Part shown: in pieces, positions 1-40,076 of the stretch
Position numbering within the stretch: position 1 is the first letter of the stretch
Layout: every line of letters starts with the position of its first letter
Source: Bacillota bacterium
Lineage (GTDB): Bacteria > Bacillota > UBA4882 > UBA8346
Assembly (NCBI GenBank): GCA_012728785.1
Contig: JAAYEK010000097.1
Location: 1 to 40,076, forward strand
Length of the DNA stretch: 40,076 nt
Direction of reading: 5' to 3'
Made by a program: the position numbers and the translations under genes
The notes under the pieces: generated by a model
What the model was told of the DNA's origin: nothing
Databases searched by the model: none
What the model saw: only the letters and a program-made list of their open reading frames with translations

Positions 1-2
1 CG

Positions 3-641
3 GGCGGAGACATGGCGCATGAGATTACCGCTGCAGTAATCAGCTTTAGGGAATTTAAGCGGGAGCTTCTTTCCGACCGGCTCCGGAATTTGCCGATCAC
101 TTCATTGCCACCGACATTTTATAATCATATGTTAAATGAATTGGAACGGTTTTTAGCGGTATTAACCATTGGTACGCCGGATGGTATAAACAAAGAGAAT
201 GTTTTAGGAGAACATTTACTGTGGTCATTGGATGCCTCGGGCCATGCCGCTGCGCTAGCCGGTGACTTGGATAAAGTGGAATACAGTTTACGGGCTGAAG
301 CCGAATGCTTTCTAATACGTTTCGACGGGCTGTATATAAAAGCGGTCGAACTGACGGGTTATTGCCGGAGCAATCCCCCGGCGGTCCAGCCGGTGTTGGA
401 AGCGTTTAACCACAAAATAGTTAAGGTGATGCAAGATTTCATGGGTTATCTGATGGAGCTTAAGGAGAAGATCCTTAAAGACCGGGTATTAAGTAGCTTG
501 TCTCCCTTGATACCCGATCATATGTATCGGGAGGAATGTTATTACCTCCATAAAGTAGCCGGATATCAACCGGAGGTCCCCAAACCGGAGTGTGATCCCG
601 GACGGCCAAGAGTGGAACAAGGAGAATCAAAAGGCGCTTAA
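3..641 (+). CDS. DUF2935 family protein, 5' partial
   Basis: The reading frame is open to the left edge of the window, so the ATG at 12 is probably internal and the gene starts upstream. The visible part carries two helical repeats typical of DUF2935 proteins of Bacilli and Clostridia: an E-H-x2-W helix followed about ten residues later by an H (near residues 67-80), and a C-terminal D-H-x3-E-E segment. These His/Glu pairs suggest a ferritin-like helical bundle that may bind metal, but no function is established for the family. A first repeat of perhaps 60 residues appears to be missing. The stop codon sits in the loop of a 13-bp hairpin. Confidence 0.75.
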   Translation, partial: GGDMAHEITAAVISFREFKRELLSDRLRNLPITSLPPTFYNHMLNELERFLAVLTIGTPDGINKENVLGEHLLWSLDASGHAAALAGDLDKVEYSLRAEAECFLIRFDGLYIKAVELTGYCRSNPPAVQPVLEAFNHKIVKVMQDFMGYLMELKEKILKDRVLSSLSPLIPDHMYREECYYLHKVAGYQPEVPKPECDPGRPRVEQGESKGA

Positions 642-654
642 AGCGCCTTTTGAT
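626..654. terminator. Hairpin overlapping the stop codon, between convergent genes
   Basis: A perfect 13-bp stem (626-638 with 642-654) with a 3-nt loop formed by the TAA stop of the upstream gene. No long T run follows on the plus strand, so termination may be weak. The same hairpin could act on transcripts of the convergent UPF0182 gene. Confidence 0.55.
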
Positions 655-664
655 CGTTAAAGGT

Positions 665-3298
665 TCAGTATTTTTTCAGTTCGTCCAAAAGTTCTTGTTT
701 TTTCTTGATTAGTTGCTGTTCTTCCTGGTTAATATTGATCAATTCATTAATGATTTCAACTTTCCGTTCCTTTTGGGAGGCGGGGGCGGTATCAGTTGCC
801 GGCCTCTCAGGAACGGATATTCCGGATAAACCGTTTAAAGCTTGGGCAACTGTGTCTCCAAGGGATACCTGGTTTCGATAGACCATGACAATTTTTTTCA
901 ATTCAGCTTGGCGGCTTCGTTCGGATTCCAAGTATAGGGGTTTCAAGTAAAGAATTTCCCCATCGATAGGAATAATCAGTAAATTGCCCCAGATTACATT
1001 GGATTGCTGTTGGTTCCATAAAGTGACTAGTTGGGAGATGTTTTCATCTTGATTGATACGGCTGTCAATCTGTTCCGGACCATATATGTTTTGATCTTTG
1101 GGGAGAGTATATAAGATTAATTCTCCGTAATTCGGCTGGTCGCACCGGGCGATAATCCAGGCGATCAAGTTTTGTTTCTTACGGGGAGTAAAGGGTTGCA
1201 TCATTACAAATTCGGCTTTTTCAGTTTCGGGAAGTTTTAAGGTCACGTAGTATGGTTCAAATAGTTGTCCCTGAGTAATCTCGGGAATATTCCAGTAATC
1301 TTCTTTTTCATAAAAAGTTCTCGGATTAGTCATGTGATACTGTAATAACAGATCCCGTTGGATAGTTAATAAGTCTTCGGCATAGCGGAAATGGCTTTGA
1401 AGATCAGGGTCAATTTCTTGAAGTGATTTGAAATAACCCGGGAAGACTTTTTGCCAAACTTGAATGATGGGATCGGACGGGTCGCTAATATAAAAGTTAA
1501 CGGAGCCGTCGTAAGCGTCAATTACTGCTTTGACAGAGTTGCGCACATAATTGATACCGCCTAATCGATAAGGTTTAGAATATGGATATTTGGAACTGGT
1601 GGTATAAGCGTCGATAAACCAGTAGAGTTTTCCTCCGGATACCACTAGATAAGGATCTTCATCGAAACTCAAGAAAGGCGCTAATTTTGCGACTCTGTAT
1701 TTTATGTTGCGATAAAGAAGAATACTGCTTTCCGGTGTCAATTGCGGGGAAAGCAGAAAATTCGGTTCTTGATATTTAAGGGCCATTAATAATTTTACAA
1801 AGAATGAATTTAAGGGAATTCCGGGAGTGCCTTGATAAGAGGTATTAATGTTCCGGTCGCCTTGGGGATAATCGAATTCACCGTTTTTGGTATTAACGAT
1901 AATGTAGTCATTAGTGGTTTCACCAAAGTAAATACCGGGGTTATCCACTCTAAGCTCAGGGAAGTCAGGGTCGGTTTTGGGAGGCAGATCCTTGACGATA
2001 AAAATTGGTTGTCCTTCTTGGGATGATCGACTGATTTGATTGGCTGCAAAACCATAACCATGAGTATAGGTTAGATGCAGATTGATCCAGGTTCGGGCTT
2101 GTTCCGATATTCGTTCAGTGAGCAGTTCGCGGGCGGAGATCATTAGTTGCCGTTGGCCGTTGATTGATGGATAACGGTCAAGATCGATATCGGTAAATTG
2201 ATAGTAAGGACGGATTGATTGTAGTTGGTTATAAGAATTCAACAAGGGCCCGTAATGCCAGAGTCTTAAATCCGATAATGAAGGATGATTAGCGGATAAA
2301 CTGTGGGTCTTACCTTCTTCCGGAATGTACGAGACTTGCTTAATCTTGTCAAGGGCGTAAGCTTGGCGGGTGAAATCGATATGGTGTCTTAAATAAGGAG
2401 CTTCAAGTTCGAATTCATTGGGAGTTACTTTTAGATTTTGGACTATTCCAGGATAAATTACGATTAAAATAAAGGAACTGGCCAACCAAAGAATAATTCC
2501 GCCTAGAAGAAGTTTAACCCCTTTACGGAAGAGGCCGAAAATTAACAACCCAATTATTCCAACTAATAACCAGGACAATAAAGTTAAGCCGAGAACACCG
2601 GCGTGTTCGGCGGCATAATTAATCCCTGTAATGCTGGAGTTTTCTTGAAAAAGCAAGTTGTATTTTCCAAGCGTATAGCCCCATATTTTACAGACCAAAA
2701 ATAGGATGGTTAGCAAAGTGAGATGGATTCGGGCAGAAACGGACATTCCCAAGGAATTGCCTTGTCTCCAAAGGGATTTAGCCAAAAAATAAATTAGGGC
2801 AGTGCCTACCAGTCCGATTAGGGAGACTGTTTGAAAGAGACGATTCAGTTGTTGATAAAAAGGTAACGAAAACAGGTAAAAACCGATATCTTGGTTGAAG
2901 ATCGGATCTGCCATTCCAACCGATACTTTATTTAAAAATTGTTGAATTGTGATCCAATCTAAACTTAATCCGGTCCCTAATACAAAAGAGAGAGCCGCCG
3001 TAATTATTAAGCCGGGAATTAGAACCGTATTTTTAGAAACATCCGGCATCAGAGTATTTACTACTTGTACCCGATTAAAGGCCCTGATTGCAAAGAGTAG
3101 ATTAATCAAGAAAAAACCGAAGATAAGTAAGACGAAAACAATTTTGGCAAGGGGTCCGGTAATCAGACTAACCCAAAAAACTGAGGTTAAACCTGTTGTT
3201 TGAAACCAGAGCAGGTCGATGTATTTACCTGCGAAACCGATGATCAAAAAAAACAATATAATGGCCGTTCCAATAATAATTTTGGATAACCGGTTCAT
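665..3298 (-). CDS. UPF0182 family integral membrane protein
   Basis: A protein of about 877 residues matching the UPF0182 (COG1615) family in length and layout. The N-terminal third contains about seven hydrophobic segments, beginning with one at residues 8-28. It is followed by a large soluble, probably extracytoplasmic region rich in Tyr, Asn and Pro, and the protein ends in a Lys/Glu-rich coiled-coil tail. The first possible start is GTG at 3307, but AAGGAG lies only directly next to it. The ATG at 3298 has that site at about 8 nt, so I use it. The family is widespread in Firmicutes, Actinobacteria and Cyanobacteria without an assigned function. It is transcribed divergently from pyrF. 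Confidence 0.85.
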   Translation of the reverse strand: MNRLSKIIIGTAIILFFLIIGFAGKYIDLLWFQTTGLTSVFWVSLITGPLAKIVFVLLIFGFFLINLLFAIRAFNRVQVVNTLMPDVSKNTVLIPGLIITAALSFVLGTGLSLDWITIQQFLNKVSVGMADPIFNQDIGFYLFSLPFYQQLNRLFQTVSLIGLVGTALIYFLAKSLWRQGNSLGMSVSARIHLTLLTILFLVCKIWGYTLGKYNLLFQENSSITGINYAAEHAGVLGLTLLSWLLVGIIGLLIFGLFRKGVKLLLGGIILWLASSFILIVIYPGIVQNLKVTPNEFELEAPYLRHHIDFTRQAYALDKIKQVSYIPEEGKTHSLSANHPSLSDLRLWHYGPLLNSYNQLQSIRPYYQFTDIDLDRYPSINGQRQLMISARELLTERISEQARTWINLHLTYTHGYGFAANQISRSSQEGQPIFIVKDLPPKTDPDFPELRVDNPGIYFGETTNDYIIVNTKNGEFDYPQGDRNINTSYQGTPGIPLNSFFVKLLMALKYQEPNFLLSPQLTPESSILLYRNIKYRVAKLAPFLSFDEDPYLVVSGGKLYWFIDAYTTSSKYPYSKPYRLGGINYVRNSVKAVIDAYDGSVNFYISDPSDPIIQVWQKVFPGYFKSLQEIDPDLQSHFRYAEDLLTIQRDLLLQYHMTNPRTFYEKEDYWNIPEITQGQLFEPYYVTLKLPETEKAEFVMMQPFTPRKKQNLIAWIIARCDQPNYGELILYTLPKDQNIYGPEQIDSRINQDENISQLVTLWNQQQSNVIWGNLLIIPIDGEILYLKPLYLESERSRQAELKKIVMVYRNQVSLGDTVAQALNGLSGISVPERPATDTAPASQKERKVEIINELININQEEQQLIKKKQELLDELKKY

Positions 3299-3517
3299 GG
3301 GCATCACTCCTTTTAATCAAGTTATTTCTTTTTTGAAGCAAAAATATCCTTCCCCGGAAGGAAGTAGATGAGTTGCGCCGAATAAGACCGAATAATGCCT
3401 AATAAATATTGGTTAGGGCCTAACCTAAAAATAACTAATTTACAACAAATTTTAGCAAGAGCGCCCCTCGGTTTAGAAACGGTCTTAGAATGATATGTTT
3501 TTTATAGGAGGATGAGG

Positions 3518-4372
3518 ATGGATAATTTTTCGCAAATTTTAAATCAGCAGTGGCAAAAAGAGCTTTTTTTATGTGTCGGACTTGATTCCGATTTTCAAAA
3601 AATTCCCGAAGAGTTTCGCAAATTACCGGTAGCCGAAGGTTTATTTCAGTTTAACCGGGCGATTGTTGATGCTACTGCCGAGTATTGCGCCGCTTACAAG
3701 CCGAATAGCGCTTTTTATGAAGGTTATGGATTGGCTGGTTTGGAAGCTTTGATTAAGACCAATGCTTTTATTAGGGAAAAATATCCGAATCATCTGATTA
3801 TCCTCGACGCTAAACGGGCTGATATCGGCAATACCAATCTCGGATATGCGAAAGCCGCCTTTGACATTCTCCAAGCTCACAGTATTACGGTTCATCCATA
3901 TTTGGGGCAGGAAGCTTTGGCGCCTTTTTTGGAAGACCGGGATCACGGTGTTTTCGTCCTTTGTCATACTTCAAATCCTGGAGCGGGTGAGTTCCAAGAA
4001 TTGAAAATTAACAATCAGGATTTATATAAAATAGTGGCCACCAGGGTTGATCAAGAATGGAACGGAAATCAAAACTGCGGTTTGGTGGTAGGGGCTACCT
4101 ATCCGGAACACCTTGGCGAAGTGCGAAAACTAGCACCAAATTTGCCTTTTTTAATTCCTGGTATCGGAGCCCAAGGTGGAGACTTAGAACGGACGGTTAT
4201 TAACGGACTGGACCGGAATGGGACCGGAATCATTGTTAATGCTTCCCGTAGTATCATTTACGCTTCTTCCGGATTGGATTTCTCTACGGCTGCCGCACGG
4301 GAAGCGAAGCTTCTAAACGAATCGATTCGAAAAATAGCTCGTGAAAATGGTTTTGGTAGGAAGGTCGAATAA
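3518..4372 (+). CDS. pyrF: Orotidine 5'-phosphate decarboxylase, type 2
   Basis: Catalyses decarboxylation of OMP to UMP, the last step of de novo pyrimidine synthesis, in the cytoplasm. The catalytic D-A-K-R motif is at residues 97-100 inside the strand-helix unit LDAKRADIGNT. The N-terminal substrate aspartate is in VGLDSD, and the phosphate loop is in PGIGAQGGD. The length of 284 residues fits the longer type 2 subfamily. ATG 3512 directly abuts TAGGAGG; ATG 3518 has this site at 6 nt and is the better start. No other pyr genes are adjacent, so the gene stands alone here, with trpS following after 86 bp. Confidence 0.95.
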   Translation: MDNFSQILNQQWQKELFLCVGLDSDFQKIPEEFRKLPVAEGLFQFNRAIVDATAEYCAAYKPNSAFYEGYGLAGLEALIKTNAFIREKYPNHLIILDAKRADIGNTNLGYAKAAFDILQAHSITVHPYLGQEALAPFLEDRDHGVFVLCHTSNPGAGEFQELKINNQDLYKIVATRVDQEWNGNQNCGLVVGATYPEHLGEVRKLAPNLPFLIPGIGAQGGDLERTVINGLDRNGTGIIVNASRSIIYASSGLDFSTAAAREAKLLNESIRKIARENGFGRKVE

Positions 4373-4458
4373 TTAGAAGACAAATGCCTACTTGAAAAGT
4401 AAACCGTTTTCGGTAATAATATTAAATATTGATTTCACAGAAAGAAGGGCTTTAAAAG

Positions 4459-5433
4459 ATGCGCGTATTATCCGGGATTCAACCATCCGGTAATCTTCAT
4501 CTCGGTAATTATTTTGGGATGATGAAACGGATGATTGAATATCAGAAAAATCATGAACTTTTTTGTTTTATCGTTAATTTTCATGCTTTAACCTCTGTGT
4601 TTGACGCCGCCAGATTACGCCACCAAACTTGCGAGGCGGTAGGAGATTTTCTGGCGTTAGGTCTTGATCCTGAAAAGTCCGTTTTCTGGGTCCAATCGGA
4701 TGTACCGGAAGTAACCGAATTGACCTGGTTATTAAGTAATGTTACCGGTATGGGTTTACTAGAACGGAGCCATTCCTATAAGGATAAATTGGCCAAGGGT
4801 ATTCCGGCCAGTAATGGACTATTTACTTATCCGGTATTGATGGCCGCCGACATTTTAGGATATGGGGCTAACTTGGTCCCGGTGGGTAAAGATCAAAAAC
4901 AACATTTGGAGATTTCTAGGGATATCGCAGCGCGTTTTAATAATACTTACGGAGAAACCTTCGTCATACCGGAAGCGGATATTGAGGATGATTTGGCGAC
5001 TATTCCCGGTCTGGACGGGCAAAAAATGTCGAAGTCATATGACAATACCATTGAAATTTTCATTGATGAAACATCTTTGAAACAAAAAATTATGACCCTC
5101 AAGACCGACTCAACCCCGGTTAATGAACCGAAACCGATTGAGGGTAATATTTTATTTTCTCTATATTCCTTGTTCCTTGATGAGCGCGGTAAAGAAGAAC
5201 TTAAAGACCGTTTCCTGACTCCGGGTCTGAAGTATGGCGAGGTTAAGAAGGAGTTATTCGGTGTTATCTGGGAACATTTCGCCCCTTACCGGGAGAAACG
5301 GGCCCAGATCAATAAAGATGATGTGGTCGAGGTCATGAAAAAGGGTGCTGCAAAAGCTAGGGCCGTAATTTCGGAGTATTTGGACAAAGCCCGGCATAAT
5401 GTAGGCGTTGATTATTATCGAAAGCAAAATTGA
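4459..5433 (+). CDS. trpS: Tryptophanyl-tRNA synthetase
   Basis: Charges tRNA-Trp. It is a class I synthetase of 324 residues, normal for the bacterial enzyme. The HIGH-type signature is S-G-N-L-H-L-G-N at residues 10-17, and the KMSKS loop is intact at residues 189-193. The VGKDQKQHLE segment near residue 142 is the conserved family block. A GAAAGAAGGG site precedes the ATG. The gene lies in the same direction as pyrF and the DUF1015 gene, but spacers of about 86 and 126 bp leave operon membership open. No T-box leader is visible upstream. Confidence 0.96.
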   Translation: MRVLSGIQPSGNLHLGNYFGMMKRMIEYQKNHELFCFIVNFHALTSVFDAARLRHQTCEAVGDFLALGLDPEKSVFWVQSDVPEVTELTWLLSNVTGMGLLERSHSYKDKLAKGIPASNGLFTYPVLMAADILGYGANLVPVGKDQKQHLEISRDIAARFNNTYGETFVIPEADIEDDLATIPGLDGQKMSKSYDNTIEIFIDETSLKQKIMTLKTDSTPVNEPKPIEGNILFSLYSLFLDERGKEELKDRFLTPGLKYGEVKKELFGVIWEHFAPYREKRAQINKDDVVEVMKKGAAKARAVISEYLDKARHNVGVDYYRKQN

Positions 5434-5559
5434 ATTGAAAGAGTTCGTGGAAGTTCGAAAAACCTTATTTTAGTTAGGATTAATACGGACGGATACGGAT
5501 TTAAAAAGCATTTAGGCCAACTTTTGATTTAAAATTAAATATTTAAGGTGATCGCTTTG

Positions 5560-6906
5560 ATGAATAAACGTTTTTTGAAACTAGGAATACAAGTCCCCGA
5601 GGTTTGGTTGCCTCATAAAGGGGTTGACCTTTTTAAATGGGCGGTGGTAGCTTGCGATCAGTATACTTCGGAGCCGGATTATTGGGAACAAGTATCGCAG
5701 CTGGTGGGAGACGACCCTTCAACCTTAAACCTAGTCTTTCCCGAAGTGTATTTAGGTAAAGGCGCTGAAGGGGAACGGATCGCCCGAATCCATCGGGAAA
5801 TGGACGGCTATTTAGAGAAAAACTTAATCAATTCCCCAGGGGATGGGTTTGTATATTTAGAGCGGCGAACAAGCCAAGTTCAGTGTCGTAAGGGGTTGAT
5901 CATGGCTCTTGACTTGGAGCGTTACGATTATAATTCGGGATCGAAAACTTTAATTAGGGCAACAGAGGGGACGGTTTTGGAAAGGATCCCGCCTCGGGTC
6001 AAGATCCGGGAAGGCGCTCCGTTGGAATTACCCCACATTATGGTTTTAATTGATGATCCCGATTGCCGGGTAATTGAACCCTTGGCCCTTGAAAAAGAAA
6101 AGTTCGAGCTTTTATACGATACCGAACTAATGATGGATGGCGGCCATGTTCAAGGATACTTGGTCCGGGAGGAGTCGGCTTTGGAAGGAATTTATCAAGG
6201 CCTTGCCAATTTGACCGAACCGACGGGGTTTAATCAAAAATATCAAACCACCGTTGAACCGGCCTTGTTATTCGCTGTTGGGGATGGCAATCACTCTCTG
6301 GCTACTGCCAAAGCTGTTTGGGAAAAGATGAAGCAACAACCGGAAATTGATCGCGATAATCATCCGGCCCGTTATGCTCTGGTCGAAGTAGTAAACATTC
6401 ACGATCCGGGTCTGCAATTTGAGCCGATCCACCGGGTATTGTTTAATATCACTGTCGAAGAAATGTTGATAGCAATGGGAGTCTATTTTGGAGAGGAACA
6501 GTTTAGTCTGGAAAGATCTGTCGACCCGCAGGAGATGGAAGCCCAACTTGTAAAAGGGCGGGACCGGACCGAAAACTGCCACCGGATCGGGTTTGTCACC
6601 GAAGCAGGTTATGGAGTAATTAGGATAACTAATCCAAAATCAGATTTGGAAGTCGGCACGCTCCAATCATTTTTAGATGAATGGTTGGTCCAACACCCCC
6701 AAGGAGAAGTCGATTATATTCATGGCGCCGAAGTAGTCCGCAAACTCGGTTCCCAACAAGGAAACATCGGATTTTTCTTACCGGCGCTTGAGAAAAATGC
6801 TTTGTTTAAAACGATAATCCATGACGGGGTCTTGCCTAGGAAGAGTTTTTCAATGGGAGAAGCGGAAGAAAAACGGTTCTATCTTGAATGCCGGAGAATT
6901 AAATAA
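5560..6906 (+). CDS. DUF1015 family protein, possible kinase-like enzyme
   Basis: A cytoplasmic protein of 448 residues matching the DUF1015 (COG4198) family. Recognisable blocks are the N-terminal WAVVACDQYTSEPDYW and the central signature V-G-D-G-N-H-S (nucleotides about 6280-6300), where many members read D-G-H-H-R. The family belongs to a ParB/SerK-like superfamily in which free serine kinases have been described, and it often lies near serine or threonine biosynthesis genes; thrC follows here about 0.5 kb on. GTG at 5548 overlaps the AAGGTGA site, so ATG 5560 with that site at about 8 nt is the likelier start. Catalytic activity is inference only. Confidence 0.8.
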   Translation: MNKRFLKLGIQVPEVWLPHKGVDLFKWAVVACDQYTSEPDYWEQVSQLVGDDPSTLNLVFPEVYLGKGAEGERIARIHREMDGYLEKNLINSPGDGFVYLERRTSQVQCRKGLIMALDLERYDYNSGSKTLIRATEGTVLERIPPRVKIREGAPLELPHIMVLIDDPDCRVIEPLALEKEKFELLYDTELMMDGGHVQGYLVREESALEGIYQGLANLTEPTGFNQKYQTTVEPALLFAVGDGNHSLATAKAVWEKMKQQPEIDRDNHPARYALVEVVNIHDPGLQFEPIHRVLFNITVEEMLIAMGVYFGEEQFSLERSVDPQEMEAQLVKGRDRTENCHRIGFVTEAGYGVIRITNPKSDLEVGTLQSFLDEWLVQHPQGEVDYIHGAEVVRKLGSQQGNIGFFLPALEKNALFKTIIHDGVLPRKSFSMGEAEEKRFYLECRRIK

Positions 6907-6921
6907 GATAAGGTCTGATCA

Positions 6922-6952
6922 AACCCGCCTTCTTTAATTAATGAGGCGGGTT
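6922..6952 (+). terminator. Rho-independent terminator after the DUF1015 gene
   Basis: A 9-bp GC-rich stem (6922-6930 with 6944-6952), a 13-nt loop and a short AT-rich tail. It is placed 16 bp after the stop. Confidence 0.7.
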
Positions 6953-7000
6953 ATTTATATCCGGAGGTAATGATATTGACAATACCGCTCAGGAATTTGA

Positions 7001-7243
7001 CTAATGAAAGCTATCGGGGTCAAATACCTGATGTTCAAATTCGATACCAATTGATTCACATTCTTGTTTACGGATTAGATTAATTTCCTGGTTTGAACTA
7101 TTTAGATGTACTACACATCCCTGTTCTTTAATAGCATCAAGCAGATTTTTAACTCCAAGAGAAATTTCTCCAAAATGAAGGGAGCATTTTTTAGCACGCA
7201 TTAAATGATAAACCAATTCTTCAGTTGGATCTTTTGCCAGCAT
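7001..7243 (-). CDS. Small hypothetical protein (80 aa)
   Basis: Not recognised. The protein is 80 residues, soluble and mildly acidic at the C-terminus, with two cysteines in the middle and one near the end. The middle segment GVKNLLDAIKEQGCVVHL reads as a helix-strand unit. A good ribosome binding site (GAGGTGAC) lies 4-5 nt before the ATG, which is the main reason to accept the gene. It is antisense to its neighbours and transcribed divergently from thrC, with about 160 bp between the two starts. Confidence 0.5.
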   Translation of the reverse strand: MLAKDPTEELVYHLMRAKKCSLHFGEISLGVKNLLDAIKEQGCVVHLNSSNQEINLIRKQECESIGIEFEHQVFDPDSFH

Positions 7244-7339
7244 TTTGTCACCTCATATTTAAAAATTTTGCCCATGTTATAATAACAGATACTTGTTTTA
7301 TTTAGATAAAGGCCAGGTAAAATTATTGTTATAAAATTT

Positions 7340-7369
7340 TTGCCAAAGTTGGCGATTCTGTGATATTAT
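7340..7369 (+). promoter_or_regulatory. Candidate thrC promoter
   Basis: TTGCCA (7340-7345) and TATTAT (7364-7369) are separated by 18 bp and lie 38 bp before the thrC start. Confidence 0.4.
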
Positions 7370-7406
7370 AGATGTCACATTAGATTAACATTAAGTGGAG
7401 GCGGAG

Positions 7407-8909
7407 ATGAATTATCTCAGTACCAGAGGGAGTATTAAACAAGCTCAGTCAGCGGAGGCGATCCGGACCGGGATTGCGCCGGACGGGGGGTTGTTTACCC
7501 CGGAATCCATCCCTAGTCTTTCTCAAACGGAAATTCAAGCCATGGCCGGACTGGGTTACCAAGAACTGGCGACCAAAATATTGGCCATGTATTTAACCGA
7601 CTATCAACCAAGCGACCTGAAAGGGATGACTAACGCCGCTTATGCTTGTCCCACCAAGTTCGGGGTCCCTCAAGTGACCCCGGTGGTTCAATTGACTGAG
7701 GGAGATTATTTACTGGAACTTTTTCATGGCCCGACTTGCGCTTTTAAAGATCTGGCCTTACAGCTATTACCGCATTTAATGACTAAAGCCGGGGAGATTT
7801 CCGGAGATCATAATAAAATCATTATACTGGTGGCTACTTCGGGAGATACTGGAAAAGCAGCCTTAGAAGGTTTTCGAGATATTCCGGGAACTCGGATTAT
7901 TGTTTTTTACCCTGAAGAAGGAGTAAGCCAGATTCAAAAGTTACAGATGACCACCCAAGAGGGGGCCAATACCGGCGTTGTAAGCGTGAAAGGTAATTTT
8001 GACGATGCCCAAAATGGTGTGAAAGCCATTTTTACCGATGCGGCAATCGTTAAGGAACTAGCTGTAAATGGGATGTCCTTTTCCTCCGCTAACTCCATCA
8101 ACTGGGGTAGGTTGGCCCCACAGATCGTCTATTATTTTTACGGATACCTAGATTTATGCCGCCGGGGGGCGGTCAAACCGGGGCGCCCAATTAATATCGC
8201 GGTACCGACCGGGAATTTCGGTAACATTTTAGCCGGTTATTTTGCCAAAGAGATGGGACTGCCGATTGCCCGAATGATCTGCGCTTCCAATTCGAATAAT
8301 GTTTTGACCGATTTTATCAATACCGGGGTTTACGATCGGAACCGGACTTTTTATACCACGATCTCCCCATCGATGGACATTTTGATCTCCAGTAACTTAG
8401 AGCGGCTCCTATTCTATTTATCGAACCAGGATCCAAAGCGGGTTGGGGAGTGGATGATGGAGTTAAAATTCAAAGGTGGTTACCGGGTGGACCGGGAAAC
8501 CGAGCTTAAAATGAAAGCCATTTTCTACGGCGGGTTTGCCACGGAAAATGAAACTAAAGATACTATTGGCCGAGTTTATCGTGACCACAATTATGTGATG
8601 GACCCCCATACCGCCGTGGGTAAAACTATTTCCGACCGCTACCGGCGTGAAACCGGTGATGAGTTGCCGACCTTGATGGTAGCTACCGCCAGTCCTTTTA
8701 AGTTCAACCGCAGTGTGGTCCAGGCGATTTTAGGGGAAACCGCAGTCCAAGACAGAAGCGAATTCGAATTGGTCGAAAAGCTTAAAGAGATCTCCGGGAG
8801 AGAGATCCCGGCCGGTTTAAGGGATTTAGACCGGAAAGAAATTCGGCACCGGACTGTTTGCTCCAGAGAAGAGATGCCTAAGGTTGTAAAGGAAATTTTG
8901 AAATTATAA
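7407..8909 (+). CDS. thrC: Threonine synthase
   Basis: Converts O-phosphohomoserine to threonine with pyridoxal phosphate. The N-terminus MNYLSTRG is the typical opening of the longer thrC class shared by enterobacteria and many clostridia. The PLP lysine is K114 in H-G-P-T-x-A-F-K-D, followed by the SGDTGKAALEGF phosphate-binding block and the SINWGR block. The length of 500 residues is normal. GTG 7395 overlaps the GGAGG site; ATG 7407 has it at 5 nt and is preferred. No hom or thrB gene lies beside it in this window. Confidence 0.95.
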   Translation: MNYLSTRGSIKQAQSAEAIRTGIAPDGGLFTPESIPSLSQTEIQAMAGLGYQELATKILAMYLTDYQPSDLKGMTNAAYACPTKFGVPQVTPVVQLTEGDYLLELFHGPTCAFKDLALQLLPHLMTKAGEISGDHNKIIILVATSGDTGKAALEGFRDIPGTRIIVFYPEEGVSQIQKLQMTTQEGANTGVVSVKGNFDDAQNGVKAIFTDAAIVKELAVNGMSFSSANSINWGRLAPQIVYYFYGYLDLCRRGAVKPGRPINIAVPTGNFGNILAGYFAKEMGLPIARMICASNSNNVLTDFINTGVYDRNRTFYTTISPSMDILISSNLERLLFYLSNQDPKRVGEWMMELKFKGGYRVDRETELKMKAIFYGGFATENETKDTIGRVYRDHNYVMDPHTAVGKTISDRYRRETGDELPTLMVATASPFKFNRSVVQAILGETAVQDRSEFELVEKLKEISGREIPAGLRDLDRKEIRHRTVCSREEMPKVVKEILKL

Positions 8910-9162
8910 AACCTTTAGCGTAAGCGAGAAAGAACTTCTTCGGGCTACCGCAAACCTTCGCCAGTAATGATGGATCCCAAAGCTCATGATGGTATTGGTA
9001 AAATCATAATTACAGGCTAATGAATCGAAGACAGGATTATCTTTCCATGATTGTCAGATTTTAGTATTATCAGAAGTAATTAAAGATTTTATATTGGTTT
9101 TATGGAGCAGGTTATCCTCGGGGGAGAGTGTAGTGAAGAGTCCAATGAAGAGCCGCTTAGCC
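8910..9162. other. Intergenic region with no supportable gene
   Basis: This stretch after thrC has no convincing reading frame, ribosome binding site or terminator. Short open frames here lack support. Confidence 0.5.
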
Positions 9163-9191
9163 TTGACAGTAAGTTGAAAAAAGGATAGAAT
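9163..9191 (+). promoter_or_regulatory. Strong candidate promoter for the GH3-PfkB cassette
   Basis: A consensus TTGACA (9163-9168), 17-bp spacer and TAGAAT (9186-9191). It would give a leader of about 270 nt before the GH3 gene, with the palindromic operator lying inside the leader. Confidence 0.55.
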
Positions 9192-9406
9192 GAAAAAAGT
9201 TTGGATGAATAACTTAAGTTTAGATAAAGGTCTGCTTCTAAAAGGTGGAAGTGAGCTTTTTTTCCCAGCCTATTCCGATTAGCTTCAAGTTTCAAGATCA
9301 TAACCTTACTAAGTAAAGTCAAATAAAAAAACCAATTACTCTCGCGCTACTTACAATGAACATCGGGACGGATAATGAAGGAAGGGGCTATCTAAGCCCA
9401 ACTTTA

Positions 9407-9418
9407 GCAAACGTTTGC
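9407..9418. promoter_or_regulatory. LacI-family operator-like palindrome
   Basis: A perfect 12-bp palindrome GCAAACGTTTGC with the central CG typical of LacI/GalR-family operators. It lies 47 bp before the GH3 start. The AAACGTTT core recurs in the leader of the lacI-type gene at 33693-33700, so the same regulator may act at both places. It fits the catabolite (cre) consensus poorly at the outer positions. Confidence 0.6.
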
Positions 9419-9464
9419 GGCCGTCCTAAAACCTGTTTATTAAAAATCTAAAGGAGTGGTAAAA

Positions 9465-11210
9465 TTGTCGAAGAGAGAAGATTTTGTCGCCAAAAAAATG
9501 GAAAGTATGACTCTAGAGGAAAAAGTTGGACAGCTTTTAACCTTTACCTGGCGGGGCGCCATACTAACACCCAGCAGCATCGAACAGATTACAAAACTAC
9601 ACGCCGGCGGACTCTGTCTGGAACCCTATGCCCACGAAACCTTTAAGAACCTTTACTGGGGGAACACTCAATACGATAAGAACTTCCAGAAACCCGCCGA
9701 TTATTTCAACATCGCTCTCACTTATTTTGAGCCTCAAAATTATGGAATCAGTGTCACCCCGGAGGAAATGACTGAGGCCCTGAATAAAGTACAGAAAATT
9801 GCCATGGATCGGCCTTCCGGGATTCCCCTTCATATTACCATTGATTTCGAAGGCGATTTTAAAAACGATTACACCTCAGGGGGGATTAGGCAGTTCATCT
9901 CCAACATGGGATTGACGGCAATCGGCGATCCGAAGCTTACTTACAAAGTTGGTCTGACCATTGCCAAACAATTGAGCGCGATGGGAGTAACTCAGATGTA
10001 TTCCCCGGTCTGCGATGTTAATATTAACCCGAACAATCCGGAGATCGGTATTCGTTCCTTCGGCGACGATCCCAAGATCTGCGCCGAGCATGTTACCGCC
10101 ATAGTCAAAGGTTACCAAGATGGCGGTATCGCGGCTACGGCCAAGCATTATCCCGGCAGAGGCGATTCTGCGACGGACGCCCACGATGTGCTCGATCATT
10201 GCCCAGGCGATAAACAGCGGATGAACGAAGTCGAACTGGTACCCTTCAAAGCGGCGATCGATGCCGGCGCGAAGTGTGTCATGACTGCTCATACCGTTTA
10301 CCCGGCTTATGATCCCGACTATCCCGCCACCTTGTCCAAGAAGATATTGACCGACCTTTTAAGGGGCGAGTTGGGATTTGACGGTGTGATTGTTTCCGAT
10401 GCCATCGGTATGGCCGCTATTCTCAAGAAATGGCCACTTCCCAAAGCTTGCGCCATGGCAATCAAAGCGGGCGTAGATACGATCTTATTGAAGGCCGACG
10501 ATGAATCCCGGGCCCAATGTTTCTTTGGGATCAAGATGGCGGTTGAATCCGGCGAGATACCGATGGAAAGACTCAATGACGCGGTAAGACGCCTCCTGCT
10601 TATGAAATACGATCAAGGCCTCTTTGAAAAAGCCGGTAAAGGCGATCCGAAAAAGACCACAGCCGTTGCAAGGAACAAGGAAGTTATCGATTTTTCTTGG
10701 GAAGTAGCGCGTAAAGCGTTGCTGGTAGTCAGGGACGACCAAAAAATACTACCTCTTAGCAAGGATAAGAAGATATTAGTCATCGAACAGTGTTATTTTT
10801 ACGAATTCTGCGGTAAGGATATGTACAGCCATCCCCATATGTTCTGCGAGCAGATGACCAAGCATTCCACTAATCTGATTTTAGACGATACTAAATTCCA
10901 CGCCAGCGATGATGATCTGGCTGAAGCTTTGGAATTGGCGAAACAGGCGGATCTGGTGGTTATGACCAACTGGAATGCCCGAATCGAAAAGAATGGGAAT
11001 AATCAGCATCTGGTAAAAGCCCTGAAAGAAGCGGGACACACTGTGGTTGTAGTGACCAACTGGCCGTATGCTATTGGAGTCACCGAAGAGGCGGATGCGG
11101 TCGTCTGCAATTTTAGCGCCTCGCCGGATTCGATCAGGATCTCGGCTGATCTTTTATTCGGAACGGTCAAAACCTGTCCTACCACCAAGATGCCGGTATC
11201 CAACAATTAA
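9465..11210 (+). CDS. Glycoside hydrolase family 3, NagZ-like beta-N-acetylglucosaminidase
   Basis: A cytoplasmic enzyme (no signal peptide) of 581 residues. The GH3 TIM barrel is at about 12-370 and a GH3 C-terminal domain at about 395-570. The nucleophile is D312 in VIVSDAIGM. The NagZ-type signature reads KHYPGRGDSATDAH at 227-240: the catalytic Asp-x-His dyad is present (H240), but the usual His in P-G-H-G is Arg. This favours N-acetyl-hexosaminide hydrolysis (or phosphorolysis) over a plain glucosidase, though substrate is inferred. The TTG at 9465 has AAGGAG at about 8 nt; a GTG at 9456 overlaps that site. The PfkB kinase follows after 12 nt, as one transcript. Confidence 0.88.
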   Translation: MSKREDFVAKKMESMTLEEKVGQLLTFTWRGAILTPSSIEQITKLHAGGLCLEPYAHETFKNLYWGNTQYDKNFQKPADYFNIALTYFEPQNYGISVTPEEMTEALNKVQKIAMDRPSGIPLHITIDFEGDFKNDYTSGGIRQFISNMGLTAIGDPKLTYKVGLTIAKQLSAMGVTQMYSPVCDVNINPNNPEIGIRSFGDDPKICAEHVTAIVKGYQDGGIAATAKHYPGRGDSATDAHDVLDHCPGDKQRMNEVELVPFKAAIDAGAKCVMTAHTVYPAYDPDYPATLSKKILTDLLRGELGFDGVIVSDAIGMAAILKKWPLPKACAMAIKAGVDTILLKADDESRAQCFFGIKMAVESGEIPMERLNDAVRRLLLMKYDQGLFEKAGKGDPKKTTAVARNKEVIDFSWEVARKALLVVRDDQKILPLSKDKKILVIEQCYFYEFCGKDMYSHPHMFCEQMTKHSTNLILDDTKFHASDDDLAEALELAKQADLVVMTNWNARIEKNGNNQHLVKALKEAGHTVVVVTNWPYAIGVTEEADAVVCNFSASPDSIRISADLLFGTVKTCPTTKMPVSNN

Positions 11211-11222
11211 GAGGAGCCTGAT

Positions 11223-12110
11223 ATGAGTTACGATATTACTTTTATTGGCCACATGTGTTATGACGAGATCATTCCCTTCGGAGGGGAACCTCTGGTCGCC
11301 CCCGGCAGTGCGGTTCTATGCGGAGCAATGGTTGGCGCGAGGATCGGGAAACGGATCGCGGCCGTCGTCAAAATGTCTCCCCAAGATGAGCAGATTTTAG
11401 ACCCCCTTAAAAATGGGGGAGTCGATACCTACTTGATCCCGGCCGAGGTGACCACTTATTCCCGGGTCTTGCATGAATCGGCCAATGTGGACGAACGCCA
11501 GCTCACGCTGGTGAAAAGCGCGGGCCTGATCGGGATTGAAGATGTTCCTAACTTGGATTCCCATTGTGTTCATCTGGCCGGTATTTCCGATACCGAGTTT
11601 GATATGGCTTTGATGAAGGGCCTAGCTGCGAGGAACTACAGTCTTTCCGTCGACATGCAGAGTTTTGTGCGGCAAGTGACGCCGGTCACTAAGGAGATTG
11701 CTTTTGGTGACGTCAAGGAGAAAAAAGAGATTGTCGGTTTGATGGATAAGGTCAAGCTGGATGTGGTTGAGGCGAAGATCTTGACCGGCACGGACGATCT
11801 GGAAAAAGCGGCGGTTATTATCGAATCATGGAGCGACCGCCCGGAGATTATCATCACCCATTCCGGTGGGGTGTTGGCCCGGGTGAAAGGTAAAACCTAT
11901 TACGAAAAGTTCTCCAACAGCAGCGTGGTGGGGAGGACCGGCCGTGGGGACACTACTTTTGCGGCTTACCTTTCCTGGAGACTGGAGCATGGAGTGGAGG
12001 AGTCTTTGAAGTTCGCCGCAGCTTTGGTATCGATTAAAATGGAAAGCATCGGTCCTTTTAAGGGAACTCTGGCCGATGTGATGCGGAGGATTGAGGAGAA
12101 GCATTCTTAA
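11223..12110 (+). CDS. PfkB-family carbohydrate kinase
   Basis: A ribokinase-like sugar kinase of 295 residues. The C-terminal PfkB signature reads T-G-R-G-D-T with the catalytic base D243 and the anion hole just before it. The N-terminal substrate-binding glycine pair is replaced by a G-G-E-P / A-P-G-S-A arrangement (residues 20-30). It follows the GH3 gene by 12 nt with a GAGGAG site, so the sugar freed by the GH3 enzyme is probably its substrate. The substrate cannot be read from the sequence. A strong terminator follows. Confidence 0.88.
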   Translation: MSYDITFIGHMCYDEIIPFGGEPLVAPGSAVLCGAMVGARIGKRIAAVVKMSPQDEQILDPLKNGGVDTYLIPAEVTTYSRVLHESANVDERQLTLVKSAGLIGIEDVPNLDSHCVHLAGISDTEFDMALMKGLAARNYSLSVDMQSFVRQVTPVTKEIAFGDVKEKKEIVGLMDKVKLDVVEAKILTGTDDLEKAAVIIESWSDRPEIIITHSGGVLARVKGKTYYEKFSNSSVVGRTGRGDTTFAAYLSWRLEHGVEESLKFAAALVSIKMESIGPFKGTLADVMRRIEEKHS

Positions 12111-12128
12111 AAACTTAAGCTGAGCTTT

Positions 12129-12184
12129 ATTAGGCCTCCAGATCGGGTTGAACTAAAACCGGTTTTGGAGGCCTAATTTTTTTT
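12129..12184 (+). terminator. Rho-independent terminator after the PfkB gene
   Basis: A perfect 12-bp stem (12129-12140 with 12166-12177) followed by eight T residues. It terminates the GH3-PfkB transcript. The tail overlaps the end of the convergent flavodoxin gene. Confidence 0.85.
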
Positions 12185-12647
12185 AATACACCTCGGAGAA
12201 AATCTCCTTCATATTAGTGATTGCTTTTTGATAATTACCCGAGCGGCAGATTATTGCTGTTGCTGCTATAGTTGCGCCTTTAGTCCTACATATTTTTTTG
12301 AGCATGGCGATGGCTCGGTTTCCGCCCATCCAGGGGAAGGGGAAGCCCATGGTGACGAAGGCGGTAATTTTTTTGTCTTTTAAAGTTGAAAGTTGGGAGA
12401 GGTAAGCGGTTAGAACCGGCGAGATATTAAAGGCCCAAACTGGAGCGGCAAAGATCAGTCCTTCATATTTGGCTATCTCGGGGTAAGTCTTCAGTTGAAG
12501 GTTTTTAACTCCGGGGTGGGCATCGCCGATGGGTTCTATGGGTTCGATGGTTACATTATGTCCTAAGGTTGATAGCTTTTCCTGAAGTTTTAAAGCAACT
12601 AAACGGGTATTGCCGGACTGGGAATGGATGATAATACCGATTTTCAT
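12183..12647 (-). CDS. Flavodoxin-family protein
   Basis: A 154-residue single-domain flavodoxin-like fold. The FMN phosphate loop is S-Q-S-G-N-T at residues 8-13, followed by the conserved strand with APVWAF near residue 70. The second flavin loop lies near 95-105 (VTMGFPFPWMGG). It is probably a cytoplasmic electron-transfer or quinone-reductase-type protein; the partner is unknown. The ATG is preceded by CAGGAGGAAC. It is a single-gene unit facing the PfkB gene tail to tail. Confidence 0.85.
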   Translation of the reverse strand: MKIGIIIHSQSGNTRLVALKLQEKLSTLGHNVTIEPIEPIGDAHPGVKNLQLKTYPEIAKYEGLIFAAPVWAFNISPVLTAYLSQLSTLKDKKITAFVTMGFPFPWMGGNRAIAMLKKICRTKGATIAATAIICRSGNYQKAITNMKEIFSEVY

Positions 12648-12731
12648 ACTGGTTCCTCCTGTAATTTTGAATGGTGATTAGAGTATACCATTAAAATAGT
12701 TTGAAAGCTATGATTGGAGGGGAAAGATAGA

Positions 12732-12768
12732 ACCGTAAAGCCCCTCGTTTATTGAGGGGCTTTACGGT
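12732..12768. repeat. 15-bp perfect inverted repeat in a divergent intergenic region
   Basis: Perfect arms 12732-12746 and 12754-12768 with a 7-nt loop, very stable, without a T tract on either strand. It lies between two divergent genes, so it is not an obvious terminator. A smaller stem (CTTGC/GCAAG, 12771-12786) follows directly, suggesting a structured leader for the 2TM gene. Confidence 0.6.
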
Positions 12769-12881
12769 AACTTGCTTACCCGCAAGGTACGTTTCTGGTC
12801 TGGAGATTATTTTCAGGAAGGAAATTCCTCGTTGAACGCGAAATTTTTAAACTAGTTTCGAAATAAAGGAGAGTGAATCGA

Positions 12882-13154
12882 ATGAATGAAGAGGAAAAAT
12901 ATCGAAAGGCCAAACAACGGGTAGAGGAGATAAAGGGTTTTTATATTCACTTGTTTATGTTTTTATTGATCAATTGCGGTTTGTTAACGATCAATCTAGT
13001 TTTCGCCCCTGATCATTACTGGTTTTACTGGCCCTTATTCGGATGGGGGATTGGTATAGTGGCTCATGGGATAACCGTATTCGGGCTTGGAGGATTCTTA
13101 GGAAAAGAGTGGGAAGAAAAAAAGATTAAAAAGATTATGGATAAGATGGATTAA
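12882..13154 (+). CDS. 2TM-domain small membrane protein
   Basis: A 90-residue protein with a charged N-terminal helix (Glu/Lys/Arg rich), two transmembrane segments (about residues 20-42 and 50-72) joined by a Trp/Tyr-rich turn, and a Lys-rich C-terminal helix. This is the 2TM (PF13239) layout, which also occurs at the N-terminus of some sensor kinases. GTG 12873 lies in the AAGGAGAG site, so ATG 12882 is chosen. The function of stand-alone members is unknown. It ends in a strong bidirectional terminator. Confidence 0.75.
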   Translation: MNEEEKYRKAKQRVEEIKGFYIHLFMFLLINCGLLTINLVFAPDHYWFYWPLFGWGIGIVAHGITVFGLGGFLGKEWEEKKIKKIMDKMD

Positions 13155-13185
13155 AAAAGAGGACCGATCGCCGGTCCTCTTTTTT
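13153..13185. terminator. Bidirectional terminator
   Basis: A perfect 14-bp stem (13153-13166 with 13172-13185) with six A on one side and six T on the other and a 5-nt loop. It serves the 2TM gene on the plus strand and the bactofilin-like gene on the minus strand. Confidence 0.9.
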
Positions 13186-13199
13186 CAAGCACTGTTAAA

Positions 13200-14468
13200 T
13201 CAATCGTTGACTACAGTTTGCTCTCCTTGGCGTACTGCTATGAAGAGAAATTTAGCTCCGGATAATAAAGCGCCGGTACCCATAATCAGAACGCTGAAGA
13301 CCAACATGAATCTTAGCAGCGGAAATACGGGGCCCACCACAGGGAGTTTGGCGAGGAATTTAAGGATAAATAGGCCAATAGTGATGGTAGCCAATCCAAC
13401 TCCGAAACGATAAGGAACGCTAGCATCTTGTTTAAGCATTAGACCTCCCAACCAAAGCGCCACCGGTATGGAGGAGCAATAAAAAAGAAGGATATAGCCA
13501 AGGGTCATCGCAGTTCCAAAGATTAATCCGATACCGGGATTGATTAATGCCGAGAAAGCAAGCAAGATAATAAATAATATCAGTGATGACAAAGTAGAGA
13601 CCAGACCAAGCAAACCAACTCCAGCTATATTAAAAGGTTTGGTTTTAATTAGTTCAGCTTGGTGTTGGAAGGTTTTCGGGAAGAGTCGATAAAAAGCCAA
13701 ACCGAGTAAAAAATATACTGCGGTCCCCAAAATGAGCCGGACTAGGTTCCAAATCTCAGCTATTATCTCCCGTACCTGCATTCCTCCGGTTTTAACCGCT
13801 GGTTTAATCCAATCGACATCGCCGATTTCAGCGCCACTCTCAATGTCGAGTTGAGTACCGCGATATTTTAATTTGCCATGAATGACGGTACCGGAGCTGA
13901 TTTTTAGAGTGGAGATTTCATCCGCCTCTTCAGAATAGGCCAGCTCTTCTATGGGAAGACTCGTATTGACGTCCACATCTCCGAAGAACTCGCCTTTTAG
14001 GACGATCTGATGGCCTTCGATGTGAGTATAGCCTTTAACTTTCCCGTCAATGTCGATTTCTTCACCAAATACCAGCAGATTACCGCCGATCTCGGCATTT
14101 TTACTTAAAATAATTTCTCCACCGAAGACATTAACATTCTTACCGGTTTTGCCATCCAGGTCGATTGTCCCACCGGCAATCCTAATGTTACCAAGGACCG
14201 GCCCGTTAACGGTTAGTTCCGAGGCGGCACCGATGATGTCGCCGGTTACGGTACCGGTTGACCAGATATCGTGGGTACCGAAGAATAGGTCTCCTTCAAT
14301 CGTTCCATTATGTCTCAAACTTTGGGCCCCCACGAATTTGTCCCGGGTAATTACTTCATTCTTTTCGATAGTTACCATTGGCGAATCAGCCAAGGCGGCT
14401 CCGGAAAATAATAATAAGACCAAGCCCAGGAGATAGAGATATTTCCACTTTAATTTTTTGGTTAGCAT
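13200..14468 (-). CDS. Exported bactofilin-like (polymer-forming) membrane protein
   Basis: A protein of about 422 residues with a signal peptide (residues 3-28, ending AALADS). A repetitive Gly/Val/Ile-rich region of about 200 residues follows, with regularly spaced I-x-G-x-V/I turns typical of the bactofilin right-handed beta-helix. Four to six transmembrane segments make up the C-terminal half. Classical bactofilins are small and cytosolic; here the beta-helix should lie outside the membrane and be anchored by the C-terminal part. The start is ATG 14468 or TTG 14471; the AAGGAT site is far from the former and fits the latter slightly better. It lies downstream of an ECF sigma/anti-sigma pair and is a natural candidate target of that pair. 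Confidence 0.75.
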   Translation of the reverse strand: MLTKKLKWKYLYLLGLVLLLFSGAALADSPMVTIEKNEVITRDKFVGAQSLRHNGTIEGDLFFGTHDIWSTGTVTGDIIGAASELTVNGPVLGNIRIAGGTIDLDGKTGKNVNVFGGEIILSKNAEIGGNLLVFGEEIDIDGKVKGYTHIEGHQIVLKGEFFGDVDVNTSLPIEELAYSEEADEISTLKISSGTVIHGKLKYRGTQLDIESGAEIGDVDWIKPAVKTGGMQVREIIAEIWNLVRLILGTAVYFLLGLAFYRLFPKTFQHQAELIKTKPFNIAGVGLLGLVSTLSSLILFIILLAFSALINPGIGLIFGTAMTLGYILLFYCSSIPVALWLGGLMLKQDASVPYRFGVGLATITIGLFILKFLAKLPVVGPVFPLLRFMLVFSVLIMGTGALLSGAKFLFIAVRQGEQTVVND

Positions 14469-14644
14469 CAAATAAGCACATCCTTTAAAGTTGATTTAGG
14501 TAATTATAAAGTTAATTCTGGTAAGGCAATTCAAGATTATAATCCTTGGCTAATAATCGACTCACCCCCTTGATCTGCTTTATAACAAAGCTATTTGTTT
14601 AAGTTAATAGATTAAGCAGATTGATTTGAATTGAAGGCGCCCTT
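14469..14644 (-). promoter_or_regulatory. Candidate promoter region of the bactofilin-like gene
   Basis: This 176-bp gap after the anti-sigma gene contains, on the minus strand, TTGCCT and TATAAT about 15 bp apart, some 45-70 bp before the start. The bactofilin-like gene may therefore be transcribed both from its own promoter and by read-through. Confidence 0.3.
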
Positions 14645-15190
14645 TTAGTCGCCGCAATTTTTTTGGATCGATATGAATCGGATTAATAAGATCATGGCAA
14701 CTAAAACCGATCCCTTATAGATCGCTAAAACCCATTGGGCTATAGTATTCAGCCCTTGGAACACAAAGGGGCGTATGATACTGTAGACTATTTCCAGCTT
14801 GGTTAAGATGTTTGTGATCTGGGATAATTGACGGCCCGCTTTTAGAAAAAGATTGAAGAAGCTGAAATTTTCCAGGCTGCCACCTAATAGGACCGCCATA
14901 AGGAGTAAAATCAATCCGACCCCGGCCAACCAAACGTATTCGTTGTATATCGTGGTCCGCATTTCTTTGTGGCGGATCATTTGCATTACCTTTACTTCCA
15001 ACATGGGGTCGATCTCCAGGTCTAAGGGTGGCTCTTCCTCCAGTTCGGCCAGGACCCGTTTCAAATCTTGTTCGAGATTACGACAGATAGGGCAGCCTTC
15101 TAAATGTAAGGATAGGTTCTGATTCTCGATATCATTAGTAGTTCCATCAATTTTTTTCATGATTAGGTTGCGCCATTTTTTGCAGCTCAT
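14645..15190 (-). CDS. Zinc-finger transmembrane anti-sigma factor
   Basis: A 181-residue protein with an N-terminal anti-sigma zinc-binding motif H-x3-C-x2-C (H29, C33, C36). A hydrophobic segment near residues 85-105 follows, and a second near 150-172. This is the usual layout of a membrane-held anti-sigma factor that binds its ECF sigma in the cytoplasm. The start overlaps the sigma gene stop by ATGA, with an AAGGAGG site inside the sigma gene, implying translational coupling and matched amounts. The second membrane segment is more than the minimal architecture and may form part of the signal-sensing region. Confidence 0.85.
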   Translation of the reverse strand: MSCKKWRNLIMKKIDGTTNDIENQNLSLHLEGCPICRNLEQDLKRVLAELEEEPPLDLEIDPMLEVKVMQMIRHKEMRTTIYNEYVWLAGVGLILLLMAVLLGGSLENFSFFNLFLKAGRQLSQITNILTKLEIVYSIIRPFVFQGLNTIAQWVLAIYKGSVLVAMILLIRFISIQKNCGD

Positions 15191-15738
15191 CGGAGAACCT
15201 CCTTTCCTGCGGTTAACTTCTCTCTTAGTATCAGCCGGGCGCGATAGAGACGATTTTTGATAATCGTCAACGGAAGCCCGAGTACGGTAACCATTTCTTG
15301 ATATGACAAACCATTTTGATGGTATAAGATTAGGGGAATCCGGTATTTTTCCGGTAGTTCTTCCACGGTTTGCCGTAATATTCGCCGGGATTCCTCTTTC
15401 AAATAAGCCTCCTCGGGAGAATCCGAATTGCCATGAAGTTTAGGACTATCCTCCAGTGGAACCGGAAGCGGTTTTTGCCTGCGTAATTGATCCAAACAAT
15501 GATTGACAGCGATCCGGGTAGACCAGGCGGCGAAGGTATGCTCCGGGTTATATTGACGGAGGGATTTATAAATTTTAATGAATACTTCCTGAAGTAAATC
15601 GTTGACTTCGTCCCGGTTGCGGGTAAGATTATAGATCACCTTCGCCAGATTATATTTATAACGCCCGATCAATTCCGTGAAAGCGTCATCTTTCCCGGTA
15701 AGGCAAAGCTTGATAAGTTCAAAATCGGATAAGGACAA
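15187..15738 (-). CDS. ECF-type RNA polymerase sigma factor
   Basis: A 183-residue sigma-70 family protein of the extracytoplasmic-function group. Region 2 includes D-L-L-Q-E-V-F-I-K and AAWSTRIAVNHCLDQLRR. A short Pro-rich linker separates it from region 4, with the helix-turn-helix YQEMVTVLGLPLTIIKNRLYRAR. The start is TTG 15738; a GGAGGTGA site lies about 11 nt before it and no ATG fits better. It is co-translated with the anti-sigma factor. The envelope-related gene behind it suggests a cell-surface stress or morphology role. ECF-type -35 elements in front could not be assigned with confidence. Confidence 0.92.
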   Translation of the reverse strand: MSLSDFELIKLCLTGKDDAFTELIGRYKYNLAKVIYNLTRNRDEVNDLLQEVFIKIYKSLRQYNPEHTFAAWSTRIAVNHCLDQLRRQKPLPVPLEDSPKLHGNSDSPEEAYLKEESRRILRQTVEELPEKYRIPLILYHQNGLSYQEMVTVLGLPLTIIKNRLYRARLILREKLTAGKEVLR

Positions 15739-15879
15739 TGGTAGGTGGTCACCTCCGGGTTTTAACTATCGGCTATTTCTTTTAAGATAACAAAACAACC
15801 AAAAACAGATTCTATTATTATATACGTCAGTTGATAGATTTTGTCTGAATGATTTTGTAATTTATTTTATAATAGATAT

Positions 15880-16094
15880 TGAATAGATAAAAACGCTGAG
15901 CTTCGGTTTTTGGCGATCCGGGATGATGACCCTTTGGCTCTTCCCTGGAGGATGGGGATAACCCTTGATGAAAAAATTTTAACGAAGACAACCGAGTGGC
16001 AGTTTTTGAGATCGTGGCGGAGAATGATGGTTGGCAGGATACGGGGATGTTCATCGGGGAGATCAAGATAGTTACTAAAGGACCGGCAGAGTAG
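15880..16094 (+). pseudogene. Unidentified decayed gene remnant
   Basis: Two protein-like stretches in different frames abut: one reading FLAIRDDDPLALPWRMGITLDEK, then after a frameshift near 15985 one reading AVFEIVAENDGWQDTGMFIGE and ending at a TAG inside a hairpin loop. No start codon with a ribosome binding site is visible. I do not recognise the family. The remnant is the C-terminal end of some gene, cut off at its 5' side. Confidence 0.35.
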
Positions 16095-16102
16095 CCGGTC
16101 CT
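16079..16102 (+). terminator. Terminator-like hairpin after the remnant
   Basis: A 9-bp GC-rich stem (16079-16087 with 16094-16102) and 6-nt loop, followed by a weakly T-rich sequence. It probably belonged to the decayed gene before it. Confidence 0.5.
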
Positions 16103-16121
16103 GTTGGTTTAGATGACCAGC

Positions 16122-16496
16122 TTATTTATAAAAGCTCCATCCTCCATGATGAAATGGGGAATTAAAAAAGAACTGGATTGGAACCGCGGTACCGATATCA
16201 TTGATACCTTCAAAAACCAATAGCCAACGGACGCCGCTTTGGGCCAGCACATCCCGGTCCAATCTTGCCAATCCATTGGGCCCCAGTCGCTAAATGCGTT
16301 TGAAAACCTTACCCGTAGCCATTTCCCTCCGATGGTAGCGTGAATTGTCTGCCGCAGAGTAGTATTGGAAAGAACTAACCCAGGTCCCGACCCATTGTTG
16401 GCCATAACAGGCTGGAAATGAACTTGCTTGGGCAATAAACGGAACTAATAACAACAATCCACAAATCAGAAAAGTAACTAAACGGTTTCTTCTCAT
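16122..16496 (-). pseudogene. Decayed secreted SGNH/GDSL hydrolase
   Basis: The ATG at 16496, with a GGGGAGTG site, opens a signal peptide (about 24 residues, ending AQAS), then W-V-G-T-W-V-S-S, the usual start of secreted SGNH hydrolases. A frameshift near 16400 moves to another frame with TLRQTIHATIGGKWLRVRFSNAFS, the next family block. A further shift leads to a frame with VRWLLVFEGINDIG, which is block III of the family. About 100 or more residues between the last two blocks, including the catalytic GDS motif region, are absent, as is the C-terminal catalytic Asp-x-x-His block. It is therefore non-functional. Confidence 0.8.
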
Positions 16497-16831
16497 TTTG
16501 GAACACTCCCCTTTTTCAATTTATTGACTTAACAGTTTTTCAAATTTTGAAGTGGAAGGGTTAAACCGTATTCATAACCTCCTTTCTGATAACTTCGATG
16601 ATATTCAATAAAATTTCATGGTAGGTGAGAAAAGCATCGTTTCCTTTTAATTACATAATTAAGCAAGAATATTTTACCATATAAATTATAAATTTACAAT
16701 TGTTTATAACCATAGATGATAATGGCTGGTTATGAAGAATTAGGGTTTTGGTTTAGGGAAATAAGATTCTTGGAAGGTGAGGGATGATATGAAACATAGA
16801 ATAATTATTAATTTCTTTGGGCAAATATATT
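16497..16831. other. AT-rich intergenic region, no gene
   Basis: No convincing coding region. A 20-codon frame at 16790-16852 has a weak site (GAGGGATG) and overlaps the toxin-antitoxin promoter; it is unlikely to be a gene. The base composition shifts to clearly AT-rich here, marking the start of the accessory segment. Confidence 0.5.
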
Positions 16832-16850
16832 TATGTACTATCTGTACATA
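16832..16850. promoter_or_regulatory. Operator-like inverted repeat of the toxin-antitoxin module
   Basis: A 7-bp inverted repeat TATGTAC-N5-GTACATA that overlaps the proposed -35 element. Such a site fits autoregulation by the antitoxin. Confidence 0.55.
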
Positions 16851-16871
16851 GTGTGCATATCATGATATAGT
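16843..16871 (+). promoter_or_regulatory. Candidate toxin-antitoxin promoter
   Basis: TGTACA (16843-16848), 17-bp spacer, TATAGT (16866-16871). The start site would lie only a few bases before the AGGAGG site of the antitoxin gene. Confidence 0.45.
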
Positions 16872-16892
16872 GGAGGTGAAAGGAGGATGACT

Positions 16893-17312
16893 ATGTTATC
16901 TGAACTTAATCTTACTGAAGCTCGTAAAGGCTTTTCATCCCTTTATGATCAAGTATTCAATACTTTTAAACCGACAATAATCAATCGGAAAAAATCTGAG
17001 CAAGTCCTAGTTTTACGTGTTGACCTACAAAAAATGCTTTTATCACATTTTTCTTTAAAACCGGAAGTTATTAGTGAAGATAATAATTCGGTTACTTTAT
17101 CCCTCGATCAGCTGGAATTATACGTAAATGGTAATACATTGGAAGAAGCTATCAAAATTTTGATTGAAGACTTAAAATTTTATGCCCAAGATTATATCCA
17201 ACGTTCACAATTATTTCTACACGCTCCTAATCGGCGTTCTCATTTCCCATATGTTTTACGGGTTTTACTCTGCGACAATGATGAAGAAATCCGTAGTTTA
17301 TTGGAGCTATAA
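16893..17312 (+). CDS. Phd/YefM-like antitoxin with long C-terminal region
   Basis: A 139-residue protein. Residues 1-50 match the Phd/YefM DNA-binding fold (LNLTEARKGFSSLYDQV, then IINRKKSEQVLVLRVDL). The remaining 90 residues are longer than the short toxin-wrapping tail of ordinary Phd proteins and contain G-N-T-L-E-E-A-I followed by a helix, faintly like the HicB C-terminal signature. It is probably the antitoxin and autorepressor for the HicA-like gene that starts 2 nt after its stop. ATG 16887 abuts AGGAGG, whereas ATG 16893 has it at 6 nt, so the latter is chosen. Codon use is AT-rich, unlike the housekeeping neighbours. Confidence 0.7.
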   Translation: MLSELNLTEARKGFSSLYDQVFNTFKPTIINRKKSEQVLVLRVDLQKMLLSHFSLKPEVISEDNNSVTLSLDQLELYVNGNTLEEAIKILIEDLKFYAQDYIQRSQLFLHAPNRRSHFPYVLRVLLCDNDEEIRSLLEL

Positions 17313-17314
17313 TA

Positions 17315-17539
17315 ATGGCGCCAAAATTTAGAGACCTAAAAAAATATTGTGAGAAAAATGGTTGGGTAATGATTCGTAATACAGACCATTGGTACTATGA
17401 AAAAGTTTTAGCTGACGGTACTTTGTTACAAACTAAAGTTAGTCATGGAGTTCATCAGGAAATTTCCGCTAATATATGGAAGCTGATCTTAAAAAAACAA
17501 CTAAAGATATCCGAAGATGAATTCTGGAATAATCTGTAA
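17315..17539 (+). CDS. HicA-like mRNA interferase toxin
   Basis: A 74-residue protein with the HicA layout: an N-terminal helix ending in N-G-W, a strand with the presumed catalytic His (N-T-D-H-W-Y-Y, H25), then SHGVHQEI and a C-terminal helix K-Q-L-K-I-S-E-D-E-F typical of HicA proteins. Members cleave mRNA to slow translation. The order antitoxin-toxin with a 2-nt gap is the reverse of canonical hicA-hicB, and the partner is Phd-like rather than HicB. It is expected to be translationally coupled to the antitoxin. Toxicity is inferred from family resemblance only. Confidence 0.7.
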   Translation: MAPKFRDLKKYCEKNGWVMIRNTDHWYYEKVLADGTLLQTKVSHGVHQEISANIWKLILKKQLKISEDEFWNNL

Positions 17540-17577
17540 TTTTGATTCTAAGAATGGCAGTCCCAGTTCCTCTAATC

Positions 17578-17745
17578 TAAATGAACATTTCTTTCGTTAT
17601 CTTATCTAGCTCTGCTTCATCATTATCCTGCAGCCAATCATTTGCGAGCTCTACTAATTCTTCAGAAGCACATGATCGGATTTCCTTGTTCCATTCAATC
17701 TGATTATTAAATAGGGGTCACTGAACAGAGACATTAATATCCGTA
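17578..17745 (-). pseudogene. Small decayed gene remnant
   Basis: On the minus strand a frame reads IEWNKEIRSCASEELVELAN, continues with WLQDNDEAELDKITKEMF and stops at 17578. It is joined by a frameshift to an upstream ATG stretch beginning MSLFSDPYLI in another frame. The helical, acidic character is protein-like but the family is not recognised. The rest of the gap to 17979 shows nothing supportable. Confidence 0.35.
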
Positions 17746-17979
17746 ATGTTTCTTTTTTGCAGCATTTTATTATTAAGTTTCAAAGTGATCCTATTCCCGT
17801 TAATTGAATATGACCCAGTACAAGCATAGCTATAATGAGGAAGGAAAAAGGAGTCATCAGCTGTAAACGATTTTTCGAAGACTTAGCTGTATCGATGTGG
17901 GCGCGTCAACATCGTGAATCAGCTTCTTGAACCAACCTCGTGATTGAACTTTCTTCTTCGAATCCCGCCAATGTTTTAA

Positions 17980-18450
17980 TCACAATATCTTAATAAATAC
18001 ATTTACAACTAATACAATACCATATACTACAATAAGTGCCGGAAATCCAAAAATATAAGCATGTAAAAGCGCTTCGAAATAACCATCCACTGTCTTTTTT
18101 TTATTTTTCTCAATTCTAATACGGCACCCAAAAAATAAGGCAATACTTAGAATTACCAGAGATATACTGTTGTACGTTGAAAAATGGAACTTTAAAAGAA
18201 ACATATATGTAAACAATGACACTAGTATATTTATGAAAATATTAAACTGCTTTTCCCATTGGAAAAATTGATGAATTTTAAACCAGGTCGATATAATAAC
18301 CGGAATAAAAGCAACCCCTAAAACTAAGTGGGTGATATAAGGATTTGCAAAAAAATGATTTGTGGCACTATAAACAAAACCAGCAATATGATACTCAATA
18401 AATGGTATTAAAATAAAGTATGTCATTTTTTGTTTTTTAAGATTACTCAT
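17980..18450 (-). CDS. Hypothetical multi-pass membrane protein
   Basis: Not recognised. It has 156 residues with about five hydrophobic segments (roughly residues 9-30, 40-57, 70-90, 93-108 and 130-152) and a cytoplasmic Lys-rich stretch near residues 110-120. The ATG follows a GAGGTC site. It is strongly AT-rich in base and codon use compared with genes outside 16.5-19.7 kb, consistent with recent acquisition. It runs in the same direction as the unknown gene at 18598-19182, 147 bp downstream of it. Confidence 0.6.
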   Translation of the reverse strand: MSNLKKQKMTYFILIPFIEYHIAGFVYSATNHFFANPYITHLVLGVAFIPVIISTWFKIHQFFQWEKQFNIFINILVSLFTYMFLLKFHFSTYNSISLVILSIALFFGCRIRIEKNKKKTVDGYFEALLHAYIFGFPALIVVYGIVLVVNVFIKIL

Positions 18451-18597
18451 ATTTGACCTCTACGTTTATAAAAGATCACTTGATATTAATAGCTCGCATC
18501 CTTCATGATTTAACTTCATAATTAACCTTCCTCGGTTAAATCATTCTATGAATTACCTTATCATTACCTTAAATATAAAAGTGGGAAGTCAACACTT

Positions 18598-19182
18598 TCA
18601 TAATTTTTCAATTAACCTAACAATATCATCGAACATTGCAATATCGTTTTTGAGAATCATAAAATGCATACAAATAGACAAATTGCCTATATCTAATTTT
18701 TTAATGATATCCTTTAATTCTCTCATAATTATTGAGGCTATATATAAAGTTACTCCTATATATTTTTTTGAAAAAAACCCTTTTGACATTTCGTATATAT
18801 CATAAGCTTCCTCAAAACATTCTACTTTAACTTCCCTACACCATCTAGAGGCCCAATCTTCATCGCTAGGTTTTTCAACATCTTTTCCTTTTGTATAATC
18901 ATTACATATAAGAAACGCAGCATTCCAATTACGGTTTTGGTCGTAGGAATAATAAATTGCTTTTGCTCCTTTGTCATTAGCAATTTGAATTGCTTCTAAA
19001 AGTTTGACCTCTAACTCTGCTTTATAATTACTAAAATCTAATTGGTTAATTAAGACAACAAATTCTTCTCCTGCAATTCTTATACATAAATTTTTAAAAC
19101 ATTCCTCAATAATTTCCCATTCGTTTTTTTCAACCAGCTCTTGAATATTATTTAGTTCCTCAAAATCTTTAAGACTTTTCAT
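18598..19182 (-). CDS. Hypothetical cytoplasmic protein (194 aa)
   Basis: Not recognised. It is acidic and mostly helical, with no signal peptide or membrane span. A central motif A-I-Y-Y-S-Y-D-Q-N-R-N-W-N-A-A-F near residue 75 and D-E-D-W-A-S-R-W-C near residue 108 look like a compact alpha/beta domain. An AGAGGG site precedes the ATG. Size, acidity and location in an AT-rich accessory segment resemble immunity proteins of contact-toxin systems, but no toxin gene is visible and that is only a guess. Confidence 0.6.
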   Translation of the reverse strand: MKSLKDFEELNNIQELVEKNEWEIIEECFKNLCIRIAGEEFVVLINQLDFSNYKAELEVKLLEAIQIANDKGAKAIYYSYDQNRNWNAAFLICNDYTKGKDVEKPSDEDWASRWCREVKVECFEEAYDIYEMSKGFFSKKYIGVTLYIASIIMRELKDIIKKLDIGNLSICMHFMILKNDIAMFDDIVRLIEKL

Positions 19183-19695
19183 TTTTCAACCCTCTTCTCT
19201 AATAGATAAATTAGACCCAATTATTTGTTCTCCATAATCCACTTTCATTTTAACCATTAAGGCTCCTAGAAATGTGATACAGATTCACAATTGTTTTTAC
19301 GGAAAAACTATGGTTTACCGGAGAATTTTGAAAAAACTAAAACCCTTTCTTTTCCTTCAACAACAAGTATCCAAGCATGACGTTTATATTGTTCAAGTCT
19401 CTCAAGCAATTTAAGCTTCGGTTCTTTGCTCCAAAACAATGTAAACACTCCTTATTCTTAGCGGTCTGGATGATCATCACATCAATAAAGCTATCTAAGG
19501 CAAAACCTTCGTTCCTCCCTAACACGGGAGGAAGTAAAATGGAGGGTTAACCCGAGAGCCAATTCTTTTTAGTTAACAGTAATATTTTAACATAATATTT
19601 ACATTGTGGCAAAGTTTATCAAAATTAAACATTTATAATTACCTCAACTTAAAGAATAATGATCCTCTAGGGTGATCCGGATATCCTCCCGCCAA
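19183..19695. other. Intergenic region, one hairpin, no supportable gene
   Basis: An AT-rich stretch. A stem of 8 bp (19512-19519 with 19526-19533, 6-nt loop) is the only clear structure. A 62-codon minus-strand frame at 19337-19525 has no ribosome binding site and is not accepted. Confidence 0.45.
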
Positions 19696-19741
19696 AATGG
19701 AATACTACCAACTAAAGAATAACAAAACGGAGGAATTGACT

Positions 19742-19972
19742 ATGAGCGATGTTACCGTATATACCACACCTCAATGTCCCTGGTGTAGTAAGGCTAAGGA
19801 GTTTTTGGAGAACAAAGGCGTGGATTACCAAGAGAAAAATGTGGCCGAAGATCGAGAAGCGGCTGACAAAATGATCGACCTTACCGGCCAGCGTAGCGTC
19901 CCGGTAATCGCCAAAGGCGGTTTATACGTAGTCGGCTACAGCCCGGAACAGATCGATAAGCTTTTAGTTTGA
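19742..19972 (+). CDS. Glutaredoxin-like protein, YruB/Cp9 type
   Basis: A 76-residue thioredoxin-fold protein with redox-active C-P-W-C (C12, C15), cis-Pro segment R-S-V-P-V-I and C-terminal V-G-Y-S helix start. The size and motif match the YruB-type glutaredoxin-like proteins of clostridia. An upstream in-frame ATG (19697) would add 15 residues without homology; ATG 19742 has GGAGGAAT at about 7 nt. The AhpF-like flavoprotein gene follows after 240 bp. In Clostridium pasteurianum the homologous proteins (Cp9 and Cp34) act together as an NAD(P)H-driven disulfide-reducing system, so the two here are probable partners. Confidence 0.9.
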   Translation: MSDVTVYTTPQCPWCSKAKEFLENKGVDYQEKNVAEDREAADKMIDLTGQRSVPVIAKGGLYVVGYSPEQIDKLLV

Positions 19973-20039
19973 CGAAAGTAATTCTATTATCACAAAACAT
20001 TAACCACCGGGGCGCCTGAAAGAAAGGAAATAGGGTCAA

Positions 20040-20095
20040 AGATCATAACCTCGCGCAGAGGTGCAAAGGCGCAGAGCTAAAAACCGGTTTCGAAG
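20040..20095. repeat. GCGCAGAG-type short direct repeats
   Basis: The segment holds imperfect tandem copies of a GCGCAGAGGTGC / GGCGCAGAG unit. Similar G/A-rich cgcagaggcgcagagg-like tracts occur between genes in many bacterial genomes. Role unknown. Confidence 0.35.
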
Positions 20096-20103
20096 CACCA
20101 CCG

Positions 20104-20125
20104 AGCCCGGTGAGACCGGGCTTTT
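20104..20125 (+). terminator. Rho-independent terminator between the redox genes
   Basis: A perfect 8-bp GC-rich stem (20104-20111 with 20115-20122), 3-nt loop and a short T run. A second stem with one G-U pair (20134-20153) follows. This probably separates transcription of the two redox genes. Confidence 0.65.
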
Positions 20126-20212
20126 ACACTTAGCCGTGGGTTTTAACCCGCGGTGGACAGAATCAGCTGACATTTCCCTAGTCATTTTCTTAATAGATAG
20201 GATGAATAAGCT

Positions 20213-21115
20213 GTGTACGATTTAATCATCATCGGGGCTGGGCCGGCTGGGATGACCGCCGGGGTTTTTGCCGCCCGTAAAGGGCTGAAGGCGGCCATTA
20301 TCAGTAAGGACTTCGGCGGACAGGCCAATTGGACTAGCGACATTGAAAATTATATGGGATTTACCGAGATTGACGGGGAAGCTCTAATGAACCGGTTTGA
20401 AGCTCAGGTGAAGGAACACCGACTGGACCGGATTCAAACAGATGTCCAAGGGGTACGAATAGACAGTGCTAGTTTTAGCGTTAAAACCGTAGACCAAGGA
20501 GAATACATGGCCCGAACGGTCATCGTCACCACCGGTAAACGGCCCCGAACCTTGAATGTACCGGGGGAGAATGAGTATCGCAACAAAGGGGTCAGTTATT
20601 GTTCCACCTGTGACGGCCCGCTCTTTCGGAGCGTGCCCGTGGCTGTGGTCGGCGGCGGTAATTCAGCTTTGAAGGCAGTATTTGACCTGGAGCATTACGC
20701 ATCGGAGATTCATCTGATCTCCTTAACCGAACTGACGGCGGACGCTGTTTTTCAGGAACGGTTGCGGAGTATTAGCAAGGTCAAGCAATACATTAAGCAT
20801 ACCGTAACCGAGATCAAAGGAACCAAACTGGTGGAAGGGATAGTGGTGGAAAAGGTGGAGACCAAGGAACAGTTTGAACTGCCGGTCCAAGGAGTATTCG
20901 TCGAAATCGGCCTGGAACCGAATACCGAGTTCCTCGAAGGTCTAGTTGAAAAGGCGGCAAACGGTGAGATTAAAATCGACTGCGAATGCCAGACTAACAT
21001 TCCGGGTTTGTTCGCTGCCGGTGACGCTACCACAGTTCCGGAGAAACAGATCATTATTGCCGCCGGAGAAGGGGCCAAAGCAGCCATCAAAGCCTGGGAA
21101 CAATTATTACAGTAA
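20213..21115 (+). CDS. Thioredoxin reductase/AhpF-like flavoprotein (Cp34 type)
   Basis: A 300-residue two-domain FAD/NAD(P)H disulfide reductase. The N-terminal FAD fold is G-A-G-P-A-G at residues 8-13, the redox pair is C-S-T-C (C130, C133), the nucleotide-binding loop is V-G-G-G-N-S-A, and the C-terminal FAD block is L-F-A-A-G-D-A-T. The spacing fits the thioredoxin reductase family; close relatives in clostridia are AhpF-like and prefer NADH. Its predicted electron acceptor is the glutaredoxin-like protein upstream. The start is GTG 20213, with an AGGATG site at about 10 nt; no ATG fits. Confidence 0.88.
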   Translation: MYDLIIIGAGPAGMTAGVFAARKGLKAAIISKDFGGQANWTSDIENYMGFTEIDGEALMNRFEAQVKEHRLDRIQTDVQGVRIDSASFSVKTVDQGEYMARTVIVTTGKRPRTLNVPGENEYRNKGVSYCSTCDGPLFRSVPVAVVGGGNSALKAVFDLEHYASEIHLISLTELTADAVFQERLRSISKVKQYIKHTVTEIKGTKLVEGIVVEKVETKEQFELPVQGVFVEIGLEPNTEFLEGLVEKAANGEIKIDCECQTNIPGLFAAGDATTVPEKQIIIAAGEGAKAAIKAWEQLLQ

Positions 21116-21141
21116 ACAGTGTTCAGTTATTAGTAATCAAA

Positions 21142-21561
21142 TCAAACATTGTTATTTGATAACTGTTTACTCTTCATGCAAAGAGCATCTTTTTCCCCAC
21201 CTGCGCCGATCCGGTGACCGATCATCACTGCCGCGGCTTGGACCCAGCCGAAACAGACCACCATCGAAATCCGTTCTACAGTAGCAAAGATATTGATCGC
21301 GGCAATGGTCCCGGTTCCCATCCGGGCGTAAACCACTGCAAAAATTGTAACTCCGAGGGCCCATAAAAATTCATTCATAATTAAAACTTCAACGAAACGG
21401 GCCAGCACTGTGGCAATAGCGGCTCCTTTAACTTCCAACCGGGGGAAACCGAAGTGTCCGTATATTAATAAATAATTGAAACAAGTATTGATACATAAGG
21501 CGATTAAATTGATGATAATCGTTAAAGGCACCTGTCCCGTGCTGCGTAGGGCAAAAGGAGT
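21142..21561 (-). pseudogene. MATE-family efflux transporter remnant
   Basis: The minus strand reads FALRSTGQVPLTIIINLIAL, a typical MATE block, then GFPRLEVKGAAIATVLARFVE and, directly after, NEFLWALGVTIFAVVYARMG, which normally lies dozens of residues further on. Both ends are missing: an in-frame stop lies just upstream of the first block, and the C-terminus ends in unrelated sequence. The piece is an internally deleted fragment without a start signal. Confidence 0.8.
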
Positions 21562-21662
21562 TTATCTTAGCATGTTTTCAAGTAAAGTTTCTCAAATATT
21601 TGTCATAATAAAAAAGGGATAGGGGAAAGATTGGAGAAGCCAAGAAAAGGGAGGCGATGGTA

Positions 21663-23903
21663 ATGAAAGATAAATTAGATAAACTCGCTGGTAGAAGAGT
21701 GATTATTATCTCCAACCGTTTACCGGTTAGCGTTTCTAAAGAGAACTGGGAAACTACGATTAGTCCTAGTTCCGGAGGACTGGCGACCGGACTGGCTTCT
21801 TACCACCGGGATCAAGAAGGGCTTTGGATCGGTTGGCCCGGGTATAATCCTACTACTGAGAAAGAAAAGACCGGGCTAAAAAATCGGCTGCTCAATGAAT
21901 TTAACTGCTATCCGGTCTATCTGTCTAATTTGGAGATAAAAAAATATTATAACGGTTTTAGTAACGATACCATATGGCCTTTATTCCATTATTTTACTAC
22001 TAAATGTACTTATGATCCCACGGAATGGGATTATTATCAAAGGGTCAATGAAAAATACTGCCGGACTTTACTAGAGGTTGTCCGCCCCGGGGATATTATC
22101 TGGGTTCAGGATTATCATTTAATGTTATTACCGGAAATGGTTCGGAGAGAAGTTCCCGATGCCACCATCGGCTTTTTCCTGCATATACCGTTTCCTTCGA
22201 TGGAAGTATTTCGGTATCTCCCTTGGCGGAAAGAAATTTTAAACGGCATCCTGGGAGCAGACATGATTGGCTTTCATACTTACGACTATAGCAGGCATTT
22301 TCTCAGTTGTGTCTTACGGATTCTCGGTAAGGAACAAAACTACGGTCAAATCGTGGTCGACAACAGAGTTGTAAAGATCGACACTTTTCCAATGGGGATC
22401 GATGCCGCCAAGTTCATTGAGACAGTTGAGTCCGAAGAAGTCGATACAGAAATCAATAATTTAATGAAGAGCATCAAAAATAATAAATTAATCCTCTCCG
22501 TTGATCGGCTTGATTTTACCAAGGGGATTCCGGAACGGCTTAAGGCGTTTGAGGCTTTCTTGGAGAAATATCCTGATTGGCGTGGTAAAGTTACTTATAT
22601 TATGCTCTGTGTTCCTTCCCGGGACAAAATTCAACAATATCAACTGTTGAAAAAAGAAGTAGATGAATTGGTTGGTAAAATTGACGGCCGGTTTGGCGAT
22701 CCCGGTTGGTCACCGATTCTTTATATGTACCGTTCGATTCCTTTTTCAACTCTAGTCAGCTTATACGCATCCGCCGATTTGGCTTTGGTCACTCCGCTTC
22801 GGGACGGGATGAACCTGGTTTGCAAAGAATATCTGGCCTGTCAAGGCCAGTTAAAAAACGGGATGTTGGTTTTGAGTGAAACCGCCGGTTCCGCCGCAGA
22901 GTTGGGAGAAGCGATTATTGTTAATCCTAATAATATTAATAGTATGACAGAGGCAATTCACCAAGGCCTGACCATGCCCGAGGAGGATAAAAAAGCCGCC
23001 CTCAAGCTAATGATTAACCGGATTAAACGTTATAACGTCTTCCGTTGGGCCGACGATTTTATGGATCAGCTATTAAAGGTCAAAGAAAACCAAGAACATA
23101 ATGAGCAACGTTTATTGGCCGGGCGATTAAAACGGGAATTACTAACCGGTTATGAACAAGCAGATAAAAGATTATTTTTACTGGATTACGACGGGACGCT
23201 AGTTTCTTTTAAAAAAAAGCCGGAACAGGCTAAGCCGGATGAGGAATTATTAGTGCTGCTTAAAAAAATGGCAGCTGATCCCCAAAACAAGGTGGTGGTA
23301 ATCAGCGGACGGGATCAGGACTCCCTTCAGGAGTGGCTGGCCGGTACTGAAGTGGATTTAGTGGCTGAACACGGGGCATGGTTCAGAGAGCGCGATCTTG
23401 ACCATTGGGAGTCAGCGCAGCAAGGAAACACCACTGACTGGAAAGACAATATTTATCCATTGCTGGAGGTATTCGCCGAGCGGACCCCCGGGGCCTTCAT
23501 CGAAGAAAAATCCTCCGCCCTAGTCTGGCACTATCGGAAATCTGAACCGGAGTTAGGTTCGCTTCGCGCCAAGGAATTGGTGGATAACATCAGAGGGCTG
23601 TTAAACGCCACCGGGCTTCAGGTTTTGTTAGGTAATAAGGTGATCGAAGTGAAGCCGGTGGATATTAATAAGGGTAAAGCCGCTGCTATTTGGTTGGCGA
23701 AGGAGAACTGGGATTTTATTTTAGGAATGGGCGATGACTGGACCGATGAAGACATCTTTGCCGTTCTGCCCGAAGACGCTTGGAGCGTGAAGGTAGGCTT
23801 CACTGCTTTTACCAAAGCCCGTTTTTATCTGGAGTCCCATAAGGCGGCCCGGAGTTTACTGGATTCTCTAGCGGAGATTAGTAGTAAAGTAATTGCCGGA
23901 TAA
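21663..23903 (+). CDS. Bifunctional trehalose-6-phosphate synthase/phosphatase (OtsA-OtsB fusion)
   Basis: Makes trehalose from UDP-glucose (or another NDP-glucose) and glucose-6-phosphate in two steps. Residues about 10-475 form a GT20 synthase: S-N-R-L-P-V, the G-G-L-A-T-G-L loop, W-I-G-W-P-G, V-Q-D-Y-H-L, D-R-L-D-F-T-K-G and L-V-T-P-L-R-D-G-M-N-L. Residues about 500-740 form a HAD-type phosphatase: L-D-Y-D-G-T (D508, D510), V-I-S-G-R-D and G-D-D-W-T-D-E-D. All catalytic motifs are intact. Of 746 residues, start ATG 21663 has GGGAGG at 8 nt; ATG 21657 is too close to it. It is monocistronic here. Trehalose would serve in stress protection or spores. Confidence 0.95.
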   Translation: MKDKLDKLAGRRVIIISNRLPVSVSKENWETTISPSSGGLATGLASYHRDQEGLWIGWPGYNPTTEKEKTGLKNRLLNEFNCYPVYLSNLEIKKYYNGFSNDTIWPLFHYFTTKCTYDPTEWDYYQRVNEKYCRTLLEVVRPGDIIWVQDYHLMLLPEMVRREVPDATIGFFLHIPFPSMEVFRYLPWRKEILNGILGADMIGFHTYDYSRHFLSCVLRILGKEQNYGQIVVDNRVVKIDTFPMGIDAAKFIETVESEEVDTEINNLMKSIKNNKLILSVDRLDFTKGIPERLKAFEAFLEKYPDWRGKVTYIMLCVPSRDKIQQYQLLKKEVDELVGKIDGRFGDPGWSPILYMYRSIPFSTLVSLYASADLALVTPLRDGMNLVCKEYLACQGQLKNGMLVLSETAGSAAELGEAIIVNPNNINSMTEAIHQGLTMPEEDKKAALKLMINRIKRYNVFRWADDFMDQLLKVKENQEHNEQRLLAGRLKRELLTGYEQADKRLFLLDYDGTLVSFKKKPEQAKPDEELLVLLKKMAADPQNKVVVISGRDQDSLQEWLAGTEVDLVAEHGAWFRERDLDHWESAQQGNTTDWKDNIYPLLEVFAERTPGAFIEEKSSALVWHYRKSEPELGSLRAKELVDNIRGLLNATGLQVLLGNKVIEVKPVDINKGKAAAIWLAKENWDFILGMGDDWTDEDIFAVLPEDAWSVKVGFTAFTKARFYLESHKAARSLLDSLAEISSKVIAG

Positions 23904-23926
23904 ATCCGTTGAGCGTTATGAAGAAC

Positions 23927-24341
23927 TCAAATTTCCCCCCCTAGTGTTGAAGTTTTGGCCAATGCCTTTTCCTTCTTCTCCATGGTGGGGGTTAATTCCC
24001 CGTTATTTATATTTAAAGTATAGATGCTAAAATTTTCCCAATCTTTCTGGCAACCACAACGCTTTTTTCTCCGGAGATCGCTATTTGTTGTTACCGGATG
24101 GATTTTCAAAGGGCGAATAGGTTCCTTCTAAAATAGTGGGAAACTTATCATCAGCTATCATGGACCCCAACCAGAGACCACCAATTTTTGGTACCGGCCC
24201 AGACTCCCGGTATCGTCAATTACCACCGGAAACTGTAAAATGTTCGGTTTTAAGTGTTTGCCAGTTGGGCCAGGCAAGAGTGGATGAGGATGAGAAGAGC
24301 AATACTGTTATTACTATTATTATTAATTTACTTATCCGCAA
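23927..24341 (-). pseudogene. Decayed secreted protein gene (signal peptide and beta-propeller-like remnant)
   Basis: TTG 24341, with a perfect GGAGGTGATCC site at 8 nt, opens a signal peptide of about 24 residues and then WQTLKTEHFTV, an opening common to peptidase-MA-like secreted proteins. The frame stops at 24216. Further protein-like pieces follow in shifting frames: DDKFPTILEGTYSPFENPSG and, to the stop at 23927, FSIYTLNINNGELTP, which resembles a blade of a TolB-type propeller. The middle of the gene is largely deleted. The family assignment is tentative; that this is a broken gene is well supported. Confidence 0.6.
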
Positions 24342-24384
24342 ATGGATCACCTCCAACAGGTCATAATTAACATATTTAATTGTT

Positions 24385-24996
24385 TCAAACAACACGATTA
24401 TCTTGTTTCTTTTGGTAACCTTTGATTAATTCCAGCAGATAGGTAATACCTTCCTCATTAACCTGGGATAAAAGCAACAGACAACCTCTAACATCGGCCC
24501 CGGCCCGGTGGGCTTCCTCAACTTTAATTCGATGGGCGGCAAGTAATTTCTGTAATGCTTTGGAGGAATAACCCTTTTGATACCATTTGATCCCGTTCAT
24601 CGAGCAATACCAAGGCTTAGTTAAGGCCATAGGAAAGAGTTTGCTAACAAAGTTTTTATCAAATCTCGCGTTATGGGCGATTAAAAAATCGGCTTGACTG
24701 ATTAAATCTTCGATTTTCGCCCGGTCCAAGATCATCCCTTTGACAGCTTCTTTATTAATTTGATGGACCATAAAGGCTCCCCGTGAAATAGGGCAAGATG
24801 GCTCCCTTAATCCGTTATACTCATCAATAATTCCCAGAATTTTACCGGATTCCTGATTAAAAGCAAAGAGGCTAATGGCAAATTCGATAATCTCTTCATG
24901 TGCCGGATTTAAACCGGTAGTCTCCACATCGATGAAAGCTGCTTTTCCCCAAGCTGGGTTAATATCTTCAGTTAGTCGGATTAAGTTGGTATTCAT
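24385..24996 (-). CDS. DEDDh-family 3'-5' exonuclease (DnaQ-like)
   Basis: A 203-residue single exonuclease domain. All three motifs are present: D-V-E-T-T-G (D23, E25), A-H-N-A-R-F-D (H108, D113) and A-H-R-A-G-A-D (H163, D168), so metal-dependent 3'-5' exonuclease activity is expected. It is a stand-alone proofreading-type or DNA-repair exonuclease rather than the PolC-embedded domain. The ribosome binding site is weak (GCGAGGC). It faces no obvious operon partner and is transcribed divergently from ylbJ across a 360-bp gap. Confidence 0.88.
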   Translation of the reverse strand: MNTNLIRLTEDINPAWGKAAFIDVETTGLNPAHEEIIEFAISLFAFNQESGKILGIIDEYNGLREPSCPISRGAFMVHQINKEAVKGMILDRAKIEDLISQADFLIAHNARFDKNFVSKLFPMALTKPWYCSMNGIKWYQKGYSSKALQKLLAAHRIKVEEAHRAGADVRGCLLLLSQVNEEGITYLLELIKGYQKKQDNRVV

Positions 24997-25169
24997 TGAA
25001 GCCTCGCTAATGTTTATTTCAATTATTCAATCGCGGATTTCTCTTATTCATTTATTAGCGATCAAAAAGATAAGTCCTCCCTATTAATAAAGATTGTCGC
25101 TATTTTTATTGGTGGTTCGCCTTCCGCTTCTATTCGCATTCTCCAGGCCATATATTAAAAAGTAGATTA

Positions 25170-25345
25170 TAAATCAAAAAAACAGTAGGCTCTTGGTTCC
25201 CTCCAAGGAGATAAAGGCAAACTTGGGGTGACGGTCATTGACGACCCAAAGTAGTCCTTCAAAGGGCTGAAATATTAATTAGGGATATTCTTAGGGTATC
25301 CATTTTTTTAAACTACAGAATAAAATGTTTGGGTATTTTTAAAGG
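25170..25345 (+). promoter_or_regulatory. Structured leader upstream of ylbJ, type unidentified
   Basis: Three successive stem-loops can be drawn: CTTGG/CCAAG (25192-25207), TTGGG/CCCAA enclosing 17 nt (25223-25249), and AGTCCT/AGGGCT with a TCAA loop (25253-25268). A short segment AGGCAAACTT precedes the second stem. It matches no riboswitch consensus that I can place; the c-di-GMP GEMM core is not present. The function may be none. Confidence 0.3.
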
Positions 25346-25355
25346 AGGAGCGCTA

Positions 25356-26603
25356 ATGCGGATCGTAATCTTAAAGCGACTCAATCTTCTGATTGGAGCA
25401 GGGTTAGTCTCCTTGTTAACCCTTTCCTTGGTTATTTACCCCGAAGATAGTGTGAAAGCAGCAGTTGAAGGTTTAAAAATATTTTGGGAGATAGTGTTAC
25501 CCTCTTTACTGCCATTTTTCGTACTGTCCGAAATCATGTTAGGCATGGGAGTGGTGCATTTTATCGGAGTTTTATTGGAACCATTGATGCGTCCGTTATT
25601 TAATGTTCCCGGGGTAGGGGCCTTTGCTTTATCAATGGGACTGGCTGCCGGATATCCCATGGACGCCGTAATTACCGGAAAGTTCCGACGCAGCCAAATG
25701 TGTACTAAGGTTGAAGGGGAACGGTTACTCTCTTTTACCAATACCGCCGACCCTTTATTCATATTTGGGGCTGTGGCGGTAGGAATGTTTGGGCGGCCGG
25801 ATCTTGGTATTGTCCTAGCGATTGCCCATTATATTGCCAGTTTTACAGTGGGGGTCATTTTCAAATACTATCATTATAATGATCGACCAATGAATGAAAA
25901 TAGTAAAACAGAAACAAACCAAGGGGGAATTTTTCCCCGGGCGGTCCGGGCTTTGTTTAAAGCCCGCCGTGACGATGGCCGTCCCTTTGGACTGTTAATG
26001 GGAGAAGCAGTCAAGGAATCCATGACTACCTTACTGATGATTGGCGGTTTTATCATGTTGTTTTCGGTATTAGTAAGAATGGCCACAGTTTTTGGTATTT
26101 TGAAGCTGGCTAACCCCGTAATCGGAAGCATCTTAAAGTTTTTTAATATCAGCCCTAATTTGGCCCACGCCGTCTTCGAAGGAATTTTGGAGATCGATTT
26201 GGGGACGATGGCCGCCAGTCATGCCAATGCTCCCTTGCTTGACAAAACCATTGTGGCCGGTTGGATTATCGCCTGGAGCGGGCTTTGTGTTCATGGTCAG
26301 GTGGCCAGTGTCATTCATAATACCGATATTCGAATGGCGCCTTATGTGGTAGCCCGGTTGTTACATGGGATATTTGCCGCCTTTTATACTTGGCTGTTAT
26401 TAGGACCGTTGGCGATGGTGATGGCAACCGTATTGCACGGGGCTGTTCCAGTCCAGGGTAAATTCAATCCGCTCGATCGGATCATCTTAACCGGAAAACA
26501 GCAAATATTTATCCTGGGAATATTATTGCTAACTTCTTTATTGATACAATTATCAAAGAAATATGTATTGGTCCGGACTAACCCTAAAAAACGGCTGGGC
26601 TAA
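25356..26603 (+). CDS. ylbJ: Sporulation integral membrane protein YlbJ
   Basis: A 415-residue multi-pass membrane protein matching the YlbJ family. It opens with a transmembrane helix and K-A-A-V-E-G-L-K-I-F-W, followed by the conserved V-L-P-S-L-L-P-F-F, the A-A-G-Y-P-M-D-A glycine-rich loop and the F-T-N-T-A-D-P-L-F block. In Bacillus subtilis YlbJ is needed for spore-cortex formation and is made in the mother cell. The nucleoside-transporter-like gate fold suggests a transporter. ATG 25356 has AAAGGAGGA at about 7 nt. The gene is strong evidence for an endospore-forming lineage. Confidence 0.9.
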   Translation: MRIVILKRLNLLIGAGLVSLLTLSLVIYPEDSVKAAVEGLKIFWEIVLPSLLPFFVLSEIMLGMGVVHFIGVLLEPLMRPLFNVPGVGAFALSMGLAAGYPMDAVITGKFRRSQMCTKVEGERLLSFTNTADPLFIFGAVAVGMFGRPDLGIVLAIAHYIASFTVGVIFKYYHYNDRPMNENSKTETNQGGIFPRAVRALFKARRDDGRPFGLLMGEAVKESMTTLLMIGGFIMLFSVLVRMATVFGILKLANPVIGSILKFFNISPNLAHAVFEGILEIDLGTMAASHANAPLLDKTIVAGWIIAWSGLCVHGQVASVIHNTDIRMAPYVVARLLHGIFAAFYTWLLLGPLAMVMATVLHGAVPVQGKFNPLDRIILTGKQQIFILGILLLTSLLIQLSKKYVLVRTNPKKRLG

Positions 26604-26758
26604 AGTGATGTGGGTGGCATCTAATACCCTGCTTGATGAAAAGCCCCGAACCTCCGAAACCCTCAATAACTTGTCTTTCACTGGTCCAATCCACATTACA
26701 ATTAGAGCAGATGTCGTCCATCGAATTAATTGTAGTAATACTTCCCGCAAATAACATT

Positions 26759-26796
26759 AAAGCTAATAAAAAATAACTTTATTTTTTATTAGCTTT
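26759..26796. repeat. 17-bp AT-rich perfect hairpin
   Basis: Arms 26759-26775 and 26780-26796 pair perfectly around a 4-nt loop. AT content makes it weaker than its length suggests. It lies in the gap after ylbJ, whose only other content is unsupported short frames. Confidence 0.5.
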
Positions 26797-26844
26797 CTTT
26801 CCATATCCACCACCCCTTTCATTATAATCATAGCCAATGCTCAT

Positions 26845-26887
26845 AAAATAACAGCAAGGGAACGGAATACCCTTGCTGTTATTTTTT
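26845..26887. terminator. Bidirectional terminator of ylbJ and the ABC operon
   Basis: A 16-bp perfect stem (26845-26860 with 26870-26885), a 9-nt loop and T-rich tails on both strands. It lies 19 bp after the end of the permease gene. Confidence 0.85.
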
Positions 26888-26905
26888 AAAAATCAAATAT
26901 CAAAC

Positions 26906-27769
26906 TTAACCTTTCAAAGCTCCTGCCAAAGTTCCTTGAATGATCCAGCGTTGGAACATCAAATATAAGATCAAGGTCGGCGCAGCGGCAATTAGGGAGG
27001 CGGCTGCGTATTTAGGCATATGGTTGGTTCCATAGGCATTCATAAACTGTGCAATTCTAAGCTGCATAGTAAAGAGTTGCTGGTCGTTAAGCATGATCAA
27101 GCTCAAGAGGTAATCACTCCAGGAACCGATAAATACCAGCAGGGTGGCTAAAATGCTGCACGGTTTGGCCAGGGGAAGCATAATCCGGAAGAAGGTGCCA
27201 TAATGTCCCGCACCGTCGATCCGAGCGGCTTCTGCCAGTTCCCCGGGGAGGCTATAGAAGAATGACCGATAAATCGTAGTCCAAAATGGGATTCCAAAGG
27301 CGGCCATGGGCAAGAATAGCCCCGGTAAAGTATTGGTTAAATATAAGCGGTTACATAATTGATAAAGTGGAATCAAAACCATCTGCACCGGCACAAAGTA
27401 ACCGGCTAGAATAGCATAGAATAATATTTCGGTATACTTGCCTTTGTAACGGGCAAAGATATAACCCGCCATAGCTGAAGCGGGAACTGTACATAAGATG
27501 GCGCCTAGGCAAACGTATAAAGTATTTAATAGACCTTTACCAATCTGGATATTATCCCAAGCCACAATAAAATTAGTCCATAGAATTTTTTCCGGGAAGC
27601 TCCAAGGGCTATAGGCAAATTCTAATTGGGTTTTAAACACGAAACAGATAGGTAACATGATCGGCAAAATCACTAATAAAGCCAACATAATTAGAATTAA
27701 GGTAATCATGTACTCCGGAATTTTATTACGGTATCGGGGAACCATATTTTCTTCTATCGCACCGTTCAT
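26906..27769 (-). CDS. Sugar ABC transporter permease, MalG type
   Basis: A 287-residue inner-membrane permease with about six transmembrane segments. The ATPase-contact EAA loop reads ELAEAARIDGAG, followed by L-P-L-A-K-P, typical of CUT1 oligosaccharide importers. The ATG overlaps the stop of the MalF-type gene by ATGA, with a GGAGAG site inside that gene, so the two subunits are coupled. It is the last gene of the operon. No ATPase gene is present; a shared MsmX-type ATPase is expected elsewhere. Confidence 0.93.
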   Translation of the reverse strand: MNGAIEENMVPRYRNKIPEYMITLILIMLALLVILPIMLPICFVFKTQLEFAYSPWSFPEKILWTNFIVAWDNIQIGKGLLNTLYVCLGAILCTVPASAMAGYIFARYKGKYTEILFYAILAGYFVPVQMVLIPLYQLCNRLYLTNTLPGLFLPMAAFGIPFWTTIYRSFFYSLPGELAEAARIDGAGHYGTFFRIMLPLAKPCSILATLLVFIGSWSDYLLSLIMLNDQQLFTMQLRIAQFMNAYGTNHMPKYAAASLIAAAPTLILYLMFQRWIIQGTLAGALKG

Positions 27770-28704
27770 TTCGCACTACTCTCCTTTCCTTGCATTGAAA
27801 ATTGCGCTACCGCAAAGATCAAGGCAAGTAAGAAAATGATTACTCCAATTGCGGAAGCCCTACCATACTGCCAATTAACGAAACCTTGTTTATACAAGGC
27901 GATAACCAATGTGGTGGTAGAAAAACCAGGTCCACCACTGGTAAGCAACCAAGGCAGATCAAAAAGTTTTAGGCTACCAACGGTGCTAATAATGGCCAAG
28001 ATCCGGATGGGATAGGATACCATAGGTATAGCTATATACCGGGCGTACTGCCATTTATTGGCCCCATCCAACTCCGCTGCTTCACGGAGTTCCATCGGTA
28101 TTTGTTCGATGTTGGCCATCAGATAAACAATGCCGAATCCGGTATAAGCCCAGGTAGCTACAGCGAATATCGACCAGAAGACAATGTTGGTGTCTCCCAG
28201 AAAGTCGATCCTGGCCAACCATTCCCAGTTAAACTTTTCCGAAAGGGTGGCGAGCACTCCGTACCTGGGGGCAAAAACGAACCGGCCGAGCATAGCGGTG
28301 ATTGCCGACGGTAAGACGTTTGCCAGGTAATAAATGGAGCGTAGGGGGCCCACAAGCCGGTTTTTATATGTTGTTAAGGTGAATGCCACAAAAAAGGAAA
28401 GGGGTATCTGAATAACTACACTCCAAAAAGCCCATTCTAAAACATTAACAAAACCGGTTAAAAATTCATCATTCTTAAACAGCCGCACGTAATTTTCAAA
28501 CCCGATAAAGACAGTATCACCCAAACCGGTGGCGCGCATCAGTGAGAGACGAAAAGTCTCTTCGATCGGGTAGTACATGAATATCAAAAGAAAAGCTAAG
28601 GCCGGAAGGAGAAAGATGAATTTAAAGCTAAGTAGGCTCCAGTCCCGCTTCTTTTGATATGTAACACCGTAAGCCAATTCAGTTGCATTGGCGTTGCTGT
28701 CCAT
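27766..28704 (-). CDS. Sugar ABC transporter permease, MalF type
   Basis: A 312-residue permease with about six transmembrane segments. Family blocks are F-L-L-P-A-L-A-F near the start, I-G-F-E-N-Y-V-R-L-F, and the EAA loop ELREAAELDGANKWQ. It forms the channel with the MalG-type subunit. A longer frame runs up to 28794, but the ATG at 28704 has GGAGGTG at about 7 nt and begins a normal N-terminus; the extra 30 residues lack family features. Confidence 0.92.
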   Translation of the reverse strand: MDSNANATELAYGVTYQKKRDWSLLSFKFIFLLPALAFLLIFMYYPIEETFRLSLMRATGLGDTVFIGFENYVRLFKNDEFLTGFVNVLEWAFWSVVIQIPLSFFVAFTLTTYKNRLVGPLRSIYYLANVLPSAITAMLGRFVFAPRYGVLATLSEKFNWEWLARIDFLGDTNIVFWSIFAVATWAYTGFGIVYLMANIEQIPMELREAAELDGANKWQYARYIAIPMVSYPIRILAIISTVGSLKLFDLPWLLTSGGPGFSTTTLVIALYKQGFVNWQYGRASAIGVIIFLLALIFAVAQFSMQGKESSAK

Positions 28705-28868
28705 TTCCGAACACCTCCATATCGATAACCTTCGTAATTTCGGGGCGATGACGGCATCCGACTGACCCCGATCTTCACCTCCGCACGTTTTCAAACAATC
28801 TATATTGTAATAATTGTTCTTTCGTAGCTTTGATTTTTACTGATAGTTATCTAAAAAAAGAAATTATT

Positions 28869-28899
28869 ATTATACTAGAACCTTTATGGTAAAAATCAA
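28869..28899 (-). promoter_or_regulatory. Candidate internal promoter for the permease genes
   Basis: On the minus strand TTGATT (28894-28899) and TATAAT (28869-28874) are 19 bp apart in a very AT-rich tract, about 165 bp before the MalF-type start. The spacing is longer than ideal. The 327-bp gap around it otherwise holds only the attenuator hairpin. Confidence 0.3.
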
Positions 28900-28983
28900 C
28901 CTTTGTAATTGTAAAAAAACGAAAATACGATTATTTAAAGTTATAAAAATAAACAAAAAAAATTACAAAATAAAAGTTTGCGG

Positions 28984-29007
28984 GCGGAGACGTATGAACG
29001 TCTCCGC
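28984..29007 (-). terminator. Intercistronic attenuator after the binding-protein gene
   Basis: A perfect 10-bp GC-rich stem (28984-28993 with 28998-29007), 4-nt loop, followed on the minus strand by an AT-rich tail. Such a site would lower permease expression relative to the binding protein, a common pattern in CUT1 operons. Confidence 0.7.
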
Positions 29008-29032
29008 ATCCGTAAACTGATAGGATTACTTA

Positions 29033-30301
29033 TTATTTCGCTGGTCCCATTGCTTCTTCAACCAATTCTTCATACTTGGTCAATTCACGCTTGACATTGC
29101 TGTTCGGCATGAAGAAGGTCTGGAAGGTGTCATTTAACGGGCTGGTTACCATCGGCGGTAGATCCTGATCCCACCAGAATTGAATCTCTTTGGCCTGAGT
29201 GAACACCTGAGAAGCCATTGAGGTCAAACGACTAGGAGCTTTTACTCCAGGTACGGAGCAGATCCGGCCGACTTCGGCTGAGCAAGCTTCAACGCTCATT
29301 GCGTATTTCATGAAGCGGGTTACAGCAGCCTTTTTCTTGGCGGCTGCTCTGGTCACGGCAAAACCGATATCGGTCATACCCATCATATTATTGATACTAC
29401 CTTTTCCACCTTTCATTTCCGGGAAAGCATAGAATCCAATGGTTTGATCGGTGAAATCTTTACTGGAGTATTGAGCGCACATCCAGGAACCGGTGATATG
29501 CATAGCAGCTTTACCGGTAGCCATTAAGTTTTGAGCGTCGCCATAAGCTTCGCTAAGGGGTTTATCGCCGAAATAGCCTTTCTTTACCCAGTCTTGATAT
29601 TTTTGAGCTGCTTTTACGAAAGGATCTGCATCAAAACGGCCTTTTCTAGCTTGGGCGTTATTGAAAGCTTCAATTCCACCATAACGTTCAACTAAGTACA
29701 TGTATAATGCCAGTGGAGGCCATTTATCTCTGGCGCCGCAAGCGATAGGTTGAATACCTTTGGCTTTAAATGCTTCACAGACTTTTTCCAGATCATCAAT
29801 GGTGGTTGGAACAGTAAGTCCGTTTGCTTTAAAAAGTTCTTCATTGGCGAAGATACCGGCAATAGCGAAGAACGGAGCCACACCATAAATCTTCTTTTTC
29901 CAGGTCATAGCATTACGCGCTGCTGCACTACCGGGGATGGATTTTAAATCTTTGGTCATATCCAGTAGTCTTTTGGCATCGGCATAGCCGCCCATAACGG
30001 AACCGCCCCAGCTTTGGAAGATATCAGGAAGGTCTTTGTTATTGGCCATAGCGACTTTTGTTTTGTCCATCAGACCAGGGTCGCCCAAAGCTACATATTC
30101 CAGATCGATATCAGGATTTTTAGCTTTGAAACCATTAACTAAAGCTTTAATGTATGCGTGGGCAGGATCTTCATCAGTGAGGTCACGGCCCCAAACGGTC
30201 AACTTTACTTTGTTGGCCGCGATGCCCGGCATAAAAGAACCGATAAGCAAGGTTGCTACTAGTAGCAAAGTCACAAAAACGGTAAATCTGGTTTTAAACA
30301 T
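29033..30301 (-). CDS. Extracellular sugar-binding protein of an ABC transporter
   Basis: A 422-residue family 1 solute-binding protein. A signal peptide covers about residues 1-29 and ends F-M-P-G-I-A-A-N; there is no lipobox cysteine, unlike most Firmicute binding proteins. The mature protein begins V-K-L-T-V-W-G and continues with D-I-F-Q-S-W-G, the usual hinge strand. It delivers an oligosaccharide to the MalF/MalG-type permease. TTG 30307 is only 3 nt from GGAGG, so ATG 30301 (9 nt) is used. Substrate unknown; gene context suggests plant-type oligosaccharides. Confidence 0.9.
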   Translation of the reverse strand: MFKTRFTVFVTLLLVATLLIGSFMPGIAANKVKLTVWGRDLTDEDPAHAYIKALVNGFKAKNPDIDLEYVALGDPGLMDKTKVAMANNKDLPDIFQSWGGSVMGGYADAKRLLDMTKDLKSIPGSAAARNAMTWKKKIYGVAPFFAIAGIFANEELFKANGLTVPTTIDDLEKVCEAFKAKGIQPIACGARDKWPPLALYMYLVERYGGIEAFNNAQARKGRFDADPFVKAAQKYQDWVKKGYFGDKPLSEAYGDAQNLMATGKAAMHITGSWMCAQYSSKDFTDQTIGFYAFPEMKGGKGSINNMMGMTDIGFAVTRAAAKKKAAVTRFMKYAMSVEACSAEVGRICSVPGVKAPSRLTSMASQVFTQAKEIQFWWDQDLPPMVTSPLNDTFQTFFMPNSNVKRELTKYEELVEEAMGPAK

Positions 30302-30441
30302 CGACAAGTACCTCCTTTTAATTGAAAGACAGTCTACATAAACTAACTATTGGGGAATATATTTCCGCCCCCGTACCACCTCCTTTGTTAAAGCTCCTTT
30401 GATGTGAAAAAACAGAGATGAAATTCAAGTTGCCAAACTTT

Positions 30442-32634
30442 TTATTTAGTGGTTACCAACATGCCAAAATCCATGTTGATATGCCATTTGGCCGGGATTT
30501 GACCTTCCAATCGCCAAAGCATTTTGCCATTTTTTAGCCAACATTCGACCCAAGGGATAGTTCCGTTTTCCCAATCAGCCAGAATTGTAAGGGGAAATCT
30601 GCATGGTAAACGGACCGGAGCAATATTTAGCTCTTTTTTTTCCATATTGATACGCATTCCAAGAGCGCTCGCTATAATACCGATCATAGTTACGCCACGT
30701 GGATAATAAGAAAGCCAATTCCAGCCATAGGTGTCTACAAAACAACCGCCTCGGCCTTGAATATTTTCCAGCTCAAGAAATTTCCAATAACGATCGGTCA
30801 TGTCCAATAAATCAAGCCCCAAATAAGAAGCGATTTGGTCTCGCCAAAAGTTTTGGGAGAGCCAGACATTACTCCGATCAACACTGCTATGAGTGCAACC
30901 GTAAGGCGTTAAACTCTTATTCAATGAATTTTGAAGGTCGACAGTTAAGCGTTCATAGTTTAAGTCGGGCTTTATACCGGTTGCTAATAAGAGCAACAAT
31001 CCATTGCTAGTGTATAAGGAATATGCGTCACATCCATTTAGTTCGTTACCGGTAATTTCTTTTCCGGTCCAAAGATCTCGCAAACCTTCGGCGGATTGGG
31101 GCAGACAAACAGCATAATGGTCGTCTAGCCAAGCCACAGAATCCATTGTATTTTTAATCTTGGCCATCATATCCTTGGCTTTTTGCAATAATAACGTTAA
31201 TGATTCAGAACCAGGAAAGTATGGTGTTAACTCAATAAATGCAGTTAAAGCTGATAAAACTTTTACCGCTAAATAGGTCTGTTCTTTGGCGTATTGAACC
31301 GATGCGGCTGCGTCATCCACGGTATTGGCTACTCCAAGATTGGGATAGCCATTACCGGTAGTATCGGTAGCCACAAGATAATCTACAACCTTAACTATTT
31401 GGCCTGAATACTGTGGCCATTCTTGATAACCTCTAAAACGCCATAAGGCATAAATTAGTAAAAGAAGATTACAACATTCTTCAACCGGCATATGGTGTGG
31501 ATATACTTGGGAATTCACTTCCAATAAAACTCCAATATCATGACTGGGGAAGCCTTCCGGCTGAATATTTCGAAACCAGGCCTTTATTTGTTTTTCCAAT
31601 AAATCCGGCCAATAGAGCAATGAAAACCAAGAGTTGTTATACTCTACATCCAAAGTAGAGTGAAAACAGCACCAACCTTCCCAGACAAAAAACCAATCCT
31701 CGCCACTATCATCTAAGACCCACCATGTATTAGCCAAATAATTTTGAAAACCGCAAGCTATCAACGACTTAGCGGAAGGGCTAATTGAGGAATTGTCAAT
31801 CGTTTGAGTAAAATGTTCTGTTTTTTGAAGTAATATATTCCGTTCCGAACGGGCATATTCAGTTACTGCATCAATATTTTTAAAATAATCTGTATACTGG
31901 AACCGGCAATTTTTATGCCAAGCTTGTAATATATTATTCGGTTGAAAACCGGAAATAATCAAGGTCTCTTCTAAAATATCTTCTGGAGAATTCAGGGAAA
32001 AAGGTTTACTTAAATAAATGTTTGTTATATCGGCACTCATCCGCCATTCCATACCCGGATGTAAAGGAGATACTTTGACTTCACCGGAGAAGATATTTTC
32101 TGAGTAGGGAAAATGTAGTTCCGGAGGACAGTCATCCGAATAGTACCAACAATTTTTATCAAGTTTAGAGGTTACAGGCAATGCTATATTATTATTAGCG
32201 TCAATTCTAGCCCCGGAAAGACTAAAATACCATTCACCATCAAAGGGTTGAAAGTCATTCCGTCCATGAATGTAACTTCTGACCTTCAAATCCACATAAA
32301 AGAACGGAGCGGATGATATTTTTCGGTCTTCAGGATAAAAAGGAGCGTGGATCCGGCAAGTAAATTCCAACCCCAACTTATGATCCCGCGTCTTATATTC
32401 AAGACCTTCAACCATAAACTCCTGTTCGACACAGGGAAAAACCTCGGCCTTGTCAGTGTCGGCAAAGGGTAAAATATATGTTTTTCCGTTTAAACGTAAA
32501 CCAATACCTAGTTCCACCGGTTGGTCATAAAACCTTCCCATTGGGGAGAGATAAACCTTACGTTCCTTAGGACGGAAATTCATGGTAAAACGGGAACCCA
32601 GTCTACCAAGTAATGCTTCTTGAAGTAATCCCAT
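30442..32634 (-). CDS. Glycoside hydrolase resembling GH52 (clan GH-O), divergent
   Basis: A 730-residue protein without signal peptide, so cytoplasmic. The N-terminal 270 residues read as a beta-rich domain and the rest as an (alpha/alpha)6 barrel. From memory, GH52 beta-xylosidases share F-x-H-D-I/M-G, the segment around A-K-E-Q-T-Y-L-A-V-K, W-L-S and Y-Y-P-R-G-V-T near the C-terminus; all have counterparts here. The family's usual N-terminal opening is not recognisable, and GH116-like members of the same clan are an alternative. It sits 46 bp after the LacI gene and ahead of the transporter, so it should hydrolyse the imported oligosaccharide. GGAGG precedes the ATG. Confidence 0.6.
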   Translation of the reverse strand: MGLLQEALLGRLGSRFTMNFRPKERKVYLSPMGRFYDQPVELGIGLRLNGKTYILPFADTDKAEVFPCVEQEFMVEGLEYKTRDHKLGLEFTCRIHAPFYPEDRKISSAPFFYVDLKVRSYIHGRNDFQPFDGEWYFSLSGARIDANNNIALPVTSKLDKNCWYYSDDCPPELHFPYSENIFSGEVKVSPLHPGMEWRMSADITNIYLSKPFSLNSPEDILEETLIISGFQPNNILQAWHKNCRFQYTDYFKNIDAVTEYARSERNILLQKTEHFTQTIDNSSISPSAKSLIACGFQNYLANTWWVLDDSGEDWFFVWEGWCCFHSTLDVEYNNSWFSLLYWPDLLEKQIKAWFRNIQPEGFPSHDIGVLLEVNSQVYPHHMPVEECCNLLLLIYALWRFRGYQEWPQYSGQIVKVVDYLVATDTTGNGYPNLGVANTVDDAAASVQYAKEQTYLAVKVLSALTAFIELTPYFPGSESLTLLLQKAKDMMAKIKNTMDSVAWLDDHYAVCLPQSAEGLRDLWTGKEITGNELNGCDAYSLYTSNGLLLLLATGIKPDLNYERLTVDLQNSLNKSLTPYGCTHSSVDRSNVWLSQNFWRDQIASYLGLDLLDMTDRYWKFLELENIQGRGGCFVDTYGWNWLSYYPRGVTMIGIIASALGMRINMEKKELNIAPVRLPCRFPLTILADWENGTIPWVECWLKNGKMLWRLEGQIPAKWHINMDFGMLVTTK

Positions 32635-32680
32635 AAAAAATTTTCCTCCAGTAGCTTACAAAGGTTTGTGCAACTATAAT

Positions 32681-33673
32681 TTAAACCGACCTTCGAATAA
32701 CTAGTTCAGGGTTTAAACAGATTTTGACACCGTTTTCTGTTTGGTTTCGAAGTAAATCAACTAATAATTCCATTGACTTTTGACCCATCTCATACCGAGG
32801 TTGATTGACGGTAGTCAGCGGTGGATTGGTTAATCCGGAAAACTCCAAGTTGTCAAAACCGATTACTGCAATATCGTCCGGTACGGAACGACCTGCTTCA
32901 GTAATTGCTTGCAAAGCTCCAAAAGCCATGGAATCACTTGACGCAAAAACTGCCGTGCATTGGGGTTGGTTTTTTAAGATTTTTTTCATAATCTCATAAC
33001 CGCCCTCACAAACATAATTACCTGATAAAACCAACTCATCGGAATAATTAATGTTAGCTTCATGAAGGGCTTTTTTATAACCTTCAATCCGGTCTAAAGT
33101 AACCTGGTTACATAAGTTTCCGGCAATGTGAGCAATGTTACGATGACCTTTTTCAGTCAGATATTTGGTTGCTAAGTATGCGCCTTTAATATTATCCACC
33201 GTGATACAATTAACTCTAGAATCGGAAAAATTCCTCTCTACAAGCACAAACGGTATTTCCTGCTCAAAAAGGGTAATCGAAAATTTTTTTTCTTGGATGT
33301 TACTTCCTACGATTACCAGTCCTTCTACTCGTTCGGCATTGATCATTTTATTAAGGACGCGATTATGTTCAAGGCTTTCATATGAGTTAGAAAATAATAA
33401 AGTATAGCCTGTTTGGTTTGCGATAAATTCCATACCTTTAATAATTTGTGAATAATAAGGTTCAGAGATATCGGCCATCATAATTCCGATGGTCCCGGTT
33501 TTTCTCGTCACCAAGCTCCGTGCGGCTGTATTCGGATAATAATTCATTTCTTTAGCTAATTTTAAAATTAATTCTTTAGTTGAACTTTTTACCCCGTATT
33601 TATTATTTAACGCTCTTGATACGACGCTAGGAGCCACTCCGGCTTTCTTGGCAATATCTTTTATAGTTGTCAT
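32681..33673 (-). CDS. LacI-family transcriptional regulator
   Basis: A 330-residue repressor. The N-terminal helix-turn-helix is IKDIAKKAGVAPSVVSRALN, the hinge L-V-T-R-K-T-G-T-I-G-I follows, and the rest is a periplasmic-binding-like effector domain. TTG 33694 would add seven residues; ATG 33673 has GAGGA at 5-6 nt and a standard family N-terminus. It is the first gene of the operon with the glycosidase and transporter, so control is likely autoregulatory through the AAACGTTT operator in its leader. The inducer is presumably a sugar from the pathway. Confidence 0.92.
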   Translation of the reverse strand: MTTIKDIAKKAGVAPSVVSRALNNKYGVKSSTKELILKLAKEMNYYPNTAARSLVTRKTGTIGIMMADISEPYYSQIIKGMEFIANQTGYTLLFSNSYESLEHNRVLNKMINAERVEGLVIVGSNIQEKKFSITLFEQEIPFVLVERNFSDSRVNCITVDNIKGAYLATKYLTEKGHRNIAHIAGNLCNQVTLDRIEGYKKALHEANINYSDELVLSGNYVCEGGYEIMKKILKNQPQCTAVFASSDSMAFGALQAITEAGRSVPDDIAVIGFDNLEFSGLTNPPLTTVNQPRYEMGQKSMELLVDLLRNQTENGVKICLNPELVIRRSV

Positions 33674-33689
33674 AGCATCCTCATTCTTT

Positions 33690-33713
33690 GACAAACGTTT
33701 TCGATATAGTATA
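33690..33713 (-). promoter_or_regulatory. Operator and -10 region of the LacI-led operon
   Basis: The pseudopalindrome GACAAACGTTTTCG (core AAACGTTT, 33693-33700) lies directly downstream of a TATACT (33708-33713) on the minus strand, i.e. around the start of transcription. The core is identical to that of the palindrome at 9407-9418. No clear -35 element was found. Confidence 0.55.
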
Positions 33714-33851
33714 TTTTCTGGATGGGTTTTAAAATTCCTTTTTTTAATATAAATATTTTAACATTTTTTTTAGAAATTTTTTAATCATCATATCGTTAGA
33801 GGAAATAATAGAAATTAGCAAAGATTTTATGGTAGAAAATCAATTGATTCC

Positions 33852-33869
33852 TTGACGAACTGGTGTTCG
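33852..33869 (+). promoter_or_regulatory. SOS (LexA) box overlapping the dinB promoter
   Basis: CGAACTGGTGTTCG (33856-33869) fits the Gram-positive LexA/DinR consensus CGAAC-N4-GTTCG exactly. It overlaps a TTGACG -35 element (33852-33857). It predicts DNA-damage induction of the polymerase IV gene. Confidence 0.85.
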
Positions 33870-33939
33870 TATGAGAAAATATTAACCGGATAGTGTTAGT
33901 AGTGCCAGTATCTGTTCTGTTTTGGCAAAAGGTGAAAAC

Positions 33940-35136
33940 ATGGAACGAAAAATTATGCATATTGATATGGACGCTTTTTTTGCCGCAGTGGAACAGCATG
34001 ATAATCCGGCTTATCAGGGTAAACCGGTAATTGTTGGAGGCGATCCTAATTCTAGGGGAGTAGTTTCAACTTGTTCATATGAAGCCCGGAAGTTTGGGAT
34101 TCATTCGGCAATGCCCATTGGGGAGGCATTCCGCCGTTGCCCACAGGGGATTTTTGTACCGGTAAGGGGGCGGCGTTATGCCGAAGTATCCGGAGCAATC
34201 ATGAAAATAATGAACCAGTACACTCCGTTAGTGGAACCTCTGTCACTCGATGAGGCATTCCTGGATTTAAGCGGTTCCGAACGATTATTTGGTCCGGCGG
34301 AACAAATAGGACGTGAAATTGTGAACCGGATCAGATCAGAACTGGGGCTTTCGGCTTCAGTAGGATTAGCGCCCAATAAGTTCTTGGCCAAACTCGCTTC
34401 CGACTTGGAAAAACCTGGTGGTTTCGTGATCATTACCGCTGATAATATGGCGGAGATTTTAGAGGATCTTCCCATTGGGAGATTATGGGGGGTAGGCCCT
34501 AAAACCGAAGCCCATCTTTTTGAAATAGGGATTCGCACTATTGGAATGTTGCGGCGGGCTAATCCAACCCTTCTGACTGACAGACTAGGAGAATCCGGGC
34601 GTCAGTTATATCAATTATCATTGGGCAGAGATGATCGCCAGGTTGAAACTGAAGAAGACCAAAAAAGCGTTGGACATGAGATTACTTTTCAAGATGATAC
34701 CGATGATCGGGAGTTTTTAGCCGGAGTTTTGTTATGGCTTACCGAGCAAGTGGCGGTAAGGCTAAGGAGACTTAATTTAAAGGGACGAGTCATTACCGTA
34801 AAAATACGTGATCTTAATTTTAATACTTTAACTAAAAGAGTAACTTTGGGTAAAACAACTGATTTTGAAGAAGAAATTTTCCGGGAGGCGCTCCGATTAG
34901 CGGAACAGGTCAAATGGGGCGCTAAGAAGGTGAGATTGATCGGTGTTAGCGTTAGTGGATTTGATGATCGAAAACCGGAACAATTAGGCTTGTTTGATGA
35001 ACTTGATCAAGAAAATGATAAGGATTTGGGGAAATTGCACCAAACCGTTGATGAGCTCCGGGACCGGTTTGGAGCAGATATTATTCTTAAAGGAACCTCG
35101 CTTCAAATTAAAGAAAGGTTTAAACAGGGACATTGA
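33940..35136 (+). CDS. dinB: DNA polymerase IV (Y family)
   Basis: An error-prone translesion polymerase of 398 residues. The catalytic carboxylates are D9 in I-D-M-D and D104/E105 in S-L-D-E-A-F-L-D. The finger motif C-S-Y-E-A-R-K-F-G-I is intact, and a beta-clamp binding motif Q-L-G-L-F lies near residue 350. TTG 33922 overlaps the site region; ATG 33940 has AAGGTGA at 5 nt and is used. A perfect LexA box lies in the promoter, so the gene is part of the SOS response. It converges with the GH1 gene. Confidence 0.96.
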   Translation: MERKIMHIDMDAFFAAVEQHDNPAYQGKPVIVGGDPNSRGVVSTCSYEARKFGIHSAMPIGEAFRRCPQGIFVPVRGRRYAEVSGAIMKIMNQYTPLVEPLSLDEAFLDLSGSERLFGPAEQIGREIVNRIRSELGLSASVGLAPNKFLAKLASDLEKPGGFVIITADNMAEILEDLPIGRLWGVGPKTEAHLFEIGIRTIGMLRRANPTLLTDRLGESGRQLYQLSLGRDDRQVETEEDQKSVGHEITFQDDTDDREFLAGVLLWLTEQVAVRLRRLNLKGRVITVKIRDLNFNTLTKRVTLGKTTDFEEEIFREALRLAEQVKWGAKKVRLIGVSVSGFDDRKPEQLGLFDELDQENDKDLGKLHQTVDELRDRFGADIILKGTSLQIKERFKQGH

Positions 35137-35167
35137 TAAGGGAAATTAATTTTTTTAGATAAATGTC

Positions 35168-35202
35168 TAGGCTAGCAGGAAACGAAGCTTCCGACTAGCC
35201 TA
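35168..35202. terminator. Shared hairpin between dinB and the GH1 gene
   Basis: An 8-bp outer stem (35168-35175 with 35195-35202) extended by an inner GGAA/TTCC pairing. No long T run follows on either strand, so its strength as a terminator is uncertain. Confidence 0.55.
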
Positions 35203-35224
35203 TGGTGATAACTGGGTACTTACC

Positions 35225-36538
35225 TCAACTATTCGAAAGATATTTAGCGATCATCTCTTGGGTTACAGCCTTTTTTGCGCAGATTTCACTATAAAACCTG
35301 CCACTTTGGCGAATTGTTCGTTTTTGAGTCTCAAAGTCATTAGCGACCAACCCAAAACGACCGCTCTCTCCTTCAGACCATTCAAAATTATCCAACAGTG
35401 TCCAGTGATAATAGCGTTCTACCGGAATGCCTTCATTACATAACCGGACAATTTGGCGCAAATGTTCATAGATAAACAGGGAACGTTGGGTATCTTCGGT
35501 GTCGCAAATACCATTCTCAGTAATATAAATAGGGGCTTGATATTGAGCGTAGTATTTACGACAAAGCCGGTATAAACCTTCCGGGTAAATTTCCCAGCCT
35601 AGATCATTTACAGGAACGTTTTCTTTTACTTTTAATTCGCCGAACATAATTGTGGGATCAAATTTGAAACTGACTAGATCCCGGGAGTAATAATTGATAC
35701 CAAGAAAATCATAGTATTTTCCCCGGCCCAACGGGTGGCCGCCCATACCCAAGGGAAAACTAAATTTACCCGTAGCCATACTTTTTAAAAATAAATCTTG
35801 AAATATATATTGAATTGATTTTGCTGGAAGTTGGTTACGCCATTTGCCGTCTTCCGGATCGAAAATACGGAGATGATGGGCTACACCTACTAATGTTTTT
35901 CCTGGATAATTTCGTTTGGACCGAATCCGGTGAATTTCGCGATAACTTTGAATATGGGCCGCCACTATATGGCGCATAGCTTTAAACATAGCAAAGATAT
36001 CGGTTTTTCCAGGTGGCCAGGTACCTCGGACGTAACCATAGATTAAAAAAACGTTGGGTTCATTAATTGTAATCCAATCATTAACCAGATCACCAAGTTC
36101 ACTTACGACATATTCGGTATATTTACGAAATAGTTCAACAGCTTGGGAATTTTCCCACCCTCCCAAATCGTCAAACCAGATAGGGTTAGTGAAATGGTGT
36201 AAAGTAACCAGAGGCTTAATCCCGTTTTGCAACAAGAAACTAATTTCATCCCGGTAATGGGCGATAGCCGCTTCGTTATATTTGCCCTGTTCCGGTTCGA
36301 TCCGGCTCCATTCCAACCCCATCCGATAAAGATCATGGTGGAGATCTTTCATGATCTGGATATCGTCGCGATACTGGTTCCAATGATCCGCAGCCCGGTA
36401 ACAACTGGTGTTATCATTGATGTGTCCGGGGGTTTGACACCACTTATACCAGGAATTGTTTGTATCGCCACCTTCTATTTGAGTGGCTGAAGTAGCGCTA
36501 CCTAATAAAAAACCTTTAGGAAGTTGCAACTCGTTCAT
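35225..36538 (-). CDS. Beta-glycosidase, glycoside hydrolase family 1
   Basis: A 437-residue cytoplasmic TIM-barrel enzyme. It opens L-P-K-G-F-L-L-G-S-A-T-S-A-T-Q. The acid/base is E160 in T-I-N-E-P-N and the nucleophile E341 in I-T-E-N-G; the aglycone-side motif W-T-L-L-D-N-F-E-W is intact. It should hydrolyse beta-glucosides or related beta-glycosides imported from outside. ATG 36568 would add ten residues, but ATG 36538 has AGGGGG at about 7 nt. It lies on the same strand as the LacI-led operon but dinB separates them, so it has its own promoter. Confidence 0.93.
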   Translation of the reverse strand: MNELQLPKGFLLGSATSATQIEGGDTNNSWYKWCQTPGHINDNTSCYRAADHWNQYRDDIQIMKDLHHDLYRMGLEWSRIEPEQGKYNEAAIAHYRDEISFLLQNGIKPLVTLHHFTNPIWFDDLGGWENSQAVELFRKYTEYVVSELGDLVNDWITINEPNVFLIYGYVRGTWPPGKTDIFAMFKAMRHIVAAHIQSYREIHRIRSKRNYPGKTLVGVAHHLRIFDPEDGKWRNQLPAKSIQYIFQDLFLKSMATGKFSFPLGMGGHPLGRGKYYDFLGINYYSRDLVSFKFDPTIMFGELKVKENVPVNDLGWEIYPEGLYRLCRKYYAQYQAPIYITENGICDTEDTQRSLFIYEHLRQIVRLCNEGIPVERYYHWTLLDNFEWSEGESGRFGLVANDFETQKRTIRQSGRFYSEICAKKAVTQEMIAKYLSNS

Positions 36539-36626
36539 AGCGATGCCCCCTGAAAAGTTATTATCCATATTTCGAGTATATACCGAAAAGAAAAGTTTAA
36601 CAACTATTGGCGAATATTTTTGAAGA

Positions 36627-36660
36627 CCCCCTGCGTAAGATGTAGGAGTTGAACAGGGGG
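36627..36660 (+). promoter_or_regulatory. Hairpin that sequesters the ribosome binding site of the L,D-transpeptidase gene
   Basis: CCCCCTG (36627-36633) pairs perfectly with CAGGGGG (36654-36660). The second arm is the only plausible Shine-Dalgarno sequence of the GTG at 36668. If this leader is transcribed, translation would need the stem to open. Confidence 0.45.
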
Positions 36661-36667
36661 TTTATTA

Positions 36668-37822
36668 GTGACAAGAAAACAACTGACGATTATTCTTTTA
36701 TGGTTGGGATTATTACTTACCCGGATCCCGGTTTTAGCAGAGGATAATTCCTGGACGATTATGATCAATATTCCCGAATACCGACTATTTTTATATCATA
36801 ATGGCGCATTGTTAAAAACATATAAGGTAGCGGTTGGAAAAAATAATAGTCCGTCTCCAACAGGGGAATTTCGGATCATCAATAAAGTGGTTAATCCAAC
36901 TTGGTATCCGGAGAAACGCGCAGCGATCCCGCCGGGCCCTCAAAACCCCTTAGGAAAATATTGGATGGGATTGGACAGCAAAGGATATGGAATTCATGGA
37001 AATTCAGCTCCTTGGTCAATTGGCGCGCCCGCTTCCAGGGGATGTTTTCGAATGGACAACGAGGCAATCAAGGAGTTGTTTACCCTTGTTCCCCTTGGAA
37101 CATTGGTTAAAGTTAATTATGACATTATAAAGTGTAAAATTGACAACTACAATCAGGCTTGGCTTGAAATTTTTCCCGATATCTATCACCGGTTTAAACT
37201 TGAAACCAGAGTTCAACAGGCCTTAGCAGAGTTAGACTGGAAATATGTGCCCCATCAAAAGGCCTTATCAACATTGATTACTGCTAAAAAACCATTATTA
37301 GTAATGATTCCGAGAAAAGTTAGTATTGGAGGCGATTATCGAGAGCAGGAACTCGACGGATTTTATTGGAATGGCCGTGTTTATCTTAGTCGGCAATTTT
37401 TGGAAAGTAATTTTCCAGCAATAATAAATTATGACCAAGTCTTTTCGCAATTTAGCTCCTGGGATCTAGATGGTATGTCCGAATTGGTACGAAAAGCTCT
37501 TAATTGGAATGATAACTTTAACCTAATATCGGTTAGAACTTTAAAAGTATTATTGAACGATGAAAAACTTAATGATGCCGGGCGTTTTGGAAATCAAGGA
37601 GAGCCCCAGATAAATTATTCAAAAATCAATAATTGGTTTGCAGATAAACAGCTTCCAAAACCGAAATTGATAGCGACAATCCCTGATGGGTCTCAATTTT
37701 CCGACGATAATATAGAAAACTTATGGGTTGAACCAAAGGTATTGACAGTTGGGTTGAATGGATTTAGTCACTATTTTGATGAAACTTCCTTAACGGTATT
37801 TATCTATTATAACCTCAGGTAA
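36668..37822 (+). CDS. Secreted L,D-transpeptidase (YkuD domain)
   Basis: A 384-residue cell-wall enzyme. Signal peptide or anchor at about residues 5-24 (ending V-L-A-E). The YkuD catalytic domain lies at about 28-150, with H110 and the active cysteine C126 in S-R-G-C-F-R-M, which forms 3-3 crosslinks or links proteins to peptidoglycan. The C-terminal 200 residues include G-F-Y-W-N-G-R-V-Y-L-S, which resembles copper-amine-oxidase-N-like stalk repeats and may bind wall or substrate. The start is GTG with the site inside a hairpin. Single gene; the CheX gene follows after 165 bp. Confidence 0.9.
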   Translation: MTRKQLTIILLWLGLLLTRIPVLAEDNSWTIMINIPEYRLFLYHNGALLKTYKVAVGKNNSPSPTGEFRIINKVVNPTWYPEKRAAIPPGPQNPLGKYWMGLDSKGYGIHGNSAPWSIGAPASRGCFRMDNEAIKELFTLVPLGTLVKVNYDIIKCKIDNYNQAWLEIFPDIYHRFKLETRVQQALAELDWKYVPHQKALSTLITAKKPLLVMIPRKVSIGGDYREQELDGFYWNGRVYLSRQFLESNFPAIINYDQVFSQFSSWDLDGMSELVRKALNWNDNFNLISVRTLKVLLNDEKLNDAGRFGNQGEPQINYSKINNWFADKQLPKPKLIATIPDGSQFSDDNIENLWVEPKVLTVGLNGFSHYFDETSLTVFIYYNLR

Positions 37823-37920
37823 CATTGATCTGTCAGCATAATTATACGAAGTTCATTATCTTTGCCCGACCTTTTTTTAGAAAATTCAGTTCTAGAGCTC
37901 AATATTTTGCTAAACGTGCC

Positions 37921-37966
37921 GATAATAAGGAGGAAAAAGAAAAACAGCGCCGAAAAACTTATTATC
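37921..37966 (+). repeat. 9-bp inverted repeat upstream of the CheX gene
   Basis: GATAATAAG and CTTATTATC pair perfectly around a 28-nt loop, ending about 10 nt before the CheX ribosome binding site (GAGGTG). It may be an operator or an RNA structure; the AT-rich arms make chance occurrence possible. Confidence 0.3.
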
Positions 37967-37987
37967 TTTAAAATATCGAGGTGTCTC

Positions 37988-38458
37988 ATGAAAGTAGAAT
38001 TTGTAAATCCATTTGTATCAGCAGCCTTTATGGTTTTAGAAAAGGTTGGAAAAACAAAAGTTGGTAAGGGCACTTTAAGTCTAGCGACTTCTCCAATTGC
38101 CGGAATGGATGTTAATACCGTAATTGGGGTGACCGGAGATATTCTAGGACAAGTTATTTTTAGCATGTCTACGGATACAGCCCAGAAATTGGCTTCAGTA
38201 ATGTTAATGGGTTTACCCATTGGCGATTTTGATGAGATTGCCAAGAGCGCCATCAGTGAACTAGGTAATATTATTACAGGGAATGCCGCCACCGAATTGG
38301 GGAATAACGGATTTTGTTGCAATATCACCCCCCCGTCTTTGTTTATGGGGAAAGAAGTCCAGGTTTCAATTAAAGATTTGCAAATTCTTTTGATTCCAGT
38401 ATCGACTGATTTAGGTGACATCAATATTTATGTTGCTTTAAGAGAAGCAGATAAATAG
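37988..38458 (+). CDS. CheX-like chemotaxis phosphatase-family protein
   Basis: A 156-residue CheC/CheX-type fold. The catalytic signature E-x2-N is present as S-E-L-G-N-I-I-T-G-N, near residue 90, and the start VEFVNPFVSAA is typical. CheX dephosphorylates CheY-P in chemotaxis, and stand-alone members also act with other response regulators. A longer in-frame start at 37862 adds 42 residues without family features; ATG 37988 has GAGGTG at about 6 nt. The HD-GYP gene follows after 26 nt, so they form one operon. Confidence 0.88.
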   Translation: MKVEFVNPFVSAAFMVLEKVGKTKVGKGTLSLATSPIAGMDVNTVIGVTGDILGQVIFSMSTDTAQKLASVMLMGLPIGDFDEIAKSAISELGNIITGNAATELGNNGFCCNITPPSLFMGKEVQVSIKDLQILLIPVSTDLGDINIYVALREADK

Positions 38459-38484
38459 TATCTGGAGGCAGATGGAGGAAAGGT

Positions 38485-39597
38485 ATGAAATTGGCTCAAG
38501 TGTCGGCCTTGGTTCCAGGGATGATTTTAGCCAAAGATTTGTTGCAACGTAATGGTATTCTATTAGTAAATAAGGGTACTGTATTAACGGCGGAACTAAT
38601 CACCAAATTAAAGTTTTGGGGGTTTTACGAAGTAGAAATTGAAGAACCGCCAATATCGCTTAAAGATCAACAAGAAGCCGCTGTCGCTCCTCAAATAGCT
38701 GCTGCTCATGACCGGGTAGTTGGGATTACCGAAAATATAATGTCTGCCGGTGAATCCAAGGATATTGACACTAATTTACTCCGGGGAATGATTGGCGATC
38801 TTGATTCCCAAATAGATTTAAATACAAATGTACTTTTAAACCTTAGTCATATTAAAACTCATGATAATTATTTGTTCTCTCATGTTACCAATGTGGCTAT
38901 TTTAGCGATGATTATTGGAAAAGAAATGAAGCTGAGCGAGGTAGAACAAAAAGAGCTGGGTTTAGCCGCTCTTTTGCATGATTTTGGCATGACCCGGATT
39001 TCAAATAGTATCTATGATAAAAGTCAACCCCTGTCTCCGGATGAATGGATGGAAATAAAGCGACATCCTGATTATAGCATGGAACTATTGAAGCAGTCAG
39101 GCGGTTTTTCCGAAGCGGTCCTCCGTGGTGTGTATGAACATCATGAAAGAATTGACGGTAGCGGATACCCAAAAGGAATTAAAGGTCAAGATATTTGTTT
39201 GTTTGGGAAAATAGTCGCTGTCGCTGATGTCTACGATGCCTGTATATCTCCGCGGAAACACCGTAAACGGATGACACCCTATGATGCCCTAAAGAATTTA
39301 TTAGGTCAACCTCATCTTTTTGATATCCAAATCCTAAAATCATTCGTCTCTTGTATGGCTATTTATCCAATCGGAAGTTTTGTTAAACTGAATACCGGCC
39401 AAACCGCAAAAGTAATTGGGATTAATCATGGCGCCCCATTTCGTCCTGAAATTCGGATCTATCTGGATCAAAACGGTGAATTGCTAAAACCGCCGATCCG
39501 AATTAATTTATTTGAACCTCAGTATATTCAAACTTATATTCAAACCACTTTAGAATCCCAAGAGGCGGAGGAAATTTTCGACTTGATCGAAAAGTAA
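38485..39597 (+). CDS. HD-GYP domain protein, probable c-di-GMP phosphodiesterase
   Basis: A 370-residue cytoplasmic protein. The N-terminal 55 residues (L-V-P-G-M-I-L-A-K-D with V-N-K-G-T-V-L-T) are the usual HD-GYP-associated region. The HD-GYP domain is at about 125-300: H-D at 165-166, and H-H-E-R-I-D-G-S-G-Y-P at 219-229. A C-terminal tail with a beta-strand segment follows. All metal ligands of the core motif are present, so c-di-GMP hydrolysis is likely. GGAGG precedes the ATG. It is co-transcribed with the CheX gene, suggesting an effect on motility or surface behaviour. Confidence 0.92.
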   Translation: MKLAQVSALVPGMILAKDLLQRNGILLVNKGTVLTAELITKLKFWGFYEVEIEEPPISLKDQQEAAVAPQIAAAHDRVVGITENIMSAGESKDIDTNLLRGMIGDLDSQIDLNTNVLLNLSHIKTHDNYLFSHVTNVAILAMIIGKEMKLSEVEQKELGLAALLHDFGMTRISNSIYDKSQPLSPDEWMEIKRHPDYSMELLKQSGGFSEAVLRGVYEHHERIDGSGYPKGIKGQDICLFGKIVAVADVYDACISPRKHRKRMTPYDALKNLLGQPHLFDIQILKSFVSCMAIYPIGSFVKLNTGQTAKVIGINHGAPFRPEIRIYLDQNGELLKPPIRINLFEPQYIQTYIQTTLESQEAEEIFDLIEK

Positions 39598-39633
39598 AGG
39601 TTGTGGCTTTGATAATTGTTGATTATAAAATAT

Positions 39634-39661
39634 AAATCCGGATTTAACCGGATTTTTTTTA
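39634..39661 (+). terminator. Rho-independent terminator after the HD-GYP gene
   Basis: An 8-bp stem (39634-39641 with 39648-39655), 6-nt loop and eight T residues. Confidence 0.85.
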
Positions 39662-39915
39662 TTTGATAAATTTGATAAATAGGTATCTAGGAATAGCTTG
39701 ATTCCAAAAAACGCCACTACTATTGAGTCGGGCTTTATGATAATATTTTTATGTTAACTCATTCGATCGATTTTTTTCTGATGAAACAAGCTATCTGTAT
39801 GTATTGTAAGTTAGGCTTCGAAGCAAATCCAAGCCAATGCCCTTTAAGGGGAAGGGTCGCTTTTAGATGGAGAGTTTGGGCTCACAAGAGTATTTTCTGA
39901 GTAGGAGGATCTAAA
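39662..39915 (+). promoter_or_regulatory. Leader of the last gene, no recognised element
   Basis: The gap holds a short inverted repeat (CCCTT/AAGGG near 39840-39850) and a GAG/CTC stem after it. The tract around 39830-39865 looks faintly like part of a cobalamin-type leader but lacks the B12 box and other conserved blocks, so I do not call a riboswitch. Confidence 0.25.
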
Positions 39916-40076
39916 GTGAATAAACGACTAATTGACTTACGTTTATGGCTGATATTGATAGTTTTTTTGCTAACGGTAGGCGTATTATTTGGAGGACAGA
40001 AGCTTACGGCCAGGTTTCGAGTGGAAAATCCGGTTCGGCAAGCAATCGGCGCTATTAAATCAGTACGAGATTTTCA
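39916..40076 (+). CDS. Membrane-anchored protein, 3' partial
   Basis: GTG 39916 with TAGGAGGAT at about 6 nt opens a frame to the window edge (53 codons). The N-terminus has a basic start M-N-K-R-L-I and one transmembrane segment at about residues 8-27, then an extracytoplasmic start Q-K-L-T-A-R-F-R-V. The product is not recognisable from this much sequence. The frame is cut by the window end, not by a stop. Confidence 0.65.
   Translation, partial: MNKRLIDLRLWLILIVFLLTVGVLFGGQKLTARFRVENPVRQAIGAIKSVRDF

Follow-up and report, generated by a model that had tools for sequence, protein, structure and literature searches.

A recurrent operon joining an ECF sigma factor, a zinc-motif anti-sigma factor and a predicted exported bactofilin

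A bactofilin-domain protein with a predicted signal peptide and membrane anchor is encoded directly behind an ECF sigma factor and a zinc-motif anti-sigma factor in a Bacillota genome, and the same order of genes was found in 26 operons carrying six family codes, with the bactofilin as third gene in every one. Through this recurring genomic association, a member of a cytoskeletal protein family is linked to an ECF sigma factor. On balance, and with some reservation, we consider it probable that the genes form a self-contained ECF operon that regulates itself, and that its third product is a membrane-anchored bactofilin lying outside the cytoplasmic membrane, where it would stiffen or organise the envelope. 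Our search of the literature on exported or transmembrane bactofilins and on Symbiobacterium ECF systems found no description of this operon.

The window, meaning the whole stretch of 40,076 nucleotides that was analysed, carries the three genes on its minus strand at 13200-15738, with coordinates confirmed to the base (Table 1). The original prediction had described an ECF sigma/zinc-finger anti-sigma pair with a bactofilin-like third gene at this place, and the Pfam domains agree with it. The open reading frame of the bactofilin extends over 423 aa from a TTG at 14471, the next codon being the likelier start. The gap before this gene may allow separate expression of the bactofilin; it holds no second TCAGAC element and no supported RNA structure, as RNA folding of 14480-14625 and of a stretch from genome G006 was no better than that of shuffled sequences, and an Rfam scan of the window gave no match at the gathering score.

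Table 1. Positions in the window of the operon, its genes and their predicted elements.
Feature	Position	Strand	Description
Predicted ECF-type promoter element	15823..15848	-	TCAGAC-N16-CGTA, upstream of the sigma gene; predicted from sequence
ECF sigma gene	15187..15738	-	183 aa, TTG start at 15738
Anti-sigma gene	14645..15190	-	181 aa; 4-bp overlap with the sigma gene
Anti-sigma/bactofilin intergenic gap	14469..14644	-	176 bp
Predicted exported bactofilin gene, whole	13200..14468	-	422 aa from ATG
Predicted Sec signal peptide	14388..14468	-	Residues 1-27, ends ALA^DS; simple rule
Beta-helix with bactofilin domain	13806..14375	-	Residues 32-221 (~190), predicted outside the membrane; PF04519, AF2 strands, 6rib_A
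Predicted C-terminal membrane region	13215..13784	-	Residues 229-418; AF2 model with about five passes
Likely terminator	13153..13179	-	Hairpin then T run after the bactofilin stop; by-eye reading

ECF sigma factors are defined in PMC8103513 by the possession of sigma2 and sigma4 domains only. The sigma factor of the window has regions 2 and 4 alone, with Pfam matches over the curated cut-offs to Sigma70_r2 (PF04542, 56 bits) and Sigma70_r4_2 (PF08281, 45.4 bits). It reaches 104.3 bits with the NCBIfam sigma70-ECF model (cut-off 42.9) and stays below the cut-offs of all the other 24 models among the best 25 of 101; its top match is a SigW model, at 124.6 bits and under the cut-off of 209. The adjacent zf-HC2 gene places it among sigma factors encoded with an anti-sigma factor, the cognate pairing being predicted from this arrangement. 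Set against the ECF pattern of AAC (-35) and CGT (-10), the predicted promoter has CGTA at -10 and TCAGAC at -35, and the element is conserved.

The anti-sigma factor matches zf-HC2 at 25.6 bits, over the curated Pfam cut-off, and carries the class I zinc motif as HLEGCPIC (Hx3Cx2C; H29, C33 and C36). The account in PMC7406223 gives Hx3Cx2C over helices 2 and 3 as the hallmark of class I zinc anti-sigma factors; in the AF2 model (mean pLDDT 77.2, pTM 0.39) the three residues fall within, or at the ends of, helices 20-32 and 34-52. All 26 operon anti-sigma factors have the motif. Regions 2 and 4 only, a membrane anti-sigma factor with Hx3Cx2C and a CGTA-type -10 are features shared with ECF systems of the SigW/RsiW type, whereas scores below the cut-offs of the SigW models, a -35 of TCAGAC in place of the AAC type and a bactofilin as third gene set the window system apart.

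A sequence search gave a promoter-like element of ECF type before the sigma factor's own gene. TCAGAC-N17-GTA has a single match in the window, compared with a mean of 0.09 in shuffled sequences (9 of 100 with one). The sigma gene of G006 is preceded by the same element with the same spacing, and in the class of G325 the exact element stands before 15 of 16 operons, with one mismatch in the sixteenth. Overall, among 25 intact sigma genes, 17 have TCAGAC-N16-NGTA in front of them and 1 more has it with one mismatch; the remaining regions have a TGAAA-type sequence (5/25) or neither type (2/25). The sigma gene of L085, cut by a contig end, is outside this count. The element with one mismatch is that of L160, one of the three operons added late, and at least one such match occurred in 84 of 200 shuffles of L160. 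At L141 and L152 the script-picked start of the open reading frame lies upstream of the element, so these starts are probably wrong. The element was absent from the DNA around ten loci without the operon, of which L135 has short upstream DNA.

The sequence KNRLYR, found in region 4 of the window sigma factor, is present in all 18 sigma factors behind the TCAGAC element and in none of the other 7, and the last three operons were examined after this rule had been stated. Because the 18 sigma genes preceded by the element are exactly the KNRLYR set, autoregulated co-expression of the operon is well supported at the level of sequence. A longer form of the element, CAGACAAAATCT-N9-CGTA, has one mismatch-free occurrence each in G000 and G006, in either case at the predicted sigma promoter. 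With up to two mismatches, G000 has one further site, inside an open reading frame, and G006 has two, one of them before what by eye is an ABC-transporter-like operon. A wider regulon beyond the operon is a lead only.

The architecture expected of the third protein, with a signal peptide, a beta-helix-like region and a multi-pass C-terminus, is borne out by hydropathy, a simple signal-peptide rule and the AF2 model. Its PF04519 match reaches 35.6 bits in three stretches (gathering cut-off 27.9); taken as a single place in a genome scan, the same protein scores 22 bits, under the cut-off. Hydropathy segments, numbered on the 423-aa frame, lie at 12-30, 240-258, 287-305, 314-332, 352-370, 373-391 and 394-412. 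The AF2 model, built on a 22-sequence alignment (mean pLDDT 84.8, pTM 0.60), has strands and helices over the two ranges of Table 1; pLDDT in the beta-helix block is mostly >90, falling to 52-73 over residues 171-190. The modelled fold is that of a bactofilin-like beta-helix, part of which superposes on the Thermus bactofilin 6rib_A (96/101 residues, rmsd 1.6 A, Z 10.7). A position of the beta-helix outside the membrane, as originally proposed, is predicted from the signal peptide, the model with its five or so passes and the charges of most loops; one misfit is the segment before the first pass, which is expected outside and has 15.5 K+R per 100 residues.

Canonical bactofilins are small and cytosolic and are not known to have a signal peptide. 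The window protein shares the bactofilin domain with those of the BacA/BacM/CcmA kind (PF04519), and part of its beta-helix superposes on the Thermus filament subunit 6rib_A, yet at 422 aa it is predicted to be exported, to have a helix of double length and to pass the membrane several times; on these modelled features we file it as a variant. Curtis et al. (PNAS, 2024) reportedly described halofilin B (HalB) of Haloferax volcanii as a bactofilin-family protein at the cell surface. To our knowledge HalB, being archaeal, has no ECF sigma neighbours, unlike the window protein. Halofilin B is described as localising to negative curvature in disks (PMC12186497). Some canonical bactofilins are reported to be paired with an M23 peptidase gene (PMC13393453), and elsewhere in the host genome a normal bactofilin of 146 aa is encoded behind an M23 peptidase.

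The exported build is far from exceptional. Exported-type bactofilins were matched in 42 of 398 genomes of the phylum and, at E 0.001, in 22 of 61 genomes (that of the host among them), and all 92 bactofilin rows have 4 to 7 hydrophobic segments; together the 22 matching genomes and these segments rule out a one-off. Moreover, 57 of 86 same-type relatives with enough upstream DNA stand alone, without sigma or anti-sigma gene, and a surface HalB has reportedly been published already, so the original emphasis on the exported bactofilin as exceptional is not supported. Since the build is widespread in the phylum and mostly standalone, the unusual bactofilin is no rarity by itself, and the operon is the finding. 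A further 9 rows had too little upstream DNA and were counted as "short", and at L145 and L149 an anti-sigma gene occurs without a sigma gene. Of the 29 genomes in the host's class, just 2 carry the subfamily of the window protein (E at most 1e-20), and the one other genome of the host's genus lacks it. A scan of genome contigs with the window protein alone gave no match; a second contig scan gave the record of G006 and, in candidate-phylum MAGs, two relatives that stand alone. A helicase-bactofilin fusion in G027 (1190 aa) was rejected, as its frame crosses unknown letters between the parts, and an N-terminal extension at L058 was taken as read-through opposite another open reading frame. Repeat fetches of one place and fragments or cut genes (L045, L070, L158 and L162) were dropped before counting.

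A sigma gene lies upstream on the same strand in 27 of 95 bactofilin rows, the tandem second copy of G136 included; this comprises 24 of 92 in the main set and 3 of 3 full-length rows added late. Four late-scanned places, three full operons and one fragment, are outside the tree of 92 bactofilins. On that tree the operon is scattered, with 10 changes, at least 7 of them forced by starred branches; shuffles of the operon label average ~22 changes, and 0 of 500 were as low as 10. The synteny recurs in other genomes without being general: the order of G364 has matches in 5 of 8 genomes and the trio at 6 of 6 places, and the trio is found in 1 of 4 genomes of G171's order and 1 of 3 of G136's family. 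The spacing between sigma and anti-sigma genes is -91 to +7 bp in all 25 operons measured; that between anti-sigma and bactofilin genes is -178 to +6 bp in 22 and 134-176 bp in the other 3, the window included. The gene starts came from a script, and misassigned starts probably account for the largest overlaps. The computations point neither to a cytoplasmic repeat region nor to an unconserved synteny, either of which the original prediction had named as counting against it.

In the reading that we favour, the anti-sigma factor would hold the sigma factor at the membrane until an envelope signal puts it out of action, perhaps through the regulated proteolysis known for other class I anti-sigma factors bound to the membrane. 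The freed sigma factor would then transcribe its own operon from TCAGAC-N16-CGTA, and new bactofilin would be exported by Sec and anchored through its C-terminal passes. On the side of the membrane that faces the wall, its long beta-helices may associate with one another and stiffen or organise the envelope for as long as the signal lasts. That the three genes are instead chance neighbours or hitch-hikers with no functional link is very improbable. The flanking genes do belong to different families in the window and in G006, and most relatives stand alone; nevertheless, the host's sigma density (13 hits over the cut-off in 3.7 Mb) predicts about 0.4 sigma neighbours for 86 genes, against 27 seen in separated lineages, an estimate that ignores kinship. 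It is possible, if doubtful, that the protein is an exported monomeric beta-helix offering a wall-binding face (an adhesin, enzyme clamp or adapter) and a bactofilin by resemblance only. Unrelated beta-helices aligned over a longer range give higher Z (HMW1 16.1, antifreeze protein 14.5), whole-model Foldseek against the PDB has no match at E <= 0.001, with the Thermus bactofilin ranked fifth at E 1.4, and the helix is ~2x the length of the solved domain 6rib_A, its C-terminal end tied to the membrane. Among 8 operon bactofilins scanned, PF04519 is under the cut-off in 2 and absent from 2 (that of G006 included), but it exceeds the cut-off in the window protein and 3 others, and the Thermus superposition has the lowest rmsd among the 50 matches listed.

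An unlikely alternative, though one with several points in its favour, makes the exported bactofilin a sensor or co-regulator and not, or not only, an output: its beta-helix would touch the wall, its membrane region would hold or release the anti-sigma factor, and the protein would relay mechanical or chemical changes of the wall to the sigma factor. The gene behind an ECF pair often codes for a regulator of the anti-sigma factor, and here the third gene is constant and in 22 of 25 cases abuts or overlaps the anti-sigma gene. The anti-sigma factor of the window has hydrophobic segments at 81-99 and 155-173, leaving a short outer segment of ~55 residues, and no sensor domain was found by Pfam in the 10 of 26 operon anti-sigma factors scanned. 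Against this, the number of such segments varies from 1 to 3 on a simple scale, which makes the short outer segment uncertain, and the same type of protein occurs without a sigma neighbour in most genomes. We lean towards a wall scaffold made under envelope stress over a sensor for the anti-sigma factor. A combined role, as a wall-contacting strain gauge that gates the anti-sigma factor and is at once sensor and autoregulated output of the KNRLYR/TCAGAC sigma factor, seems rather improbable; if true, an extracytoplasmic polymer of cytoskeletal type would act as the sensor for a dedicated sigma factor that reads a promoter code of its own.

These results indicate that outward-facing bactofilins are widespread in Bacillota and that an account of the family as cytosolic is incomplete. 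The promoter element offers a way to list the regulon, and one of the operons lies in a single-contig genome, whose host is possibly cultivable.

The three open reading frames of the original prediction, an ECF sigma factor, a zinc-finger anti-sigma factor and an exported bactofilin-like protein, are present on the minus strand where it had placed them. The window anti-sigma factor carries H29-x3-C33-x2-C36 in its zinc-finger domain and two hydrophobic segments, and a hairpin with a T run is visible by eye 3' of the bactofilin gene. A gene for a 2TM-domain protein converges on the bactofilin gene, and the two seemingly have a terminator in common. On the 5' side of the sigma gene, two short ORFs overlap in different frames; by eye they look like remnants, the broken start, of a secreted hydrolase, presumably SGNH-type by motif, and a Pfam scan of both gave no match. 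Also upstream of the operon, a PHD_like antitoxin gene is followed by a short ORF that resembles HicA by eye, and together they are a probable toxin-antitoxin pair.

Coordinates of the operon, its surroundings and related loci (G, other genomes searched; L, fetched loci)
Location	Strand	Feature	Detail
Window 15187-15738	minus	Sigma gene	Pfam regions 2 and 4
Window 14645-15190	minus	Anti-sigma gene	zf-HC2 domain; 4-bp overlap with sigma gene
Window, ATG 14468 to 13200	minus	Bactofilin gene	PF04519 (Pfam Bactofilin model) above cut-off
Window 12873-13154	plus	2TM-domain protein gene	PF13239
Window 16109-16496	minus	Two short ORFs	
Window 16887-17539	plus	PHD_like antitoxin gene and short HicA-like ORF (by eye)	
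L107:474-1890		Canonical bactofilin and M23 peptidase gene	host genome, contig 286
L099:2911-5022		Two tandem exported bactofilins	G136
L102:3648-4586		S49 peptidase gene	G364
L124:3209-3234		TCAGAC-N16-CGTA	G006

The order sigma, anti-sigma, exported bactofilin recurs in 26 operons (the window counted; one sigma gene is cut by a contig end), spread over six family codes: f1, f15, f37, f65, f126 and f134. For example, it is found in G171 and in G006 (Bacillota MAG record JARKQY010000024.1), where the bactofilin is 45% identical to that of the window. In G136, one sigma/anti-sigma pair is followed by a tandem of two exported bactofilins whose beta-helix regions are short; in G364, an S49 peptidase gene lies behind the bactofilin on the same strand. 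All 26 operon anti-sigmas contain Hx3Cx2C, and among the 10 scanned with Pfam, zf-HC2 was over the cut-off in four, under it in five and absent from one. PF04519 was likewise over the cut-off in four of eight scanned operon bactofilins, under it in two and absent from two.

Predicted from sequence, exported bactofilins are widespread in this phylum, as seen from matches across several genome sets, mostly standalone genes with the same build as the window bactofilin. Matches occur in 22 of 61 genomes, host included (E 0.001), and each of 92 examined rows has 4 to 7 hydrophobic segments. A draw across the phylum gave matches in 42 of 398 genomes (two-row profile, E 1e-8), five of the 42 with the operon. 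The class of G325 gave matches in 31 of 97 genomes (E 1e-8), with the operon in G325 and at 15 further places. Within the order of G364 the operon stands at all six places, in the five matching of eight searched genomes; elsewhere it is patchy (one of four genomes in the order of G171, one of three in the family of G136). Besides the window protein, the host genome encodes an ordinary bactofilin, of 146 aa, immediately behind an M23 peptidase gene, a pairing on record for several bactofilins (PMC13393453).

A sigma gene lies upstream on the same strand for 27 of 95 bactofilin rows, one being the second copy in G136; two have an anti-sigma gene alone, 57 have neither and nine have too little upstream DNA. 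With 13 region-4 hits over the cut-off, the sigma density of the host genome predicts about 0.4 such neighbours in 86, in arithmetic that ignores kinship. On a maximum-likelihood bactofilin tree of 92 rows (quick method), which joins the window and G006 proteins as one starred pair, the operon label changes 10 times, at least seven of them forced by starred branches, versus a shuffled mean of about 22. This scatter indicates that the operon came together, or was lost, on several occasions.

The window bactofilin has a predicted signal peptide ending ALA^DS, and 35 of 38 relatives have a signal-peptidase-like site by a simple rule. An AlphaFold2 model from an alignment of 22 sequences (mean pLDDT 84.8, pTM 0.60) has its strands within residues 32-221 and its helices within 229-418. 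In a second-look alignment, residues 31-134 superimpose on the subunit of the Thermus bactofilin filament, with 96 of 101 residues aligned at 1.6 A and a Z of 10.7. A filament cannot be deduced from the fold by itself, since other beta-helices align over a longer range with higher Z and a plain Foldseek search with the model gave no significant matches. Charges were counted in the 38 relatives, with loop borders taken from the window's model. K+R per 100 residues is 24.8 at the N-terminus, 15.6 and 12.1 in the two inner loops and, of the two outer loops, 0 in one, which averages only 1.3 residues in length, and 4.9 in the other; in the beta-helix, D+E (11.2) exceeds K+R (7.9). Against the predicted topology, K+R reaches 15.5 in the segment ahead of the first pass, which should lie outside, the tail is balanced in charge, and the second inner loop of the window protein holds just one K+R. 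There is a precedent in the literature: HalB of Haloferax is reportedly a bactofilin of the outer surface.

Upstream of the sigma genes, the window and G006 have the block CAGACAAAATCT-N9-CGTA in common; each of the two genomes has a single mismatch-free copy, at the sigma promoter. In the class of G325 the same -35, TCAGAC, is followed by 16 bases and NGTA, a pattern first seen by eye. It was present in all 13 operons then known in that class, in 15 of 22 overall with the window and G006 counted, and exactly in two of three later-fetched operons, with one mismatch in the third. The total is 17 of 25 sigma genes, or 18 with the one-mismatch case; among the remaining seven, an ECF promoter of TGAAA type precedes five, and two show neither form. 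Four other distinct exact occurrences were found in about 0.96 Mb of partly redundant DNA, two of them in loci fetched for resembling the element, and it was not found in ten loci of bactofilins without the operon. Furthermore, the string KNRLYR in region 4 is present in 18 of 18 sigmas behind the element and in none of the seven others, a correspondence that the search had not been set up to yield and that supports direct autoregulation of the operon, as read from sequence. Elsewhere in G006, a full element lies about 275 bp before an ORF resembling an ABC-transporter ATPase, with an FtsX-like permease next (both by eye); these genes may be a second target of the sigma factor.

The operon is real and recurrent, and we found no earlier description of it in the literature searched, which lay mostly outside subscription papers and supplements; tables of ECF groups may list its context. 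The main text of the ECF papers examined lacks the word bactofilin, and the bactofilin passages of papers naming bactofilin, ECF and anti-sigma make no link between bactofilins and an ECF system. The interpretation given in the original prediction stands in part: sequence supports a beta-helix outside the membrane, the recurring three-gene order and an ECF-type promoter before the sigma gene, but the exported bactofilin is no rarity, and the surface scaffold and its control by envelope stress are putative.

These comparisons establish a unit of sigma factor, membrane anti-sigma factor and exported bactofilin behind a putative sigma-specific promoter element. The bactofilin may also act as a sensor: only about 55 residues separate the hydrophobic segments of the window anti-sigma, no sensor domain was seen in 10 anti-sigmas scanned, and in 22 of 25 cases the anti-sigma and bactofilin genes adjoin each other or overlap, in a fixed gene order compatible with sensing. 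However, standalone relatives have the protein without the sigma factor, which favours the plain reading, in which the bactofilin would be the output, a surface structure produced upon envelope disturbance.
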